Positions 1-64,000 of a stretch of DNA of 64,000 bases are shown piece after piece. Position 1 is the stretch's first letter, and the number at the start of each line of letters is the position of its first letter. The stretch comes from Kocuria rhizophila DC2201 (lineage in GTDB: Bacteria > Actinomycetota > Actinomycetes > Actinomycetales > Micrococcaceae). The notes beneath the pieces were generated by a model, which was not told the origin of the DNA, ran no database searches, and was given only the letters and a program-made list of their open reading frames with translations. The stretch is taken from positions 806,001 to 870,000 of the forward strand of contig NC_010617.1 in NCBI RefSeq assembly GCF_000010285.1, given 5' to 3'. The translations under genes were made by a program, and so were the position numbers.

Positions 1-126
1 GTACGGGTGGTCGAACCGCCGAAGAAGAGGTTCAGGGGTGCAGGTGTGCGCGTCTTGGCCTTGCGCGCCGGCTATCGCGGGGCGTCTTGCCGAGCAGATC
101 GGAGTGCCGAAGCCAGACCTTGCGGA

Positions 127-690
127 TCAGTTCACAGGCTCCGCGACGTTCGGCTCGTTGCCTGTGTCCAAGTTGGGGTCGTCGAGGCGCTCAGAATGCG
201 CCTGGGCATCGAGCACTGCTCGACGGGCCAAGAGTGCAAGGTCGTCGATGTAGCGCTGGCACGCAGTCCGGCAGCCTTCGTGGTCCTGGCTGCCAAGGAT
301 TGCGACGACCTCGGCTTTGCTGATGCGGATACCACGAGAGAAGCCTCGAGGGGTACTGACCTCGATGTAGACGTCTTCGCGACCTAAATCTTCTGTTCGC
401 AGGCCGAGCTTCATCTCAGCCGGCGCATCCTGGGGGATAGGCCTGCTGGCAGCACGCACTGCTGCGTGGCCGATGTTGCTCTCGTTGATGCTGAAGAACG
501 GTCCGATCATCGCGTCCTCTACCTCTTCGAACGGGTCGATTGCGCTGTGTACGCCGTGCTCAAGGCAGACGAAGGTGATGCGGACTCCTAGGTGATCTGC
601 GCTGACGCTGGTGCCTGGCTGGCAGTCTCCGCCGCACTCAGAGCACGTCCTGTGCCCCCCGGTCCTTCGGTGCGCGCAACGGTACGCCAT
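127..690 (-). CDS. Hypothetical protein with N-terminal Cys/His cluster
   Basis: The product is 187 residues and I do not recognise the family. It starts with ATG at 690, with no clear Shine-Dalgarno site. The first 30 residues hold a cluster that could bind zinc (Cys5, His7, then CSECGGDC). The remainder is a soluble mixed alpha/beta sequence with many Asp and Glu, and no signal peptide or membrane segment. The 112 bp ahead of it separates it from the divergent XRE regulator gene, a layout typical of a regulator beside its target. It lies at the edge of a defence island, so a defence-associated accessory role is possible but is only an inference. Codon use looks natural, and no competing frame is as convincing. 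Confidence 0.6.
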   Translation of the reverse strand: MAYRCAHRRTGGHRTCSECGGDCQPGTSVSADHLGVRITFVCLEHGVHSAIDPFEEVEDAMIGPFFSINESNIGHAAVRAASRPIPQDAPAEMKLGLRTEDLGREDVYIEVSTPRGFSRGIRISKAEVVAILGSQDHEGCRTACQRYIDDLALLARRAVLDAQAHSERLDDPNLDTGNEPNVAEPVN

Positions 691-802
691 CCGGATCGTT
701 GAGCCCGTCGTACTTCATGTGTTGAGCTAAGTTGGTTTCGCTAGTCCAATAGGAAGCGATAACTACCTGGAACGGATCGGTTCCGGTGGGGAGTCTTGAG
801 AT

Positions 803-1018
803 GTGGCTACATCCCTCAGAATTACCCTCGGCACGCAAGTGCGGAAGGTGCGACTCTCCCGGGGGCTGACGCAAGAGGTTCTCGCGGAACGGCTAGGTGT
901 CACACCTCGCTATTTTGCTGGCATCGAGCGGGGGGAGCGTAACCTCACGCTGGACTCCGTCGATGCGCTGGCGGAGCAGCTCGGGGTCGAGGCTCAGTCT
1001 CTGCTGCTTGTCTCCTAG
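803..1018 (+). CDS. XRE-family helix-turn-helix transcriptional regulator
   Basis: This 71-residue protein is almost entirely one Cro/C1-type HTH domain. Residues 10-65 read LGTQVRKVRLSRGLTQEVLA, then a second helix ERLGVTPRYFAGIERGERN, the usual recognition pattern of XRE proteins. The start is GTG at 803 (an out-of-frame ATG at 801 overlaps it). Such stand-alone small XRE proteins commonly control restriction-modification or toxin-like genes, as C proteins do. Here it sits directly upstream of a type III restriction remnant and a nuclease-NTPase gene on the same strand, so control of this island is a reasonable inference. The product probably acts as a cytoplasmic dimer on DNA. Confidence 0.85.
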   Translation: MATSLRITLGTQVRKVRLSRGLTQEVLAERLGVTPRYFAGIERGERNLTLDSVDALAEQLGVEAQSLLLVS

Positions 1019-1286
1019 GTGTTGTGGGTCATTTAACGGGTCACTTCCGGCAGGTGAACGGCTTCAGCACCAAACGCATGGATCGGCTCCGCGGTCGTCT
1101 GCGTCTGGAAGGCCGCGTCGAGACCTAGACGCCGCGTGCCCACCTACAAGTCCCGCCTCCACGGCGAGCTAGATATGGCGCACCTCAACCGAGGTCAAGC
1201 AGACGTACTATGCTGACCAAGAATCCGCCGAACCAGCATCTGCTGGCCGAGGTCCCTGATAAGAACAGAAGCCGGGTCGATTCAGC

Positions 1287-1532
1287 GTGGATCGCGTCTA
1301 CATGATCCACGAGACCAAGAACACCGAAGAAGAGATTAAGTGTCGCCCGACCGAGAACGCCAAGATCAAGGCCGCCACCGAGCGCTTCAGGGCGATCGGC
1401 GTCGGCGACTACGTGGTGTCAGTCCCCGGGAAGTGGCGGGTGCGAGAGGCCGCGTTCGAGCAGTCCCGGCTTGGGAGCTCACATGAGTCCAAGGCCGGGC
1501 GGCGAAGCCGACAAACTCGGAAACAGGTATGA
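1287..1532 (+). pseudogene. 3' remnant of a type III restriction enzyme (Res) helicase-nuclease gene
   Basis: The frame from 1287 encodes VYMIHETKNTEEEIKCRP followed by an ALGV-DY-type tail (FRAIGVGDYVVSVPGKW). This resembles the last 60 residues of type III restriction Res subunits, where a VRETK motif belongs to the PD-(D/E)XK endonuclease domain. The preceding 270 bp has stops in all frames and only weak hints of the rest of the domain (a shifted frame from 1210), so nearly all of the about 900-residue gene is missing. Its 3' end overlaps the start of the next gene. I read this as a decayed earlier occupant of the defence island. The assignment rests on motif resemblance by eye. Confidence 0.55.
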
Positions 1533-4500
1533 AGCGGCGTGGGCAATTCAGCATGCGCTCTTCTGCATCATCCACGAGGATCACTCGCTCACAATTGAGG
1601 ATGTTGACGCCGAAGTTGGCAAGGCGTCGGAGTTCACCTATCAAAGCAACAGGTCTACTGAAGTTCACCAACTGAAGCGACAGAACGGAAACAGCAATAG
1701 CTGGACAGTGAAATCCCTCGCCGATCTCAGAATTTTCGAGGCGGCGGTTGGCCATGTTGCCGCAGGTCGCGACTTTCACTTCGTGTCGCTCGTTCCTTGC
1801 CGTCCTCTTCAAGAGCTCGCCGATCGCGCGCGTCGGTCATCAGACCTCGCCCAATTCACGGGGTCATGGCTCACCAATGAGCTTCGTCCATCGTTCGACC
1901 AGTTGACCGCTGAAGGAGTCTTCGGCAGTGCCCAAGGTGCTTGGGAGACATTGCGCGGAATGTGGTTCTCCGTTCAGGACGAGGGCGACATGATCCGCAT
2001 GAACGCAATGCTGGCGGAATGCCAGCTAAGTGGTGCGACCGGGGACCTGATTGCACTCGCTATCGGAGGCATTCTTCTCGACAACCTCGGCAAAAGGCTG
2101 ACGCGGATCGACTTGCTGGCACTACTCGCGCTGCAGGGAATCAGCCCGATCGAGGCGGCCGCCCACAACACCGCTCGTGAACAAGCACATCGGGCAACGA
2201 AGAGCTGGCGAGATTCGGTCAAGCGCGAGCTGCTCGAGCCTCGCATTGAACGCGTTGAAGCGTCCCAGTTGCTCGAGGCACTTCACGTCCATCGGACGAG
2301 TTTCGTGTCTGGGTCTGCCGGGGGTGGTAAGAGCTCTGTGCTGGAACAGTCTGTTGAGCTATTGGAAGCGGCTGGTGCGGAGGTCCTCGCTATCCGGCTT
2401 GACCGACTTGATACGTTTGCCTCGACTGCGGACCTTGGTAGGCAACTGGGGTTGGACACCTCACCCGCAGCGTCGTTGGCGTTGGCGGCCGAAGGGCGAG
2501 ATGCCTACCTGGTGATTGACCAGCTTGACGCGGTGAGCCTCGCTTCGGGACGTATGCCGGAGAGTTTTGACGTCGTCGTCGATCTAATTGGCGAAGCGCT
2601 CTCGGTGAGTGGAACCAAAGTGATTCTTGCCTGCCGGGCATTCGACATCGAGAACGATCATCGTATTAGGTCGTTGGCGGATCAACGCGACACGACGACG
2701 ATATCTGTTGGCCCCCTATCCGACGCTGCCATTAACGCTTCGGTGGTCGAGATGGGGCTCGATCCGTCGCGTCTGACATCCTCCCAGAGGGTAATTCTGC
2801 AGACACCGATGCATCTCGTCCTTCTCAAGACGACTGCGGCTCAGGAGGGAGCCCTGGCGTTTCAATCAAAAGGTTCGCTTTTCGAAGGGTACTGGGAGCG
2901 TAAGAGGCAGGCCTCTCGCATGCGGCGCGAGCGAGTTCGCTTCAATGATGTAATTGCTCGGGTCGCAAATGAAGCGAGCAACCGACAGACGTTGTCTATT
3001 CCGATCGAGCTCCTGGACGAGGACGACCTGATCGACGATGCCAACGTGCTCATCTCCGAGCATGTCCTGGCGCGGGATGACGAGCGAGTCGCCTTCTTTC
3101 ATGAGACCTTTTTTGACTATGCATTCGCCCGGCAATGGGTATCAAGATCCGAATCGTTGGTCGACTTCCTGCTTCAAGACGAGCAGGAGCTTTTTCGTCG
3201 TGCGCAGGTTCGGCAGATCCTGCAGCACCTGTCCGAACGTGACCCCGATCGCTTTCGGAGTGAGGTGACGGCCGTTCTAGCTAGCTCTCGGGCGCGTTTT
3301 CACATTAAGCAGACTGTGATTGCCGTGCTGTCCAGTCTCAGCGCTCCCACCAGCGCGGACACGGAGGCCATTCTCCAGCTAGTGAAAATTGCGCCGAACC
3401 TCGCCGAACAGCTTTGGCTGAACACGCGCCGGGTGGCGTGGTTTAGACAGTTCCATGAGGATGGCCACATTGACGCGTGGCTTGATAGCGGTGATTCGGC
3501 GCTACAAGCGCGAGCTCTCAACTTGATGCTCAGCGGTACCAAGGATGAGCCAGCTAGGGTCGCCGGGCTCCTGCACACGCGTCGGTCAGCGCCACAGCAC
3601 CTCGATTGGGTGCGCTGGACAGTTGGGCGGGCTGATGCACACCGCAGCCGCGAGCTGTTCGACGAGCTGCTCGCGGCCGTCCGAGCTGGAGGCTTTGATG
3701 AGGCTGGGAGAGAACTGTGGCTGACCGTTCACGACCTCGCAGAACACGAGCCTCTCTGGGCGATTGAGCTGATTCAGGCGCGCATTATCGATCATCCAGA
3801 AGGTCTTCAACTCAACGATGATGGCAGTGTCGCCCTCCTAAAGATCCACGACTACAGCGCGGCTGAGTTGGTGCGCGAAGCCGCCACTGCGGAACCTCTC
3901 GCCTTTGCACAGACTGTCGTGCCGTATCTCCTGCGAGTCATGGCCGCGTCGGCTTACGAGCCGCGCCCGAATGGCCCGATTCCTGATCGACACTTCTGTC
4001 CTCGCTTGGAACCGGATAACACCCACGATCGGGATCTTGACGATGCACTTTTCACCGGAGCACTTGGTGCGCTGGAAGCTGTAGCAGTCACCAGACCAAT
4101 CGATATACGTCCGTTGCTCGACGAGCTTGCGAGCGACCTTCATGATGCAGCGCAATTCTTGCTATACCGCGCTCTTACTGCGGGAAGCGCCAACTTCGCC
4201 GACTGGGCGGCGAATCTCTTACTAACCGGAGGCGCGCGCCTTGATTGTGGCTATATTGCTAATCCGCGCTGGGTTGCGCGTGAGCTACTTCGTGCAGTCG
4301 CTCCGTTTGTAGATGACGAGGTTCATCAAAAGTTAGAACTCCTGGTTCGGGACTTACGAAACCCTTATGAGACGCGACATAACTTGGGGCGCTCAGCATT
4401 CACCTTCCTCTCGGCGATGGAAGAGGCCAGGCTAAGTCCCGCGGGTATTCGAAGGCTTGCGGAGTATCGGCGGAAATTCAAGGAAACAGCGCCGTCCAAA

Positions 4501-5943
4501 CCAGTTGGAATGACTGGCGGATTCATAGGTTCTCCGATCCACTCGGACGCGGCAGAAATAATGAGTGACGATCAATGGCTGCGAGCCATGATCCGATATG
4601 ACTCAAACGAAACCAATTGGGATACATTCACGGGAGGGGCTCGCGAACTGTCGCGTGTCCTTAGCACGCAAGCCGCCACAGACCCGGTTCGATTCGCACG
4701 GTTTGCGCTACGTCTGACTTCAGATCTCAACACGGCATACGCGGACGCTGTGCTGATGGGTCTTGCGAACGCGGACTACTCCGTCGAGGCAGCCGCGCAC
4801 GTGTACGGTGCGGTTAGGCATATCGCGGCGCTTGGTCACCCTGATGTTGACCGGTGGCTCGGCGGCGCACTTCGTCGGTACTACCGCGAGGTTCCGCTTG
4901 ACCTGGTTGAGTTGATCCTTGATCGCACCCTTCACGCTTCCGATCCACAAGATGACACTCCAATCTTCACGAGGGACGGAGACGATGGCAGAGGCGCTGC
5001 CGATATGCGGCAGAACTCCATCAACACTGCGAGAGGCAGCCTGGCCGAAGCGCTGGGGGACCTACTCGTCTACGACGCGGATGGCGAGCGGACTGCTCTT
5101 GTCAGACCACACCTTGAAGCGCTCGCGAGTGATCCGGTGATCTTCGTTCGATCATCAGTCGCTCACACGGTGGCGGCTTCCCTTAGGCACGCGCGACCGG
5201 ACGCAGTCGCAGCGTTCCACCGGCTGATCGACACCGATGATCGGCTCCTGGCGACGGACCTCGTCCAGCAACTGATGATCCATATAGGCAACGTGGATTC
5301 GGCGGTCATCGAGCCGGTCATTGAGCGAATGCTTAGTTCGTCAGACTCTGAAGCACGCGAGGCGGGGGGAGCGCTCGCAGCGTTCGCGGCCCTTGAATGG
5401 GGCCGCCCTCGACTAATGGCACGTGCACTGGCAGGCGACGCGGGAGTCCGGAAGGCTACCGCCGAGGTATGCGCGAATCGCATCGATCGCACGTCGAACG
5501 TCGAACTCGCAAGTTCCACCCTGATGAGTTTGATGCACGACGACGAGGTCGAAGTCCGGGAAGCCGCAGCGAAGCTGGCGTCTCATCTGCGCGACCAGCC
5601 ACTCCGTCCGTTCTCCGATCTGCTCGAGGCTCTCACTGACTCGCCAACGTATGAAAACGCGACACCGCAGTTACTGATTACCTTGCAACATGCACCCGAC
5701 AAAGTCGACGAGCTTGTCCTGCAGGTCGCTCGACGCTTCATATCCGTATTTGGCTCTGAAGCGAGCGACCTCCGGACCGGCGCTGCCGGTGATGCTCGAT
5801 ACATCAGTCAGCTCGTAGTCCGCGGCCTCGCCCAGTCTCGCGACAAGGAGCATCGTGGTGCGTTGCTAGACATCCTGGACGGCATGCTTGAGCTTGGTGT
5901 GTATGGTGTCGACGATGCGGTTTCGGCTGCCGAACGCCAGTAA
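1483..5943 (+). CDS. Predicted antiphage STAND NTPase: N-terminal nuclease-like domain, P-loop NTPase, C-terminal helical/HEAT repeats
   Basis: The product is 1,486 residues. ATG at 1483 is chosen over TTG at 1471 because GGGAG lies 5 bases upstream. Residues 1-110 hold GNRYEAAWA, a conserved Glu region (DVDAEV) and HQLKRQ, which looks like the E...QxK core of Cap4/DUF4297-type PD-(D/E)XK nucleases. Residues 277-284 are the Walker A loop GSAGGGKS, and residues 342-349 (YLVIDQLD) are a Walker B strand. The last 900 residues are alpha-helical repeats, HEAT-like near the end (around 1230-1450). Nuclease, STAND NTPase and repeat sensor in this order is the layout of Avs antiviral sensors, which recognise a phage protein through the repeats, oligomerise and cut DNA. 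The neighbours (mcrBC, a type III remnant, an XRE regulator) fit. The nuclease assignment is the weakest part. Codon use is less GC-rich than in the core genes. Confidence 0.75.
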   Translation: MSPRPGGEADKLGNRYEAAWAIQHALFCIIHEDHSLTIEDVDAEVGKASEFTYQSNRSTEVHQLKRQNGNSNSWTVKSLADLRIFEAAVGHVAAGRDFHFVSLVPCRPLQELADRARRSSDLAQFTGSWLTNELRPSFDQLTAEGVFGSAQGAWETLRGMWFSVQDEGDMIRMNAMLAECQLSGATGDLIALAIGGILLDNLGKRLTRIDLLALLALQGISPIEAAAHNTAREQAHRATKSWRDSVKRELLEPRIERVEASQLLEALHVHRTSFVSGSAGGGKSSVLEQSVELLEAAGAEVLAIRLDRLDTFASTADLGRQLGLDTSPAASLALAAEGRDAYLVIDQLDAVSLASGRMPESFDVVVDLIGEALSVSGTKVILACRAFDIENDHRIRSLADQRDTTTISVGPLSDAAINASVVEMGLDPSRLTSSQRVILQTPMHLVLLKTTAAQEGALAFQSKGSLFEGYWERKRQASRMRRERVRFNDVIARVANEASNRQTLSIPIELLDEDDLIDDANVLISEHVLARDDERVAFFHETFFDYAFARQWVSRSESLVDFLLQDEQELFRRAQVRQILQHLSERDPDRFRSEVTAVLASSRARFHIKQTVIAVLSSLSAPTSADTEAILQLVKIAPNLAEQLWLNTRRVAWFRQFHEDGHIDAWLDSGDSALQARALNLMLSGTKDEPARVAGLLHTRRSAPQHLDWVRWTVGRADAHRSRELFDELLAAVRAGGFDEAGRELWLTVHDLAEHEPLWAIELIQARIIDHPEGLQLNDDGSVALLKIHDYSAAELVREAATAEPLAFAQTVVPYLLRVMAASAYEPRPNGPIPDRHFCPRLEPDNTHDRDLDDALFTGALGALEAVAVTRPIDIRPLLDELASDLHDAAQFLLYRALTAGSANFADWAANLLLTGGARLDCGYIANPRWVARELLRAVAPFVDDEVHQKLELLVRDLRNPYETRHNLGRSAFTFLSAMEEARLSPAGIRRLAEYRRKFKETAPSKPVGMTGGFIGSPIHSDAAEIMSDDQWLRAMIRYDSNETNWDTFTGGARELSRVLSTQAATDPVRFARFALRLTSDLNTAYADAVLMGLANADYSVEAAAHVYGAVRHIAALGHPDVDRWLGGALRRYYREVPLDLVELILDRTLHASDPQDDTPIFTRDGDDGRGAADMRQNSINTARGSLAEALGDLLVYDADGERTALVRPHLEALASDPVIFVRSSVAHTVAASLRHARPDAVAAFHRLIDTDDRLLATDLVQQLMIHIGNVDSAVIEPVIERMLSSSDSEAREAGGALAAFAALEWGRPRLMARALAGDAGVRKATAEVCANRIDRTSNVELASSTLMSLMHDDEVEVREAAAKLASHLRDQPLRPFSDLLEALTDSPTYENATPQLLITLQHAPDKVDELVLQVARRFISVFGSEASDLRTGAAGDARYISQLVVRGLAQSRDKEHRGALLDILDGMLELGVYGVDDAVSAAERQ

Positions 5944-6558
5944 ATACGATTGCAACGTAGTGCGCTAGTAGGGCATCTCAAGCACCGGTCATCGGCTGCA
6001 TCCCCATGGATACGAGACAGAGGTCAACAGGGCGGTTCATGCGCCGGGGCGCGTTCAACTTGGGACGGCCAGCGCTCGCCAACCGTCCGGTTATTCCCGT
6101 CAACCTTGTAATAGCCGCGGGCCTCGCCCCAAACGCCGGTACTCTGCCCGTAAACGAGGGGACGCGCCTCGGCGGCCCTGTCCGATCCCCAACTGTGCAG
6201 ATCGACCTCGACCCCCCCAGCCATAAGAAGTTGCAGCCAAGGAGTCCGCGACTTGCCGCCTGCTCGCGAACCTGTCCAATCTCCGGCGCAATCAGCTCTC
6301 TGGAAGTCCCGACCCCGACTGCGGGCCTTGGGCCCGCAATCTCCAGCTGGTCTGGATTCGCCCCCAGCGGGCCGTGCAATGTCGCACTAAAATGCCAGCT
6401 CAGACGCCAATTAAGCCACTCCCTGAAGTCGCTGGCAGACCTGTACAACCCACAGGTTGGTCTGTGCCGGAATTCGGTGGAGTTCCGGTTTAACATCTAA
6501 GACTGGCAACAGACCCGGACCCGGTCCCGGGCATGGGGACCATCAAAAGTTTTGTCGG
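5944..6558. other. Long gene-free stretch between STAND gene and mcrC
   Basis: About 615 bp with no convincing coding region lies between two genes that converge here (the STAND gene on plus, mcrC on minus). Short overlapping frames occur on both strands (for example minus 6224-6024 and plus 6006-6500) but none has consistent codon bias, a ribosome site or a recognisable motif. A small inverted repeat (CCGGAA...TTCCGG near 6468-6489) is present. The stretch may be a decayed gene or non-coding filler of the island. I see no terminator with a T-tract, integrase or attachment site. Confidence 0.5.
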
Positions 6559-7605
6559 TCACAGCCACGCGAGCTGGGCCTCGAGCTCATGCCTCAGATC
6601 GGGCCACGGGGCAGCCAGGTCAAGCGTCCGCGCTCCGAGCCGGTTTCCCTGGATGACCACGTCCACGTCGGGTTGCGCCGGTGCGTCGGTACGGGCGTAG
6701 AGGAGCAGGCCGCTGACAGTCCCATCGTTGCTGACGTCGGCGTTCTTGATGTACGACAGCATCTGGTAGAGGTTCGCGGAGTGCACCGTTAGTTTGCCGT
6801 AGGCACCTGACGTCAACGGCTGGGAGTAGTACTTGGCGTCGATGATCAGGGTGCGGGTGCCAGACGTCAGCGTCACATCAGTTCTCATCGCGGGTAGCTG
6901 ATCTGCCCCCACGGCGGTCACAGGGTCGTAGTCCCAGGCTACGTGTCGTGCCGTGGGGGAGAGCTCCGGGTGGTGGAAAGCGTAGTACTCCCGGAGAAAG
7001 CGCTCGTACAGGGCACTCATGGCTTCCTCAGACAACCATTCGGCAAGTTGCGTATCGCCGGAGTTTTCGGTGGGCAGCAACCCTTCCACAACGAGCTGGC
7101 ACACTCCGAGAAGAATTCGATACGCGGCGTTTCTGCGGTGGCAGGTGAATTTCTCCCAGCGGATCGACCGGGGCGATACCAGCGTGACGGCGTCCAAATA
7201 GGGGAGCAGCCGCCGCAACGCGTCCTTGCGGCGTTGCCCCACCTCGCCATGACGGATCAGCAGCACCATTACTGATTTGAGGGCCTGGTTGAACGGCGTG
7301 TCCGGTTCGTACGTGTCGAAGATGCAGGAGACACTGCCCGGGGTGACGGCCCGGGCCACCATGGTGGCGGTCACGTCGATTCGTCCACGCACTGTTGTCA
7401 GCTGCTCATCGCGGCGCAGGTAGTCGTGATGCACCCCGCGCTTCACCTGCGCGGACACTCCCTGCGCCAAGATCTCCGCGAAAAGGTCATGGATGTGGGT
7501 GAATTCCTCCGTGCCCACGTCAGACGCGTCCGGAGTGCGTATCGCGCGGAAGGCATAGGCCAGCATCACGTAGATGTTGCGGATAGTGGCCGTGCGATCT
7601 TTCAT
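6559..7605 (-). CDS. mcrC: McrC, nuclease subunit of the McrBC modification-dependent restriction system
   Basis: The product is 348 residues, close to the E. coli McrC length. ATG at 7605 overlaps the mcrB stop (ATGA), which fixes the start and shows translational coupling. The N-terminal half carries the McrC signature region (RNIYVMLAYAF near residue 8; LRRDEQLTTVRGRID near 70). The C-terminal half has the PD-(D/E)XK site: RTDVTL followed by LIIDAKYY near residue 265, where Asp, then D-A-K, bind metal. In the known system McrC activates the GTPase of McrB and cuts DNA between modified-cytosine sites, restricting phages with methylated or hydroxymethylated DNA. It is the second gene of an mcrB-mcrC operon on the minus strand. 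Confidence 0.93.
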   Translation of the reverse strand: MKDRTATIRNIYVMLAYAFRAIRTPDASDVGTEEFTHIHDLFAEILAQGVSAQVKRGVHHDYLRRDEQLTTVRGRIDVTATMVARAVTPGSVSCIFDTYEPDTPFNQALKSVMVLLIRHGEVGQRRKDALRRLLPYLDAVTLVSPRSIRWEKFTCHRRNAAYRILLGVCQLVVEGLLPTENSGDTQLAEWLSEEAMSALYERFLREYYAFHHPELSPTARHVAWDYDPVTAVGADQLPAMRTDVTLTSGTRTLIIDAKYYSQPLTSGAYGKLTVHSANLYQMLSYIKNADVSNDGTVSGLLLYARTDAPAQPDVDVVIQGNRLGARTLDLAAPWPDLRHELEAQLAWL

Positions 7606-9848
7606 GCTGCGGCGGCCCACAGTTTGTCCGACCACTCCTTGACTCTGGCCGTCTCGTCGAACCAGTACTCCTCCAGCAGCGGAACCAGTTCGTGACGAAT
7701 GACCGACGCCAACCATGCCCGGTCCGCTTCCACGGCCCTCGAAGGCTTGGAGAGGAAGCTGTGGCCAATTTCGAATCCCCGCCCCAGTGCGGGGTCCCCA
7801 GAAATTTCTTTATTGAGTTGCACGACCGTCTCCACGACTCTTTCCAGTGCGGGGTTCTCCGCCTCGTCGAGCCACGTCCGGAAACCCTCGGAATCAAAAC
7901 CCGGACGCATGTCGAAGAACCCGAAACGGCGGCGCAGGGCGTAGTCGAGCACAGCAAGACTTCGATCAGCGGTGTTCATCATGCCGATGATGTGAAGGTT
8001 TTCGGGTACAGAAAACAACTCATTCTTGTGCAGCAGGCGGATCTCCTGACCCCGTTTGTCCTCCTCGATTAGCATCAGCAGCTCACCAAATATTTTGGAG
8101 ATGTTCCCTCTGTTGATCTCGTCGATGATGAAGAAGTACGGGCGGGAACCGTCATCCGCGCGGGCGGTTTCACAGAACCTGTAGAAGGGGCCCTCGGTCA
8201 GGACAAAACCCCCGGACTCCGTGGGCCGATAACCCATGATGAAGTCCTCGTACGAGTAGCTCTGGTGGAACTGCACCATCTGCACGCGGTGAGGGTCTCT
8301 CGCCCCGATCATGGAGTACGCCAGACGCTTCGCCGCGTACGTCTTCCCGACTCCTGGCGGCCCTGCCATGATGACGTTCTTCTTGCGCCGCAGCAGGGAA
8401 CTCAGGCGGTCGTAGCTGTCCTCAGACATGAACACCGTCTCCAGGAAGTCTTCTTTGCCGTATGCAGGGGCGGGTCTCGATGACCCCGTCAGTTCCACCC
8501 CGGTTTCCCCAGTGGTGAGTTCTTCGAGCTGTTCGACGTAGTCACGGTACTTCGTGATGTCGGTCAGTGTTTTTGTCACGGCGTCGCCCGGATGCGGCCA
8601 AGAACCCTGCCGGTCCCACTCCACGGCTACCACATGGCGGTACGTCTCCCGGTCCGGCTCGAACCTGGGCTCGGAGACGACCACGCCGCGCCCGATCACC
8701 TCGCGTCGTCCTCGCTTGGCGTAGACCACGTCCCCAATTTTGAGGTCGTGCTGAAATTGCCACAGGGCTAGTGCGTCATGACTGTGAGCGGTGGCACCGG
8801 ATCCTTCTCGACTCAGGGCTTGGCGAATCGACTCGCGGCTCGGGTACTGCGCAAGATCGCCCAGTTCGTCCCATTCGATGGCCATGATTCCTTCGGTGAA
8901 GAACTGGGACCACATGCATGCCTGGGGCCCAGGGGAGTAGAGCCAGTAGTGGGTGGGGCGGGGCTCCGCCGAGGTGACACTCGACTCCTCCTCGGAGGGG
9001 TTCGTCGGGTCTGGTTGCCAGAGCTCCGCGACGCCCGCTGTCCAGAAATGGAACGGTTCCGAGAACTGTTTGGCCAGATCACCACGAATGGCGAAAAGGT
9101 CGCGGTCGATTGCCGCAGGGTCGTCTCCGGAGGAAGTGGAGACCCGGTTGGCCAGCGCATCTCGAATGTTTCTCTTCATCTGCATGGAAGAGATCGGCTC
9201 GAACGTGTCCGGGGCGGCGAGGAACTGGAAGGCGTTTCGAATGTCGGGACGGTCGGTTCCAGAAGCGAGCATCACTCGTTGCAGAGCCCACGGGTCTGCG
9301 CGCGTTTTTTCCCGTTCTGGATCACTCAACGAATCCCAGTGACGAATGAATGTGGAGACCCAGATGATGTGTTTCCACAAGGCCCCGTTGTACCCCATGC
9401 CAGGTACGAAACCAGCAGTGTTGGAACGGCGGTCCAAACAGCGTGATATGACGGCCGGTATGCTGATGGACGGGTCGTCGAGGTGGCGCAGAATTCTTTC
9501 AACGTGCTGTCGGCGTGTTGCGGGTCGCGCGTTCCGCACTGGGTGCTCGCGCAGGAAGGAAATTTCCGCGGCCAGAAGGACGACGGCGCGCGAGGCTCCG
9601 GTCAGCTGCACGTCCAGCTTGTCCCACTGTCCCTGTGCCGTGCCCTCGATGGGATTGTCCTCCACGCGCCTGCGAAGGTCTTCTGCAGCGTCGACCGTCC
9701 AGATCTTCGTGTGTGGATCTATGGTTGAGGCGCCATCCCTCAGCATGTGAGAGATCAGATCGTGCACGTCCCGCGCGACATCCATGTCGGGCGTCGGTCG
9801 TGAAGCCGTGACGAACGAATTGATTGCTGTCCTGCTCTCCTTGGCCAT
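7602..9848 (-). CDS. mcrB: McrB, GTP-dependent AAA+ motor with N-terminal modified-base reader
   Basis: The product is 748 residues from ATG at 9848, with AAGGAGG about 12 bases upstream. Residues 1-280 form an unrecognised N-terminal region. Residues 299-415 (THYWLYSPG, then IGDVVYAKRG and VIGRGVVV) look like an EVE/PUA-like modified-base-reading fold, which I infer from pattern only. The AAA+ module follows: Walker A GPPGVGKT at 495-502, Walker B FIIDEINRG at 573-581, and MNTADRS at 624-630, the McrB NTxD signature linked to GTP specificity, then LDYALRRRF as arginine region. McrB rings recognise modified DNA and translocate to trigger McrC. E. coli McrB is 459 residues, so this protein carries about 290 extra residues at the N-terminus. 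Confidence 0.92.
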   Translation of the reverse strand: MAKESRTAINSFVTASRPTPDMDVARDVHDLISHMLRDGASTIDPHTKIWTVDAAEDLRRRVEDNPIEGTAQGQWDKLDVQLTGASRAVVLLAAEISFLREHPVRNARPATRRQHVERILRHLDDPSISIPAVISRCLDRRSNTAGFVPGMGYNGALWKHIIWVSTFIRHWDSLSDPEREKTRADPWALQRVMLASGTDRPDIRNAFQFLAAPDTFEPISSMQMKRNIRDALANRVSTSSGDDPAAIDRDLFAIRGDLAKQFSEPFHFWTAGVAELWQPDPTNPSEEESSVTSAEPRPTHYWLYSPGPQACMWSQFFTEGIMAIEWDELGDLAQYPSRESIRQALSREGSGATAHSHDALALWQFQHDLKIGDVVYAKRGRREVIGRGVVVSEPRFEPDRETYRHVVAVEWDRQGSWPHPGDAVTKTLTDITKYRDYVEQLEELTTGETGVELTGSSRPAPAYGKEDFLETVFMSEDSYDRLSSLLRRKKNVIMAGPPGVGKTYAAKRLAYSMIGARDPHRVQMVQFHQSYSYEDFIMGYRPTESGGFVLTEGPFYRFCETARADDGSRPYFFIIDEINRGNISKIFGELLMLIEEDKRGQEIRLLHKNELFSVPENLHIIGMMNTADRSLAVLDYALRRRFGFFDMRPGFDSEGFRTWLDEAENPALERVVETVVQLNKEISGDPALGRGFEIGHSFLSKPSRAVEADRAWLASVIRHELVPLLEEYWFDETARVKEWSDKLWAAAA

Positions 9849-10151
9849 GTGGTCATTCTGCCTCCTTCTGGTTCCCTTGCGGTCCTGGATGCATGAAACA
9901 TTTGTGCGGGGGGAGGGGGACGAGAAGCGCCCAATCCGAAGCTCTCCGGGGGATGGGGCACGAACCCGTACGACCCAGCACATATGTCTCAGGCTGATCG
10001 GTTTGGCAGACCCCGCCGGACATGAGGGCGCGTTCAAACAGCAACCGGTCCCTGTCTGCATACCCCGGCGTGGCCCCGCAGGGCGGGCCAACACCGGGTC
10101 TACAGTTGTTACCGTAAACGTCCTTCGCTGAAGCGAGGCCCGGAGGGGACA
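9849..10151. other. Divergent intergenic region at the right edge of the defence island
   Basis: These 303 bp lie between the divergent starts of mcrB (minus) and the DASS transporter (plus). They should hold both promoters, but I cannot place them confidently. The plus-strand gene has a clear GGAGG just before its ATG. Base composition changes here from the less GC-rich island to the typical GC-rich chromosome. I see no integrase, direct repeat or complete tRNA that would mark an insertion boundary. Confidence 0.45.
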
Positions 10152-11624
10152 ATGTCGAGTAGCCAGGTCGATTCCACAACCAGTTCGAGAAGAATGGATC
10201 GGGGCACCGTCTCCATGCTCTGGAAGTTCGGGCTCATGGTCCTCATCGGCGCGGTGATCTTCTTCATCCCCGCACCCGAGGGTGTGGACCCCCGCGGCAT
10301 GCACATGCTCGGCATCTTCGTCGCGACCATCCTCGGGCTCATCCTGCAGCCCCTGCCCACCCCGTCGGTGGCGCTCATCGGTCTGGCCACGGCCATGATC
10401 ACCGGCGCCATGGATGTCAAGAGCGGGGAGGCACTGAGCGGCTTCTCCAACTCTGCCGTCCTGCTCATCGTCGCGGCGTTCTTCATCGCGGACGGATTCC
10501 TGCTCACCGGGCTGGGCCGCCGCATCGCGCTGATGTTCCTCTCCGTGCTGGGCAAATCGCCCCTGGGCATCGCCTACGGCATGGCCGTCACGGACCTTCT
10601 GCTCGCACCGGCAACGCCGTCCAACACGGCCCGCGCCGGCGGCGTGATCTACCCGATCGTCCGCTCCGTCGCGGAGGTCCAGGGCTCCACCCCGGACACC
10701 GACGAGTCCCGCAGGAAGCTCGGCTCCTACCTCACGTTCACCGCGGCCCACGTCAACGTGATCACCAGCGCCATGTTCATCACCGCCATGGCCGGCAACC
10801 CGCTGGCCGTGGCCTCCGCCGAGAAGCTCGGCGTTCACATCTCCTGGGGCCAGTGGGCCCTGGCCGCGCTGATCCCCGGCCTCGTGAGCCTGGCGGTGGT
10901 CCCGTGGCTGCTCATGAAGGTCTACCCGCCCACGCTCAAGAGCACGCCGGAAGCACCCACCATGGCCCGCAGCGAGCTGCAGAAGATGGGGTCCATGACT
11001 CGCGGCGAGATCATCATGGCGGCCACGTTCGTGCTGCTCCTGCTGCTGTGGGTCTTCGGCACGGCCATCGGTGTCAACGCCACCACGGCGGCCTTCGTCG
11101 GCATTGCGGTGCTGCTGGTGACCAAGGTGCTCACCTGGAACGACATGGCCAAGAACGGCTCCGCCTGGAACACCCTGATCTTCTTCGCGGTCCTGGTGGG
11201 CATGGCGGAGAACCTGAACAACCTGGGCGTCATCACCTGGATCGGCTCGGTGGTCTCCGGCGCCGTCGGCGGCATGCCCTGGGCTGTTGCCTTCGCCATC
11301 CTGGCGCTCGTCTACTTCTACGCGCACTACATGTTCGCCTCGAACACCGCGCAGATCGTCGCCATGTACGGCGTGTTCCTGGGCGCGGCCATCACCGCCG
11401 GCGCCCCGCCGATGTTCGCGGCCCTCGCCCTCGGCTACATCGGCAACCTCTTCGGCGCCATCAGCCACTACGCCTCGGGCCCGTCCGGGGTGGTCTACGG
11501 CTCCGGGTACGTCAAGGTCTCCGAGTGGTTCAAGGTCGCCTTCATCATGTCCGTGGCCATCATCATCATCTGGACCGTGGTGGGCAGCGGCTGGATGTGG
11601 GTCCTCGGCGACCTCGCCATGTAG
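10152..11624 (+). CDS. DASS (SLC13/CitT) family anion:sodium symporter
   Basis: This 490-residue inner-membrane carrier has about 12 hydrophobic segments. Two SNT motifs, one in each inverted half, mark the divalent anion:sodium symporter family: ATPSNTARAGG at residues 154-164 and FASNTAQIV at about 396. They line the Na+ and carboxylate sites. Substrates of this family are C4-dicarboxylates, citrate or related anions; which one cannot be told from sequence. The start ATG at 10152 has GGAGGGG upstream. The gene stands alone, ends at a strong terminator and faces the sdh operon, so supply of succinate, fumarate or malate to the TCA cycle would fit. An alternative is a glycolate- or sulfate-type DASS carrier. 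Confidence 0.88.
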   Translation: MSSSQVDSTTSSRRMDRGTVSMLWKFGLMVLIGAVIFFIPAPEGVDPRGMHMLGIFVATILGLILQPLPTPSVALIGLATAMITGAMDVKSGEALSGFSNSAVLLIVAAFFIADGFLLTGLGRRIALMFLSVLGKSPLGIAYGMAVTDLLLAPATPSNTARAGGVIYPIVRSVAEVQGSTPDTDESRRKLGSYLTFTAAHVNVITSAMFITAMAGNPLAVASAEKLGVHISWGQWALAALIPGLVSLAVVPWLLMKVYPPTLKSTPEAPTMARSELQKMGSMTRGEIIMAATFVLLLLLWVFGTAIGVNATTAAFVGIAVLLVTKVLTWNDMAKNGSAWNTLIFFAVLVGMAENLNNLGVITWIGSVVSGAVGGMPWAVAFAILALVYFYAHYMFASNTAQIVAMYGVFLGAAITAGAPPMFAALALGYIGNLFGAISHYASGPSGVVYGSGYVKVSEWFKVAFIMSVAIIIIWTVVGSGWMWVLGDLAM

Positions 11625-11647
11625 CCCGCACGGCAAACCCGCCCAGC

Positions 11648-11691
11648 ACGACGACGCTCGGTGCCCTCTCAGGGGCACCGAGCGTCGTCGT
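11648..11691. terminator. Bidirectional rho-independent-like terminator
   Basis: A perfect 19-bp inverted repeat (11648-11666 with 11673-11691) has a 6-base loop. It lies between the converging DASS transporter and sdhB genes. The stem contains the GACGACG/CGTCGTC core that recurs in this genome. There is no long T-tract, as usual in high-GC actinobacteria. Confidence 0.85.
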
Positions 11692-11712
11692 CTGTTGGGG
11701 AAAGCGGCCGGG

Positions 11713-12462
11713 TCAGTCGTCCTTGTTGCGCAGCACCTGCCGCAGCTTCTCCCGGTTGAGCCCGGCGATCGCGGTGAGCGGGATGCCCGCGGGGCACACC
11801 TCCGCGCACTCGCCGTAGACCGAGCACGGGCCGAACTCCTCCTCGGCGGCGCGCGTGATGCCCTTGGCCCGGCGGCTGCGCTCCTTCTGGCTGGAGGGCA
11901 GCGTGGCCAGGTGCATGGTCTTGGACCCGGCGAACAGCTGGGCGGAGCCGTTGGGGCACGCCGCCACGCACGCACCGCAGCCGATGCACGCGGCCAGGTC
12001 CAGGGCCCACTCCGCGGACTCGTGGGTCACCGGGATGGCGTCCGCGTCCGGGGCGGTGCCCACGGAGGTGGACACGAAACCACCGGCCTCGATCACCCGG
12101 TCCAGCGCGCTGCGGTCCACCGCGAGGTCCTTGACCACGGGGAACGCGCCGCTGCGGAACGGTTCGAGCTGCACGGTGGCGCCGTCCTCGAAGGAGCGCA
12201 GGTGCTGCCGGCAGGACGGCGTCTTCTCCTGGGGGCCGTGGGGCCTGCCGTCCACGGTCACGCCGCACGCACCGCAGATGCCCTCGCGGCAGTCCGAGTC
12301 GAACGCCACTGGGTCCTCGCCGCGGGCCACGAGGTCGTCGTTGAGCTTGTCGAGCGCCTCGAGCAGCGAGAACTCGGGCCCCACGTCCTGCAGCGGGTAC
12401 TCCTCGAAGTGCCCGCCCTCGGCGCCGGACTCCTGCCGCCACACTTTCAGCGTGAGTTTCAT
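11713..12462 (-). CDS. sdhB: Succinate dehydrogenase / fumarate reductase iron-sulphur subunit
   Basis: The product is 249 residues from ATG at 12462. The N-terminal 2Fe-2S domain has SDCREGICGACG (residues 55-66) and a fourth Cys in PSCRQH. The C-terminal domain has the cluster motifs CIGCGACVAACP and CSVYGECAEVCPAGI for the 4Fe-4S and 3Fe-4S centres. It carries electrons from the flavin of SdhA to the membrane haem anchor SdhC, feeding menaquinone. It is the last gene of sdhCAB, 13 bp after sdhA. The gene order C-A-B with one anchor resembles the Bacillus and actinobacterial menaquinone-linked type rather than E. coli sdhCDAB. Confidence 0.95.
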   Translation of the reverse strand: MKLTLKVWRQESGAEGGHFEEYPLQDVGPEFSLLEALDKLNDDLVARGEDPVAFDSDCREGICGACGVTVDGRPHGPQEKTPSCRQHLRSFEDGATVQLEPFRSGAFPVVKDLAVDRSALDRVIEAGGFVSTSVGTAPDADAIPVTHESAEWALDLAACIGCGACVAACPNGSAQLFAGSKTMHLATLPSSQKERSRRAKGITRAAEEEFGPCSVYGECAEVCPAGIPLTAIAGLNREKLRQVLRNKDD

Positions 12463-12475
12463 GAGGATGGTCCTC

Positions 12476-14464
12476 TCATCGGTAGTCGCGGGTCTCGGGC
12501 GGGACGCTCGGGAACTCCAGGTGCTCCTGGTGCCGCACGTAGCGCGGGCCGTGCGGGGCGGCGTCGTCAGACCCGACACGTTCCCAGGCCGAGGCGAAGA
12601 GCCAGTGGGCGTCGTCGCGCTGGGCCTCGCCGCCCTCGGTCTGGTGCTCGTCCCGGAAGTGCGCGCCGGCGGACTCGTCCCGGTCCAGCGCGTCCAGGCA
12701 CATGAGCTCGGCCATGTCCAGGTAGTCGGCCACCCGACCGGCCCGTTCGAGCTCCTGGTTGAAGCCGTCCGGGCGGCCCTGCACGCGCAGGTCCGTCCAG
12801 AACTCCTCGCGCAGCGCGCGGATGCCCTCCAGGCCCTCGGCGAGGCCCTCGGCGGAGCGCGTGACCCCGCACTTCGCGTAGAGCAGGTCGCCCAGGCGCC
12901 GGTGGAAGCGCTCCGGGCCCTGGGTGCCGCCGATGTCGATCAGCGCCTGCACGCCCGCCTCGGCCTCGGCCACCGCGGCCCGCACGACGTCGTCGTCCAC
13001 CGACAGCTTCTCCTGGCCCAGCAGCGGGGCCAGGTAGTTCGGCACCGAGTAGGGGAGCGTGAACCAGCCGTCCACGCACGCCGAGAGCAGCGAGTTGGCG
13101 CCCAGGCGGTTGGCCCCGTGGTAGCCCCAGCCGGCCTCGCCGCCCACGAACAGGCCGGGGAGCGACGTCATCATGTCGTAGTCGCTCCACAGCCCGCCCA
13201 TGGCAAAGTGCGCGCCCGGCGCAATGCGCATGGGCTGCTCGTACGGGTCCTCGCCGGTGACGTCCGAGTACATCTCGAAGAGGTTGCCGTAGCGCTCGGC
13301 AATCACCTTCTTCCCGAGCCGCTCGATCGCGTCCCGGAAGTCCAGGTACACGGAGTTCTTCAGGGGCCCGACGCCGCGGCCCGCGTCGATCTCGGTCCTC
13401 GCCGCCCGGCTGGCGACGTCGCGGGGCGTGAGGTTGCCGTAGGCCGGGTACCGGCGCTCCAGGTAGTAGTCGCGCTCGTCCTCGGGGATGTCGTTGGGCG
13501 CGCGCTCGTCCCCGGGCCGCACGGGCACCCAGATGCGGCCGTCGTTGCGCAGGGACTCGCTCATCAGCGTGGTCTTGGACTGCCACTCGCTGGAGACGGG
13601 CAGTGCCGTGGGGTGGAACTGGATGAAGCACGGGTTGGCGAACAGCGCCCCGCGCCGGTGGGCCCGGAACGCGGCCGTCACGTTCGAGTTCTTGGCCAGC
13701 GTGGAGCGGTAGTACACGTTGCCGTAGCCGCCGGTGGCCAGCACCACGGCGTCGCCGGTGACCGCGGAGATCTTTCCCGTGATGAGATCGCGCACCACGA
13801 TGCCCTGGGCGCGGCCGTCCGCGACGATCAGGTCCAACATCTCCGTGCGAGTGTGCAGGTTCACCTGCCCCGTGGAGACCTGCCGCAGCAGCGCCTGGGC
13901 GGCGGCCACCTGCAGCTGCTGACCGGTCTGCCCCCGGGTGTAGTAGGTGCGGGAGACCTGCACGCCACCGAACGAGCGGGTGGCCAGCTGGCCGCCGTAC
14001 TCACGCGCGAACGGGGCACCGATCGCGTTCATGTGGTCGATCACCCGGACGCTCTCCTCGGCCAGGCGCCAGGCATCCGCCTCGCGGCCCCGGAAGTCAC
14101 CGCCCTTGACGGTGTCCTTCACGAACCGGGCCACGGAGTCGTTGTCCACCTTGCGGGCGCGGGCCGCGTTGATGCCGCCCTGGGCCGCCACCGAGTGCGC
14201 TCGCCGCGGGGCGTCGTGGAACGTGAAGGACTCCACGTTGTACCCCAGCTCCCCGAGGGCCGCAGCGGCGCCCGCCCCCGCGAGACCGGTGCCCACCACG
14301 ATGACCGTGAACTTGCGGCGGTTCAGCGGGGAGACCAGGCGGTAGTGCAGCCGCCGGTCCGCCCAGATCTGGGACGCGGGGACCTCCGCCTGCAGCCCGG
14401 GCAGGTCCGAACCCACCGTGCGGAGCTCGTCGAGCAGGGCCTGGGCCTGAGTGGATGCCGTCAT
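12476..14464 (-). CDS. sdhA: Succinate dehydrogenase / fumarate reductase flavoprotein subunit
   Basis: The product is 662 residues; ATG at 14464 overlaps the sdhC stop by one base (TGATG), showing coupling. An FAD-binding Rossmann motif VVGTGLAGAGAAAALGELG lies near residue 55, followed by HSVAAQGGINAA where the His covalently carries FAD in this family. The substrate-capping domain contains FQFHPTALP, and FAMGGLWSDYD near residue 425 belongs to the active site. The enzyme oxidises succinate to fumarate on the cytoplasmic face of the membrane, joining the TCA cycle to respiration. The C-terminal tail contains a GSDDAAPHG stretch coded by the GACGACGCCGC motif common in this chromosome. Confidence 0.95.
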   Translation of the reverse strand: MTASTQAQALLDELRTVGSDLPGLQAEVPASQIWADRRLHYRLVSPLNRRKFTVIVVGTGLAGAGAAAALGELGYNVESFTFHDAPRRAHSVAAQGGINAARARKVDNDSVARFVKDTVKGGDFRGREADAWRLAEESVRVIDHMNAIGAPFAREYGGQLATRSFGGVQVSRTYYTRGQTGQQLQVAAAQALLRQVSTGQVNLHTRTEMLDLIVADGRAQGIVVRDLITGKISAVTGDAVVLATGGYGNVYYRSTLAKNSNVTAAFRAHRRGALFANPCFIQFHPTALPVSSEWQSKTTLMSESLRNDGRIWVPVRPGDERAPNDIPEDERDYYLERRYPAYGNLTPRDVASRAARTEIDAGRGVGPLKNSVYLDFRDAIERLGKKVIAERYGNLFEMYSDVTGEDPYEQPMRIAPGAHFAMGGLWSDYDMMTSLPGLFVGGEAGWGYHGANRLGANSLLSACVDGWFTLPYSVPNYLAPLLGQEKLSVDDDVVRAAVAEAEAGVQALIDIGGTQGPERFHRRLGDLLYAKCGVTRSAEGLAEGLEGIRALREEFWTDLRVQGRPDGFNQELERAGRVADYLDMAELMCLDALDRDESAGAHFRDEHQTEGGEAQRDDAHWLFASAWERVGSDDAAPHGPRYVRHQEHLEFPSVPPETRDYR

Positions 14465-15186
14465 CACTGAATCACTCCCAGCAGAACCATGAGGGGGATG
14501 GTCACGTTGCCCACACAGATGGCGATCGCCACCAGCCCGGCCACCCAGGCCGCGACCTGGCGCAGCCGCCTGCCCGTGGCACCGAGGTCGTTGGCGGCGG
14601 TCCACGTGCCGTGGGCCACGTGGGCGGTGAGCACCAGCATCGTGAGCATGTAGAACGCCGCGACCACGGGGCGCTGGAAGCTGGCGACCAGGTTGGCGTA
14701 CGCCGAGCCGGCCTCGAACGAGCCGGTGGCGGCCGGTGGCGCCCCCAGGGTGAGGTCGAGAATGTGGAAGATCACGAACAGCAGGATCACCACACCGGTG
14801 CCCAGCATGGTCCGGGCCAGCCAGGCCTCGCCGCGGCGCAGCCCGGTGCGGGGGAACGCCCCGCGGGCCCGGCGGGCGCGCGTCCACAGCAGGATCCCGC
14901 ACCCCACGTGCAGCACGAGGCTGGTCAGCAGCACGACCCGCAGGATCCACAGCACGCCCTCGTACGGCACGAGCGGCATGAGCAGCTCGCGCAGCCAGTG
15001 GGCGTAGTGGTCGAACTCCTCCTGGCCCCGGTAGATGTGCAGGTTGCCGTACATGTGGACGAACACGAATCCCACGAAAACGAGCCCCGTGAGGGCCATG
15101 GTGGTTTTCGCCGCGAAGTTCGACACCGGCAGCCTTCTGCGCGGTGGAGACGATCGGTGGTGCTCTCGGTGCGCAGTGGCCGTCAT
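14464..15186 (-). CDS. sdhC: Succinate dehydrogenase cytochrome b membrane anchor (B558 type)
   Basis: The product is 240 residues from ATG at 15186, preceded by GGGAAGGG. Five hydrophobic helices are visible (about residues 28-48, 75-95, 105-125, 150-170, 205-235). His residues in helices (VFVHMYGN, LVLHVGCG, VIFHILDL, TAHVAHGTW) are candidates for axial ligands of the two haems in this di-haem family. It anchors SdhAB and reduces menaquinone. It is the promoter-proximal gene of sdhCAB. The next gene upstream (15361-15966) is a truncated methyltransferase, so the operon promoter must lie in 15187-15360. Confidence 0.92.
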   Translation of the reverse strand: MTATAHREHHRSSPPRRRLPVSNFAAKTTMALTGLVFVGFVFVHMYGNLHIYRGQEEFDHYAHWLRELLMPLVPYEGVLWILRVVLLTSLVLHVGCGILLWTRARRARGAFPRTGLRRGEAWLARTMLGTGVVILLFVIFHILDLTLGAPPAATGSFEAGSAYANLVASFQRPVVAAFYMLTMLVLTAHVAHGTWTAANDLGATGRRLRQVAAWVAGLVAIAICVGNVTIPLMVLLGVIQ

Positions 15187-15360
15187 GATTGCCCTTCCCC
15201 GTGCCTGGGCCGCATTGTCGGCATTGCCAGGTGTGTTTTCCACGCTACTCCCGTGGCGGGGCGGGGCGGGGCATTGCCGCGCATTGCGGGAAAGCGTGTG
15301 GAAAGCTGCTGGGGGAAATGATCAGTGCACTGCAGTTTTCCGGCGTGCACAATCAATTTT

Positions 15361-15966
15361 TCAGTCGACGACCCGGGAACAATTCGCCTGCAGCACATTC
15401 TTCGCGCGCTCGGTCAGCGCCCGGACGTCCAGGTACGGCACCACCACGTGACCCTCGACCTGTTCGTGCAGCCAGTGGGACAGGGTGCGCAGTCCGGCGC
15501 TGTCACCGGGAGGCAGCTCGACCATGAGGCGTTCGAGGTTGTCGTGGACGAGCAGGGTGCGTCCGCTCTCGGCGAGGGCCTGGATCAGGCGTTCGTCGTC
15601 GGCGGGGTCACCGAGGGTGCGCGGGGAGTCGTACTCGAACCACACGGCGTCGCACCGCGCGTCGATGGCGTTCCAGTGGTGCGCGAGCACGTGGATGTCG
15701 AAACCGTCGATGTCGCTCTTCCACACCACCAGGTCCTCGGGGGCGGGCATCTCCAGCAGCGATGCGGGGGAGACCCAGTCCTCGACGGTGTGAGCACCGG
15801 TGCCCTCGTCCGGCTGGAACCCTCCCGTGGAGCCTGCGCGGCTGAAAGACACCCGCGTGCCCACCGGTCCCACGAACCCCTCCACCACGGTGGCGCGTTC
15901 GGCGGGCGGAGCCAGGTTGCGGGTCAGGTAGCCGAGGAACGTGGGATCGCCCTCGACGCTGATCAC
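15361..15966 (-). pseudogene. 5'-truncated FkbM-family SAM methyltransferase
   Basis: The frame encodes about 201 residues beginning VISVEGDPTFLGYLTRN, which matches the second strand-helix unit of FkbM methyltransferases. WKSDIDGFDIHVL and AVWFEYDSP follow, the conserved D-x-D/G-D and E-D region of the catalytic core. The first unit that binds SAM (DxGAxxG, expected about 25-35 residues earlier) is absent: upstream codons remain open for a short way but contain no such motif in any frame. The only start is a GTG inside the domain, without a ribosome site. I conclude that the 5' third was deleted. Intact relatives methylate sugars or alcohols in natural products. Confidence 0.65.
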
Positions 15967-16319
15967 CGAAGCCCGCGGATCCGGAGTTCCTCGCCGCCGG
16001 GGGACAGGTGTACCTGCCGGAGCCCACGGTCCGGGGCGAGGAGCCCGTGCGTCCCTGATCTCGGGGACTGGTGTATTGCCTCACACTTGGCGCTTTTCTC
16101 GCAGTGGCCGGGTCCCGCGGGGCCCTCGCAGGACTAGCGTTGAGCCTGCGATCAAGGCGTTGTGGTACGGCGCCGCGGCGGGTGGTGCGGAGGGCTTCAT
16201 GCCCCCCCGATGCACCCGCCGCGCGCCCGCCCGGCCGTGAGCGACCGAGGGCGCCCCCGCGGCGTCGTCGTCGGCCTGGGTCGCTGCCCGCCCACCCGCC
16301 GGACGTCGTGGAGGACGCC
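15967..16319. other. Intergenic region upstream of lctP
   Basis: These 353 bp lie between the broken FkbM gene and lctP. The lctP ribosome site (GGAGG, about 16309) and probably its promoter are here; a CAGGACTAGCGTTGAG stretch near 16128 could contain a -10 (TAGCGT). The GACGACGACGCC motif occurs at 16261-16272 in reverse orientation. No gene is credible. Confidence 0.45.
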
Positions 16320-17918
16320 ATGTGGACCCAATCGCTCGACACCCTGGGCAGTCTGCCCCTGACCGCGCTGGTGGCCGCCGTGCCCATCGTGGTGTTCCTG
16401 GCGTGCATGATGCTGTTCAAGCTCACCGGCCTGAAGTCGGGCGTGATCGCACTCGTGGTGCAGGTGCTGGTGGCCCTGCTCGTGTTCCGCATGCCCGTCA
16501 CGGCCATCGCGGGCTCCGGTCTGCTGGGGCTGCTCACCGCGCTGTGGCCCATCGCCTACATCATCGTGATGGCGGTGTGGCTGTACCGGCTGAGCGTGCG
16601 CTCCGGGCGCTTCGACGTGATCCGCTCCTCGATCGCGAGCGTCTCCGCCGACCAGAGGGTGCAGGTGCTGCTCATCGCGTTCGCGTTCGGCGCGTTCCTG
16701 GAGGGTGTGGCTGGCTTCGGCGTGCCCATTGCCATCTGCGCGGCGCTGCTCGTGCAGCTCGGGTTCCCGCCCGTGCGCGCGGCCGTGCTGTGCCTCGTGG
16801 CCAACGTGGCCGCCGGCGCGTACGGCGCGATCGGCGTGCCGGTGCTCGTGGGTGCGCAGGTGACCTCCATGGAGGTCCAGGACCTCTCCCGGGCGCTCGT
16901 GATCCTGCTCCAGCCCCTCACCTTCCTGGTCCCGTTCCTGCTGGTGTGGATGGTGGACGGCATCCGCGGCCTGCGTGAGACCTGGCTCCCCGCCCTGGTG
17001 TCCTCCGCCGTGTTCTGCCTGGTGCAGGGCGGGCTGCTGTGGTTCATGGGCCCCGAGCTCGCGGACCTCGCCGCCGGGCTGCTGGCCATGGTCTCCCTGT
17101 TCGCGCTGTGCCACGTGTGGTCCCCGCGCCGGATCTCCCGCGCCCCGGAGGCCCCCGAGGCCTCTGAGGCCAGCCACCCCGCGAGCGAGGTGATCCGCGC
17201 GTGGAGCCCCTTCTACATCCTCACCGGTGTGATCCTGCTGTGGTCCGTTCCCGCCGTGCAGGGCCTCTTCACCCAGGGTGCCCTCGGGTTCACGACCGTC
17301 AAGGTCCCCATCCCCGGCCTCACCGGCCACGTGACCACCGCCGCCGGCTCCGTGGTCAACGCCACCTGGACCTTCTCGCTGCTCGGCGCGACCGGCACGG
17401 CCATCCTGATCGCGGTGCTGATCACGTTCTTCACCACCCCGCAGATCCACGCGACGGAGCTGTTCGAGGAGCTGCGCGGTGCTCTGAAGGCCCTCGGCCC
17501 CGCCATCGTGCTGATCGCCGTGATCCTCATGCTCGCGAACATCGCCAACTACTCCGGCGGCTCCACCGCCATGGGCACCGCGCTCGCCGCCGCCGGGCCG
17601 GTCTTCCCGCTGTTCGCACCCGTCATCGGGTGGATCGGCGTGTTCCTCACCGGCTCGGTGGTCAACAACAACACGCTCTTCGGCCCGCTGCAGGTGGCCA
17701 CCGCCCAGGGCATCGGCGCGAGTCCCTCCCTGCTGGTGGGCACCAACACCGCGGGCGGCACCACGGCCAAGGTGATCTCCCCGCAGTCCATCGCCATCGC
17801 GGCGGGCGCCGTGGGCCTCAACGGGCGCGAGGCCGAGATCATGCGCGGCTCGCTGTTCTACAGCCTGGGCATGCTGGTGGTCATGTGCGTGTGGACGTTC
17901 GTGCTCACCATGGTCTAA
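16320..17918 (+). CDS. lctP: L-lactate permease (LctP/LldP family)
   Basis: The product is 532 residues, the typical length of lactate permeases, with about 13 membrane helices. Family landmarks include GAFLEGVAGFGVPIAI near residue 125, ANVAAGAYGAIGVP near 165, and the C-terminal GSVVNNNTLFGPLQ and GTNTAGGTTAKVISPQS. The start is ATG at 16320 with GGAGG nine bases upstream; longer frames exist upstream but have no support. It imports L-lactate (and glycolate) with protons. No lactate dehydrogenase gene is adjacent. It is single-gene and ends at a strong hairpin. A low-complexity APEAPEASEASHPASE loop near residue 275 is cytoplasmic filler. Confidence 0.94.
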   Translation: MWTQSLDTLGSLPLTALVAAVPIVVFLACMMLFKLTGLKSGVIALVVQVLVALLVFRMPVTAIAGSGLLGLLTALWPIAYIIVMAVWLYRLSVRSGRFDVIRSSIASVSADQRVQVLLIAFAFGAFLEGVAGFGVPIAICAALLVQLGFPPVRAAVLCLVANVAAGAYGAIGVPVLVGAQVTSMEVQDLSRALVILLQPLTFLVPFLLVWMVDGIRGLRETWLPALVSSAVFCLVQGGLLWFMGPELADLAAGLLAMVSLFALCHVWSPRRISRAPEAPEASEASHPASEVIRAWSPFYILTGVILLWSVPAVQGLFTQGALGFTTVKVPIPGLTGHVTTAAGSVVNATWTFSLLGATGTAILIAVLITFFTTPQIHATELFEELRGALKALGPAIVLIAVILMLANIANYSGGSTAMGTALAAAGPVFPLFAPVIGWIGVFLTGSVVNNNTLFGPLQVATAQGIGASPSLLVGTNTAGGTTAKVISPQSIAIAAGAVGLNGREAEIMRGSLFYSLGMLVVMCVWTFVLTMV

Positions 17919-17943
17919 CCGGTCGGCCCCCTCGTCACGGCCT

Positions 17944-17980
17944 GCGCGGCGCCCACCCTGTTGCGGGGTGGGCGCCGCGC
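17944..17980. terminator. Terminator after lctP
   Basis: A GCGCGGCGCCCACC arm (from 17944) pairs with GGTGGGCGCCGCGC (to 17980) around a short loop, 26 bp after the lctP stop. Confidence 0.8.
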
Positions 17981-18032
17981 GTCATACTGGCTTCGCACAC
18001 CCCCGCACCCCCACGCTCGGAAGGAGCCCACC

Positions 18033-18251
18033 ATGGTCCAGAACCTGGCCACCTACATCGCCCTTCCCGGCACCGCGGCCGAGGCCATGGAGCACTGGCA
18101 CGACGTCTTCGGCGGTGAGCTGCACATCCTGCGCTACGGGGACATGGACCTGCAGGGCATGCCGTTCGAGAAGGCCCCCTGGGGCGACTGGTACGGCCAG
18201 GTCTTCGACCGCTACGGCGTCATGTGGTCCTTCTCAGCGCCTGCCGAGTGA
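18033..18251 (+). CDS. VOC-family (PhnB/glyoxalase-like) protein with a large internal deletion
   Basis: The 72-residue frame starts at ATG 18033 behind GGAAGGAG. Residues 1-36 match the N-terminal unit of PhnB-like VOC proteins (IALPGTAAEAMEHWHDVFGG, then ILRYGDM). Residues 44-70 match the C-terminal unit (MPFEKAPWGDWYGQ, RYGVMWSF). Intact family members are about 135-145 residues; the middle third, including the residues between YGDM and the second beta-alpha unit, is missing while the frame is preserved. The codons on both sides are normal, so this looks like a clean in-frame deletion. The remaining piece could fold only as a partial domain; whether it works is doubtful. Confidence 0.7.
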   Translation: MVQNLATYIALPGTAAEAMEHWHDVFGGELHILRYGDMDLQGMPFEKAPWGDWYGQVFDRYGVMWSFSAPAE

Positions 18252-18367
18252 CGGTCCCGGGGGCGTCCGCCCCGGGGCACAACGACGCCGCACCGCCGGT
18301 CCCGCACCTGCGTCCCCTCGCGGAGACGGACGCCCCCGCGCCCACCGGATGACCCGGTGTCACCGCC

Positions 18368-19249
18368 TCACGAACGGGGTGCGGTGAGCCAGTCCACGAG
18401 CTCGGGCCACACGTTCCCGCCCACGGAGCGGCGGAGCAGGCCGTGGTGGCCGATCCGTGCGACCCCCAGCTGCTCGGGCGTGTACGTGCGGTGCTCCACG
18501 GTCGCGGACGTCAGCCGCGTGGTCAGCGCCTTCATCTGCGCCGGGCTCGCCCAGGAGTCGTCCGACGCGCCGAGCGCCAGGACGTCCTGCGTCACGGATG
18601 CGGCTCGGGCCGGGGCGTCCATGGAGGGGTCGTCGAAGAAGTAGCCCCGGTGGCGGGCCCACGTGCCCCACTCGAGCATCGCGGCGGCCGGCATGTCCTC
18701 GCCGATCCCGAGCTTCTTCCCCGGCATGTACCCCAGGGCCCGGCTGATCGTGGGCCCCACCACGTGGAGCATCGCGGCCACGCGCACCTTCTCCTTCGTG
18801 GGGGTCACCGTGCGGGTGTCCGCCACGTGCGAGGAGACGACGGCAAACCGGTCCAGGCCTTCCAGCCCGTTGCCCAGCACCATGGCGTGCCCACCGATGC
18901 TGTGGCCCACGGCCGTCACCGGCAGGTCCGGGAACCGGGCACGCGTCCAGGCGGCGACCGCGGGCACGTCACCGTCCATCCAGTCCCGCATCCGCAGGTG
19001 CCTGTGCTCACGGGGATCGCCCGAGCGCCCGGTGCCGCGGTAGTCGTAGGTCACCGCGGCCAGGCCGCGCCCCACCACGTGCTCGGCGAACGCGCGGTAG
19101 AACCGTTCCGGGGTCGCCGTAGCCGGGTGCACCACCACGACGCCGCTCGGCTCCTGCGCGGGCAGCCACACCGTGCCGACCACGGTCTCGGATCCCACGG
19201 GGACGGACAGGCGCTCGGTACGCACGGGGGTGCTCTGGTCGTCTCGCAT
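18368..19249 (-). CDS. Alpha/beta hydrolase (serine hydrolase)
   Basis: The product is 293 residues from ATG at 19249. The nucleophile elbow is GHSIGGHAM near residue 114. The acid is probably in LALGASDDSWAS near 223, and the base His in RIGHHGLLRR near 266, giving a complete Ser-Asp-His triad. The oxyanion region VVVHPATATPERFYRAFAE precedes a TYDYRGTGRSG motif. It has no signal peptide, so it is cytoplasmic. The substrate is unknown; relatives include lysophospholipase-like esterases. No Shine-Dalgarno site precedes the start. Instead a TAAAGT -10 box ends 7 bases before ATG, suggesting a leaderless mRNA, and the box overlaps a small palindrome. Confidence 0.85.
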   Translation of the reverse strand: MRDDQSTPVRTERLSVPVGSETVVGTVWLPAQEPSGVVVVHPATATPERFYRAFAEHVVGRGLAAVTYDYRGTGRSGDPREHRHLRMRDWMDGDVPAVAAWTRARFPDLPVTAVGHSIGGHAMVLGNGLEGLDRFAVVSSHVADTRTVTPTKEKVRVAAMLHVVGPTISRALGYMPGKKLGIGEDMPAAAMLEWGTWARHRGYFFDDPSMDAPARAASVTQDVLALGASDDSWASPAQMKALTTRLTSATVEHRTYTPEQLGVARIGHHGLLRRSVGGNVWPELVDWLTAPRS

Positions 19250-19250
19250 G

Positions 19251-19262
19251 AAAGTTACTTTA
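19251..19262 (-). promoter_or_regulatory. Predicted -10 box (TAAAGT) overlapping palindrome AAAGTTACTTT
   Basis: On the minus strand TAAAGT occupies 19262-19257, 7 bases before the hydrolase ATG. The same bases form an odd palindrome, AAAGT-T-ACTTT (19251-19261). A repressor bound there would cover both the -10 box and the start codon. Confidence 0.45.
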
Positions 19263-19342
19263 GGGTACGAGGCGGATGCCTGCGCGGGTCGCCCCGCCGG
19301 TGCTCGCGCCGTTCCCGGCGTGCACGACACCGGCGCCGGTGC

Positions 19343-20125
19343 TCACTCCGCCCGGCCCCTGCCGCTGGTGTCCGAGCCGAGGCAGAACCGCGCGGCATTT
19401 CCCCAGAACACGTCCGCCATGTGTTTCGCAGGAACGGCCTCCTCGATCACCCGGAGATCGTCGTCCCGGAACGGCCGGCCGGCCCGGGTGGAGGGCAGGT
19501 CTGTGCCGACCATGAGTGCCGTGGGATCCACGTCCACGATCGCGCGCACCGCCGCAGCGGGATCGAGGTGGACACGGCCGAAGCCGGTGGCCTTGACCTT
19601 CACGCCGCGCTCCACGAGCCGCAGCAGTGCGGGCAGCCCGTCCTCGTGCATCCCCAGGTGGTCAATGCTCGCGGCGGGCAGCGCGGCGATGCGGCGGGAA
19701 AGTGTCTCGTCGATGGTGCGCGCGTCGATGTAGAACTCGGCGTGCCAGCCGGCCAGCCCGTGGACGCGCCGGGCCAGCCGTTCGAGGTCGTCCAGGTCGG
19801 CAGATCCGCCGCGGGCCACGTTGAACCGCACCGCCCGCACCCCCGCGCGGTCGAGATCGAGGATCCGGGCGTCGTCGGCGTCCGCGGGGAGCTGGGTGAC
19901 GCCCACGAAGCCGGGGCCGAGCGCGCGCAGCGCCTCGATCAGGTACCCCTGGTCGAAGCCCTGGAACGATCCCGAGACCACCGCCCCGCCCGCGATCCCG
20001 AGATCGCTGACGCGCCGCCGGTAGTCCGCCACGGTGAACGGCTCGGGCAGGTACCCGCGGTTCTCCACCAGGGGATGGGCAGGGTCGATGATGTGCAGGT
20101 GCGAGTCGAACACGCGTTGCTCCAC
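19343..20125 (-). CDS. Amidohydrolase-2 family metal-dependent hydrolase
   Basis: The product is 260 residues from ATG at 20125 with GGAGGGAAACCC upstream. It begins FDSHLHIIDPAHP, the HxH metal-binding strand-1 motif of the amidohydrolase-2 (TIM-barrel) family. Conserved later elements are VRFNVARGG, SIDHLGMHE (the strand-5/6 His region) and MVGTDLPS near residue 213, which carries the catalytic Asp. Relatives hydrolyse lactones such as 2-pyrone-4,6-dicarboxylate or decarboxylate aromatic acids. The substrate here cannot be read from sequence, and no aromatic-degradation genes are adjacent. The alpha/beta hydrolase gene follows 93 bp downstream on the same strand, possibly co-transcribed. 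Confidence 0.83.
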   Translation of the reverse strand: MEQRVFDSHLHIIDPAHPLVENRGYLPEPFTVADYRRRVSDLGIAGGAVVSGSFQGFDQGYLIEALRALGPGFVGVTQLPADADDARILDLDRAGVRAVRFNVARGGSADLDDLERLARRVHGLAGWHAEFYIDARTIDETLSRRIAALPAASIDHLGMHEDGLPALLRLVERGVKVKATGFGRVHLDPAAAVRAIVDVDPTALMVGTDLPSTRAGRPFRDDDLRVIEEAVPAKHMADVFWGNAARFCLGSDTSGRGRAE

Positions 20126-20333
20126 GGGTTTCCCTCCTCATGGTGCGTGGTGGGCCGCCGCTCGCGACGACGCCGCGTGGCCACGTTGTGCGCCGGCAGC
20201 TCATGGGCATGGTGCCACGACCCGCGCCGCACCGCAGCCCAGGTGACGGACTGATGCTCTGCGCCCGTACGGGGTGCCGAGGATCGCCCACGCGCGCACC
20301 GAACGATCCGTGGCTGACTCACAGTCGCAGCGC

Positions 20334-20888
20334 TCAGGTTTGGCGGTCCCGCAGGTGCGTGGGAAGCCACAGGGCCTCCCACGCGGGGGCCTCCTGCTGC
20401 ATGTTGGCCGTGCGCTCGGGCACGTTCTCGGGGAGCCAGTAGCGCCCGGCGTCGCGCTGCAGGTAGCCGTACTCCACGAGTTCGCGGCGCCAGAACGCCC
20501 AGTCCTCGACCACGGGGCGGAGGACGTCGTTCACCTCGGGCTCCGTGTACGTGCGCCCCGCGGGGAACAGCGAGAGAAGATGCAGCAGCACGTGCACGCG
20601 GGCCTTGCGGCGGGCCGGGACCGAGACCACCCGGCCGTCGCGAAGGAACCGGCCGAGGGCCCTGCGGTGCTCGGCCTCGGCGCGCTGCCACTGCTCGGAG
20701 GCCGCCTCCGGAACCGACGGCGCGGAGCTGGGCGGCGGCGCGGGACTGGGAGGTGGGGCGGCGGCGTCGTTGTCCCGCAGGAGGTCCGCGCGGGCCGCGG
20801 TGTAGGGCTGACCGGTGGCGCGCATGCGGGCGCGGACCAGTAGTTTGAAGTCGCTGTGGTGAGTCATCTCGTACCTGGACCGGGCCAT
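20334..20888 (-). CDS. DUF2087 domain-containing protein
   Basis: The product is 184 residues from ATG at 20888 (an ATG at 20867, giving MTHHSDFKLL, is an equally good start). The C-terminal half is DUF2087: RRKARVHVLLHLLSLFPAGR, then TYTEPEVNDVLRPVVED, RRELVEYGYLQRD and YWLPE. This is a small winged-helix-like unit often fused to or adjacent to regulators. An N-terminal helix (residues 8-35) is joined by an Ala/Pro-rich linker (DNDAAAPPPSPAPPP) coded by the recurrent ACGACGCCGCC motif. A DNA-binding or regulatory role is inferred from the family only. Confidence 0.8.
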   Translation of the reverse strand: MARSRYEMTHHSDFKLLVRARMRATGQPYTAARADLLRDNDAAAPPPSPAPPPSSAPSVPEAASEQWQRAEAEHRRALGRFLRDGRVVSVPARRKARVHVLLHLLSLFPAGRTYTEPEVNDVLRPVVEDWAFWRRELVEYGYLQRDAGRYWLPENVPERTANMQQEAPAWEALWLPTHLRDRQT

Positions 20889-21213
20889 GCACCCCCAGCG
20901 TGATCGCCCGGCGGGACGAGGACGGACAGCAGTTCGAGGAACCGAGGATCTTCTCCCCTTCGCCGGGGCGCCGGAGCTGGGGTCCGGGCGCGGGCTGGGC
21001 GTCGGTTCACGCCGTCTGGACGCGAGTATGCCACATCACATCCGGGTGCTCGGCTGCGGAGATGGCTGAACGAACCGAAGCCGAGGTCTGTCCTGAGCGG
21101 AATGCGCCGAATAAGCTGGAGATGCGGCGCGAGGAAGGCTGTTTCGGGGATCGCCGAAGTGTGCCGGAGCTGCACCGCGGACAGTGCAGGAAGAACTCAA
21201 GGAGGAGTTTGTC
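20889..21213. other. Divergent intergenic region upstream of adhP
   Basis: These 325 bp lie between the DUF2087 gene (minus) and the alcohol dehydrogenase gene (plus). They hold the adhP ribosome site (AAGGAGG, 21200-21206) and presumably a promoter. I found no coding region, hairpin or clear operator. Confidence 0.4.
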
Positions 21214-22233
21214 ATGGCACGCATGAACGCAGCAGAGGTCGAGGCCTTCGGCGAGGACCTGGTCGTCGGCGAGCACGAGATCCCGGAACCGGGGCCCCAC
21301 CAGGCCCTCGTGAAGCTCATTGCTTCCGGGGTGTGCCACACGGACCTGCATGCCGCGGGAGGGGACTGGCCCGTCAAGCCCAAGCTTCCCCTGATCCCCG
21401 GTCACGAGGGCGTGGGCATCGTGGAGAAGCTCGGTCCGGACGTCACCGAGCTCGAGGTCGGGCAGATGGTCGGAAATGCCTGGCTGTGGTCCGCGTGCGG
21501 CAACTGCGACCACTGCCGCACCGGCTGGGAAACGCTGTGCGAGCAGCAGGTCAACGGCGGCTACGGCATCGGCGGCTCCTTCGGGGAGTACATGCTGGTG
21601 GACGCCCGCTACGCCGCTGTCATTCCCGAGGGTGCGGATCCCTACGAGATCGCACCCGTGCTGTGCGCGGGAGTGACCGTGTACAAGGGGCTCAAGCAGA
21701 CGGAGGTCAAGCCGGGGCAGTGGGTCGTGATCTCGGGCATCGGCGGGCTCGGACACGTGGCGGTGCAGTACGCGGTGGCCATGGGCATGCGCGTGGTGGC
21801 CGTGGACGTCGCGGACGACAAGCTGGCGCTGGCCACCGAGCACGGCGCGGAGATCACGGTCAACGCCTTCGCCGAGGACCCCGCGGAGGTCATCCAGGAG
21901 AAGATCGGCGGCAGCCACGGGGTGCTCGTCACGGCGGTGCACCCGCAGGCCTTCGGGCAGGCCATCGGCATGACCCGGCGCGGTGGCACGATCGTGTTCA
22001 ACGGTCTGCCCCCGGGGGACTTCCCGGCTCCGATTTTCGACATCGTGCTCAAGGGGCTCACTATCCGCGGGTCGATCGTGGGCACCCGCCAGGACATGAT
22101 CGAGGCCCTGGAGTTCTACGCCGCCGGCAAGATCCACCCCACGTTCAGCAAGCGTCCGCTCGAGGACATCAACGCGATCTTCGACGAGATGGAGCACGGC
22201 AAGATCGACGGCCGTGTGGTGATCGAGTACTGA
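21214..22233 (+). CDS. adhP: Zinc-dependent alcohol dehydrogenase, AdhP type
   Basis: The product is 339 residues, the usual length for class I-like bacterial ADHs. Catalytic zinc ligands are visible: Cys41 in GVCHTD, and His64-Glu65 in IPGHEGVG. The four structural-zinc cysteines are C95, C98, C101 and C109 (ACGNCDHCRTGWETLC). The Rossmann motif GIGGLGHVAVQYA binds NAD near residue 175. The enzyme interconverts primary alcohols and aldehydes in the cytoplasm. The start ATG at 21214 is fixed by AAGGAGG eight bases upstream; GTG at 21184 would also read through but has no ribosome site. It is a single gene ending at a perfect 18-bp hairpin. Confidence 0.93.
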   Translation: MARMNAAEVEAFGEDLVVGEHEIPEPGPHQALVKLIASGVCHTDLHAAGGDWPVKPKLPLIPGHEGVGIVEKLGPDVTELEVGQMVGNAWLWSACGNCDHCRTGWETLCEQQVNGGYGIGGSFGEYMLVDARYAAVIPEGADPYEIAPVLCAGVTVYKGLKQTEVKPGQWVVISGIGGLGHVAVQYAVAMGMRVVAVDVADDKLALATEHGAEITVNAFAEDPAEVIQEKIGGSHGVLVTAVHPQAFGQAIGMTRRGGTIVFNGLPPGDFPAPIFDIVLKGLTIRGSIVGTRQDMIEALEFYAAGKIHPTFSKRPLEDINAIFDEMEHGKIDGRVVIEY

Positions 22234-22280
22234 TCCGTCCGGTGGTCGCCGTCCGTCCACCGGACGAAAGGCGCGCCCCA

Positions 22281-22331
22281 CCACGACGCCGCCGTCCCGA
22301 GGATCAGAGCCCCGGGACGGCGGCGTCGTGG
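22281..22331. terminator. Perfect-stem terminator between adhP and the converging membrane gene
   Basis: An 18-bp arm at 22281-22298 pairs exactly with 22314-22331 around a 15-base loop. The stem carries the recurrent ACGACGCCGCC core. It ends 2 bp before the stop of the converging gene, so it can serve both. Confidence 0.85.
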
Positions 22332-22332
22332 T

Positions 22333-23001
22333 CTACCCTCCGAGGTCGAGCTCCGCGAAACCCGTGGCCGCCATCCAGAACCCCACGAGCCCGGCAACCC
22401 ACAGGAGCGTGATCTTCGCTTCCCGCTCGAGAACGGGGACGAGTTTCTCCAAGCGGGGCCAGATCCGATCGCCCAGGACGAGGGCGCCGAGGAGCAGGAC
22501 CACGGCGGGCAGCACCATCACCAGGCAGTACCCCGCGAGCAGCAGGAGACGTGAGGGCCAGCCGATGGGCATGGCCGTGATGATCCCGTTCGCGGCGAGG
22601 TACGGCACCATCGTGGCGGCTTCCGTGAGCGCGGCACCGCCGCCCAGGGCGATCATGGCTCCGGGGCGCAGGGAGCGCGGGGCCTGGCGGGGTGTCTCCC
22701 GTGTTGTCGGATCGGGTGCCAGGATGCCGAACGCGAGCAGGCCCACACCGGCAATGAGCTTGAACCACTGGGCAGGTTCGCTGTCCCACACCCTGCCGGC
22801 GACGTCGGAGACCAGGTCGAACCCCAGGGCGATGGCCACGCCGAGCGCGAAGTAGATCAGCACCACGGTGGCAAAGTAGATCACCAGGGGCACCACGTCG
22901 ACGCGTCGCCGGGAGAGCACCAGCACGACGGGGATCACCAGCGTCCCCAGACTCATGCTGTCCAGCAGAGCCAGCCCGGTCAGAGCCAGGAGATCGCCCA
23001 C
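22333..23001 (-). CDS. GAP-family (LysE-like) integral membrane protein
   Basis: The product is 222 residues from GTG at 23001, preceded by GAGAGGAC. It begins VGDLLALTGLALLDSMSLGT, characteristic of the GAP/Sap (sulfolipid-addressing protein-like) family in actinobacteria, distant relatives of LysE exporters. About six helices are visible, with internal similarity between the N- and C-terminal halves. Export of a lipid or small molecule is the family-level expectation. The gene diverges from a TetR repressor gene with two 10-bp palindromes in the 67-bp spacer, so TetR-controlled efflux is a strong inference. An upstream in-frame ATG at 23046 would place the start inside the operator region and lacks a ribosome site. 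Confidence 0.8.
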   Translation of the reverse strand: MGDLLALTGLALLDSMSLGTLVIPVVLVLSRRRVDVVPLVIYFATVVLIYFALGVAIALGFDLVSDVAGRVWDSEPAQWFKLIAGVGLLAFGILAPDPTTRETPRQAPRSLRPGAMIALGGGAALTEAATMVPYLAANGIITAMPIGWPSRLLLLAGYCLVMVLPAVVLLLGALVLGDRIWPRLEKLVPVLEREAKITLLWVAGLVGFWMAATGFAELDLGG

Positions 23002-23015
23002 GCGCTGTCCTCTCT

Positions 23016-23055
23016 TACGATCGTATGAACTCCACTGACCATACACTCGTACGAG
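23016..23055. promoter_or_regulatory. Two palindromic TetR operator candidates
   Basis: TACGATCGTA (23016-23025) and CTCGTACGAG (23046-23055) are perfect 10-bp palindromes whose centres are 30 bp apart, about three helical turns. They fill the spacer between the divergent GAP gene and the tetR gene. TACGAT on the minus strand is also a plausible -10 for the membrane gene, so binding would block it. Confidence 0.65.
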
Positions 23056-23068
23056 AGGTGGTGGACAG

Positions 23069-23668
23069 ATGTCGGAGCAGCGGACACCGGATCAGGGTGC
23101 GCCGAGCGGCCAGCGCATTGCGGACGCGGCGATCAGGGTGATCGCCCACCGTGGGTTCGACGTGGTGAGCGTGCGCAGCGTGGCTCAGGAGTCGGGGCTG
23201 TCCGCGGGGACCGTGCAGTACCACTACAGGACGCGCAAGGACCTGCTGGTCGCAGCCCTGGAGCGTTCCGTGGAGCGGCAGACGCAGCGCGTCATGGCTG
23301 CACGCGGTCAGTCGGGCCACCGGGCGTCACTCACGCGCACCCTGCGCGAGCTGCTGCCGGGGGAGGGGGTGCGCGATGAGGACGCCGCCGTGTGGGTCAG
23401 CTTCGGAGCCGCCGCGTCCACGCGGGACTGGCTCGCGGAGCTCTACTGGGAGGAGATGCGCACGTTTCAGGCCCTGGTGCGTGACGCGCTGAGGCGGGCG
23501 CAGAAGGACGGCGTGCTCCGGGAGGGACTGAGTCCGGAAGATGCCGCGCCCCTGGTTACGGCGCTGGTGAACGGCTTGACGCTGGATCACCTCAACGCGC
23601 CCCACGCCGTGCGTCGCGGAGTGGAGGACGCGCTGGGGAGAGGACTCGCTCTGATCCTCGCCGACTGA
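23069..23668 (+). CDS. TetR-family transcriptional repressor
   Basis: The product is 199 residues from ATG at 23069 behind GAGGTGG. Residues 15-60 form the TetR HTH: RIADAAIRVIAHRGFDVVSV, then VAQESGLSAGTVQYHYRTRKDLL, with the usual YHY-x-x-K recognition end. The C-terminal 130 residues are the helical ligand-binding and dimer domain of unknown ligand. It most likely represses itself and the divergent GAP-family membrane protein through the two palindromes between them. A hydrophobic compound exported by that membrane protein would be the expected inducer. Confidence 0.92.
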   Translation: MSEQRTPDQGAPSGQRIADAAIRVIAHRGFDVVSVRSVAQESGLSAGTVQYHYRTRKDLLVAALERSVERQTQRVMAARGQSGHRASLTRTLRELLPGEGVRDEDAAVWVSFGAAASTRDWLAELYWEEMRTFQALVRDALRRAQKDGVLREGLSPEDAAPLVTALVNGLTLDHLNAPHAVRRGVEDALGRGLALILAD

Positions 23669-23790
23669 ACCGGCCCTCCCTGGAGAGGATCCCCGGCCCG
23701 GGTGGGTCGCGTCCTGGGTGCCACCACCGCGAACCGGGGCCCGCCTCCAGCTCGGCCGGGGTCTGCCCCGTGCGGAGGGTTCGGCCCGGA

Positions 23791-25035
23791 TCAGTTCGCG
23801 AACGTGTCCTGCAGCGTCCCGTGGGAGGACCACAGGGCCACGGAGTCGCCCTCGTCGTCCAGGGTCTCCGTGCCGAGGTGGTTGTAGTAGGCGTCCGCCC
23901 GGTTGGTGCCGGGGCCGGTGTAGACGCGCAGCTGCTGGCCGGGGGCGAGCACGTAGCCCGGCCCCACCGTGAGGGTGCTGTCCTTGGTGTCCCGGATCCG
24001 ATACCCGGAGACGTCCACGGGGTGGGCCGCGGTGTTCTGCAGGATTACGTGCTCGCCGGCCTCCGGCTGGAGGTCCCCACCGGGGACGTCGTTGACGGCA
24101 TCCACCACGCGCACCCCCGTGTTCTGGGGGAAGGGCTGCTGGCCCTTCTTGTGGCGGGAGAACTGCACGGGGAAGTCGCCGGTGATCCGGTCCACGCCCA
24201 GGGCGGCGACGCGGTCGTAGGCGGGCACCGAGTCCACGGTGTAGACCCCCATGCCCAGCCCCGCGTGCTTCACGCGCTGCACGGCGGCGGCGTCCAGGGG
24301 GCGGTAGTCGGTGCCGAAGTTGTCCGCGTACGTGGCGATCTGCGCCAGCGCCGCGGCGTCGGGGACGGTGTCCATGAGCTGCTGCAGCGGGACCTCAGGC
24401 GCAAGCTGCGCGAACGTGCGGTTCGACCCGGCGTCGTAGCCGAGGACCTCGACCCTGCCGCAGCGCACCAGGCGGTTCCACTGCGGATCCTCCCGGAGGG
24501 CGTCCGCCACCACTTTCTCGATCCCGGGGGAGTTCTCCGGGGACTTGATCTCGATGAACACCCCGATCTGGTTGCGCGCGGCCCGGGCGGCGTCGTCGAA
24601 GTGCGAGATCTTCTCACCCGCGAAGTGGCCCGAGAAGTGCGAGCCCGTGTCCAGGCGCTGCAGCTCGGCCCACGTGAACGACGTGATCGGGTCGTTCTCG
24701 CGGCCGGGGAAGACCCGGGCGACGTCCGTGGTGCGGGCGGGCGTGTCGTCGTGGAAGACGAAGGGCACGCCGTCGGCGGAGAGCTGCACGTCGAGCTCGA
24801 AGAAGTCTGCGCGGGAGCCACGCGCCTGTTCGAACGCCGAGACCGTGTTCTCCGGGGCCGTGCCGGCCGCACCGCGGTGGCCGATCAGCAGCGGCGCTGA
24901 GGCGGACACGGACTGCTCGGGTTCCGGGGCCGGTGCGGCGGCCGCTTCGGGTGCGGCTGCGGGCGCGAGCACGGCGAGGGACAGAGCGGCGGCGGTTCCC
25001 GCGCGGCGCAGGGAGTGGGTGGAGCGAGGCGTCAT
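23791..25035 (-). CDS. Secreted glycerophosphodiester phosphodiesterase with C-terminal lamin-tail domain
   Basis: The product is 414 residues from ATG at 25035. It starts with a signal peptide (Arg residues, then an Ala/Leu core, AAAAP near residue 35), so it is exported. The GDPD TIM barrel starts IGHRGAAGTAPENT (the catalytic HRG-x-x-x-x-x-x-E-N-T motif), followed by FFELDVQLSADG and FVFHDDTPAR with the second catalytic His. Residues from about 305 (VRVVDAVNDVPGG, QNTAAHPVDVSGYRIRD) form a lamin-tail (LTD) beta-sandwich, common on secreted bacterial hydrolases and thought to aid binding. It should release glycerol phosphate from deacylated lipids or teichoic acid. It is a single gene, with no phosphate-box seen. 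Confidence 0.9.
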   Translation of the reverse strand: MTPRSTHSLRRAGTAAALSLAVLAPAAAPEAAAAPAPEPEQSVSASAPLLIGHRGAAGTAPENTVSAFEQARGSRADFFELDVQLSADGVPFVFHDDTPARTTDVARVFPGRENDPITSFTWAELQRLDTGSHFSGHFAGEKISHFDDAARAARNQIGVFIEIKSPENSPGIEKVVADALREDPQWNRLVRCGRVEVLGYDAGSNRTFAQLAPEVPLQQLMDTVPDAAALAQIATYADNFGTDYRPLDAAAVQRVKHAGLGMGVYTVDSVPAYDRVAALGVDRITGDFPVQFSRHKKGQQPFPQNTGVRVVDAVNDVPGGDLQPEAGEHVILQNTAAHPVDVSGYRIRDTKDSTLTVGPGYVLAPGQQLRVYTGPGTNRADAYYNHLGTETLDDEGDSVALWSSHGTLQDTFAN

Positions 25036-25299
25036 GGTGGGCCTTTCACAGCGGGGGCAGTGCGGACGTCCGGGGTGTCCGTGGGCGTCCGCGGACGCGT
25101 GCCACGGTGCTACCGCCACGTAACATCGGGCGGTCCTGGACGTGACGGGAACATGAAAACCGCACGTGGCGGTGCGCCTCGAGCACGGTGGCGAGGGCAT
25201 CCGGGCATGGTGGGGCCTGAGCGGCACGACGAGGGATGAGATCGGTGCGGCCTTTCGACAACGGTGCTGAGGGGTGCCGGGGCGGGTCCGTGAGCCGGC

Positions 25300-25935
25300 C
25301 TACCCCAGGGGGTCGCCCTTCGTGCGGTCCAGGGCCACGCGCACCAGGGCCGAGGTCAGCACGGGCAGCTGCTCCGCGGCCACGAGCTCCGCCAGCGCGG
25401 CGGCGTCCTCCGGGAGCCCGAGGCGGCGTGCGCCCGCGAGTGCCTTCGTGTCCACGTGCGGTGCCATGACCGGCCACACGCCCTGCACCTCGCGCGCAAA
25501 GATGGACGCGCCCGCGGGTCCGATGCCGGGGAAGTCCTGGAGCCGTCGCAGGACGTCGCGCGGACCGTCCGCGGCGTCACGCAGGGCGCGCAGGTCCCCG
25601 CCCCAGGTGTCGAGCAGCAGGGCCGCGCCGTCGCCCAGCATGGTGGCAGTGCGCTCGTCGTAGCGCTTGTACCCGCCGCGCCCCAGGGCCTGCACGCGCT
25701 GGCGCCAGGACGACGCCTGCATCGCCTCGGGCGTGCGGTGCCCGGCGTCGAACAGGGCCCGTGCGGAGGCCACCGCCACGGGCGCGCCGATCCGCGCGGA
25801 GAGCAGGTTGGCCAGCACGAGCAGCTGGTACAGGGCGGCGGGTTCGTCCCTCAGCCGGATCCCGGCCTCCTGGGCGTAGGTCCGACCGTGCCGCTCGAGC
25901 AGCGCGTCCACGGTCTGCGCTCGGGTTCGGGCCAC
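25300..25935 (-). CDS. HhH-GPD family DNA glycosylase-like protein
   Basis: The product is 211 residues from GTG at 25935 with GAGAGGA nine bases upstream. A helix-hairpin-helix FPGIGPAGA at residues 135-143 is followed by the catalytic-type Asp162 in HVDTKAL, the GPD arrangement of endonuclease III-like base-excision enzymes. It lacks the C-terminal four-Cys iron-sulphur loop of Nth and MutY and has Asp but no Lys in the hairpin, suggesting a monofunctional glycosylase rather than a lyase. The damaged-base substrate is unknown. It stands alone on the minus strand next to the secreted phosphodiesterase, with no functional link. Confidence 0.82.
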   Translation of the reverse strand: MARTRAQTVDALLERHGRTYAQEAGIRLRDEPAALYQLLVLANLLSARIGAPVAVASARALFDAGHRTPEAMQASSWRQRVQALGRGGYKRYDERTATMLGDGAALLLDTWGGDLRALRDAADGPRDVLRRLQDFPGIGPAGASIFAREVQGVWPVMAPHVDTKALAGARRLGLPEDAAALAELVAAEQLPVLTSALVRVALDRTKGDPLG

Positions 25936-26330
25936 GGCGGCGTTCCTCTCGGTGCGGCTCGGCGGGTTCCGGTGCGTGGGTCTGCGGTTCGCGGGGCACG
26001 ACGACGCCGCGCGGCTCACGCGGTCGTCTCGCCCCGGCGCGGGGACGCTCTCCAGCCTAGAACCGGGAAACCTCGGCGGTCGAACCGGGGGGTGACCGCC
26101 GGGCGGTGCCCCGCGCGCAGGGGAGCGGAGGCAGGATGGCGGCCGATCGGCGTCGTGCCGCGGGCCACTGGTCGCGACTTGCGTGCAGGGGATTCCGCTG
26201 GTGGCCAACTTCTAGTGGGGGACGTCACTCGTCAATAGACTGATGATCGACGCCGCCACCCGGGTTCGCGTGCGAACTGGCGGTCGGCGGCGGTCCCACC
26301 TCATGACAGGTCACGACGGAAGGCAGTGCC
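25936..26330. other. Divergent intergenic region upstream of the stress-type flavoprotein gene
   Basis: These 395 bp lie between two divergent starts. They contain one GACGACGCCGC motif (26000-26010), an imperfect hairpin (GGCGGTC 26075-26081 with GACCGCC 26094-26100) and a possible -10 (TAGACT, about 26235) some 90 bp ahead of the plus-strand gene. No coding region is credible. Confidence 0.4.
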
Positions 26331-26816
26331 ATGGCAGAGAGCAACGAGAACATCCAGAAAGTCCGCGACATCATCAAGGGCACGCGCATCGCCATGCTCA
26401 CGCACGTGGACGAGGACGGCCGCCTGGTGTCCAAGCCCATGGCCACGCAGGACGTCGACTTCGACGGCACCGTGCGCTTCATCGCGGAGCGCGCCTCCGG
26501 GCAGGGCACGGCCATCCAGAAGAACCCGAACGTCAACGTGGCCTACGCGGGCAGCGGTGCGTGGGTGTCTCTGAGCGGCAGCGCGCGCATCGTCAATGAC
26601 ACCGACAAGCTGCGGGAGCTGTGGAGCTCCTTCACCGACTCCTGGCTCGAGGGCGGGCCCGAGAACCCCAACAACGTGCTCATCGAGATCGACGCCGACA
26701 CCGCGGAGTACTGGGACAGCCCGGGCAGCAGCAAGGTCACCCAGGTGGCCAACCTCATCAAGGCGAAGGTCACGGGCAACACCGTGGAGGGTGAGAACGA
26801 GGTCGTGGACCTCTGA
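26331..26816 (+). CDS. Pyridoxamine 5'-phosphate oxidase-like flavin-binding protein (general stress protein 26 type)
   Basis: The product is 161 residues with GGAAGG upstream of the ATG. It is a single FMN-binding split barrel: IKGTRIAMLTHVDEDGRLVS opens the barrel, VRFIAERASG carries the flavin-phosphate contact, and GAWVSLSGSARIV is the central strand. WSSFTDSWLEGGPENP near residue 100 is typical of the GSP26/YdaG subfamily. Members bind FMN or F420 and are induced by general stress; the substrate is not known. It is monocistronic, with a terminator 17 bp after the stop. Confidence 0.88.
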   Translation: MAESNENIQKVRDIIKGTRIAMLTHVDEDGRLVSKPMATQDVDFDGTVRFIAERASGQGTAIQKNPNVNVAYAGSGAWVSLSGSARIVNDTDKLRELWSSFTDSWLEGGPENPNNVLIEIDADTAEYWDSPGSSKVTQVANLIKAKVTGNTVEGENEVVDL

Positions 26817-26832
26817 TCCACATCCTGCGTCT

Positions 26833-26865
26833 CGGGCCGCGCTCGCACTCGGCGGGCGCGGCCCG
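26833..26865. terminator. Terminator after the GSP26-like gene
   Basis: A 10-bp arm at 26833-26842 pairs with 26856-26865 around a 13-base loop. It isolates the upstream gene from the PH-domain fragment that follows. Confidence 0.7.
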
Positions 26866-26890
26866 TTGCCGTTGGCGCCGCCGCTCAGGC

Positions 26891-27100
26891 GTGGTCCGGG
26901 GGCTGCGGGGCAAGAAGATCGAGACCTTCTCGATCCCCTACTCGAGCATCAGCATGTGGTCCACCGAGAACGCGGGGACCCTGGACTTCAACGCGGAGAT
27001 CGAACTGTGGACCCGCGCGGGAGTGGTGAAGATCAACGTGGGGCGCAACATCGACGTCCTGGCCCTGGACCAGCTGATCTCCCGCTCGGTCCTCGGCTGA
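26891..27100 (+). pseudogene. 5'-truncated bacterial PH-domain protein
   Basis: The 69-residue frame (first start GTG 26891) reads RGLRGKKIETFSIPYSSISM, then STENAGTLDFNAEIELW. This is the distinctive second half of the bPH/YvbH-type PH domain (GxxGKKVE-x-x-SIPYxSI). Full-length relatives are 115-125 residues and begin with a helix and the strands ending in TDKRLI; none of that is present upstream, where a terminator hairpin and the end of the previous gene lie instead. No ribosome site precedes the GTG. I read it as a fragment left after deletion of the 5' half, unlikely to fold on its own. Confidence 0.6.
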
Positions 27101-27219
27101 CCACCGGCAGCCCGGCGCGTCCCGGCGGGTGACGAGTCCACAGCGTGCCCCGTGCAGATGCGCGGGGCACACGGCGTTGTCCGGCTCCCGCGCCGAGGCG
27201 TGCTGATGCCTCCCGTTGA

Positions 27220-28044
27220 TTAGCGGTGGGCAACTGGCGGCGTCGGTGTGCCTGCCGGCAGCCACACCCACCCTTCGCGGGCGACGACGGACACCAGCTC
27301 AGGTGGCGCGGGCTCGCAACTGCCGAGGTCCACCTCTCGTGCCACCAGGGCGGCGACGACGGCGTCCAGCACGTTATCGTCCGCCCGGCACATCGAATCG
27401 TGCCCCAACCACTCGAGCCACGGCAGGTGCGTCACCAGGCGCGTCACCAGGTTGTGACGGTGGGTCGCGTTCTTGCTCCCCTTGTAGCCACGGTGCGGGA
27501 GTCCCCAACGGGCCAGCGCGGCCGCCGGGTACACCTCGCATGCGCGCCCCGAACCATCCCGGGGGACGTCGATTCCGGCATCGAGAAGGCGGCTCTCTAG
27601 AGCGGCCCAGCGCAGCGCCGGATACGCAATCCGGTCCGTGGAGACGCTCAGGGGAATCAGGCCTGTGCGAGAGCGCACGTGGAGATCCGTGGTGCGCTGA
27701 GCCATGTTGCGGCGCCACGCCGGATCGGTCGAAGGCGGAGCGGTCACCTGCCCGGTGGCCTGGGCGCAGATGTAGTCCACGAACGGTGCGGGCCAGCCGA
27801 AGGGAACGTCAATTCCTGCTCGGTGCACGTCGCGGACCACGGCCAGCACGTCGGCATCCGTCGCACCGAGGTCCACCCGTTCCACCACCACCCGGCCGGG
27901 TTCCTCCCGGATCACGGCGATGCCCGTGCGCGCGGGGTCCGCCGCGAGGTCCACGCCTGCGTATCGGCGGCGCGTCCGCGTCTGCGCATCGGGCCCCACG
28001 CGCTGAGCAGATTCGTGGGAGGGGGGCGCGGGCTCACCAGTCAT
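27220..28044 (-). CDS. DUF429 domain-containing protein
   Basis: The product is 274 residues from ATG at 28044. DUF429 features include the opening strand YAGVDLAADPARTGIAVI, GIDVPFGWPAPFVDYI, the RTTDLHVRSRTGLIPLSVS block near residue 120 and VYPAAALARWGL. The D-rich RNase-H-like strand plus these motifs suggests a nuclease-like fold, but no activity is established for the family. It probably acts in the cytoplasm. No Shine-Dalgarno site precedes the ATG; TAGGGT six bases upstream suggests a leaderless transcript. It is divergent from the type III polyketide synthase with only 47 bp between the starts. Confidence 0.85.
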   Translation of the reverse strand: MTGEPAPPSHESAQRVGPDAQTRTRRRYAGVDLAADPARTGIAVIREEPGRVVVERVDLGATDADVLAVVRDVHRAGIDVPFGWPAPFVDYICAQATGQVTAPPSTDPAWRRNMAQRTTDLHVRSRTGLIPLSVSTDRIAYPALRWAALESRLLDAGIDVPRDGSGRACEVYPAAALARWGLPHRGYKGSKNATHRHNLVTRLVTHLPWLEWLGHDSMCRADDNVLDAVVAALVAREVDLGSCEPAPPELVSVVAREGWVWLPAGTPTPPVAHR

Positions 28045-28050
28045 GGGGCC

Positions 28051-28056
28051 ACCCTA
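28051..28056 (-). promoter_or_regulatory. Predicted -10 (TAGGGT) for leaderless DUF429 gene
   Basis: Minus-strand TAGGGT ends 6 bases before the ATG at 28044, which places the expected transcription start at or next to the start codon. Confidence 0.5.
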
Positions 28057-28080
28057 GGCCGCGGGGCCTGAGCGGGTGCC

Positions 28081-28086
28081 TACCAT
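28081..28086 (+). promoter_or_regulatory. Predicted -10 (TACCAT) for leaderless polyketide synthase operon
   Basis: TACCAT ends 5 bases before ATG 28092. Only a weak GGGG lies between, so initiation may be leaderless. Confidence 0.4.
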
Positions 28087-28091
28087 GGGGC

Positions 28092-29291
28092 ATGACCGTT
28101 CGCATGCTGTCGATCGAGACCCTGGTCCCTGACACCGTCATCCGGCAGGAGGACGTCACGCGGCTCTTCGCGCAGCAGCCGGAGATGACGCGGTTGGGGT
28201 CCCGGCTCGTGCGCTCCGCGTTCGACGGCGCCGGGGTGGCCACGCGCCACACCGTCCTCCCGGAGCTGGGCACCGCGGCCGACCGCGCCGGCTCGGCTGC
28301 GGGTGCCGGGGCCGCACCCTCCGAGGACGTCCCTGGCGGATCGCCGCGAGCAGGGGGCGACGCCGCGGCGTCGCCGTTCGTCGACCCCGGAACCGGCCAC
28401 CTGCTGTCACCGGGCACGCACGCGCGCAACCGGATCTACACGGAGCACGCGAAACGCCTGTTCGTGGAGGCGGCCCGCGCGGCCCTCGACGCGGCGGGGG
28501 ACGAGGTCACCGCGGCGGACGTGACCCACGTGATCACGGTGTCCTGCACCGGGTTCTTCGCACCGGGCCCGGACGTGCGGGTGGCCAAGGACCTCAGGCT
28601 GCCCGTGGACGTGAAGCGCGCCCACTTCGGCTTCATGGGGTGCAATGCCGCGTTCCCCGCGCTGCAGGCGGCGGCCACCGCGTGCCGGGCGGATCCGGAC
28701 GCCGTGGTGCTCGTCGTGTGCGTGGAGCTGTGCACCCTGCACCTGCACGTGCGCAACGACCCCGACACGGTGATGGGCAACGCCCTGTTCGCGGACGGCG
28801 CGGCGGCCGCGGTGGTGTCCGCGCGCGACGTCGCCGTCCCCGGCCCCACCCTCGAGCTCGTCGACTTCGAGACCACCCTGGCGCCCGTGGGCGAGGAGGA
28901 GCTCGCGTGGAGTGTGGGGGACGAGGGCTTCGAGATGATCCTGGGCAGCTACGTGCCCCGCATCATCGACGACCACGTGACGGACGCCCTGGCACCCCTG
29001 CTTCGGCGCACGGATCTCGCGGTGGCGGACATCCCCCAGTGGGCCGTGCACCCGGGCGGGCGCAGCATCCTGGACAAGGTGGAGTCCCGGCTGGGCCTGG
29101 CGGAGGAGCAGATGCTCCCATCTCGGGAGGTGCTCCGCGAGGCGGGGAACATGAGCAGCGCCACCATTCTCTTCGTCCTGGCCCGCCTGCTGCAGACCGG
29201 GGCGCCCGGGCCCGTGGCGGCCATGGCGTTCGGGCCGGGCCTGAGCATCGAGTCCGCCCTGCTCCGCCTCCTCCCGGCCGCGCAGCGCTGA
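28092..29291 (+). CDS. Type III polyketide synthase (chalcone/stilbene synthase-like)
   Basis: The product is 399 residues. The catalytic triad is complete: Cys184 in GFMGCNAAFP, His320 in WAVHPGGRSILD and Asn353 in AGNMSSATI. These synthases extend a starter acyl-CoA with malonyl-CoA and cyclise the product to a pyrone, resorcinol or similar ring in the cytoplasm. An Ala/Gly/Pro-rich insert at about residues 60-100 replaces the short loop of other family members; it is coded partly by the recurrent GACGCCGCGGCG-type sequence. The stop overlaps the methyltransferase start by one base, so the two act together: a polyketide is made, then methylated. The product cannot be predicted; an alkylpyrone or alkylresorcinol is the commonest bacterial outcome. 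Confidence 0.92.
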   Translation: MTVRMLSIETLVPDTVIRQEDVTRLFAQQPEMTRLGSRLVRSAFDGAGVATRHTVLPELGTAADRAGSAAGAGAAPSEDVPGGSPRAGGDAAASPFVDPGTGHLLSPGTHARNRIYTEHAKRLFVEAARAALDAAGDEVTAADVTHVITVSCTGFFAPGPDVRVAKDLRLPVDVKRAHFGFMGCNAAFPALQAAATACRADPDAVVLVVCVELCTLHLHVRNDPDTVMGNALFADGAAAAVVSARDVAVPGPTLELVDFETTLAPVGEEELAWSVGDEGFEMILGSYVPRIIDDHVTDALAPLLRRTDLAVADIPQWAVHPGGRSILDKVESRLGLAEEQMLPSREVLREAGNMSSATILFVLARLLQTGAPGPVAAMAFGPGLSIESALLRLLPAAQR

Positions 29292-30037
29292 TGGACCCGC
29301 TGCTGCGCCACCGCTCCGTGGGGGAGCCCGAGCTCATGGACGATCCCGCATGTGATCCCGTGGCCCTGGACACCACCTACCGGCTGTTCGGGGTGATCAA
29401 CCCGCTCGTGGCGTCCTGGCGTCCGGTCTACCGCCGCCACCTGCGCCCGGTGCTGCGGGCCGCGGCCCGCGAGGGACGCCCGGCCACGGTGCTGGACGTC
29501 GGGTGCGGGGGCGGGGACGTCGCCCGGGCCCTCGCGCGCTGGGCCGCCCGGGACGGTCTCGACGTGCGGATCACGGGCATCGACCCCGACGAACGGGCCA
29601 CCCGGTGGGCCGCCGCCCACGACCGCGGGGCGGGCACCACCTACCGCACGGTGGCCAGCGGCGAGCTGGTGGCGGCCGGGGAGACCTACGACGCGGTGAT
29701 CTCGAACCACATGCTGCACCACCTCACCCCCGCGGAACTGGCCGGGGTGCTCGCGGACTCCGAGGCACTGGCCCGCAGGGTAGCGGTGCACAACGACCTG
29801 CGCCGCAGCCGCGCGGCGTGGCTCGTCTACTGGGTGGCCACGCTGCCCCTGGCCCGCGCCCGCACCTTCGTGCGCTTCGACGGGCTGCTCTCGATCCGGC
29901 GCAGCCACGCTCCCGCCGAGCTGGCCGCGGTTCTGCCCCCTGGCTGGCGGGCCGTGCGGCAGCGGTTCTTCCGGCTGCTCGCGGTGCACCGCGCACAGGG
30001 GACGACGCCGCCCCGGACGGGCCGGGTTCGCACGTAG
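29291..30037 (+). CDS. SAM-dependent methyltransferase partner of the type III PKS
   Basis: The product is 248 residues from ATG at 29291, overlapping the PKS stop (TGATG). The class I Rossmann motif VLDVGCGGGDVARALARWA near residue 67 binds SAM, ITGIDPDERATRWA is motif II, and VISNHMLHHLTPAEL near residue 138 is motif IV. The N-terminal part (TTYRLFGVINPLVASW) and the C-terminal SIRRSHAPAEL resemble the methyltransferases that follow bacterial type III PKS genes. O- or C-methylation of the polyketide is inferred. The last 15 residues (GTTPPRTGRVRT region) are coded by a GACGACGCCGCC motif. No FAD oxidoreductase or UbiA gene follows, unlike larger clusters of this type. Confidence 0.88.
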   Translation: MDPLLRHRSVGEPELMDDPACDPVALDTTYRLFGVINPLVASWRPVYRRHLRPVLRAAAREGRPATVLDVGCGGGDVARALARWAARDGLDVRITGIDPDERATRWAAAHDRGAGTTYRTVASGELVAAGETYDAVISNHMLHHLTPAELAGVLADSEALARRVAVHNDLRRSRAAWLVYWVATLPLARARTFVRFDGLLSIRRSHAPAELAAVLPPGWRAVRQRFFRLLAVHRAQGTTPPRTGRVRT

Positions 30038-30057
30038 CCTGCGTCACCGGACAGGAC

Positions 30058-30870
30058 TCAGGCGGAACCGGGCCTCGTGTCCTGGTCCCACCCCTGCTGC
30101 GGGGTGTCGCACGTCTCCCGGAACACGTACTGGGAGGGGCGTTTGCGCTCGCGGCTGGACCAGTCGATGGCCGGGCGGTGCGTGCGCTCGGGCACGTAGC
30201 CCAGCCGGTACACGGCCATGAGCTCCAGCTCGTCGGGGACATGCAGCATGTCCACGATCCGCTGCCACTGGTGCGGGGCCTCCATGGGGAAGGACACGAA
30301 CTGGATGCCCATGCCCAGCTCCACCGTGGTCAGCCACAGGTTTTCCATGGCCGCGCCCATGCTGAACACGGAGTAGAAGCCGGAGAGCTCCTCCGGGCGG
30401 TACTCGCCGCGCTCGAGCATCACCCCGATCAGCAGGGGTGAGCCCGCCACGAGCTTGCGGTTCTCCTCGCCCAGGGTCTGCGGCACACGCAGCCTGTTCA
30501 TGAGCGCCTGCCCGGACGGCGTGAACGCCCTGGAGGTGAACGGGCGCAGCAGCGCGGGCAGCTTGTCGAAGAGCATGCCGCTGCGCAGGGTGTCCATCTC
30601 CTTCTGGCTGAACCGGAAGTACTTCTTGTACCGGTCGAAGAACGTGCCCGCGCCCATCACCTCGGTCATGCTCTCCCCGCTGATGCGGGCCACGGTCTCG
30701 ATGGTCTCCCGGTCCTCGATCAGCACGAACCGCCACGGCTGGCTGTTGAACTGGGACGGCGCGGCGGCGGCCGCACGGATCAGCAGCTGCTGGTGCTCGG
30801 GGCTCACGGGGTCCGGCCGGAACGGACCGTTGGTGGTCCGCCGGTTGAACACGACATCCAGGAATTCCAC
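30058..30870 (-). CDS. Nitroreductase-family flavoprotein
   Basis: The product is 270 residues from ATG at 30870. The family signature opens the protein: [20 protein letters not shown] (FMN-phosphate Arg residues), then [21 protein letters not shown], the N-SxPW FMN-contact segment. [20 protein letters not shown] and [12 protein letters not shown] are the later conserved helices and strand. Such enzymes use NAD(P)H to reduce nitro groups, quinones or enones in the cytoplasm. It follows a small membrane protein gene by 3 bp and is certainly co-transcribed with it. The insertion between residues 75 and 135 is longer than in classic NfsB proteins. Confidence 0.88.
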
Positions 30871-30873
30871 GCG

Positions 30874-31203
30874 TCACCTCCAGGCCAGCACGAGACCGGC
30901 CACGTAGCAGGGAGCCGCCACGAGGGCGTCTCGGGTGTGTCGCCGCAGCGGACGGGCGCCGTGGCGCTGCAGCAGGAACAGGGGAGCCAGGGCAGAGACC
31001 AGGGCGAGCGTCGTCGTCGAACGAGCCTTCAGCCCGGCGGCGCACGCGGCCGCGGTGAGCGCCGACGTGGCGATGTACAGGCCGTGGTGGACCCAGCGCA
31101 CGTTGGACGTGTCGAGCAGGCCGAGGGCCACAGAACCGCCCAGGGCGCAGTTCGCCGTGTACGACGCCGCGGCGGCCGTGACGAGCGTTCGCACCGGGTC
31201 CAT
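30874..31203 (-). CDS. Small membrane protein co-transcribed with nitroreductase
   Basis: The product is 109 residues from ATG at 31203 with GGAGAGCC upstream. Three to four hydrophobic segments are visible (about residues 5-30, 40-62, 66-80, 92-107). There is no recognised domain. The gene ends 3 bp before the nitroreductase ATG, so the two form an operon, and a link to a membrane-associated redox substrate is possible but unproven. Confidence 0.7.
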   Translation of the reverse strand: MDPVRTLVTAAAASYTANCALGGSVALGLLDTSNVRWVHHGLYIATSALTAAACAAGLKARSTTTLALVSALAPLFLLQRHGARPLRRHTRDALVAAPCYVAGLVLAWR

Positions 31204-31310
31204 GGCTCTCCTTCACGACGGTGTGCTCCTCCTGTCCATCGTGTCACAGGTCACGGCATCGCCCGGGGACGCCGTGGCTCTGGAGCCCAGCGAATCGGGC
31301 CCACGGTGTG

Positions 31311-31583
31311 GGAGCGGTCGCGGCGCGCCTCAATGTGCCACGGGCCCCGGGGCTGCGGGTGGCCGGGAGCAACCTGATCGGCAACAGCTTCGGCATGTTC
31401 ATGTGCCTGCCCAAGGAGAACTACGTGCCCATCCCCGAGGACCTCACGGTGTGGGGCGGGGACGACTGGCTCTTCTTCCACCAGCCGTGGCCCAACTGGG
31501 CGCTCATAGGTCCCACGGTGCGCAGCGAGGTCAGCGTGACGAGCCCGGAGGGGCAGTTCCAACGGTTGCTGGAGCGGGAGGGC
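31311..31583 (+). pseudogene. Fragment of a family-2-like glycosyltransferase
   Basis: Within an open frame, 31362-31580 encodes NLIGNSFGMFMCLPKENYVP, then IPEDLTVWGGDDWLF and VSVTSPEGQFQRLLERE. The pattern N-S-F-G-x-F...YxPIPEDLxxWxGDDWLF is typical of the C-terminal part of GT2-like transferases that end with a (G)DDW-L acceptor motif. The N-terminal nucleotide-sugar half is missing and the sequence before it is non-coding in character. No normal stop follows; the frame runs into a terminator hairpin. I read it as the last 70 codons of a deleted gene. Confidence 0.5.
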
Positions 31584-31618
31584 GCAGGGCCGCCCACCGG
31601 TGGGGTGGGCGGCCCTGC
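31584..31618. terminator. Perfect 15-bp terminator hairpin after the glycosyltransferase fragment
   Basis: 31584-31598 pairs exactly with 31604-31618 around a 5-base loop. It sits between the plus-strand fragment and the end of the converging LppP/LprE gene. Confidence 0.8.
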
Positions 31619-31687
31619 ACGTGTGGCAGCGGCTCACACGGCGCCTCAGAGGACCCGGGTGCGTGACTGTCGCGAACCTCCGGGGAG

Positions 31688-32242
31688 TCACTGAGGCGGG
31701 AACTCGCCGGTGTGCACCACGCTGCCGGAGTCCTCGTCGTAGTAGAACTCGGAGACGGCCCTTCCCCGGGGGGCCGCGTTGGCGTCTCCCTCGAGCGGGT
31801 ACCGGTAGGTGACCCTGAGGTTGGCGTCGTCCAGGCGCTCCACCTTGGGCTCAAAACCGAAGGGCGTGGTGGACGCGGTGCCTAGGAAGATGCCGTGCGA
31901 GAACAGCATGATGGTCTCCGGCGAGGACGCGGTGGCGCCGTTGGTACTCACGGAGATCCAGGACAGCGCGGCGCAGCCGTTGTAGGTGGAGGTGTCCGCG
32001 GAGTCGATGGCCCACCCGGGATCGTTCGGAACGTCCGGACCGAAGGGCGGGGTCAGGAGGGGAGCCGCCATCCGCAGCGCGTACTCGGGCGAGTCGTTGG
32101 GGCAGCCGTCCGACGCGGCCTGCGGCGTGGGCTCCGGTGCGGGAGCGGACGCGGTGGCGGGTCCGGCGAGACCTCCGGCCAGGAGCAGCGCTCCGGCGGC
32201 CACGGCGGTGGTGCGGGTGGAAAGACGGGTGAGGTGTCGCAT
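31688..32242 (-). CDS. Secreted LppP/LprE-family protein (non-lipidated paralogue)
   Basis: The product is 184 residues from ATG at 32242. A signal peptide (RTTAVAAGALLLAGGLAGPATASA) ends in an ASA site for signal peptidase I and has no lipobox Cys, so this copy should be free in the envelope or medium. The mature part matches LppP/LprE: NGCAALSWISVSTNGAT, then SSPETIMLFSHGIFLGTAS, LRVTYRYPLEGDANA and RGRAVSEFYYD. The family function is unknown; in mycobacteria members are envelope lipoproteins. A second, lipidated paralogue lies 224 bp upstream on the same strand. Confidence 0.83.
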   Translation of the reverse strand: MRHLTRLSTRTTAVAAGALLLAGGLAGPATASAPAPEPTPQAASDGCPNDSPEYALRMAAPLLTPPFGPDVPNDPGWAIDSADTSTYNGCAALSWISVSTNGATASSPETIMLFSHGIFLGTASTTPFGFEPKVERLDDANLRVTYRYPLEGDANAAPRGRAVSEFYYDEDSGSVVHTGEFPPQ

Positions 32243-32466
32243 GACGTGACTCCTTGTGTTCTCCGTACGGCCACCGTTCGGCGACCTGGTTCCACACTGG
32301 GGGCTCGTCGCGTGATGTGCAATAGCAAACACGGGTGGCGGCGGGGTGTCTGCCCGGTCATGAGATGGCGAGCGCTGCGTCGTCGCACGTCAGGGGCGTG
32401 TTCTCCGTAAGGTCACGGTTGCATCACAGCAGTGGGCGGCGCTGCGTCACCCCCTGCGGGCCCGAC

Positions 32467-33177
32467 TCAGCCGATGCCCGGGGGCCACTCGCCCGCGTGG
32501 TCGATGGACTCGGTGTCCGGGTTCCACGTGTAGGTGGACACGGCCCGGCCACGGGCCTCGGCGTTGCTCTCGCTGCCCTCCACGTACCTGTAGGTCACCT
32601 GGATCGTGGCGTCGTCCAGGCGCACGGTGCTCGGGGAGAAGCCGATGGCCTTGGACGTGGTGGTTCCCAGGTACTCGCCGTGGTGGAACAGCATCTGCGT
32701 GTACGGGGAGGAGACCGTGGCGCCCTCGATCACCAGGGTCACCCAGGACAGCTCCGCGCAGGGGTCGTAGTTGTCCGAGTCCTGGACCATCCAGTCGACG
32801 TTCTGCGTGCCGTCGGGGAACGCGGCCGGCACCTTGCCGATGTTCTCGTCCACCGCCTGCTGCGCGCTGGTGGTGGCGCACGAGTTCTTGGGCTCGGGGG
32901 ACGACGCCGCCGGGGCCGGGGTGCTCGCCCGGTCGCCGCTGCCACGGGTGCCGGAGGGCGCACCGCTCCCGCCCGCGGGCTGCTGCGCCTCGTCCGGGGC
33001 GGACGGGGCCGAGGAAGCCGCACGGGAGCGGATTCCCGAGGTGGGGCCGCCGTCGATCTCGGACGTGGTGGACATGGACCGTGGCTGCTCGGTGGAGTCC
33101 GCGCCGCAACCGGTCAGGGACCCGGTGGCCAGCAGGGCCAGCGCCACCGTGGTCGCAAGTGTCCGGGATCGGTTCAT
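32467..33177 (-). CDS. LppP/LprE-family lipoprotein
   Basis: The product is 236 residues from ATG at 33177. The signal peptide ends in the lipobox LTGC (Cys24), so it is diacylglyceryl-anchored outside the membrane. Residues 25-95 are a Ser/Pro/Ala/Gly-rich spacer, partly coded by the GACGACGCCGC motif (32900). The domain follows: YDPCAELSWVTLVIEGAT, then SSPYTQMLFHHGEYLGTTT, IQVTYRYVEGSESNAEARG and YTWNPDTESI. It is a paralogue of the neighbouring secreted protein at about half identity over the domain by eye. No function is established for the family. Confidence 0.85.
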   Translation of the reverse strand: MNRSRTLATTVALALLATGSLTGCGADSTEQPRSMSTTSEIDGGPTSGIRSRAASSAPSAPDEAQQPAGGSGAPSGTRGSGDRASTPAPAASSPEPKNSCATTSAQQAVDENIGKVPAAFPDGTQNVDWMVQDSDNYDPCAELSWVTLVIEGATVSSPYTQMLFHHGEYLGTTTSKAIGFSPSTVRLDDATIQVTYRYVEGSESNAEARGRAVSTYTWNPDTESIDHAGEWPPGIG

Positions 33178-33426
33178 GGTGTGCCCCTCGCGCTGTGCCG
33201 CCCCGTCGTCTCGCGGGTCGAGTTCAGCGTGCCCCGTTTGGTTCGCAACGGCAACAACCACATGATTACTCATGCGTACGTGTCGACCCGGGCGTCGTGG
33301 TGGCCGCCGGCAGCGTGGTGGCCACGGGCGTCGTCGTGACCGGCAGTGGAGCCGACGGCGCGCCCCGCCGTAGTCTGGCCGTGCGCGCGACCGCGCGGCA
33401 CACCAGACACAGGCGAGGAGCACCCC

Positions 33427-33765
33427 ATGACGCAGCCCATCCCGGACCCCAACCCGCTGGACGATCCCGAGGTGCAGGACCAGATCCTGGGCAAGGACGA
33501 GTTCGCGGAGACCTCCGGCGGCGAGGACGACGCCTGGGAGGAGGACGACGCCCAGTGGGGCCAGGACGCGGACCCGCTCAAGCACCCCGAGGAGGCCGAC
33601 GTGCGTCAGCTGGCCGACGACGAGACGCTGATGGTGGGCCACGACACCGAACCCGAGATCCAGGACCCGGAGGTCGAGGCGCTCGCCGACGACCCGCAGG
33701 CGGACCGGGAGGTCAACCGCGGGCTGGAGGAGCGCGACGTGGACCCCGCCGACCCTGCCGAGTGA
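33427..33765 (+). CDS. Small, strongly acidic hypothetical protein
   Basis: The product is 112 residues from ATG at 33427 with GAGGAG upstream. It is very rich in Asp and Glu (about 40 acidic residues), with the repeats EDDAW and EDDAQ coded by two GACGACGCC copies. There is no signal peptide, hydrophobic core or recognised domain, so it is probably largely disordered. Similar acidic DUF-like proteins of unknown function are common in Micrococcales. It is followed by the formate dehydrogenase operon but separated by 55 bp containing that operon's own -10 box. Confidence 0.75.
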   Translation: MTQPIPDPNPLDDPEVQDQILGKDEFAETSGGEDDAWEEDDAQWGQDADPLKHPEEADVRQLADDETLMVGHDTEPEIQDPEVEALADDPQADREVNRGLEERDVDPADPAE

Positions 33766-33808
33766 GCCTGGCGCACACGTGGTCCCCGGTGGTGTCGGAG
33801 TGAGGGGT

Positions 33809-33814
33809 TAGTCT
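33809..33814 (+). promoter_or_regulatory. Predicted -10 (TAGTCT) of the formate dehydrogenase operon
   Basis: TAGTCT ends 6 bases before ATG 33821, with no good Shine-Dalgarno site at the usual spacing. This suggests leaderless initiation of the selenoprotein mRNA. Confidence 0.5.
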
Positions 33815-33820
33815 TTTCCC

Positions 33821-36800
33821 ATGTCTCGATTCAGCCCGTTGGAGTGGCCGGTCATCCGCCAGCTCCGCACCGGGGACCACACCGGCCGCAGCAGTGCGGT
33901 GCAGTCCCGCAGGACCCAGGAGATCACCGCGCGCACCGCCACGGCGGACCGCGTGGTGCAGAGCATCTGCCCGTACTGCGCCGTGGGCTGTGGACAGAAG
34001 GTCTACGTCAAGGACGAGCGCGTCATCCAGATCGAGGGCGACCCGGACTCTCCCATCTCCCGTGGTCGGCTGTGCCCGAAGGGCTCCGCGAGCGAGCAGC
34101 TCGTGAACTCCCCGGGCCGCCAGACGCAGGTCCTCTACCGCGCGCCCGGTGCCGCCGACTGGCAGCCCCTGGACCGGGACACGGCCATCGACATGATCGC
34201 CGACCGCTTCCTGGAGTCCCGACGCCGCGGCTGGCAGGACGCGGACGAGGAGGGCCGTCCGCTGCGCCGCACCATGGGCATCGCGTCCCTGGGCGGGGCC
34301 ACGCTGGACAACGAGGAGAACTACCTCATCAAGAAGCTCTTCACCGCGGCGGGGGCGGTGCAGATCGAGAACCAGGCCCGGATTTGACACTCCGCCACGG
34401 TTCCCAGTCTGGGAACCTCCTTCGGCCGCGGTGGCGCCACGCAGTCACTGCAGGACATGGCCAACGCGGACTGCATCGTCATCCAAGGCTCCAACATGGC
34501 CGAGTGCCACCCCGTGGGCTTCCAATGGGTCACTGAGGCCAAGGCGCGCGGCGCCCGTGTGATCCACGTGGACCCGCGGTTCACGCGCACCTCCGCCGTG
34601 TCGGACAAGCACCTGCCCATCCGTGCGGGATCGGACATCGTGCTGCTCGGGGCGCTGATCAACCACGTCCTGAGCAACGACCTCTGGTTCCACGAGTACG
34701 TGCTGCACTACACCAACGCGGCCACCCTCATCAGCGAGGACTTCGAGGACGCCGAGGACCTCGACGGCATCTTCTCGGGCTACGACCCCGAGACCGGCGC
34801 CTACCACCTGAAGTCCTGGGGCTACCAGACCGAGGACGAGGGCCAGGGGGAGCGGGCCGACGAGAAGCGCAACCAGGGCCACGAGGAGCGGGCGCAGGCC
34901 GGTGGTCAGCAGTACGGCAGCGGCGGTGCCCCCGTGGGCTCCGGCACCCCGGTGCGTGACGAGACCCTGCAGCACCCGCGCACGGTGTTCCAGATCCTCA
35001 AGCGCCACTTCTCCCGGTACACCCCGGAGATGGTGCGGGAGACCTGCGGCATCTCGGAGGAGGACTTCGACTACCTCGCCCGCTCCGTCACGGAGAACTC
35101 CGGGCGGGAGCGCACCACGTGCTTCGCGTACGCGGTGGGGTGGACCCAGCACACACTGGGTGCACAGTTCATCCGCACGGCCTCGATCCTGCAGCTGCTG
35201 CTGGGCAACATGGGCCGCCCGGGCGGCGGCATCATGGCGCTGCGCGGGCACGCCACCATCCAGGGCTCCACGGACATCCCCACCCTGTTCAACCTGCTGC
35301 CCGGATACCTGCCCATGCCCTCGGTCACGGCGCAGAGCTTCTCCGAGTACGTGGACGGCATCCGCACCACCAGCCAGAAAGGGTACTGGGCGAACGCCGA
35401 GGCGTACTCGGTCAACCTGCTGAAGGCGTGGTGGGGGGATGCCGCCACCGCCGAGAACGACTGGGCCTACGACTACATCCCGCGCATCAACGGGGCCCAC
35501 GGCACCTACCAGACGCTGATGTCCATGCTCAAGGACCAGGTGGAGGGGTACTTCCTGCTGGGGCAGAACCCCGCAGTGGGCTCGGCCAACGGCCGCATGC
35601 AGCGCATGGGCATGTCCCACCTCAAGTGGCTCGTGGTGCGGGACCTCAACATGATCGAGTCCGCCACGTGGTGGAAGGACGGCCCGGAGATCGCCTCGGG
35701 CGAGCTGAAGACCGAGGACATCGACACGGAGGTCTTCTTCATGCCCGCGGCCACGCACGTGGAGAAGGCCGGCTCCTTCACCCAGACCCAGCGTCTGGTG
35801 CAGTGGCGCCACCAGGCCGTGGCCCCGCCGGGGGACGCCCAGAGCGAGCTGGAGTTCTTCTTCGAGCTCGGCAACCGGATCCGGGAACGCCTCGCGGACT
35901 CCACGGACCCCCGGGACCGGCCGCTGCTGGACCTCACGTGGGACTACCCGCTCGACGAGCAGGGCGAGGTGGACCCGGTGTCCGTGCTGGCCGAGATCAA
36001 CGGTCGCTTCGAGACCGGCGAGCAGGCGGGTGAGCCGCTGAGCAACTACGGCCAGATGCGCACGGACGGCTCCACGTCCGGCGGCTGCTGGATCTACACG
36101 GGCATCTACGCGGACCGCGTCAACCGCGCGTCGCTGCGCGTGCCCGGGTGGCAGCAGGACGAGATCGCCTCGCAGTGGGCGTGGGCGTGGCCCGCCAACC
36201 GCCGGATCCTCTACAACCGCGCCTCGGCGGACCCCGAGGGCAAGCCGTGGAGCGAGCGCAAGAAGCTCGTGTGGTGGGACCAGGAGGAGGGGCAGTGGAC
36301 CGGCAAGGACAATCCGGACTTCCCGCTGGACCGCGCGCCCTCCGCGCGGCCGGGCCCGGACGCCGCCGGGCCGGACGCGCTCGCCGGTGACGACCCCTTC
36401 ATCATGCAGGCGGACGGCAAGGCCTGGCTCTTCGCGCCCAAGGGCATGATGGACGGGCCCCTGCCCACGCACTACGAGCCGCAGGAGTCCCCGGTGGACA
36501 ACCCGCTGTACACGCAGCAGCAGAATCCCGCGCGGATCATGTTCCCGCGGGAGGACAACCTGTCCGCGCCCAGCGGGCAGGCGCCCGGCACCGGTGTCTA
36601 TCCGTTCGTGTTCACCACCTACCGGCTCACGGAGCACCACACGGCCGGCGGCATGAGCCGCTGGCTGCCGTACCTCTCCGAGCTGCAGCCCGAGATGTTC
36701 TGCGAGATCTCCCCGGAGCTCGCGCAGCTCAAGGGGCTGGAACCCTACGGGTGGGCCACCATCATCTCGCCGCGCTCCGCGATCGAGGTCAAGGTGCTGG

Positions 36801-37204
36801 TCACCGACCGCATGACACCGCTCACCGTGGCGGGCAGGACCATCCACCAGATCGGTCTGCCGTACCACTGGGGAGCGGGCTCGGACGCGGTGGTCACGGG
36901 CGACGGAGCGAACGACCTGCTGGGCATCACGCTGGACCCCAACGTGCAGATCCAGAACTTCAAGACGGGCTCGTGCGACATCGTCCCGGGGCGTCGGCCC
37001 CGGGGCGCCGACCGCCTGGAGCTGGTGCGCCAGTACCAGGAGCGGGCGGGGCTCACCGTGCGCACGGGCATGGAACGCATCACGGATCCCGAGCGTGAGC
37101 TCGGCCAAGGTCCGCTGCGAGGACGCGACAGCGGGGACGTCGCGGGGCAGTCCACGGCCTGGCGGCCGGACGCCCCCGTCACGGACCAGGAAGAAGACCA
37201 GTGA
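33821..37204 (+). CDS. fdnG: Selenocysteine-containing formate dehydrogenase alpha (molybdopterin) subunit
   Basis: The full reading is 1,127 residues with an in-frame UGA as codon 189 (34385-34387). Residues 49-95 bind a 4Fe-4S cluster (CPYCAVGCG, then GRLCPKGSAS). The active site reads NQARI-Sec-HSATV, exactly where formate dehydrogenases carry Sec or Cys bound to Mo/W, followed by ANADCIVIQGSNMAECHP. The C-terminal domain (FKTGSCDIVP, HWGAGSDAVV) binds the pterin cofactors. It oxidises formate to CO2 and passes electrons to the beta subunit. There is no twin-arginine signal at the N-terminus, so a cytoplasmic-facing complex is likely. Hydrophilic inserts at about residues 341-382 and 830-860 lengthen it relative to E. 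coli FdnG. The stop overlaps the next start (GTGA). Reading it as two broken genes is unlikely, given the Sec machinery downstream. Confidence 0.93.
34385..34417 (+). promoter_or_regulatory. Selenocysteine codon (UGA) with bSECIS hairpin
   Basis: UGA at 34385-34387 is followed by GGTTCCCA-GTC-TGGGAACC (34399-34417), an 8-bp perfect stem with a GUC loop centred 21 bases after the UGA. The loop distance and the AGUCU apex resemble the E. coli fdhF SECIS element read by SelB. A weaker outer pairing (CGCCAC 34393-34398 with GTGGCG 34431-34436) may extend it. Confidence 0.85.
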
Positions 37205-38415
37205 GCACGGACCGAGCGACACCCACCCCCAGCTTCGCGGACGACACCTACTGGGACCATCCGCACCACCGGCGCGGGTTCTTCACGGACACGTCCATCT
37301 GCATCGGCTGCAAGGCCTGCGAGGTGGCGTGCAAGGAGTGGAACCGCAACCCGGTGGACTCGGACTACGAGATCCTGGGTTCCTCCTACGACAACACGGG
37401 GGGTCTCGGGGCTGACACCTGGCGCCACGTGGCATTCATCGAGCAGTCCCAGGAGCGCATCGAGCAGGCCCGCGAGTCCGGGCGCGCGCTCGTGAGCCTC
37501 GGCATGCCGCGCGTGGGGCCCCCGGCGGCGTCGCCTGCCGCGGGCGGGTGCGCGTCCGGTTCCGCGGCTGCCGCGGAGGACTCCGCCGGGTGCGCGTGCG
37601 GTGGTTCGGGGCCCGACGACGCCGCGGGGCCCGGTTGCGCGTGCTCGTCCCAGTCCACCCCCGGCGTCACCGCGCCGGTGGGCTGCGGATCGGCGGGCGG
37701 CTGCGGCTGCTCCTCCGCCGGCCCGGCGACCGACGCCGCAGGCACGGGCGGGGACGGCTCCCCGGTGCTGGACACCCCCGACTTCCGGTGGCTGATGTCC
37801 TCGGACGTGTGCAAGCACTGCACCCACGCCGGATGCCTGGACGTGTGCCCCACGGGCGCGCTGTTCCGCACCGAGTACGGCACTGTGGTGGTGCAGGAGG
37901 ACATCTGCAACGGCTGCGGCACGTGCGTGGCCGGGTGCCCGTTCGGGGTGATCGAGCGCCGCAACGACGGGCTGGTGGAGCCGAAGACTCAGCGGGGCGC
38001 CCCGCCCATGCCGGACACCGTGAAGGTGCCCCAGGACGGCATCGCCCAGAAGTGCACCCTGTGCTACGACCGCATGAAGAACGACCAGACCCCCGCATGC
38101 GCGCAGGCGTGCCCCACCACCTCCATCAAGTACGGGGAGCGGGAGAGCATGCTCGCCACGGCGCAGCAGCGGGTGGCCCAGCTGCACGAGCAGGGCAAGA
38201 CCGAGGCGCGGCTCTACGGCGCCAACCCGAACGACGGCGTGGGTGGCACGGGCTCGATCTTCCTGCTCCTCGACGAGCCGGAGGTCTACGGGCTGCCGCC
38301 GGACCCGCAGGTGCCCACCAAGGACCTGCACCGCATGTACAAGCGGGCGGGCATGGCCGTGGTGGGCATGCTGGCCCTCGGCGCGGCGGCCTTCACGGCG
38401 GGTGAGCGCTCATGA
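37201..38415 (+). CDS. Formate dehydrogenase iron-sulphur (beta) subunit with Cys/Gly-rich insert
   Basis: The product is 404 residues from GTG at 37201, which overlaps the alpha stop by 4 bases. Four ferredoxin-type sites are visible: CIGCKACEVACKEW (residues 34-47), CKHCTHAGCLDVCP (204-217), CNGCGTCVAGCPFG (about 241-254) and CTLCYDRMKND...CAQACPT. It carries electrons from the alpha subunit to the NrfD anchor. Residues about 101-190, between the first and second sites, are an insert of Ala, Gly, Ser and eight Cys (C117, C131, C133, C146, C148, C162, C168, C170) absent from E. coli FdnH/FdoH. A hydrophobic C-terminal stretch (AVVGMLALGAAAF) may touch the membrane. Its stop overlaps the nrfD start. 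Confidence 0.9.
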   Translation: MSTDRATPTPSFADDTYWDHPHHRRGFFTDTSICIGCKACEVACKEWNRNPVDSDYEILGSSYDNTGGLGADTWRHVAFIEQSQERIEQARESGRALVSLGMPRVGPPAASPAAGGCASGSAAAAEDSAGCACGGSGPDDAAGPGCACSSQSTPGVTAPVGCGSAGGCGCSSAGPATDAAGTGGDGSPVLDTPDFRWLMSSDVCKHCTHAGCLDVCPTGALFRTEYGTVVVQEDICNGCGTCVAGCPFGVIERRNDGLVEPKTQRGAPPMPDTVKVPQDGIAQKCTLCYDRMKNDQTPACAQACPTTSIKYGERESMLATAQQRVAQLHEQGKTEARLYGANPNDGVGGTGSIFLLLDEPEVYGLPPDPQVPTKDLHRMYKRAGMAVVGMLALGAAAFTAGERS

Positions 38416-39524
38416 GCCTCTCCCCGTACGACAGCTACCGCCCGCCCGAGGAGCCGCGGCGCAAGCGGCGTCGCCGGAACCGTGGACCGGGCGGGGGAGC
38501 GTTCCGCCGCGGCGGCGGGGACGGCTCCCGCGAGATGCCCATGGTGCCCGAGACGGAGTTCACGTCCTACTACGGCCGCCCGATCGTCAAGGCACCGCCG
38601 TGGGACTCGAAGATCGCCACGTACCTGTTCCTGGGCGGGCTGGCCGGCGGCTCCGCGATCCTGGCGCTCGGCGCGCACCTCACGGACCGGCCGGCCCTGC
38701 GCCGCAACTCCCGGCTGAGTGCACTGGGTGCGGCCGGGCTCGGCAGCATCGCCCTGGTCGCGGACCTCGGGCGGCCCGAGCGCTTCCTGCACATGATGCG
38801 CACGTTCAAGCCCACCTCGCCCATGAGCATGGGCTCGTGGGTGCTCGCGACGTTTGCCACGAATGCCGGTGTGGCCGCCGCAGTGGAGGTGGACCGCATT
38901 ACGGGGCAGCGGCTCCCGCTGGGCCCCCTGCGCCCCGTGCTGCACGCGGTGGAGACTCCCACGAGTGTGGCCTCGGGCATCCTCGGGGCGCCCATGGCCA
39001 CCTACACCGCCATGCTGCTCGGCGACACCTCGGTGCCCACGTGGCACGAGATGCACGGGCACCTGGCTTTCGTGTTCGCGAGCTCCGCGTCCCTGGCCTC
39101 CGGCGGGCTGGCCATGCTCACCACGCCGGTGGAGCAGGCCGCACCCGCCCGGTTCTTCGCGGTCGCGGGCGTTGCGGGGGAGCTCGTGGCCATGCGCGTG
39201 ATGAAGGACGCCATGGACCCCGTGACTGTGGAACCCATCGAGCAGGGTCGGCCCGGCCAGTGGCTCGAGTGGAGCGAGCGGCTCTCGATCGCCGGTGGCC
39301 TGGGAGCGCTGCTCGGCGGACGACGCCGCTGGGTCGCCGCGGCCTCGGGACTCGCCCTGGTCTCGTCCTCGGCCCTCACACGCTTCGGCGTGTTCTGGGG
39401 CGGCAAGGAGTCCGTGAAGGACCCCAAGTACACGGTGATCCCGCAGCGCAACCGGTTGAACAAGCGCCGCGCCTCGGGCATCACGGACGACTCGATCACC
39501 ACGGGCCCGCCGAGCACCGCGTAG
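38412..39524 (+). CDS. nrfD: NrfD/PsrC-family membrane anchor of formate dehydrogenase
   Basis: The product is 370 residues from ATG at 38412 (ATGA overlap). After a basic, Gly/Arg-rich N-terminal 40 residues and SYYGRPIVKAPPW comes a bundle of about eight to nine helices beginning YLFLGGLAGGSAILALGAHL, the usual NrfD opening. DLGRPERFLHMMRTFKPTSPMS is the conserved quinone-site loop of this family. It should pass electrons to menaquinone without haem, replacing the cytochrome b gamma subunit found in E. coli FdnI. It is the third gene of the fdh operon. The loop GGRRRWVAA is coded by a GACGACGCCGC copy (39319). Confidence 0.9.
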   Translation: MSLSPYDSYRPPEEPRRKRRRRNRGPGGGAFRRGGGDGSREMPMVPETEFTSYYGRPIVKAPPWDSKIATYLFLGGLAGGSAILALGAHLTDRPALRRNSRLSALGAAGLGSIALVADLGRPERFLHMMRTFKPTSPMSMGSWVLATFATNAGVAAAVEVDRITGQRLPLGPLRPVLHAVETPTSVASGILGAPMATYTAMLLGDTSVPTWHEMHGHLAFVFASSASLASGGLAMLTTPVEQAAPARFFAVAGVAGELVAMRVMKDAMDPVTVEPIEQGRPGQWLEWSERLSIAGGLGALLGGRRRWVAAASGLALVSSSALTRFGVFWGGKESVKDPKYTVIPQRNRLNKRRASGITDDSITTGPPSTA

Positions 39525-39531
39525 GCAGAGC

Positions 39532-39732
39532 ATGGCGGGCGACCCTGAGAAAGAGGGCAAAGGCCCCATTCATCACAAGAGTCGAACGGCAGTGGCGCTG
39601 GTCTTTCTCATGCTCGGCGTCGTCTACGTGCTGACGCTGGACAGTACGGTCATCGGGGTTCCATTCCTCCTCATCGGCCTCTCGATCCTGGCCACCGGGT
39701 GGTTCCCCCGCGCACGAGGACCGAAGGAATAG
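39532..39732 (+). CDS. 66-residue two-helix membrane protein at the end of the fdh operon
   Basis: The ATG at 39532 is 7 bp after the nrfD stop, so it is co-transcribed. A basic N-terminal stretch (KGPIHHKSRT) leads to two hydrophobic segments (about residues 19-36 and 40-57) with a short extracytoplasmic turn. I recognise no family. Codon use is less GC-rich than in nrfD. A role as an accessory subunit or assembly helper of the formate dehydrogenase membrane complex is inferred only from position. Confidence 0.65.
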   Translation: MAGDPEKEGKGPIHHKSRTAVALVFLMLGVVYVLTLDSTVIGVPFLLIGLSILATGWFPRARGPKE

Positions 39733-39747
39733 GGCCTCGAATCCGGC

Positions 39748-40785
39748 TCAGCGCACGGTGACCAGGGTGTCCGTGGTCTCCGGGAGCGCGGTGGTCTCGC
39801 CGATCACCGGGTAGCCCGGGACCTCGCCCACCACGAGCAGCCCGCCCGAGGTCTGGGCGTCCGAGAGCAGCAGCAGGGTGTCCTCCGTGACGCCTGAGCC
39901 CGCCGCGAGGTGGGGTCGCACCCAGTCCAGGTTGCGCCGCGTGCCGCCCGAAACGAATCCGTCCCGCAGCGCGTCGGCGGCTCCCTCCACGAGGGGCACG
40001 GCGGCGGCGTCGATCGTGGCGCCCACGCCCGAGGCGCGGCACATCTTGTACAGGTGGCCCAGCAGGCCGAATCCCGTGACGTCCGTGGCCGCCTCGACCC
40101 CGGCCGCCAGCGCGGCCCGCGAGGCGTCCCTGTTGAGAGCGGTCATGGTCTCGATCGCCGCGGGGAAGACCTCGCCCGTGGCCTTGTGCCGGTTGTTGAG
40201 CAGCCCCACGCCGATCGGCTTGGTCAGGGTGATCGGCAGACCGGGCCGTGCGGCGTCGTTGCGCAGCAGGCGCTGCGGGTCCGCGGTGCCCGTGACCGCC
40301 ATGCCGTACGTGGGCTCGGGGGCGTCGATCGAGTGCCCGCCGATCACCGGGCAGCCGGCCTGCGCGGCAACGTCCAGCCCGCCCTGCAGCACCTCGGACA
40401 TCAGCTCCATGGGCAGCAGCTCGCGCGGCCAGCCCACCAGGTTGATGGCCACCACCGGGGTGCCGCCCATGGCGTAGACGTCCGAGAGGGCGTTGGCGGC
40501 GGCGATCCGGCCCCAGTCGTGGGCGCTGTCCACCACGGGGGTGAAGAAGTCCGCCGTGGACACGACCGCGAGGTCCGGGCGCACGAGAACGGCCGCGGCG
40601 TCGTCGCCGTCGTCCAGGCCCACGAGGACGTCCGGCGCGTTCTGACCAGTCAGCCCGCGCACCGCGTCCTCCAGCTCTCCCGGGGGGATCTTGCACGCGC
40701 AGCCGCCGCCGTGGGCGTAGCTCGTGAGGCGGCCGAGACCCGCTGCGGGGTCCTGGGCGGGGGAGTCCGTGGTGCGTTCGCTCAT
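39748..40785 (-). CDS. selD: Selenophosphate synthetase
   Basis: The product is 345 residues from ATG at 40785. The catalytic segment is GGGCACKIPPGEL (Cys29, Cys31, Lys32), the Cys form of the usual CGCK motif. DDAAAVLVRPDLAVVSTADF and GGTPVVAINLVGWP are the ATP- and metal-binding AIRS-type strands, and DVTGFGLLGHL is typical of SelD. It makes selenophosphate from selenide and ATP, the selenium donor for SelA. It converges on the fdh operon with 15 bp between stops, and is divergent from the tRNA-Sec gene. A TACACT -10 ends 6 bases before the ATG, suggesting a leaderless mRNA. Confidence 0.95.
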   Translation of the reverse strand: MSERTTDSPAQDPAAGLGRLTSYAHGGGCACKIPPGELEDAVRGLTGQNAPDVLVGLDDGDDAAAVLVRPDLAVVSTADFFTPVVDSAHDWGRIAAANALSDVYAMGGTPVVAINLVGWPRELLPMELMSEVLQGGLDVAAQAGCPVIGGHSIDAPEPTYGMAVTGTADPQRLLRNDAARPGLPITLTKPIGVGLLNNRHKATGEVFPAAIETMTALNRDASRAALAAGVEAATDVTGFGLLGHLYKMCRASGVGATIDAAAVPLVEGAADALRDGFVSGGTRRNLDWVRPHLAAGSGVTEDTLLLLSDAQTSGGLLVVGEVPGYPVIGETTALPETTDTLVTVR

Positions 40786-40791
40786 GGGGCC

Positions 40792-40797
40792 AGTGTA
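40792..40797 (-). promoter_or_regulatory. Predicted -10 (TACACT) for leaderless selD
   Basis: Minus-strand TACACT ends 6 bases before the selD ATG; there is no Shine-Dalgarno site in between. Confidence 0.5.
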
Positions 40798-40858
40798 GGA
40801 ACGCGCTCCGACAGGCTGCTGAGCATGCGGGTCCGCGGGCGGTGGTACATTCGGCCGC

Positions 40859-40953
40859 GGAGGCGTCCGTGTCCTGGTGGGCGCCCCGGTCTTCAAAACC
40901 GGTGAGACCGAGCACCTCGGTCTGGCGGGTTCGATTCCCGTCCGCCTCCGCCA
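40859..40953 (+). tRNA. selC: tRNA-Sec (anticodon UCA)
   Basis: A 95-nt gene including an encoded CCA, the same length as E. coli tRNA-Sec. A GGAGGCG acceptor strand pairs with CGCCTCC. The D arm has a 6-bp stem (GUGUCC/GGGCGC) with a 4-base loop UGGU, the hallmark of tRNA-Sec. The anticodon stem CCGGU/ACCGG holds the loop CUUCAAA with UCA at 40893-40895. A long variable arm (AGACCGA/UCGGUCU) and a T arm with UUCGAUU follow. The eighth acceptor pair would be U-C (40866/40942), a mismatch. It lies between selD and selA and decodes the fdnG UGA. Confidence 0.95.
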
Positions 40954-41191
40954 ACCTTTCGAGCATCAGGACCCCGGGGACTGCTGCGACCACGCCCGCG
41001 GCCGGTCGGCCGCCCACCCGGGAGGCTGCCACGCCCCAGTGCTCGCGGTGGGCGCGCGCGGGGCCTTCGCGGGCACCCGTGCGCAGCTCCCGCCGCATCC
41101 CGGGGCGCGCGCTCACCCGGGCGTTGAAGGGCCGACGCGCAACCGGGACGGCCGTGGGACACGGCCTCCCATCATCCACCCGAGGAGCATC

Positions 41192-42499
41192 GTGAGCACA
41201 GAGGACCCCCGCCGTCGCATCCCCCGCACGGACCGCGTGCTGGCGGACCCGCGGGTCCGTGCGGCGGCCGGAGGACTGGGCGACGCCGCGGTGCGAGCCG
41301 CCGTCCTCGCCGTCCAGCAGCGCGCGCGGGCCGGTGAGATCGCCCCGGAGGCCGTGGTGGACGCGGTGGTCACGAGCCTGAGCACCCGCGGCGCGAGCAG
41401 CCTGACCCCGGTGCTCAACGCCACCGGCGTGGTGGTGCACACCAACCTGGGCCGGGCCCCGCTCTCCGACGCCGCGCGGCAGGCCGTTCTCGACGCCTCC
41501 GGCTACGTGGACGTGGAGCTGGAGCTGGCCACCGGGCAGCGCTCGGCGCGCGGCGAGGGTGCCCGGGAGGCTCTGCTGGAGGCGTGCCCCGCTGCCGAGG
41601 ACGCGCTGGTCGTGACCAACGGCGCCGCCGCGCTGGTGCTCGCCACCACGGCCCTGGCCGGCACCCGCGAGGTGGTCGTCAGCCGGGGGGAGTTCGTGGA
41701 GATCGGCGCGGGGTTCCGGCTCTCGGACCTCATGGAGTCCACGGGGGCGCGTCTGCGCGAGGTGGGCACCACCAACCGCACCCACCCGGACGACTACGCG
41801 GCCGCGCTGGGTCCGGAGACCGGGTGCATCCTCAAGGTCCACCCCAGCAACTTCCGGGTGGCGGGCTTCACCTCGGCCGTGCCGCTGCGGGAGCTGCGGT
41901 CCCTCGCGGACGAGCACGGCGTGCCGCTCGTGGTGGACGTGGGCAGCGGCCTGCTGACCCCGGACCCCGCGCTCCCGGACGAGCCGAGCCTCTCGGAGGC
42001 CCTGGAGGCCGGGGCGGACGCCGTGATCGCGAGCGGGGACAAGCTCCTCGGCGGCCCCCAGGCGGGCCTGCTGCTCGGGCGTGCGGAGACGGTCCGGCGC
42101 CTGGCGCGCTTCCCGCTGGCCCGGGCGGTGCGCGCGGACAAGCTCACGCTCGCGGCCCTCGAGGCGACCCTGCGCGGGGGCGCGACGCCGGTCGACGTCG
42201 CCCTGCACGCGGAACCCGGCCGCCTGCGGGAACGCGCGGAAGCCCTGGCCGCCGCGGTGGGCGCGGAGGTCGTGCCCCACGACGGTCGTGTGGGCGGCGG
42301 CGGCGCCCCGGGGGTGCCGCTGCACGGGTGGGCCGTGCGGCTGCCCGAGGCCACCGCCCGCTCCCTGCGCCTCGGGCGCCCGGCCGTGCTGCCCCGGGTG
42401 CACGACGGCGCGTGCCTCGTGGACCTGCGCTGCGTGCCGGAATCCCGTGACCGGGACCTGGCCGACGCCGTGACGGCGGCGCTGGAGGGGCTCCGCTGA
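41192..42499 (+). CDS. selA: L-seryl-tRNA(Sec) selenium transferase
   Basis: The product is 435 residues from GTG at 41192 with GAGGAG upstream. PLP-enzyme features are clear: NATGVVVHTNLGRAPLS near residue 76, VVTNGAAALVLATTALAG near 140, SRGEFVEIGAGFRL, VDVGSGLL near 248, and SGDKLLGGPQAG with the PLP-binding Lys284. It converts Ser-tRNA(Sec) to Sec-tRNA(Sec) using selenophosphate. The stop overlaps the selB start by one base, so the two are translationally coupled. The 238 bp back to tRNA-Sec have no gene. Confidence 0.96.
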   Translation: MSTEDPRRRIPRTDRVLADPRVRAAAGGLGDAAVRAAVLAVQQRARAGEIAPEAVVDAVVTSLSTRGASSLTPVLNATGVVVHTNLGRAPLSDAARQAVLDASGYVDVELELATGQRSARGEGAREALLEACPAAEDALVVTNGAAALVLATTALAGTREVVVSRGEFVEIGAGFRLSDLMESTGARLREVGTTNRTHPDDYAAALGPETGCILKVHPSNFRVAGFTSAVPLRELRSLADEHGVPLVVDVGSGLLTPDPALPDEPSLSEALEAGADAVIASGDKLLGGPQAGLLLGRAETVRRLARFPLARAVRADKLTLAALEATLRGGATPVDVALHAEPGRLRERAEALAAAVGAEVVPHDGRVGGGGAPGVPLHGWAVRLPEATARSLRLGRPAVLPRVHDGACLVDLRCVPESRDRDLADAVTAALEGLR

Positions 42500-44286
42500 T
42501 GCACGTGGTGGCGACCGCCGGTCACGTGGACCACGGCAAGAGCACCCTGGTCCGGGCACTCACCGGCATCGAACCGGACCGCTGGGACGAGGAGAAGCAG
42601 CGCGGGCTGACCATCGACCTCGGCTTCGCGTGGACCGAGCTGCCCTCGGGCACGCACGTGGCGTTCGTGGACGTCCCCGGGCACGAACGCTTCCTCGGGA
42701 ACATGCTCGCGGGGGTCGGGCCCGCACCGGTGGTGTGCTTCGTGGTCGCCGCGGACGAGGGTTGGCAGGAGCAGTCCGGCGACCACCGGGACGCCGTGGC
42801 CGCCCTCGGGATCAGCCACGGGCTGATCGTGGTGACCAAGGAGGACCGTGCCCCGGAGCGGGTCGACGCCGTGATCTCCCGCGCTCGCTCAGAACTCGCC
42901 GGCACGGGACTCGCGCAGGCCCCCGCCGTCGTCGTCTCCGCGCGGCAGGGCACGGGTCTGGACGAGCTGCGCGACGCGCTGGACGCCGTGCTGCACGACG
43001 TGCCGGAACCGGACGCGACGGCGCGCGTGCGGCTGTGGATCGACCGCGCCTTCACCATCTCGGGGGCGGGGACCGTGGTCACCGGCACGCTCACGGCGGG
43101 GACGCTGCGCACCGGCGACCGGATGACGCTGCGCGGGGTGGAGGGGCAGCAGACCGTCACCGTGCGCTCGCTGCAGAGCCAGAACCGCTCCGTGACGCAG
43201 ATCGGGCCCACCGCCAGGGTGGCCGTGAACCTGCGCGGGGCCGACCGGGACACGATCCACCGTGGTGACGTGCTCCTGACCCCCGAGACCTGGCCCGCCA
43301 CGGAGGTCCTGGAGGTGCGCCGCAACGGCGGGGCGCCGTTCATCGAGGTCCCCGAGGAGCTCGTGGTCCACGCGGGCACCGCGGGCGTGGGCGCGAGGAT
43401 CCGGCCGCTGGACGCCGAGCACGCGCGGTTGCAGCTGGACCACGCCCTGACCCTGTTGCCGGGCGACGGGCTCGTGCTGCGCTACCCGGGGGCCCGCGTG
43501 GTCGTGGGCGGTGCCCGGGTGCTGGACGTGGACCCGCCCGCGCTGTCCCGCCGCGGTGACGGCACCCGCGAGGCCGCCCGGCTCGCCCGGATCCCCGACC
43601 TCGGGGACCCGGTGGCGGAGACCGTCAAGCACGGGGCGGTCCCGCTGCAGCGGCTGCGGCTGCTCGGGTTTGCCACGGATGGAACCCTGCCGGACGACGT
43701 GGTGTCCACCGGGCAGTGGTGGATTCACGCCCCGCGCCTGGAGGAGTGGGCCACCCGGCTGCGCGCTGCCGTGGAGGCCGCCCACGAGGGGGAGCCGCTG
43801 GCACCGGGGCTGTCCCGCGGGGCCGCACGCACGGTGCTCGGTGAGCCCGGGGCGCACGTCCTGGCCGCCGTGGTCGACCGCGCGGGGCTCGCGGACCGGG
43901 ACGGGTACCTCGCGGTGCCCGGACGGCCGGGCGGACTCGGCGCCGCGGAGCAGGGCGTGGCCGCACTGGAGGCCCGGCTGCGTGCCCAGCCCTTCGCGGC
44001 CCCCGAGGCCCACGACCTCGATGCGCTGCGGCTCGGTCCGCGCGAACTCGCCGCGGCGCAGCGGCTCGGTCGGCTGCTGCGGCTGCCGGGCGACGTCGTG
44101 CTGCTGCCCACCGCGCCCGCGCTCGCGATGCGCGAGCTCGCCCGCCTCCCGCAGCCCTTCACCACGAGCCAGGCCCGGCAGGCGTGGGGGACCACCCGCA
44201 GGGTGGCGATCCCGCTGCTCGAGCACCTCGATGCCAGGGGATGGACCCGTCGGGAGGATGGCACCACCCGCAGCATCGTGCGCTGA
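42499..44286 (+). CDS. selB: Selenocysteine-specific elongation factor SelB
   Basis: The product is 595 residues from ATG at 42499 (TGATG overlap with selA). The GTPase domain has G1 GHVDHGKS (8-15), G2-region GLTIDLGF, G3 DVPGHERF (58-65) and G4 TKED in place of the commoner TKxD/NKxD. Domains II and III follow (RVRLWIDRAFTISGAGTVVT, TPETWPATEVLEV). Four winged-helix units occupy the C-terminus from about residue 370 to the end (QAWGTTRRVAIPLLEHLD near 550), which bind the SECIS hairpin. It delivers Sec-tRNA(Sec) to ribosomes at the fdnG UGA. A GGGGACCC/GGGTCCCC hairpin follows the stop. Confidence 0.95.
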   Translation: MHVVATAGHVDHGKSTLVRALTGIEPDRWDEEKQRGLTIDLGFAWTELPSGTHVAFVDVPGHERFLGNMLAGVGPAPVVCFVVAADEGWQEQSGDHRDAVAALGISHGLIVVTKEDRAPERVDAVISRARSELAGTGLAQAPAVVVSARQGTGLDELRDALDAVLHDVPEPDATARVRLWIDRAFTISGAGTVVTGTLTAGTLRTGDRMTLRGVEGQQTVTVRSLQSQNRSVTQIGPTARVAVNLRGADRDTIHRGDVLLTPETWPATEVLEVRRNGGAPFIEVPEELVVHAGTAGVGARIRPLDAEHARLQLDHALTLLPGDGLVLRYPGARVVVGGARVLDVDPPALSRRGDGTREAARLARIPDLGDPVAETVKHGAVPLQRLRLLGFATDGTLPDDVVSTGQWWIHAPRLEEWATRLRAAVEAAHEGEPLAPGLSRGAARTVLGEPGAHVLAAVVDRAGLADRDGYLAVPGRPGGLGAAEQGVAALEARLRAQPFAAPEAHDLDALRLGPRELAAAQRLGRLLRLPGDVVLLPTAPALAMRELARLPQPFTTSQARQAWGTTRRVAIPLLEHLDARGWTRREDGTTRSIVR

Positions 44287-44308
44287 GGGGACCCGGCAGG
44301 GGGTCCCC
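44287..44308. terminator. Short hairpin directly after selB
   Basis: GGGGACCC (44287-44294) pairs with GGGTCCCC (44301-44308) immediately after the selB stop. There is no T-tract. Confidence 0.55.
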
Positions 44309-44489
44309 GGACTGCGCGCCGTGAGCGAAACCCCTCCCCGGTCGGCCCGCGGGCCACTAAGGTCTGGGACACGACACCGGCAGTGCCGAGAGCCGGGGCG
44401 GGAGACCCCGCCCCACCGAGGCCCCCGGCGCGCATCCCGATCCCGCGGGCCCGGAGCCGACCGGCCCGCACGAGCACGGAGGAGCACCC

Positions 44490-44816
44490 ATGACCGACAC
44501 CCCCGCCCAGGATCCCCAGAGGCAGAACGAGCAGCCCCCGCTCGAGAACGGCACCCCGGACGGCTCCGTGCCGCAGGGTGGAGCCGCCCAGAACGGTGCG
44601 CCGCAGGGCGAGACCATCGGCGCCACCGGTGACGCCCAGGACTCGTCGCTGGAGAAGGACCCCTCGGACTGGGTCAGCGGCGACGAGCCCATGACCGCGG
44701 CCCAGAAGTCCTACCTGGACACCCTCGCCAAGCAGGCCGGCGAGGAGCTGCCCGCGGACCTCACCAAGGCCCAGGCCTCGGAGCACATCGAGCGGCTCAA
44801 GGGCTCCTCGAACTGA
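44490..44816 (+). CDS. DUF3072 domain-containing small protein
   Basis: The product is 108 residues from ATG at 44490 with GGAGGAG upstream. The N-terminal 55 residues are Gln/Asn/Gly/Pro-rich and probably disordered. The C-terminal half is DUF3072: DPSDWVSGDEPMTAAQKSYL, then TLAKQAGEELPADLTKAQAS and HIERL, a small SAP-like helix-turn that may bind DNA. The function is unknown. It is monocistronic, with its own terminator, and unrelated to the sel genes upstream except by position. Confidence 0.85.
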   Translation: MTDTPAQDPQRQNEQPPLENGTPDGSVPQGGAAQNGAPQGETIGATGDAQDSSLEKDPSDWVSGDEPMTAAQKSYLDTLAKQAGEELPADLTKAQASEHIERLKGSSN

Positions 44817-44832
44817 CCCCGCTGCCGGAACC

Positions 44833-44876
44833 ACGCCCCGCGCGCGCCTGACGTCCAGGCCGCTGCGGGGCGTTTT
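44833..44876 (+). terminator. Rho-independent terminator with T-tract after the DUF3072 gene
   Basis: ACGCCCCGC (44833-44841) pairs with GCGGGGCGT (44865-44873), with a run of T at 44873-44876. It is one of the few classic terminators in the window. Confidence 0.75.
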
Positions 44877-44974
44877 CCATGCGGCGCACAGCTCCACCCG
44901 GTGTGCCGGGCCATCCTGGGTGTTTGCCGAGACAGGAAAGCCTCAACTTGCTTGTGGGCAACCGATTCCCGGCC

Positions 44975-44980
44975 GATGAT
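44975..44980 (+). promoter_or_regulatory. Predicted -10 (GATGAT) for leaderless DUF2231 gene
   Basis: GATGAT ends 6 bases before GTG 44987; TTGTGG 17 bases further upstream is a fair -35. Confidence 0.45.
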
Positions 44981-44986
44981 GATCGC

Positions 44987-45466
44987 GTGTTCGCATCGAT
45001 CGCGGGACTGCCCGCCCATCCGCTCCTCGTCCACCTGTCCGTCGTCGCCGCTCCCGTGGGTGCGGTCCTCCTTCTCCTCTGGGCCACCGTGCCGCGCTGG
45101 CGCGCCCGTCTCGGCACCGTCACGGTGGGGGTCAGCGCCGTGGCCTTCGCGGCCTCCCTGCTCGCCAAGAGCACGGGCGAGGCCCTGCTGCCCGCCATGG
45201 GTCTCAGCGAGCACGCCCCCGGTCAGGTGGGTCCGCACGCGCAGTACGCGGACCTGCTGGTGGTGGCCGTGGCTCTGTGCCTCGGCATCTCGGTTCTGCT
45301 CTACGCGGCGCAGCGCTGGCTCACTGCGGACCGCTTCGCCCGCCGGGAGACCGTGCTGCTGGCCCTGCGGGTGCTTGCGGTGCTCGCGGCGGCCTTCTCC
45401 CTGGTGATGGTGGCGCTCACGGGCCACGCCGGGGCGCAGCTGGTGTGGGGTGACTTCCCCGGCTGA
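44987..45466 (+). CDS. DUF2231-type membrane protein
   Basis: The product is 159 residues from GTG at 44987. It opens FASIAGLPAHPLLVHLSVVA, the DUF2231 signature (GLPxHPLLVH), whose His residues recur in haem- or metal-binding membrane proteins. Four helices are visible (about 12-35, 45-63, 86-104, 125-148). A second His-rich stretch (SEHAPGQVGPHAQYADL) precedes helix three, and GHAGAQLVWG ends the protein as in other members. The function is unknown; a redox or metal-related membrane role is only a guess. The start is chosen because the domain begins there and a -10 box lies 6 bases before it; longer frames lack support. Confidence 0.78.
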   Translation: MFASIAGLPAHPLLVHLSVVAAPVGAVLLLLWATVPRWRARLGTVTVGVSAVAFAASLLAKSTGEALLPAMGLSEHAPGQVGPHAQYADLLVVAVALCLGISVLLYAAQRWLTADRFARRETVLLALRVLAVLAAAFSLVMVALTGHAGAQLVWGDFPG

Positions 45467-45491
45467 CCCGCGCGCGGTGGGTAGCCGGCCC

Positions 45492-45639
45492 GACGACGCC
45501 GCGGGGACAGCCCGCCTGGCGACCGCGCGGCGATGCCCCGTCCCGCGACAGCCCTACCCGGCGACAGCCCGGCCGGGCACCAACCCGGCCCGACAACAAC
45601 CGGGCCCGACGACGCCGGGGCGCGCTGGCGGCGTCGTCG
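45492..45639. repeat. GC-rich low-complexity spacer with three GACGACGCC motifs and a hairpin
   Basis: The spacer has GACGACGCC at 45492 and 45608 and its complement at 45630. CGACGACGCC (45607-45616) pairs with GGCGTCGTCG (45630-45639) as a hairpin. Between them lie imperfect CCGGC-GACAGCC tandem units. It is probably the terminator of the upstream gene plus simple repeats. No coding evidence. Confidence 0.5.
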
Positions 45640-45669
45640 TCGGCTTTGCCGGGCTCCGCGCCCGCGCAG

Positions 45670-45675
45670 TAGATT
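45670..45675 (+). promoter_or_regulatory. Predicted -10 (TAGATT) for leaderless esterase-EamA operon
   Basis: TAGATT ends 7 bases before GTG 45683, with no ribosome site between. Confidence 0.5.
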
Positions 45676-45682
45676 GACCCCC

Positions 45683-46516
45683 GTGCCCCAGGACCCCAGA
45701 CCCACACTGAAGACCACGCTCATCGGCTCGGGGGAGCACCGTGTGGTGTTCCTGCACGGACTGTTCGGGCGGGGCAAGAACTTCACCAACATCGCCAAGG
45801 GGCTGCAGCCCGAGTTCAGCTGCCTGCTCGTGGACCTGCCCAACCACGGTGAGTCCGCGTGGACCGAGAGCTTCGGCTACGCCGCCATGGCGGACACCGT
45901 GGCCGAGCAGCTGAGTGCGGACTTCGCCGCCGCGGGCCCCGTGGACGTGGTGGGGCACTCGATGGGCGGGAAGGTGGCGATGGTGCTGGCGCTGCGCCAC
46001 CCCGATCTCGTGCGCCGGCTCGTGGTCGAGGACATCGCCCCCGTGGACTCGCAGGAGGCGGACACCACCTCCTCGCGCGGCAACTTCGAGCACCTGCTCG
46101 GTTCGCTCAAGCGCCTGGACCTCACCGGCATCACCCACCGTTCCCAGGCCGACGCCGCCCTGCGCGCCGACATCCCCGATGACACCGTCCGCGGGTTCCT
46201 CCTGCAGAACCTGCGGCACCGGGACGGCGGTTTCGGCTGGCAGCCCAACCTGGACCTGCTGCACGACGAGCTCGGGGTGATCGGGGCCTGGCCGGCCGAC
46301 GACGTCGCCGGGCTCAGCTACCCGGGCCCCGTCCTGTGGGTGGCGGGGGAGAACTCGCCGTACATCCAGGAGGCGGACGCCCCGGCCATGCGGGCGCTGT
46401 TCCCCAAGACCGTGCGGATCACCGTGCGCGGCGCAAGCCACTGGGTGCACGCGGACCGGCCGGAGCAGTTCACCAAGGCACTGCGCACGTTCCTGCTCGC
46501 AGACCACCGGGCGTGA
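45683..46516 (+). CDS. Alpha/beta hydrolase, YbfF-like esterase
   Basis: The product is 277 residues from GTG at 45683. VVFLHGLFGRGKNF provides the oxyanion region, DLPNHGESAW is typical of YbfF-like esterases, and GHSMGGKVAMVLAL near residue 93 holds the nucleophile Ser. VLWVAGENSPYI carries the likely acid side and GASHWVHADRPEQF the catalytic His near 255. It is a cytoplasmic carboxyl-ester hydrolase of unknown substrate. The stop overlaps the next start (GTGA), so it is co-translated with the EamA transporter. Confidence 0.9.
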   Translation: MPQDPRPTLKTTLIGSGEHRVVFLHGLFGRGKNFTNIAKGLQPEFSCLLVDLPNHGESAWTESFGYAAMADTVAEQLSADFAAAGPVDVVGHSMGGKVAMVLALRHPDLVRRLVVEDIAPVDSQEADTTSSRGNFEHLLGSLKRLDLTGITHRSQADAALRADIPDDTVRGFLLQNLRHRDGGFGWQPNLDLLHDELGVIGAWPADDVAGLSYPGPVLWVAGENSPYIQEADAPAMRALFPKTVRITVRGASHWVHADRPEQFTKALRTFLLADHRA

Positions 46517-47430
46517 GCGGCCCGCCCGATAGCTCCGCCGGCGGGGACAGCGCCACCACCCAGGGCGTGGTCCTGGTGCTCGCGGCCGCCCTCGTGACCC
46601 AGACGGGGGCTGCGGTCGCCGTATCCCTCTTCGACGAGGTCGGAGCGCTGGGCGCCGTGTTCCTCCGGCTCGCGCTGGCCGCGGTGGTGCTGAGCGTCGT
46701 CGTGCGCCCGCGGTGGTCCGCCCTGACCCGTGCGGACCTGCCAGTGGTGCTGGGCTTCGGGACCGCCCTGGGCGCCATGAACATGCTGATCTACCAGGCC
46801 ATCGCCAGATTGCCGCTGGGGGTGGCGGTGACCATCGAGCTGCTCGGCCCGCTCGTGCTCTCCGTGGTGCTCTCCCGCCGAGTGAGCGGTGCGCTGTGGG
46901 CCGCGCTCGCGTTCGCAGGGGTGCTGCTGCTCAGCGGGGTGGGCCCCGGAACCGGGGCCCCGGACCTCAGCGGTGTGCTGTTCGCGCTCGCCGCCGCGGG
47001 CATGTGGGTGCTGTACATCCTGATGTCCCGGCAGGCGGGCCGCTCGTTCGCGGGAGTCCAGGGACTTGCCATGGCCATGGTGGTCGGAGCGGTGCTCGCG
47101 GCCCCGTTCGGGATCGTCAGCGGTGGCGCGGCCCTGCTGCAGCCGTGGGTGCTGCTGGTGGGGCTCGCGGTGGCGGTGATGTCCTCCGCGCTGCCGTACG
47201 CGCTGGAGCTCGCGGCACTGCGACGGCTCGCCGCGGAGACCTTCTCCATCCTGGTCAGCACGGCCCCCGCGGTGGCGGCGCTGGTGGGCTGGCTGCTGCT
47301 CGGGCAGGCCCTGGGGCCCCTCGAGCTGTGCGGCATGGGGCTCGTGATCCTCGCCAGCGTGGCGGCGGTGCGCTCCGGACCCAGACCGGGCCGCCGCACC
47401 CCGGAGGACCTCCTGCCACCCGCACCCTGA
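46513..47430 (+). CDS. EamA-family (RhtA-like) transporter
   Basis: The product is 305 residues from GTG at 46513, overlapping the esterase stop by 4 bases. Ten helices form two EamA repeats; the first has AVFLRLALAAVVLSVVVRPR and MNMLIYQAIARLPLGVAVTI, and the second ends SILVSTAPAVAALVGWLLLG. This is the threonine/homoserine exporter RhtA subgroup by pattern. It should export an amino acid or related metabolite. Coupling with an esterase suggests detoxification or export of a hydrolysed compound, which is an inference. Confidence 0.88.
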   Translation: MSGPPDSSAGGDSATTQGVVLVLAAALVTQTGAAVAVSLFDEVGALGAVFLRLALAAVVLSVVVRPRWSALTRADLPVVLGFGTALGAMNMLIYQAIARLPLGVAVTIELLGPLVLSVVLSRRVSGALWAALAFAGVLLLSGVGPGTGAPDLSGVLFALAAAGMWVLYILMSRQAGRSFAGVQGLAMAMVVGAVLAAPFGIVSGGAALLQPWVLLVGLAVAVMSSALPYALELAALRRLAAETFSILVSTAPAVAALVGWLLLGQALGPLELCGMGLVILASVAAVRSGPRPGRRTPEDLLPPAP

Positions 47431-47671
47431 TCCCGGGTCACCTCACGGTCGGGGGGATCTGCGGGCCGTGCGTGCGGGCCGCTGTTCCGGGGCCCTCCGT
47501 CTCGTGGCCCGCTGTCTCGGGGTTTCCGTCGCGGCGGGCCATCCCGCGACGGAGCCTTGACGACGGGGTCTCGACGACGGAGCTGAGACGATGGGGCCCC
47601 GATGACGACGCCACGAGGCCACCGGGGCGCGGCGAGCGGGCCCGGGCCCGTGCGGCGTCGGAGCGCAGGCC

Positions 47672-47677
47672 TAGGAT
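47672..47677 (+). promoter_or_regulatory. Predicted -10 (TAGGAT) for leaderless mug
   Basis: TAGGAT ends 8 bases before ATG 47686. Confidence 0.5.
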
Positions 47678-47685
47678 CGGTGCCC

Positions 47686-48258
47686 ATGGGCTTCACACGC
47701 GCCGAGCTGGACTCCTACCGGGACCGCACCGTCCCGGATCTGCTGCCGGATCCTCTGCGGCTGCTGTTCGTGGGCATCAACCCGGGGCTGTGGACCGCGG
47801 CCACGGGAGCGCACTTCGCCCGTCCCGGCAACCGGTTCTACCCGGCGCTGCACCGTGCGGGCATCACGGACACGCGCATCGACGCCGCGGCCGGCTACGA
47901 CCCCGCAGACCTCGCCCAGCTCACGGGCCGTGGGATCGGGATCAGCAACGTGTGCCCGCGCGCGACCGCACGGGCGGACGAACTCACCCGGGAGGAGCTG
48001 CGAGAGGGCGCCCGCCGGCTCGACCGCCTCGTCCGGGAGCACCACCCGGCCGTGGTGGCGGTGCTGGGGATCACGGCCTACCGGGAGGCGTTCGAGCGCC
48101 CCGGCGCTGCCACGGGCAGGCAGGACGCGCCCTGGCCGGGCACCGCGCTGTTCGTGGCGCCCAACCCCAGCGGACTCAACGCCCACTCCTCCCTGGACGA
48201 CCTTGCGCACGCCTACGCCGAGATCGCCCGGGCCGCGGGTGTCCTCCCGGGCCGGTAG
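47686..48258 (+). CDS. mug: G/U mismatch-specific DNA glycosylase (Mug/TDG family)
   Basis: The product is 190 residues from ATG at 47686. The active-site segment LFVGINPGLWTAATGAHFAR (residues 25-44) contains the GINPG Asn of Mug enzymes, and PNPSGLNAHSS near residue 160 is the second conserved motif that inserts into DNA. RPGNRFYPALHRAGIT follows as in the family. It removes uracil or thymine mispaired with guanine and ethenocytosine, starting base-excision repair of deaminated cytosine, relevant in a GC-rich genome. It is a single gene; no repair partner is adjacent. Confidence 0.92.
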   Translation: MGFTRAELDSYRDRTVPDLLPDPLRLLFVGINPGLWTAATGAHFARPGNRFYPALHRAGITDTRIDAAAGYDPADLAQLTGRGIGISNVCPRATARADELTREELREGARRLDRLVREHHPAVVAVLGITAYREAFERPGAATGRQDAPWPGTALFVAPNPSGLNAHSSLDDLAHAYAEIARAAGVLPGR

Positions 48259-48335
48259 CACCCCGGCGGTAGCATCGGAAGTCCCCCCTCCCGCCCGGCA
48301 CCACGCGCCGCGCGGGTGACCCCGAAAGGCGGCCG

Positions 48336-49217
48336 ATGTCAGAGCACGCAGATCCCCCCACGTCCTCGCCGGGTGCCGTGAACCGGTTCCGGTCGGCATG
48401 GGCCTCTCACCGGTGGCTGCGACCCGTGGCGGGCATGGCCGCGTGCGCGGTGCTCTACACGGTGTGCGGGGTCACCGGTCAGCTCGCGTCGAGCGGGGCG
48501 GTGGTCCTGCTGGCCGGGGTGCTGCTGATTGCCTCCGTGGTGGGATTCATCTGGTTCGCCGTGCTGCTGGTCCGCAGCCTGTGGCGCTCGTGGCGCGTGC
48601 ACGAGAACCGCGCGGGGCGCTACACCAGGAGCGAGCGCGCCGTCGTGGCCACCCAGGACGAGGCGCAGAGCTACTGGGCCGGTGCCAAGGAGCTGTCCCG
48701 CATGCTGGCCGCGGACCAGGTGCCGAACGCGGGCCAGGTGTGGGGAGTGGTGCTCCAGCCGGGCGAGCGGCTGATCATCGACGCCCCCGCGGACTACGCC
48801 CGGTACTACGGCACGGATGCGGTGTACCAGCACACGAGCGGGTTCTTCTTCGGCAGCACGTCCTACGTGGTGGCGGCCTACGGCGCCACCACCCTGGCCA
48901 ACTCGTCCCGTCGCAAGGCTGCCGAGCAGGCGGCCCAGACCCAGTGGCGGGAGATCCAGCAGGCCCGGGTGATCGTCACCGACCGGCGCGCGCTGTGCCA
49001 GCGCGGGGACGGGCGGTGGCTCAGCTTCTGGTACGGCGGAGCCACCGCCCTCTACCCCGAGCCGGAGAACTGGAACGTGGTGTTCGACTTCCCGGACACC
49101 GAGCCCCTCATGCTCCACGGGCCCGCGGCTCCCTACGTGTGCGCGGCCGCGGTGCATGCCGTGTACGGGCCGGACGGCATCATGACGCACCCCGGACTGG
49201 AGCGGCTGCGGGTCTGA
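48336..49217 (+). CDS. Hypothetical protein with two N-terminal membrane helices
   Basis: The product is 293 residues from ATG at 48336 behind GAAAGGCGG. After a 30-residue polar lead, two hydrophobic segments (about residues 31-50 and 55-78) anchor it. The soluble part that follows contains GVVLQPGERLIIDAPADYAR, FFFGSTSYVVAAYGATTLAN, ARVIVTDRRALCQ and WLSFWYGGATALYP. The VxLxPGE...VTDRRxL pattern resembles PH-like or short-C-terminal-domain cytoplasmic sensor proteins of actinobacteria, but I cannot name the family. No operon partner. The function is unknown. Confidence 0.75.
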   Translation: MSEHADPPTSSPGAVNRFRSAWASHRWLRPVAGMAACAVLYTVCGVTGQLASSGAVVLLAGVLLIASVVGFIWFAVLLVRSLWRSWRVHENRAGRYTRSERAVVATQDEAQSYWAGAKELSRMLAADQVPNAGQVWGVVLQPGERLIIDAPADYARYYGTDAVYQHTSGFFFGSTSYVVAAYGATTLANSSRRKAAEQAAQTQWREIQQARVIVTDRRALCQRGDGRWLSFWYGGATALYPEPENWNVVFDFPDTEPLMLHGPAAPYVCAAAVHAVYGPDGIMTHPGLERLRV

Positions 49218-49356
49218 GACCCCCGCGGACGCCCCGGACCGCGTGCTGCACCTGCCGGCGCCGCGTGAACGGTCCGCACGGAGGTCAGTTGCACGACGAC
49301 GCCCGGACCACGTGCGCGTCACCTCCGGGTGACGCCGACAACGATCCGCGATGATG

Positions 49357-50715
49357 TCAGCGGCTCGACGCCGCCCCGGTGAGGGGCAGCACCCGCAGCC
49401 CCGCTCGGGGGTCGCTGCGCGGTGTGCCGCCCCGGGCGAAGTCCGCCCACGCGCGGCGCAGCCGGGCGCCGTCGGAGAGGACCTGCTCCCACGTGTGCCC
49501 CTCCACCAGCGGGGTGCGCTCCCACACGTCGTGGCCCGGGAACAGCAGGGGCAACTCCGAGATGTGCGCACCTGCCACCGGGTTGCGGCCCACACCCCAC
49601 GAGAACTCGTACCGGTACCCGGTGCCCCCGGCCTGCGCGTGGCGCTGCGCGAAGCGCTCCGCGCCCCGGCCGTAGAGGCGCCGGGTGAAGGGCGTGATGA
49701 GCAGCCGCTCCACGCGTCTGGCCCTGCGGGGGTGCTGCATCCGGGAGAGCAGTGGTGGGATGCGGGCGGTGAACAGGGCCGCTTCCCGCGTGGTGTGGCC
49801 CACGAGGACCTCCACGTGCGGCGCCGCCTCCCGCCACGCCGTGTCGAGCTCGGCCTCCGCGGGCAGGGGGTCGTGGCCGTACTGCAGCCCGAAGGGCATC
49901 TGCCCCTTGAGCCCGTGCCGCACGGCCGCCTGGGCCACCCGCTGCTGCACGGCGCGCACCTGCTCCAGCGGCGCGTCCCGGGCCAGCGGTGCGGCGGTGG
50001 CGGCCATGAGGGCGCTCATCCTCGCCCGGCCCCTGAGCAGTCCGAAGGGCGCGCTCTGGATGATCGCCCTCCGGAACAGGCCCCGGGCCTGCGGCACGAC
50101 CATGAGGTGCGCCACGGCGTCCCCGCCCGCGGACTGCCCGAAAGCCGTCACGCTACCGGGGTCCCCGCCGAACGCCGCGATGTTCTCCCGCACCCAGCGC
50201 AGCGCGGCCACGATGTCCAGCAGCCCCAGGTTGGCGGGGATGTCCTCCCCGTTGCCGAGGAAGCCGAGCAGCCCCAGCCGGTAGGTCACGCTGACCACCA
50301 CCACGTGCTGCTCGGCCACGAGCGCGGCGGGGTCGTAGAACGGGGCGTCCCCTCCACCGGCCGCGTAGGAACCCCCGTGGATCCACACCATCACGGGCAG
50401 CGAGGCATCCGCGGGGGTGCCCGCCGGTACCGTCACAGACAGCCTCAGGCAGTCCTCGTCCTGGGGCAGGTCCCCGATGTTGCTGCCCACGATCTCGTCC
50501 AGGAACGGCATGGGTGGCTGCGGGCACGCGGGCGCGGGCTCCGTGGCGTGGACGGGGGACGACGCCGCGGCTGCCGGCTGCGGACGCTCGTACCGTCCCG
50601 CGCGGGCGTACCGGATGCCGGTGGCCCGGTCCACGGGGCCGTCGTGGCGTCCGATCACGGTGCCGCACGGAGCACTCCAGCGGGGCGCTCCGGCGCCAGC
50701 GGGGGTCTCAGTCAC
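49357..50715 (-). CDS. Type B carboxylesterase
   Basis: The product is 452 residues from GTG at 50715, overlapping the preceding GNAT stop by 8 bases. Family landmarks: QDEDCLRLSVTVPAG (residues 85-99), oxyanion hole WIHGGSY (111-117), nucleophile FGQSAGG with Ser195, and GAHISELPLLF near residue 388 with the likely catalytic His. The acidic member is probably the Glu/Asp before LVGHTTREAALF. It hydrolyses carboxylic esters of unknown identity, in the cytoplasm (no signal peptide). An Ala/Pro insert at residues 45-70 is coded by a GACGACGCCGC copy (50558). It is shorter than the roughly 500-residue norm. Confidence 0.88.
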   Translation of the reverse strand: MTETPAGAGAPRWSAPCGTVIGRHDGPVDRATGIRYARAGRYERPQPAAAASSPVHATEPAPACPQPPMPFLDEIVGSNIGDLPQDEDCLRLSVTVPAGTPADASLPVMVWIHGGSYAAGGGDAPFYDPAALVAEQHVVVVSVTYRLGLLGFLGNGEDIPANLGLLDIVAALRWVRENIAAFGGDPGSVTAFGQSAGGDAVAHLMVVPQARGLFRRAIIQSAPFGLLRGRARMSALMAATAAPLARDAPLEQVRAVQQRVAQAAVRHGLKGQMPFGLQYGHDPLPAEAELDTAWREAAPHVEVLVGHTTREAALFTARIPPLLSRMQHPRRARRVERLLITPFTRRLYGRGAERFAQRHAQAGGTGYRYEFSWGVGRNPVAGAHISELPLLFPGHDVWERTPLVEGHTWEQVLSDGARLRRAWADFARGGTPRSDPRAGLRVLPLTGAASSR

Positions 50716-51148
50716 CGGGGCCCTCCAGACGCAGGCTCATCCCGACGGTGCGCGGTGCCCTGTCCTCGAAGCCGTGACGCGCGTACAGGGGCTGGCCGGG
50801 ACCGTCGGCCATGAGGCTCACGTAGGCGCCCGGGGGAGCGGAGGCGCGGATGGTGTCCAGCAGGTGCTCGAGGACGGCGCTTCCCAGGCCCTGACGCTGG
50901 TGCTCGGGCAGCACGGCCATGTCGATCACGTGGAAGTACCACCCGCCGTCCCCGATCACACGGCCCATGCCCACCGTGGCCCCGCTCTGGACGTGGCGCA
51001 CGTGCACGGCGGCCCACGCACCCGCAATGCCGGCCTCGGCCTGCTCGCGGGTCTTGGGGTGCATGCCGGTGTCCCGGCGCAGTGCGAGGTAGTCGACCAC
51101 GGAGGGCGGACCCTCCAGCAGGGTGTATCCGGGACGAACGTCGGTCAT
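50708..51148 (-). CDS. GNAT-family N-acetyltransferase
   Basis: The product is 146 residues from ATG at 51148. The acetyl-CoA motif is VLPEHQRQGLGSAVLEHLL near residue 84 (R/Q-x-x-G-x-G/A), preceded by the beta-4 strand GGWYFHVIDMA and followed by PLYARHGFEDRAPRTVGMSL, the usual C-terminal signature of GNAT proteins. The acceptor molecule is unknown. It is co-transcribed with the carboxylesterase downstream, with an 8-bp overlap, so the pair may modify the same small molecule. Confidence 0.9.
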   Translation of the reverse strand: MTDVRPGYTLLEGPPSVVDYLALRRDTGMHPKTREQAEAGIAGAWAAVHVRHVQSGATVGMGRVIGDGGWYFHVIDMAVLPEHQRQGLGSAVLEHLLDTIRASAPPGAYVSLMADGPGQPLYARHGFEDRAPRTVGMSLRLEGPGD

Positions 51149-51258
51149 GGGACCATCCTGGCCCACCCGTCCGACATGCGCAGCGGCGGTGCCCGTGCGG
51201 CCGGGCCCTATGCTGGTCCCCGGACAGCGGCGGACACGGTCAGAGGAGGCGGCACCCG

Positions 51259-51945
51259 GTGGAGCTCGAGGCGGAGGCCGTGTTCGACGTCGTGGACCTG
51301 CTGGGCGTGCTCACCAACGGCATCCTGGGCGGGGTGGTGGCCCGGCAGCTGCGCATGGACCTCGTGGGGTTCGTGGTGCTCGCGATCGTCTCGGGACTGG
51401 GCGGCGGCATGCTGCGCGACACCCTCCTGCAGCAGGGGTTCCCCGTGGCGCTGACCAATCCCGCGTACCTCACCACGGCGCTCGCGGGCGCACTGGTCGC
51501 CTACCTCATGGTCTTCGGCAGCAAGTGGACCTTCCGGGCGCTGTTCGTCGCGGACTGCCTCTCCGTGGGCTGCTGGGCCGCCACCGGCACCGTCAAGGCG
51601 CTCGGCGCGGGGCTCGCGTGGCCGCCCGCGATCCTGCTGGGCGTGGTCACGGCGGTGGGCGGCGGCATGATCCGCGACATCGCCGTGGGCCGGCTGCCCG
51701 CGATCTTCGGGGGCAACACCCTTTATGCCACAAGTGCGCTGCTCGCGAGCGGTCTCATGGCCCTGCTCTCCGTGCTCGGGCACCCCACGTGGGGCATGGC
51801 CGGGGCCATCGTGCTCAGCGCCGTGCTCAGCGTGTCCGCGCGGCGCTTCGGCTGGCGCCTGCCCGGCCCCGCCAACCTCAGCCCCGGGGCGCTGAAACGG
51901 CTGCGGCGCCACCCCACGCCGGGCAAGCACACGCGCCGCGGCTGA
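51259..51945 (+). CDS. TRIC-type cation channel family (UPF0126/YadS) membrane protein
   Basis: The product is 228 residues from GTG at 51259 with AGAGGAGG upstream. Two inverted repeats carry the family's double-glycine motifs: VSGLGGGMLRDTLL near residue 50 and VTAVGGGMIRDIAVGRLPAI near 135. Seven helices are visible. Prokaryotic members form trimeric monovalent-cation (K+) channels; a glycine-transport role has also been proposed. It is single-gene and diverges from the GNAT-esterase pair with about 110 bp between starts. Confidence 0.9.
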   Translation: MELEAEAVFDVVDLLGVLTNGILGGVVARQLRMDLVGFVVLAIVSGLGGGMLRDTLLQQGFPVALTNPAYLTTALAGALVAYLMVFGSKWTFRALFVADCLSVGCWAATGTVKALGAGLAWPPAILLGVVTAVGGGMIRDIAVGRLPAIFGGNTLYATSALLASGLMALLSVLGHPTWGMAGAIVLSAVLSVSARRFGWRLPGPANLSPGALKRLRRHPTPGKHTRRG

Positions 51946-52232
51946 GCCTCGGCCCGGGGCCCTGCCGTGGCCGGCGCGCGGTGCCACGGGCCCCTCCCTC
52001 GAGTGCGGGCACCCCGCTCACACGGCCCACCGCACAAAGGACGCGCGGCGGAAGGGGGCGCTGCGCGCTCGGGTGCTGGGGGAGGATGCTCACGGTCGCA
52101 GACTACCCGGGCCTGTGGGCTGGATGGGGGGACAACACCTCTGCGCTCTCCAGATGACGCACACGGGTCTCGGCGGCCCAGCCCGGAACTGGCCCGCCGG
52201 GGCGTGCGCCTCTCCGTCCGCAGGGCCCCCGC

Positions 52233-52238
52233 TACGCT
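52233..52238 (+). promoter_or_regulatory. Predicted -10 (TACGCT) for leaderless trhO
   Basis: TACGCT ends 6 bases before ATG 52245. Confidence 0.5.
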
Positions 52239-52244
52239 GGTTCC

Positions 52245-53135
52245 ATGTCCGTCCCCAAGATCGTGCTGTTCTACGTGTTCACCCCGCTCGCGGACCCGGA
52301 GGCCGTGAAGCTGTGGCAGCTGAACCTCGCGCAGCGCTCCGGGGTGAAGGGCCGGATCATCGTCTCGGAGCAGGGCATCAACGCCACCGTGGGCGGGGAC
52401 ATCCATGACGTGAAGGCCTACGTCCGCGGCCTCAAGGAGTACGCCCCGTTCCAGCACGCGGACATCAAGTGGTCCGACGGGGCGGGGGACGACTTCCCAC
52501 GGCTGAGCGTGAAGGTCCGCCCGGAGCTCGTGACGTTCGACGCCCCGGACCTCATCCGCGTCACCGAGCACGGCGTGGAGGGCGGAGGCACACACCTGAC
52601 ACCCCACGAGGTGCACGAGCTCGTGGAGCGGCGCGGTGAGGACGTGGTGTTCTTCGACGGCCGCAACCAGCTGGAGGCGGAGATCGGGAGATTCCGCGGC
52701 GCCGTCGTGCCCCGCACCGAGACCACGCGGGACTTCCTGCGGGAGCTGGACTCCGGCGCCTACGACCATCTCAAGGACAAGGCCCTGGTGACCTACTGCA
52801 CCGGCGGGATCCGCTGCGAGGTGCTGAGCGGGCTGCTGCGCAACCGCGGGTTCCGGGACGTGTACCAGCTGGACGGCGGGATCGTGCGCTACGGGGAGGC
52901 CTACGGGGACCGCGGCCTGTGGGACGGGTCCCTCTACGTCTTCGACGAGCGCCGGCACATGGAGTTCTCGCTCTCGGCCCGGTCCCTGGGGCGGTGCGTG
53001 CAGTGCGGGGAGGCCACGCCCCGGTACGTGAACTGCGCCAACCAGCAGTGCCGCCGGCTGTTCCTGTGCTGCGAGACCTGCACGGGCGCGGGAGCCCGGA
53101 CCCGGTGCGCGGACTGCGTCCCGGTGGCCGCCTGA
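52245..53135 (+). CDS. trhO: tRNA uridine(34) hydroxylase TrhO (rhodanese-domain protein)
   Basis: The product is 296 residues. The N-terminal domain has [16 protein letters not shown] and [19 protein letters not shown], typical of TrhO/YceA. The central rhodanese domain contains [15 protein letters not shown] and the catalytic loop YCTGGIRCE near residue 186. The C-terminal part carries [14 protein letters not shown]...[11 protein letters not shown], a zinc-binding-like Cys cluster seen in this family. It hydroxylates U34 of wobble-position tRNAs (ho5U) using oxygen. It probably has a leaderless mRNA. Confidence 0.93.
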
Positions 53136-53200
53136 CGGACCAGCCACTCGCACGACCCCGTGGCGGCCGCCGTCACCCACCCCGAGACCAGGAGACCACC

Positions 53201-53875
53201 GTGGAGAACCCTCAACCCACCGTCACCGACGCCGCAGTGACCGCCCTGCACACCGGGGAGGTGCGGGCTCACCGGTGGGACGGCCGGGAGCTGGAGACCG
53301 CCGCCGAGAAGTCACCGCGTACCGGGAGGCTCTTCCTGAGCGGCACCGGGTTCATCGGGGACGAACAGGGCGACCTCCAGCACCACGGCGGTCCGGACAA
53401 GGCGGTGTGCTGCTACGCGGCCGAGAACTACGACGCGTGGTGCGCGGAGGGGCGGGACCTCGGCCCCGGGGCGTTCTCGGAGAACCTCACCCTGCGCGGT
53501 GCCACGGAGGACCGCGTGTTCCTGGGCGACACGTTCCAGGTGGGCACCGCACTGGTCCAGGTCACCCAGCCGCGGACCCCCTGCAACACCATCTCGCGCC
53601 GCTGGTCGGACTGGGACCTGCCGCGGGAGATGGAGCGGACGGCCCGTACCGGCTTCTACCTGCGGGTCCTGCGGGAGGGCCACGTGGGCGCCGGGGACGC
53701 CTTTGAATTCATGAGCCGGCCCTCGGGTGCGGTGTCCGTGGGCGACGTCGTGCGCATCATGGCCGCCGGGACCGTGGACCGGGAGGCATACCGTGGCCTG
53801 GCGTCCGCGCCCGAGTTCCCGGAGCAGTGGCGCCGCAAGGTCCTGCGCCGACTCGGGGAGAACGGTCTGCTGTGA
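53201..53875 (+). CDS. MOSC domain protein (YiiM type)
   Basis: The product is 224 residues from GTG at 53201 with CCAGGAGACC upstream. The MOSC core: VRAHRWDGRELETAAEKSPR, LSGTGFIGDEQGDLQHHGGP near residue 50, AFSENLTLRGATEDRVFLGD, and the conserved Cys in QPRTPCNTISRRW near residue 130. MOSC domains bind sulphur or molybdenum cofactor. YiiM-like enzymes reduce 6-hydroxyaminopurine-type N-hydroxylated bases, together with CysJ. A C-terminal three-helix unit (REAYRGLASAPEFPEQW) follows, as in YiiM. Cytoplasmic. Confidence 0.9.
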   Translation: MENPQPTVTDAAVTALHTGEVRAHRWDGRELETAAEKSPRTGRLFLSGTGFIGDEQGDLQHHGGPDKAVCCYAAENYDAWCAEGRDLGPGAFSENLTLRGATEDRVFLGDTFQVGTALVQVTQPRTPCNTISRRWSDWDLPREMERTARTGFYLRVLREGHVGAGDAFEFMSRPSGAVSVGDVVRIMAAGTVDREAYRGLASAPEFPEQWRRKVLRRLGENGLL

Positions 53876-54134
53876 GCGCACGACGCCGCCGCCGTCCGGG
53901 CCCGCACCCGGCGCACCTGCCGCTCGCGCGTGCGGGGTCGACCCGTCCCGTCCCGGCCCGATCCGGACTCGCCCTGCGCCGTGCGCCCGGAAACGACCCC
54001 GGGCCCCGATCACCCCTGCAGGACGCGGTTCCCGCCGGGTGCGCCAACGGTCCCGGGCAGTATCGCGCCCCGTTCTCGATCCAGCCCCGACACGCACCCC
54101 GTCCGAGACACCGAGCAGCGAGAAGGAACCCGCG

Positions 54135-54983
54135 ATGACCCAGGACGCCGCCCACCCGTTGCCGCACCCCCTCACCGGGCAGCCGTTCCCCTCGCCGGTG
54201 CCGCCCGGCACAGGGTGGCCCGAGGACCCCGCCGCCACAGACACCCCCGTGGCGCACGACGCCGCCGCGGTGCGCGATCTCGCCGCGACCGCCGAGGACG
54301 TGGACCAGCTCAACGCGATGGCCAGCGTGTGCCGTGCGTGCGAACGGCTCGTGCAGTGGCGTGAGGACGTGGCGGAGACCAAGCGCGCATCCTTCGCGGG
54401 CGAGCCGTACTGGGGCAGACCCGTGCCGTCCTACGGGGACCCCCGGGCGCGCGTGGCGGTCATCGGGCTGGCCCCCGCGGCGAACGGCGGGAACCGCACG
54501 GGGCGCATGTTCACGGGGGACCGGGCGGGGGACTGGATCTACGCGGCCCTGCACCGCGCGGGGTTCGCCGAGCACGAGACCGTGAGCACCGCCGGCGACG
54601 GCCAGGCACTGCACGGGGTCCGCATGGTCGCCCCCGTGCGCTGCGCCCCGCCCGCCAACAAACCGACGCCCGACGAGAAGGCCGCGTGCGGTGGCTGGTT
54701 CGACCGTGAGATCGCCCTGCTCACCGAGCTGCGGGGCATCCTGGCGCTCGGCGGCATCGCGTGGCAGACCGTGCTCGCCGCGGCCGTGCGGATGGGCTGG
54801 GAAGTGCCCCGGCCGCGCCCGAAGTTCGGGCACGGCGTCGTCGTGCCCCTGCGCACCCCCGACGGCCGGGACGTGCGGCTGGTGGGCTGCTACCACGTGA
54901 GCCAGCGCAACACCTTCACGGGTCTGCTCACCGAGCAGATGCTCGACGGCGCCCTGGCCCTGGCCGCCTCGGCGGGCACCTGA
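54135..54983 (+). CDS. udgB: Family 5 uracil-DNA glycosylase (UDGb)
   Basis: The product is 282 residues from ATG at 54135 with AGAAGGAA upstream. The UDGb motifs are clear: VIGLAPAANGGNRTGRMFTG near residue 112 (motif GLAPAxxGGNRTGR) and CYHVSQRNTFTG near 255 (H-x-S-Q-x-N). Cys residues in SVCRACERLV and PVRCAPPANKPT belong to the 4Fe-4S cluster of thermo-UDG-like enzymes. It removes uracil and hypoxanthine from double-stranded DNA. It is the third base-excision glycosylase in this window. The N-terminal 45 residues are Pro-rich. Confidence 0.92.
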   Translation: MTQDAAHPLPHPLTGQPFPSPVPPGTGWPEDPAATDTPVAHDAAAVRDLAATAEDVDQLNAMASVCRACERLVQWREDVAETKRASFAGEPYWGRPVPSYGDPRARVAVIGLAPAANGGNRTGRMFTGDRAGDWIYAALHRAGFAEHETVSTAGDGQALHGVRMVAPVRCAPPANKPTPDEKAACGGWFDREIALLTELRGILALGGIAWQTVLAAAVRMGWEVPRPRPKFGHGVVVPLRTPDGRDVRLVGCYHVSQRNTFTGLLTEQMLDGALALAASAGT

Positions 54984-55348
54984 TCGGGGCGCCGAGTGCC
55001 CGACGGCCCGGTGTTGCAGCAGTCCGGCGGGCTCGCCCGTCCAGGCACGTGGCGGGGCCGGTCGCCCGGGTGCGCACGGTCTGCGATCCGGTCGAGCGGG
55101 GCGAGTGGTGCCGCGCCACGGTCTCGCGGGCGCGAAGGGGGCGTGGGCGCGCGAGGAGAACACGCGGACCATGGAGTCAGGGCATCTGGGGCGCGGCGGG
55201 GGCGAGGCGTGGGTGTCCGAGGCGGCTGTCATGGAGGCGCCCGGGGCCCGGTGACGCGGTAGCCCGGTGGGCTCGGCCGCGCTGCCACGTGATGGCGGGC
55301 ATGGGCGGCCCTGTGGCGTTCGGCGCCTCGCCGGTAGGCTGGACGACC
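54984..55348. other. Intergenic region between udgB and the YchJ-like gene
   Basis: These 365 bp show no credible gene, hairpin or repeat. Only the -10 box (TAGGCT) of the downstream gene is recognisable at the right end. Short open frames here have poor codon bias. Confidence 0.45.
55335..55340 (+). promoter_or_regulatory. Predicted -10 (TAGGCT) for leaderless ychJ-like gene
   Basis: TAGGCT ends 8 bases before ATG 55349. Confidence 0.5.
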
Positions 55349-55735
55349 ATGAACGTGTGTCCCTGCGGTGGTGTCCCTGCCGGTGCGTCCTATGAGCAGT
55401 GCTGCGGGCCGGCGCTCGCGAACGATGCGTGGCCCGAAACGGCCGAGGCGCTGATGCGCTCGCGGTACACGGCGTTCGCCCTGGGTGCGGAGGACCACCT
55501 GTTCCGCACGTGGCACCCCGGCACCCGCCCGGCGGACACGACGGTGGACCCGGACACCCGCTGGGCCGGTCTGCAGGTGGACAGCGTGGCCGCGGGGGGA
55601 CCGGAGGACGAGCACGGCATCGTGGAGTTCACCGCACACCACGTCACGGCCGGCCGGCCCGGCAGCATGCACGAGATCTCCGAGTTCGCGCGGCGCGCGG
55701 GCCGCTGGATGTACGTGGGGCCGGCCGCCTGCTGA
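55349..55735 (+). CDS. YchJ-family (UPF0225) protein with SEC-C-type zinc motif
   Basis: The product is 128 residues from ATG at 55349. It begins VCPCGGVPAGASYEQCCGP, the CxC...CC zinc-binding motif also found at SecA C-termini. AEALMRSRYTAFALGAEDHL and RTWHPGTRP follow, then a cystatin/NTF2-like strand set (GLQVDSVAAGG, IVEFTAHH, MHEISEFARRAGRWMYVGP). This is the complete YchJ family length. The function is unknown. Monocistronic. Confidence 0.9.
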   Translation: MNVCPCGGVPAGASYEQCCGPALANDAWPETAEALMRSRYTAFALGAEDHLFRTWHPGTRPADTTVDPDTRWAGLQVDSVAAGGPEDEHGIVEFTAHHVTAGRPGSMHEISEFARRAGRWMYVGPAAC

Positions 55736-55882
55736 GCGCCCGTCCCGGCAGGTGCGGCGCGGCACCGGAACGCGCCGCGAGGTGCCGGACGGGACCGAGG
55801 CCTGCGGGCGGCGTCATCCCCGCAGGCGGCACGCCCGGATCCGGCCCGCCCGCGCGGCCGCCCCCGCCGCGAGGTGCCGCAG

Positions 55883-55888
55883 TAGGGT
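55883..55888 (+). promoter_or_regulatory. Predicted -10 (TAGGGT) for leaderless macrodomain gene
   Basis: TAGGGT ends 6 bases before ATG 55895. Confidence 0.5.
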
Positions 55889-55894
55889 TGGCCC

Positions 55895-56413
55895 ATGAAC
55901 ATCGAGATCCGCAAGGGCGACATCACCAGGGTCGAGACGGACGCGGTCGTCAACGCGGCCAACTCCACGCTGCTCGGCGGCGGGGGAGTGGACGGGGCGA
56001 TCCACCGGGCCGCGGGCAAGCAGCTGCTGGCCGAGTGCCGGAAGCTGCGGGAGACCACGCTGCAGGACGGCCTCCCCGCGGGTCAGGCCGTGGCCACGGG
56101 CGGCTACGAGCTCCCCGCGCGCTGGGTCATCCACACGGTGGGCCCGGTCTACGCCAAGACCAAGGACAAGAGCGACATCCTCGCGTCCTGCTACCGGGAG
56201 TCGCTGCGCGTGGCGGACGAGATCGGTGCGAGGTCGGTGGCGTTCCCGGCCATCTCCGCGGGGATCTACGGATGGCCCATGGACAGCGCCACAAAGATCG
56301 CGGTGGACACGGTGCTGGCCACGGACACGACGGTGGAGACCGTGGTGTTCGTGCCGTTCTCGGCGGACGCGGAAACCGCCTTCCGAGCAGCCCTCGAGGC
56401 CGCGCGGGCCTGA
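55895..56413 (+). CDS. ymdB: Macrodomain O-acetyl-ADP-ribose deacetylase (YmdB type)
   Basis: The product is 172 residues, a single macrodomain. IEIRKGDITRVETDAVVNAA (ADP-ribose adenine Asp and the NAAN strand), LLGGGGVDGAIHRAAG (diphosphate loop), VIHTVGPVY and FPAISAGIYGWP (second loop) are all complete. Such enzymes remove ADP-ribose or acetyl groups from O-acetyl-ADP-ribose and ADP-ribosylated side chains; E. coli YmdB also inhibits RNase III. Cytoplasmic, probably with a leaderless mRNA. A perfect 19-bp hairpin lies about 95 bp after the stop, inside a repeated element. Confidence 0.94.
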   Translation: MNIEIRKGDITRVETDAVVNAANSTLLGGGGVDGAIHRAAGKQLLAECRKLRETTLQDGLPAGQAVATGGYELPARWVIHTVGPVYAKTKDKSDILASCYRESLRVADEIGARSVAFPAISAGIYGWPMDSATKIAVDTVLATDTTVETVVFVPFSADAETAFRAALEAARA

Positions 56414-56486
56414 CCCGCCGCGCGGAACCGATCCACCAGCCACCACTGACCCGGCGCGGCGCAACTGACCCGCCGCGGCACCCTCA

Positions 56487-56565
56487 CGCCCGCACCACCC
56501 AGGGTTACGTGCAGATTTTGCCGAAACTCGACCCCGTTTCGGCAAAATCTGCACTTTTTCCTGGG
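56487..56565 (+). repeat. 79-bp direct repeat, copy 1, containing a perfect 19-bp hairpin
   Basis: This copy matches 57534-57612 at 67 of 79 positions by eye, with no gaps. Within it, 56509-56527 pairs perfectly with 56536-56554 around an 8-base loop, followed by TTTTT and CCTGGG. It is far more AT-rich than the chromosome around it. It could terminate ymdB transcripts. Confidence 0.85.
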
Positions 56566-56776
56566 GCCGCTGGCGGCAAAAAAGGCTGAGCGGTGCCGGT
56601 ACCGTGCACTCCTCCGTTTCAGAGCCCATTCCCGCCGGTGACCGAGACGAAGGAGGTGTCGCTCCGTGTTCCGCAATGCACCGAGCGTCAGGACATCTCG
56701 CGCGCGAAGCTCACGTGACAAGGGCGCGGACATCCGCTCAGGAGATGCCAGCTCTGCCGGGCAGGGAGCGGTATTC

Positions 56777-57340
56777 TCAACCGACGAATTCCGTGGGAAG
56801 ACCCCGCAATGACCGCGCGAGTCGCAGGTCATCCGCGCCCGGTCGTTGCCTGAAGCTCCCTCGGGTCCTTGAGAGTTCCACGAAGCCGAGGGACAAGTAC
56901 AGCCGGATGGCGGGGACATTGGTGGACAGCACCTTCAGCCAGACCTGGTGGCCGTCGTGCTGAGCGGCTCGATCCAACGCCGCGCGCACGAGCTGGCGAG
57001 CCACTCCCTGTCTGTGCGCTGCCGGAGCCGCCGCCAGTCCGGCGATATACCAGTCGCCGAACGGCCCTAACTCTGGGCGTATCGTGATGTAGCCCACGAT
57101 GATCTCGGACTGCCAGGCGACCAGCACGTCCTGCACCGTGGTTCCCGTGGGCGCTCCGAAGAACGGCCGGTCGGCACTCCAGTGCTCACCGGGATCGGTG
57201 CGCGGAGACCATCCGGCGTGGTCGATACGGGCCAGAATCCTGTCGTCCGCTAGACACGCAGGCCGGATGAATATCTCATCGGGCTCCGGCTCCGGCTCCA
57301 GCTCCGGCTGCTCGGCGCGCTCCATGCTGTGGTCACTCAC
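56777..57340 (-). CDS. GNAT-family acetyltransferase between direct repeats
   Basis: The product is 187 residues from GTG at 57340 with GAGAGG six bases upstream (an in-frame ATG at 57325 is a second choice). After an acidic ELEPEPEPDE lead, the GNAT fold begins IFIRPACLADDRIL; the acetyl-CoA segment is AAPAAHRQGVARQLVRAAL near residue 110, and the end is VPAIRLYLSLGFVE. The substrate is unknown. Codon use is less GC-biased than in flanking core genes, and the gene lies alone between two 79-bp repeats. Both facts suggest acquisition by transfer. Confidence 0.85.
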   Translation of the reverse strand: MSDHSMERAEQPELEPEPEPDEIFIRPACLADDRILARIDHAGWSPRTDPGEHWSADRPFFGAPTGTTVQDVLVAWQSEIIVGYITIRPELGPFGDWYIAGLAAAPAAHRQGVARQLVRAALDRAAQHDGHQVWLKVLSTNVPAIRLYLSLGFVELSRTRGSFRQRPGADDLRLARSLRGLPTEFVG

Positions 57341-57533
57341 CTGGCACCTCTCCGGTGGCTTGCTCGGTCCACGACATCATGCAGGACAGATGGTGGCGTG
57401 GGCGGTCATGAACGGGTTGGCCAGCTCTCGTGTGGAGTAAATGCAGATGGGCGAGCCCAAATCAGCATTAGCGGAGTAATTGCGTTAGGAGGACGACGGA
57501 GGGAAGCAGTAGGGGACTGCTGCAAGGCCCCCG

Positions 57534-57612
57534 CGCCCGCACCACATGGGCTTAAGTTCAGCTTTTGCCCAAATTCGACCCAGTGTCGGCAAAACCTGCA
57601 CTTTTTCCTGGG
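57534..57612 (+). repeat. 79-bp direct repeat, copy 2 (hairpin arms degenerated)
   Basis: Same orientation as the copy at 56487-56565, starting 1,047 bp later. The ends (CGCCCGCACCAC and CTGCACTTTTTCCTGGG) are identical, while the hairpin arms have mismatches, so the stem is no longer perfect. It lies 46 bp from the converging mdh stop. Confidence 0.85.
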
Positions 57613-57658
57613 AGGAGGCGGCGTCCACGAGCGGTGCGGCCCCGGCGGCGCGGCCTGA

Positions 57659-58645
57659 TCAGATCAGGCCCAGCTCCTGCACCGCGGCGCGCTCCGACTC
57701 CAGCTCCGCCACGGAGGCGTCGATGCGCGCCCGGGAGAACTCGGAGATGTCCAGGCCCTGCACGATGGACCAGTCCCCTCCGGACGTGGTCACCGGGAAG
57801 GAGCTGACCAAGCCCTCCGGCACACCGTAGGAGCCGTCCGAGACCACGGACATCGAGGTCCAGTCGCCGCGGTGGTTGCCCAGCATGAGGTCCCGGGCGT
57901 GGTCGATGGTCGCGTTCGCTGCAGACGCCGCCGACGACGCCCCGCGGGCCTCCAGGATCGCGGCACCCCGCTTGGCCACCGTGGGGATGAACGTGTCCTG
58001 CACCCACTCGCGGGAGACCAGGTCCAGGGCCGGGCGACCGGCCACCCGGGCGTGGTCCAGGTCCGGGTACTGGGTGGCGGAGTGGTTGCCCCACACGGAG
58101 AGGTGCTTCACATCGTCCACGGACGCTCCGGTCTGCGCGGCGAGCATGGCCACCGCCCGGTTGTGGTCCAGGCGGGTCAGCGCGCTGAAGCGGGAGGCGG
58201 GGATGTCCGGGGCGTTGCGCTGGGCGATCAGTGCGTTGGTGTTGGCGGGGTTGCCCGTGACCACCACGCGGACGTCGTGGTCCGCCACGTCGTTCAGCGC
58301 CCTGCCCTGCTCGGTGAAGATCGCCCCGTTGGCCTCCAGCAGATCGCCGCGCTCCATGCCCTTGGTGCGCGGGCGGGCACCGACGAGCAGGGCCAGCTGG
58401 GCGCCGTCGAACACCTCGCGGGGGTCCGAGCCGATCTCCACGTCAGCGAGCAGCGGGAACGCGCAGTCCTGCAGCTCCATGACGGTGCCCTCCAGGGCGG
58501 GCAGCGCCGAGGGGATCTCCAGCAGCCGCAGCCGGACGGGGCGCTGGCGGCCCAGCATGTCCCCGTGGGCGATCCGGAAAAGCAGGCTGTAGCCGATCTG
58601 GCCGGCGGCTCCGGTGACGGCCACGGTGACGGGTGTGAGGCTCAC
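57659..58645 (-). CDS. mdh: Malate dehydrogenase (NAD-dependent)
   Basis: The product is 328 residues from GTG at 58645 with AGGAGG upstream. The NAD Rossmann loop is [38 protein letters not shown] holds the mobile loop Arg residues that bind malate. [27 protein letters not shown] and the catalytic His in [12 protein letters not shown] (near residue 188) follow. It oxidises malate to oxaloacetate in the TCA cycle; sdhCAB and icd in the same window are cycle partners. A loop [11 protein letters not shown] is coded partly by the GACGACGCC motif (57933). Confidence 0.95.
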
Positions 58646-58783
58646 GGTGATTCCTCCTGGGGTGCGTAACGCGTGTGTGGTGCGTCACAACGGGCACGGT
58701 GTGACCGACAGTATCAGCGCACCGGTTCAGCGCACGGCATAAGCACCTGTGCGCGCGGCACCGCGTCGGCCCACAATGGAGTC

Positions 58784-59281
58784 ATGACTGACACCGCATT
58801 CCAAGGAAATCCCGTGCACACCGTGGGCGAGCTGCCCGCCGAGGGCACCTCCGTCCCCGCCTTCGACCTGGTCGGCGCCGATCTGGGCCCCGTGGCGTCG
58901 GACGAGTTCACCGGCCAGCGCATGGTGCTCAACATCTTCCCGTCCCTGGACACCGGCGTGTGCGCCCAGTCCGTGCGCGAGTTCAACAAGCGCGCGTCCG
59001 AGCTGCAGAACACCGCCGTGCTGTGCGTGTCCAAGGACCTCCCGTTCGCGCAGGCGCGCTTCTGCGGCGCCGAAGGACTCGACAACGTGGTCACCGCCTC
59101 CGCGTTCCGCTCCTCGTTCGGCGAGGACTACGGCGTGACCATGACGGACGGCCCGCTCGAGGGCCTGCTCGCGCGCGCCGTGGTGGTCGTGGACGAGAAC
59201 GGCCGGGTGGTCCACACCCAGCTCGTCCCCGAGATCACCGAGGAACCGGACTACGACGCCGCCGTGGCCGCCCTGTCCTGA
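58784..59281 (+). CDS. tpx: Thiol peroxidase (atypical 2-Cys peroxiredoxin)
   Basis: The product is 165 residues from ATG at 58784. The peroxidatic Cys60 is in [18 protein letters not shown] and the resolving Cys94 in [15 protein letters not shown], matching E. coli Tpx spacing (C61/C95). It reduces lipid and other hydroperoxides with thioredoxin as donor, in the cytoplasm. There is no strong Shine-Dalgarno site; CACAAT lies 7 bases before the ATG, so leaderless start is possible. It diverges from mdh with 138 bp between. Confidence 0.95.
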
Positions 59282-59404
59282 CCCGGCAGCTCCCGCGCCG
59301 GACGGGGGACTGAGCTCGCGCCCTCCTGACCCGCGCGTAGTGCCCTGCCCCCGCGCGAGCTCGATGCCCTCGCCGGGCTGAGCCCGGCCCACCACACCAG
59401 ACAC

Positions 59405-59449
59405 GACGACGCCGCCGCGTCCCCGACGAGGGGGCGCGGCGGCGTCGTC
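59405..59449. terminator. Terminator between tpx and icd built from GACGACGCCGCC arms
   Basis: 59405-59419 pairs perfectly with 59435-59449, with extra C/G pairing inside. It lies between the converging tpx and icd genes. It is the clearest example of the recurrent GACGACGCCGC motif used as a hairpin arm. Confidence 0.85.
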
Positions 59450-59520
59450 ACAGCAGCGAGCGGTCCGAGGACCGCGCGGCGCACGCGGCGCGCCCACAGG
59501 TGCGCCGCGTGCGGGTCGGA

Positions 59521-61734
<2,214 letters not shown>

Positions 61735-61852
61735 GGACAATGACTCCTTGCATCGACGGTCACTGGGGCTACCCGCCAGCCTACCGCTGTCCCGCCCGCG
61801 CGGACCCGCCGTGACGGGCGCGGATCCGCGGGTGTGACCACCCTCTCCGGCG

Positions 61853-62470
61853 TCAGCTGCCCAGGGTGTGCTTGATGCGCTCGCGCTCCTTCTCGAGCTT
61901 GCGCAGCCGGTGGCCCAGCGTGAACATCCGCACCGACCCCACGAGGGCCATGATCAGCGCCCCGGCAATGGCCGAGAGCAGCATGGCGACACCCAGGGGG
62001 AGGGAGAAGGTCCACGCGAGGAACTCGAACTGCGTGTTCACGTTGTTCTGCAGGATGAACACCAGCAGCAGGATCAGCACCACCGCGCCCACGACGAGGG
62101 CGGCCCAGACCGTTCCGGAGACTCCCCGTTTCGCGGGAGTGTCCAGCGCGGGGTCCACCACGGGCTCGTGGCTGCCCGTGACCTCGCGCGCGCCCGTCCC
62201 GGCACCGGGGGAGGTGTCCTCGGCCGACGACGCCGCCCGCCCGGCTCCCGCGGGCTCGGTCCCGGCGACGTCGGCGCCCGCGGTCCGGCGCGCACCGCCC
62301 ACCGGGCCCGGCTGCCGGTCGAGGTCCGCGCCGGTGTGCTCCGCGGGGGCGTGCCCCCGGCTGTCCCGAGGCGCTCCGCCGGGAACGGGACCCCCGCCGG
62401 AGGGGGCGGCAGCGGCGTCGTCGGCGGGGACGCGGGGTGCGGCTGGACGGTCGTGCGGTGTGCTGCTCAC
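61853..62470 (-). CDS. LapA-domain membrane protein with long disordered N-terminus
   Basis: The product is 205 residues from GTG at 62470 with GGGAGG upstream. Residues 1-110 are Ala/Gly/Pro/Asp-rich and probably disordered, containing two stretches coded by the GACGACGCCGC motif (62226 and 62414). Two helices follow (about 119-140 and 155-178) with [20 protein letters not shown] between, the LapA (lipopolysaccharide assembly protein A-like) signature, and a basic coiled tail [13 protein letters not shown]. In actinobacteria the function is unknown; a scaffold role at the membrane is inferred from the family. Confidence 0.85.
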
Positions 62471-62739
62471 TGGGGGCCTCCCGGGCGGTTGCGTGGTGAT
62501 GGCACCAGCGTAGGCCAGGATCCCGGGCGGCGACGGGTGCCCGCGGTGGACGGGGAGCACGAAAAAATGAGGACACGCTCACGACACGCTGACTCCTCGC
62601 CCGGAATCGGTGAACCACGGGTAACCTGACGTTCACTGTGAGACGCACCACACTCAACGGTGACGCCAGCCACGGCTTGCTTCAACCAGCACCGGGGTGC
62701 AACGCACATTCCATGGGCACCACATCAGGAGGAAACGTC

Positions 62740-64000
62740 ATGGGAAAGTACACCTTCAAGGGGAAGGCTGCCGTGTCTGTCGCGGCGATCGCCGCACTCG
62801 CTCTCTCCGGCTGCGCCAGCGTGGGCGGCGGCGGGGACGACAACAAGGGCGGCGGTGACAGCAGCGCCAGCGCCCAGGAGGGCGGCGTGGTGACGGTGGC
62901 GGAGACCAACGCGTTCACCGGCGCCAACCCGAGTTACACGAAGACCAACCTGGACATCAACAACAAGATCTGGTCCATGACCCACGACTCCTTCTACAAC
63001 GTGGACACGGAGCAGAAAATCCAACCCAACGAGGGCTTCGGCAGCTACAAGAAAATCTCGGACGACCCCCTGACCGTGGAGTACACGCTCAACGACACCC
63101 AGTGGTCGGACGGCAACAAGATCGACAAGGCGGACCTCCTGCTCGAGTGGACCGTATTCTCCGGCTACGCGAACGACGCCGACGAGGAGGGCAAGTCCGG
63201 CAAGGACTACTTCTCGATTGCCGGCTCCACCGACATTCTGGGAACCACCGACATGCCCAAGTTCTCCGCGGACGGCAAGAAGATGACCCTCACGTGGGGC
63301 AAGCCGAACGCAGACTGGGAGATCGGCATCAGTGGCGCGTCCACCCCGGCCCACGTGGTGGCCAAGAAGGCCGGCATGACCGAGGACGAGCTGCTCAAGG
63401 TGCTGGAGAACCAGAAGAAGGGCGACCCCAAGAACCCCCAGAAGCAGCCCGAGCTCGAGAAGATCGGCAAGGCCTGGGACACCGCCTTCAACTTCACCAA
63501 GATGCCCGAGGACAAGGACCTCCTAGTCTCCAGCGGCCCGTTCAAGATCGACAACATCGTGGAGAACAACTCCGTCACGGTGAAGAAGAACGAGAACTAC
63601 AAGGGCACCATGCCCGGCAAGCTGGACGAGATCACGGTGCGCACCATCTCGGACCCCACCGCCCAGATCCAGGCGCTGCGCAACGGCGAAGTGGACATCA
63701 TGCAGCCGGGCAACGTGAACAAGGACACCCTGGACCAGGTCCAGCAGATCGAGAACGTGAACGTGCAGAAGGGCGACCAGCTCGCCTACGACCACCTGGA
63801 CCTGAACTTCGGGGCCGACACCTTCAAGGACAAGGACGTCCGCGAGGCCTTCCTGAAGACCGTCCCGCGCCAGAAGATCGTGGAGCAGCTGATCAAGCCG
63901 GTCAAGGACGACGCCTCCGTACTGAACTCCCAGATGTACGTCTCCAGCCAGAAGGAGGAGTACGGCAAGGCCGTGGAGAAGAACGAGGCCGAGAAGATGT
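62740..64000 (+). CDS. ABC transporter substrate-binding lipoprotein, family 5 (oligopeptide type), truncated by window end
   Basis: The frame is open from ATG 62740 (AGGAGG eight bases upstream) to the window end, about 420 codons, with no stop. The signal peptide ends in the lipobox LSGC, so it is a lipoprotein. A Gly/Asp/Ser linker is followed by the SBP_bac_5 fold: LTVEYTLNDTQWSDG, KIDKADLLLEWT, LLVSSGPFKIDNIVENNSVT, ITVRTISDPTAQIQALRNGE and DVREAFLKTVPRQKIVEQL are its recognisable blocks. It binds peptides or similar ligands outside the cell; permease and ATPase genes are expected downstream. Lys, Asn and Asp content is higher than in neighbouring proteins. Confidence 0.93.
   Translation, partial: MGKYTFKGKAAVSVAAIAALALSGCASVGGGGDDNKGGGDSSASAQEGGVVTVAETNAFTGANPSYTKTNLDINNKIWSMTHDSFYNVDTEQKIQPNEGFGSYKKISDDPLTVEYTLNDTQWSDGNKIDKADLLLEWTVFSGYANDADEEGKSGKDYFSIAGSTDILGTTDMPKFSADGKKMTLTWGKPNADWEIGISGASTPAHVVAKKAGMTEDELLKVLENQKKGDPKNPQKQPELEKIGKAWDTAFNFTKMPEDKDLLVSSGPFKIDNIVENNSVTVKKNENYKGTMPGKLDEITVRTISDPTAQIQALRNGEVDIMQPGNVNKDTLDQVQQIENVNVQKGDQLAYDHLDLNFGADTFKDKDVREAFLKTVPRQKIVEQLIKPVKDDASVLNSQMYVSSQKEEYGKAVEKNEAEKM

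Follow-up and report, generated by a model that had tools for sequence, protein, structure and literature searches.

The in-frame UGA codon of the formate dehydrogenase gene fdhA in Kocuria rhizophila DC2201 is, on comparative evidence, very probably read as selenocysteine (Sec). The gene lies in a window of 64,000 nucleotides (positions 806001-870000 of a 2,697,540-base single-contig genome). We give a probability of about 0.97 to the reading in which the fdhABC-selDCAB block yields one Sec-containing formate dehydrogenase of about 125 kDa through SelB and a hairpin, and in which this enzyme feeds the quinone pool. The sequence-only reading had already proposed a single gene with UGA as Sec, and the proposal was supported because homology, the hairpin, covariation at synonymous positions and co-occurrence with the Sec apparatus agreed. 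The features are collected in the table.

Table. Coordinates of the features of the fdh-sel block, given as positions in the window
Feature	Position	Strand	Evidence and remarks
Putative leaderless -10-like element TANNNT (TAGTCT)	33809..33814	+	6 nt before ATG
fdhA, formate dehydrogenase alpha subunit	33821..37204	+	1127 residues, residue 189 read as Sec; family match and frame analysis
UGA codon, candidate selenocysteine	34385..34387	+	Mo/W ligand position, QARI-U-HSATV; comparative codon data and 1h0h alignment
SECIS-type hairpin	34399..34417	+	7-bp stem GGTTCCC / GGGAACC, loop AGTCT; begins 11 nt 3' of UGA
fdhB, 4Fe-4S beta subunit, 404 aa	37201..38415	+	Pfam Fer4 families; Cys-rich interdomain linker, one C-terminal hydrophobic segment
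nrfD-type membrane anchor	38412..39524	+	PF03916; two hydrophobic segments (simple hydropathy)
selD, selenophosphate synthetase, Cys form	39748..40785	-	GGGCACK motif; TIGR00476, 381 bits
selC, tRNA-Sec, UCA anticodon	40859..40949	+	RF01852, 77.2 bits; ARAGORN 40859-40953
selA, selenocysteine synthase	41192..42499	+	TIGR00474, 400 bits; PF03841; putative start
selB, Sec-specific elongation factor	42499..44286	+	TIGR00475, 290 bits; PF09107, C-terminal winged-helix domain

In the proposed pathway, which is the standard bacterial one for Sec, SelD would make selenophosphate and SelA would convert Ser-tRNA-Sec to Sec-tRNA-Sec; the charged tRNA would be delivered to the ribosome by SelB docked on the hairpin 3' of the UGA. 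The UGA at 34385-34387 would then be read as Sec to give the single protein of about 125 kDa, in which Sec189 would be a ligand of the Mo/W-bisMGD centre. Electrons would pass from FdhA to the iron-sulfur subunit FdhB, to the NrfD-type anchor and on to the quinone pool. The enzyme would be membrane-anchored. No hydrophobic segment was found by hydropathy scan in FdhA residues 1-60 (best 19-residue mean 0.7), suggesting that the catalytic side is probably cytoplasmic. We infer Sec insertion, the metal, the activity, the electron acceptor and the membrane side from established knowledge of the family.

The open reading frame 33821-34387 began with ATG and encoded 188 aa before ending in the TGA at 34385-34387. 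Downstream of it the frame stayed open to 37204, and the first ATG of this second part (34457) would give a protein of 915 aa; the two same-phase frames of 188 and 915 residues, parted solely by the UGA, were reproduced as first described. Read through, the gene encoded 1127 residues with a calculated mass of 124.9 kDa for the Cys form, and GC3 was 0.94 on the 5' side of the TGA and 0.95 on the 3' side. The joined translation, which the sequence-only reading had wanted aligned to formate dehydrogenase families, matched NCBIfam NF041513 (formate_DH_Act) over residues 7-1075 with 1928 bits (cut-off 1400) and TIGR01553 with 933 bits (cut-off 814). PF04879, PF00384 and PF01568, covering the 4Fe-4S and molybdopterin-binding domains, also exceeded their cut-offs. 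By these family scores and domains fdhA is an actinobacterial formate dehydrogenase alpha subunit, with formate oxidation as its predicted function. The placement of the UGA residue at the Mo/W ligand position held as well: U189-H190 aligned with X-H of Desulfovibrio gigas FdhA (1h0h) in the motif QARI-X-HSATV. Two minus-strand frames, 34445-37222 and the antisense frame 39671-42559 (no Pfam match), were taken for high-GC artefacts.

The gene was compared in a set of 117 genes from 116 genomes, window included, one genome carrying two copies. A search of 27 genomes of the genus supplied 24 of these genes, and the remaining 93 came from the other members of a sample of 297 genomes of the order (fdhA search threshold E up to 1e-180). 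At the UGA position the codon was TGA in 115 genes, TGC in one and TGT in one, which on these codon data excludes a chance origin of the UGA. A non-Sec, non-Cys residue in close relatives had been named as a refuting observation; all 117 genes carried UGA or a Cys codon, so this comparative test was passed. In four genus members (G004, G013, G014, G021) a second stop was counted, and the next in-frame stop lay 919-933 codons past the UGA, showing that it was the gene's own end. In the incomplete draft G001, fdhA was in several pieces.

The hairpin after the UGA resembled the Escherichia coli elements fdhF (GGTTGC-AGGTCT-GCACC) and fdnG (GGTAGC-AAGTCT-TGCTCC), which by eye stand at an equal distance from their UGA. 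The likeness to fdhF is one of letters and spacing, RNAfold having given a different fold on a short fdhF slice. Three features were invariant across the 115 TGA genes: the inner C-G pairs, the loop's GT and the distance from the UGA. Pair 4-16 of the hairpin joins two synonymous third codon positions (Val GTN and Gly GGN); it was paired in 115/115 UGA genes while its state varied (TA 79, CG 21, GT 11, TG 3, GC 1). Among 56 distinct 36-nt windows used for covariation, 20 cells were changed on both sides compared with 5.2 after shuffling, and none of 500 shuffles reached as high. When the hairpin partner was slid by 1 to 3 columns, just 0 to 5 double-changed cells remained. The outer pairs were not universal: 9 of the 56 windows lacked pair 1-19 and 12 lacked pair 3-17, and RNAalifold alone returned only an inner five-pair helix. 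Two pairs carried a double change, a count no better than in shuffles, 144 of 500 of which reached as many.

Codon usage was examined in 113 genes, over the 115 fourfold columns lying no more than 120 codons from the UGA. The highest third-base A/T shares (0.72 and 0.79) were at the two hairpin positions of pair 4-16; the next highest was 0.46 and the background mean 0.10. The lone GTT among the 59 Val codons of the window's fdhA sits in the hairpin. By these patterns the hairpin is under selection at synonymous positions. The SECIS model had one strong match in the genome that holds the window (62.5 bits), and the second-best match (17.4 bits) lay on the opposite strand of the fdhA hairpin. 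No strong further selenoprotein with this SECIS type was found in that genome among the 150 of 5425 first-look candidates that were scored, a search that weak ones could escape.

In the genus, with E limits of 1e-9 for tRNA-Sec and 1e-60 for SelB, 24 of 27 genomes had both together with the UGA gene (SelB being in pieces in two drafts), and the other three (G010, G011, G019) lacked all of them. The fdhA family was present in 93/297 sampled genomes of the order and in 30/95 genera, with the UGA form in 91. Selenoproteins had been described as rare in Micrococcales; these counts do not fit that statement, with the proviso that the order sampled here may differ from the Micrococcales meant. With a tRNA-Sec line of 60 bits, which is our own (the Rfam cut-off is 47), all 91 UGA genomes had tRNA-Sec, 2 genomes had fdhA without it, 6 had tRNA-Sec without fdhA and 198 had neither. 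A further 17 genomes had tRNA-Sec matches only near 50 bits, bringing those above the Rfam cut-off to 114/297; when these were counted, 23 genomes had tRNA-Sec without the gene and 181 had neither, and the 91 and 2 were unaltered. Since the genes form one block, the co-occurrence is partly linkage.

The two genomes with fdhA and no tRNA-Sec (G078, G203) were exactly the Cys ones. In them tRNA-Sec was not found at E 1e-8, SelB gave nothing over its cut-off, no such hairpin was seen, and the SECIS model had no match under E 0.8. The hairpin was absent from the natural Cys versions at loci L068 (TGC), L107 (TGT) and L146 (TGC); in L146, from Nonomuraea, it was looked for by eye, and no tRNA-Sec or sel gene lay within 9 kb on either side. 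These hairpin-less Cys versions are a clean internal control. Among genomes with tRNA-Sec and no fdhA, G321 held fdhB, nrfD, selD and selA on a contig starting inside fdhB, indicating that its fdhA was probably just cut off. Five loci (L162-L166, from G134, G190, G283, G030 and G036) carried tRNA-Sec but no such fdhA; within the stretch retrieved, all five had selA and selB and four also had selD. A rough search around their sel genes for frames containing an internal TGA turned up no convincing candidate.

Named relatives were scanned with one genome per species, giving at least 583 confirmed stretches, of which the best 80 were kept. TGA and hairpin were present in 80/80 of these loci, which overlap with the 117-gene set. 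The closest fdhA among the matches listed, which may leave out the window's own genome, was that of Kocuria rhizophila TA68 (97% identical). Holders among the matches listed included Kocuria, Arthrobacter, Sinomonas, Glutamicibacter, Citricoccus, Nesterenkonia, Brevibacterium and Leucobacter, together with Mycobacterium and Gordonia, which we take to be outside the order. The many genera, all with TGA and hairpin, show that the trait is not rare.

These data bear on two other ways of accounting for the UGA. Readthrough by another tRNA (e.g., Trp or Cys, near-cognate) would leave the same reading frame, which alone cannot separate it from Sec; however, tRNA-Sec accompanied the UGA gene in 91/91 UGA genomes of the order sample and was missing from the 2 Cys genomes, the hairpin is placed where the E. 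coli SECIS elements stand, and selA, selB and selD are adjacent, making such readthrough very improbable. That the UGA is a true stop in a pseudogene or split gene, through nonsense mutation or sequencing error, agrees with the two frames that table 11 yields, but is hardly credible given the UGA kept in 24/24 genus genes and 115/117 overall (which ruled out a pseudogene or sequencing error), the GC3 of 0.95 after the UGA and the conserved hairpin.

The reading of the UGA as Sec also draws on the neighbouring genes. The claim that four Sec genes lie within 10 kb was borne out, with selD, tRNA-Sec, selA and selB located at 39748-44286, and fdhB and the NrfD-type anchor gene were placed between fdhA and selD. 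SelD carried GGGCACK, presumably the active-site motif. The selA open frame opened at 40877, overlapping tRNA-Sec. The top NCBIfam model for fdhB was TIGR01582 (FDH-beta), below its cut-off (163 of 334.7 bits). For 38412-39524, Pfam matches were to NrfD families only and NCBIfam gave only nrfD and ttrC models, far below cut-off. The FdhB linker (about residues 108-190) was expanded, with GCAC/GCGC-like Cys repeats, in K. rhizophila and near relatives. Of 58 loci, 50 were readable: the linker contained 2-9 Cys in 13 of 22 genus members and 0 in the 28 loci from elsewhere; these residues could reflect drift or metal binding. Upstream of the fdh-sel block, a frame at 27216-29291 had chalcone/stilbene synthase-type (type III polyketide synthase) domains.

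The fdhA transcript looks leaderless from its upstream sequence. A TANNNT element was found 5-8 nt upstream of the start in 24/24 genus genes (22 at 6 nt, 2 at 7 nt) and in 56/88 others, with a background rate over the fetched loci of 0.0007 per position. Shine-Dalgarno-like words were present in 4/24 genus genes and 24/88 others.

E. coli FDH-N (FdnGHI; 1kqf) shares the TIGR01553 equivalog with the Kocuria enzyme and has Sec at the same place, with a hairpin 11 nt after the UGA and the loop AGTCT. The Tat system exports FdnG, and the FdnI subunit is a cytochrome b. By contrast, the Kocuria alpha subunit had no export signal (hydropathy only) and the anchor is of NrfD type; neither an alpha signal peptide (by hydropathy) nor a cytochrome b gamma subunit (by Pfam and NCBIfam) was found. 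Parallels also come from related bacteria. In the part of PMC2830990 available, the Corynebacterium aurimucosum cluster comprises fdnG, fdxH, selD, selA, selB and selC, with a UGA within the alpha gene and beta-subunit and sel genes clustered as in the window; it belongs to another genus, and the likeness is one of cluster description. A cluster of this kind has been published for Streptomyces incarnatus, according to an excerpt of PMC4498112. Sections of PMC7176365 describe selenium-dependent formate removal by Actinomycetospora, with FDH and Sel proteins detected. There, FDH1 of Actinomycetospora chiangmaiensis DSM 45062 is like the window in having fdhA1, B1 and C1 with selA and selB, and Sec as the metal ligand; unlike the window, that system has experimental support and three Sec-FDHs, and SelD is not listed with FDH1 in those sections, the likeness again being by description (PMC7176365). 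The Kocuria system is one more example, and an unremarkable one, of a type known from related bacteria. Titles and abstract openings in the open-licence literature contained no report of selenocysteine in Kocuria or of a K. rhizophila formate dehydrogenase; such reports may exist elsewhere.

The full fdhABC-selDCAB block with tRNA-Sec was also found on two plasmids. One was pYA7-1a of Arthrobacter sp. YA7-1 (L144, NZ_CP110115.1, 9001-18874), typed conjugative, where the block adjoins a Tn3-family transposase; the other was a Tsukamurella tyrosinosolvens plasmid typed non-mobilizable (L145, NZ_LR134459.1, 9001-18553). Both had tRNA-Sec between selD and selA, and both had the TGA and the hairpin. 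The pYA7-1a block shared gene order and strands with the window, including selD on the minus strand, and differed from it in being plasmid-borne beside the transposase and in an alpha subunit 74% identical. Automatic annotation had been expected to split the gene. However, RefSeq annotated both plasmid homologues full length, as a single CDS across the UGA (3333 bp in Arthrobacter sp. YA7-1, 3165 bp in Tsukamurella), so the forecast fails for those two.

These copies suggest, tentatively and at somewhat less than even odds, that the block forms a compact unit, complete in itself and able to move between genomes, and that such movement accounts for some of its scattered distribution, perhaps also for its presence in the window's lineage. 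A quick-method tree of 115 rows required 17 label changes over all families, where 10 would be the minimum. In the window's family the count was 4, but the starred branches forced only 1, so transfer into that lineage was not shown; 2 changes were forced for each of families f14, f7, f3 and f5. Empty sites were sought by searching the neighbours 45533-46516 and 32467-33642 in G010, G011 and G019, and in the controls G000, G012 and G008. The best matches in G010 were 56% and 43% identical and about 70 kb apart, in G011 they were on two contigs, and in G019 only 45533-46516 was found, giving no clean junction. Two Arthrobacter strains figure among the Sec-trait recipients in the available part of PMC5029168. 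A plasmid passage in PMC1794560 concerns selD without known selenium traits, and the portion of PMC4741004 at hand reports no selenoproteins. No report of a plasmid-borne Sec trait appeared by title or abstract opening among the matches listed from the open-licence literature, and one may exist elsewhere.

Actinomycetes are mostly aerobic. The sequence of the window argues strongly for a selenoprotein in Kocuria, and the hairpin alignment is a tested SECIS model for this formate dehydrogenase family. Selenocysteine use of this kind was common in the order (91/297 sampled genomes), despite the statement, in the part available of a 2026 review, that aerobic bacteria seldom keep selenoproteins (PMC13188914). 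The plasmid-borne block offers a testable route by which a whole code extension could move in one step; if the block is indeed such a transferable unit, the 21st amino acid would arrive along with the enzyme that repays its cost.
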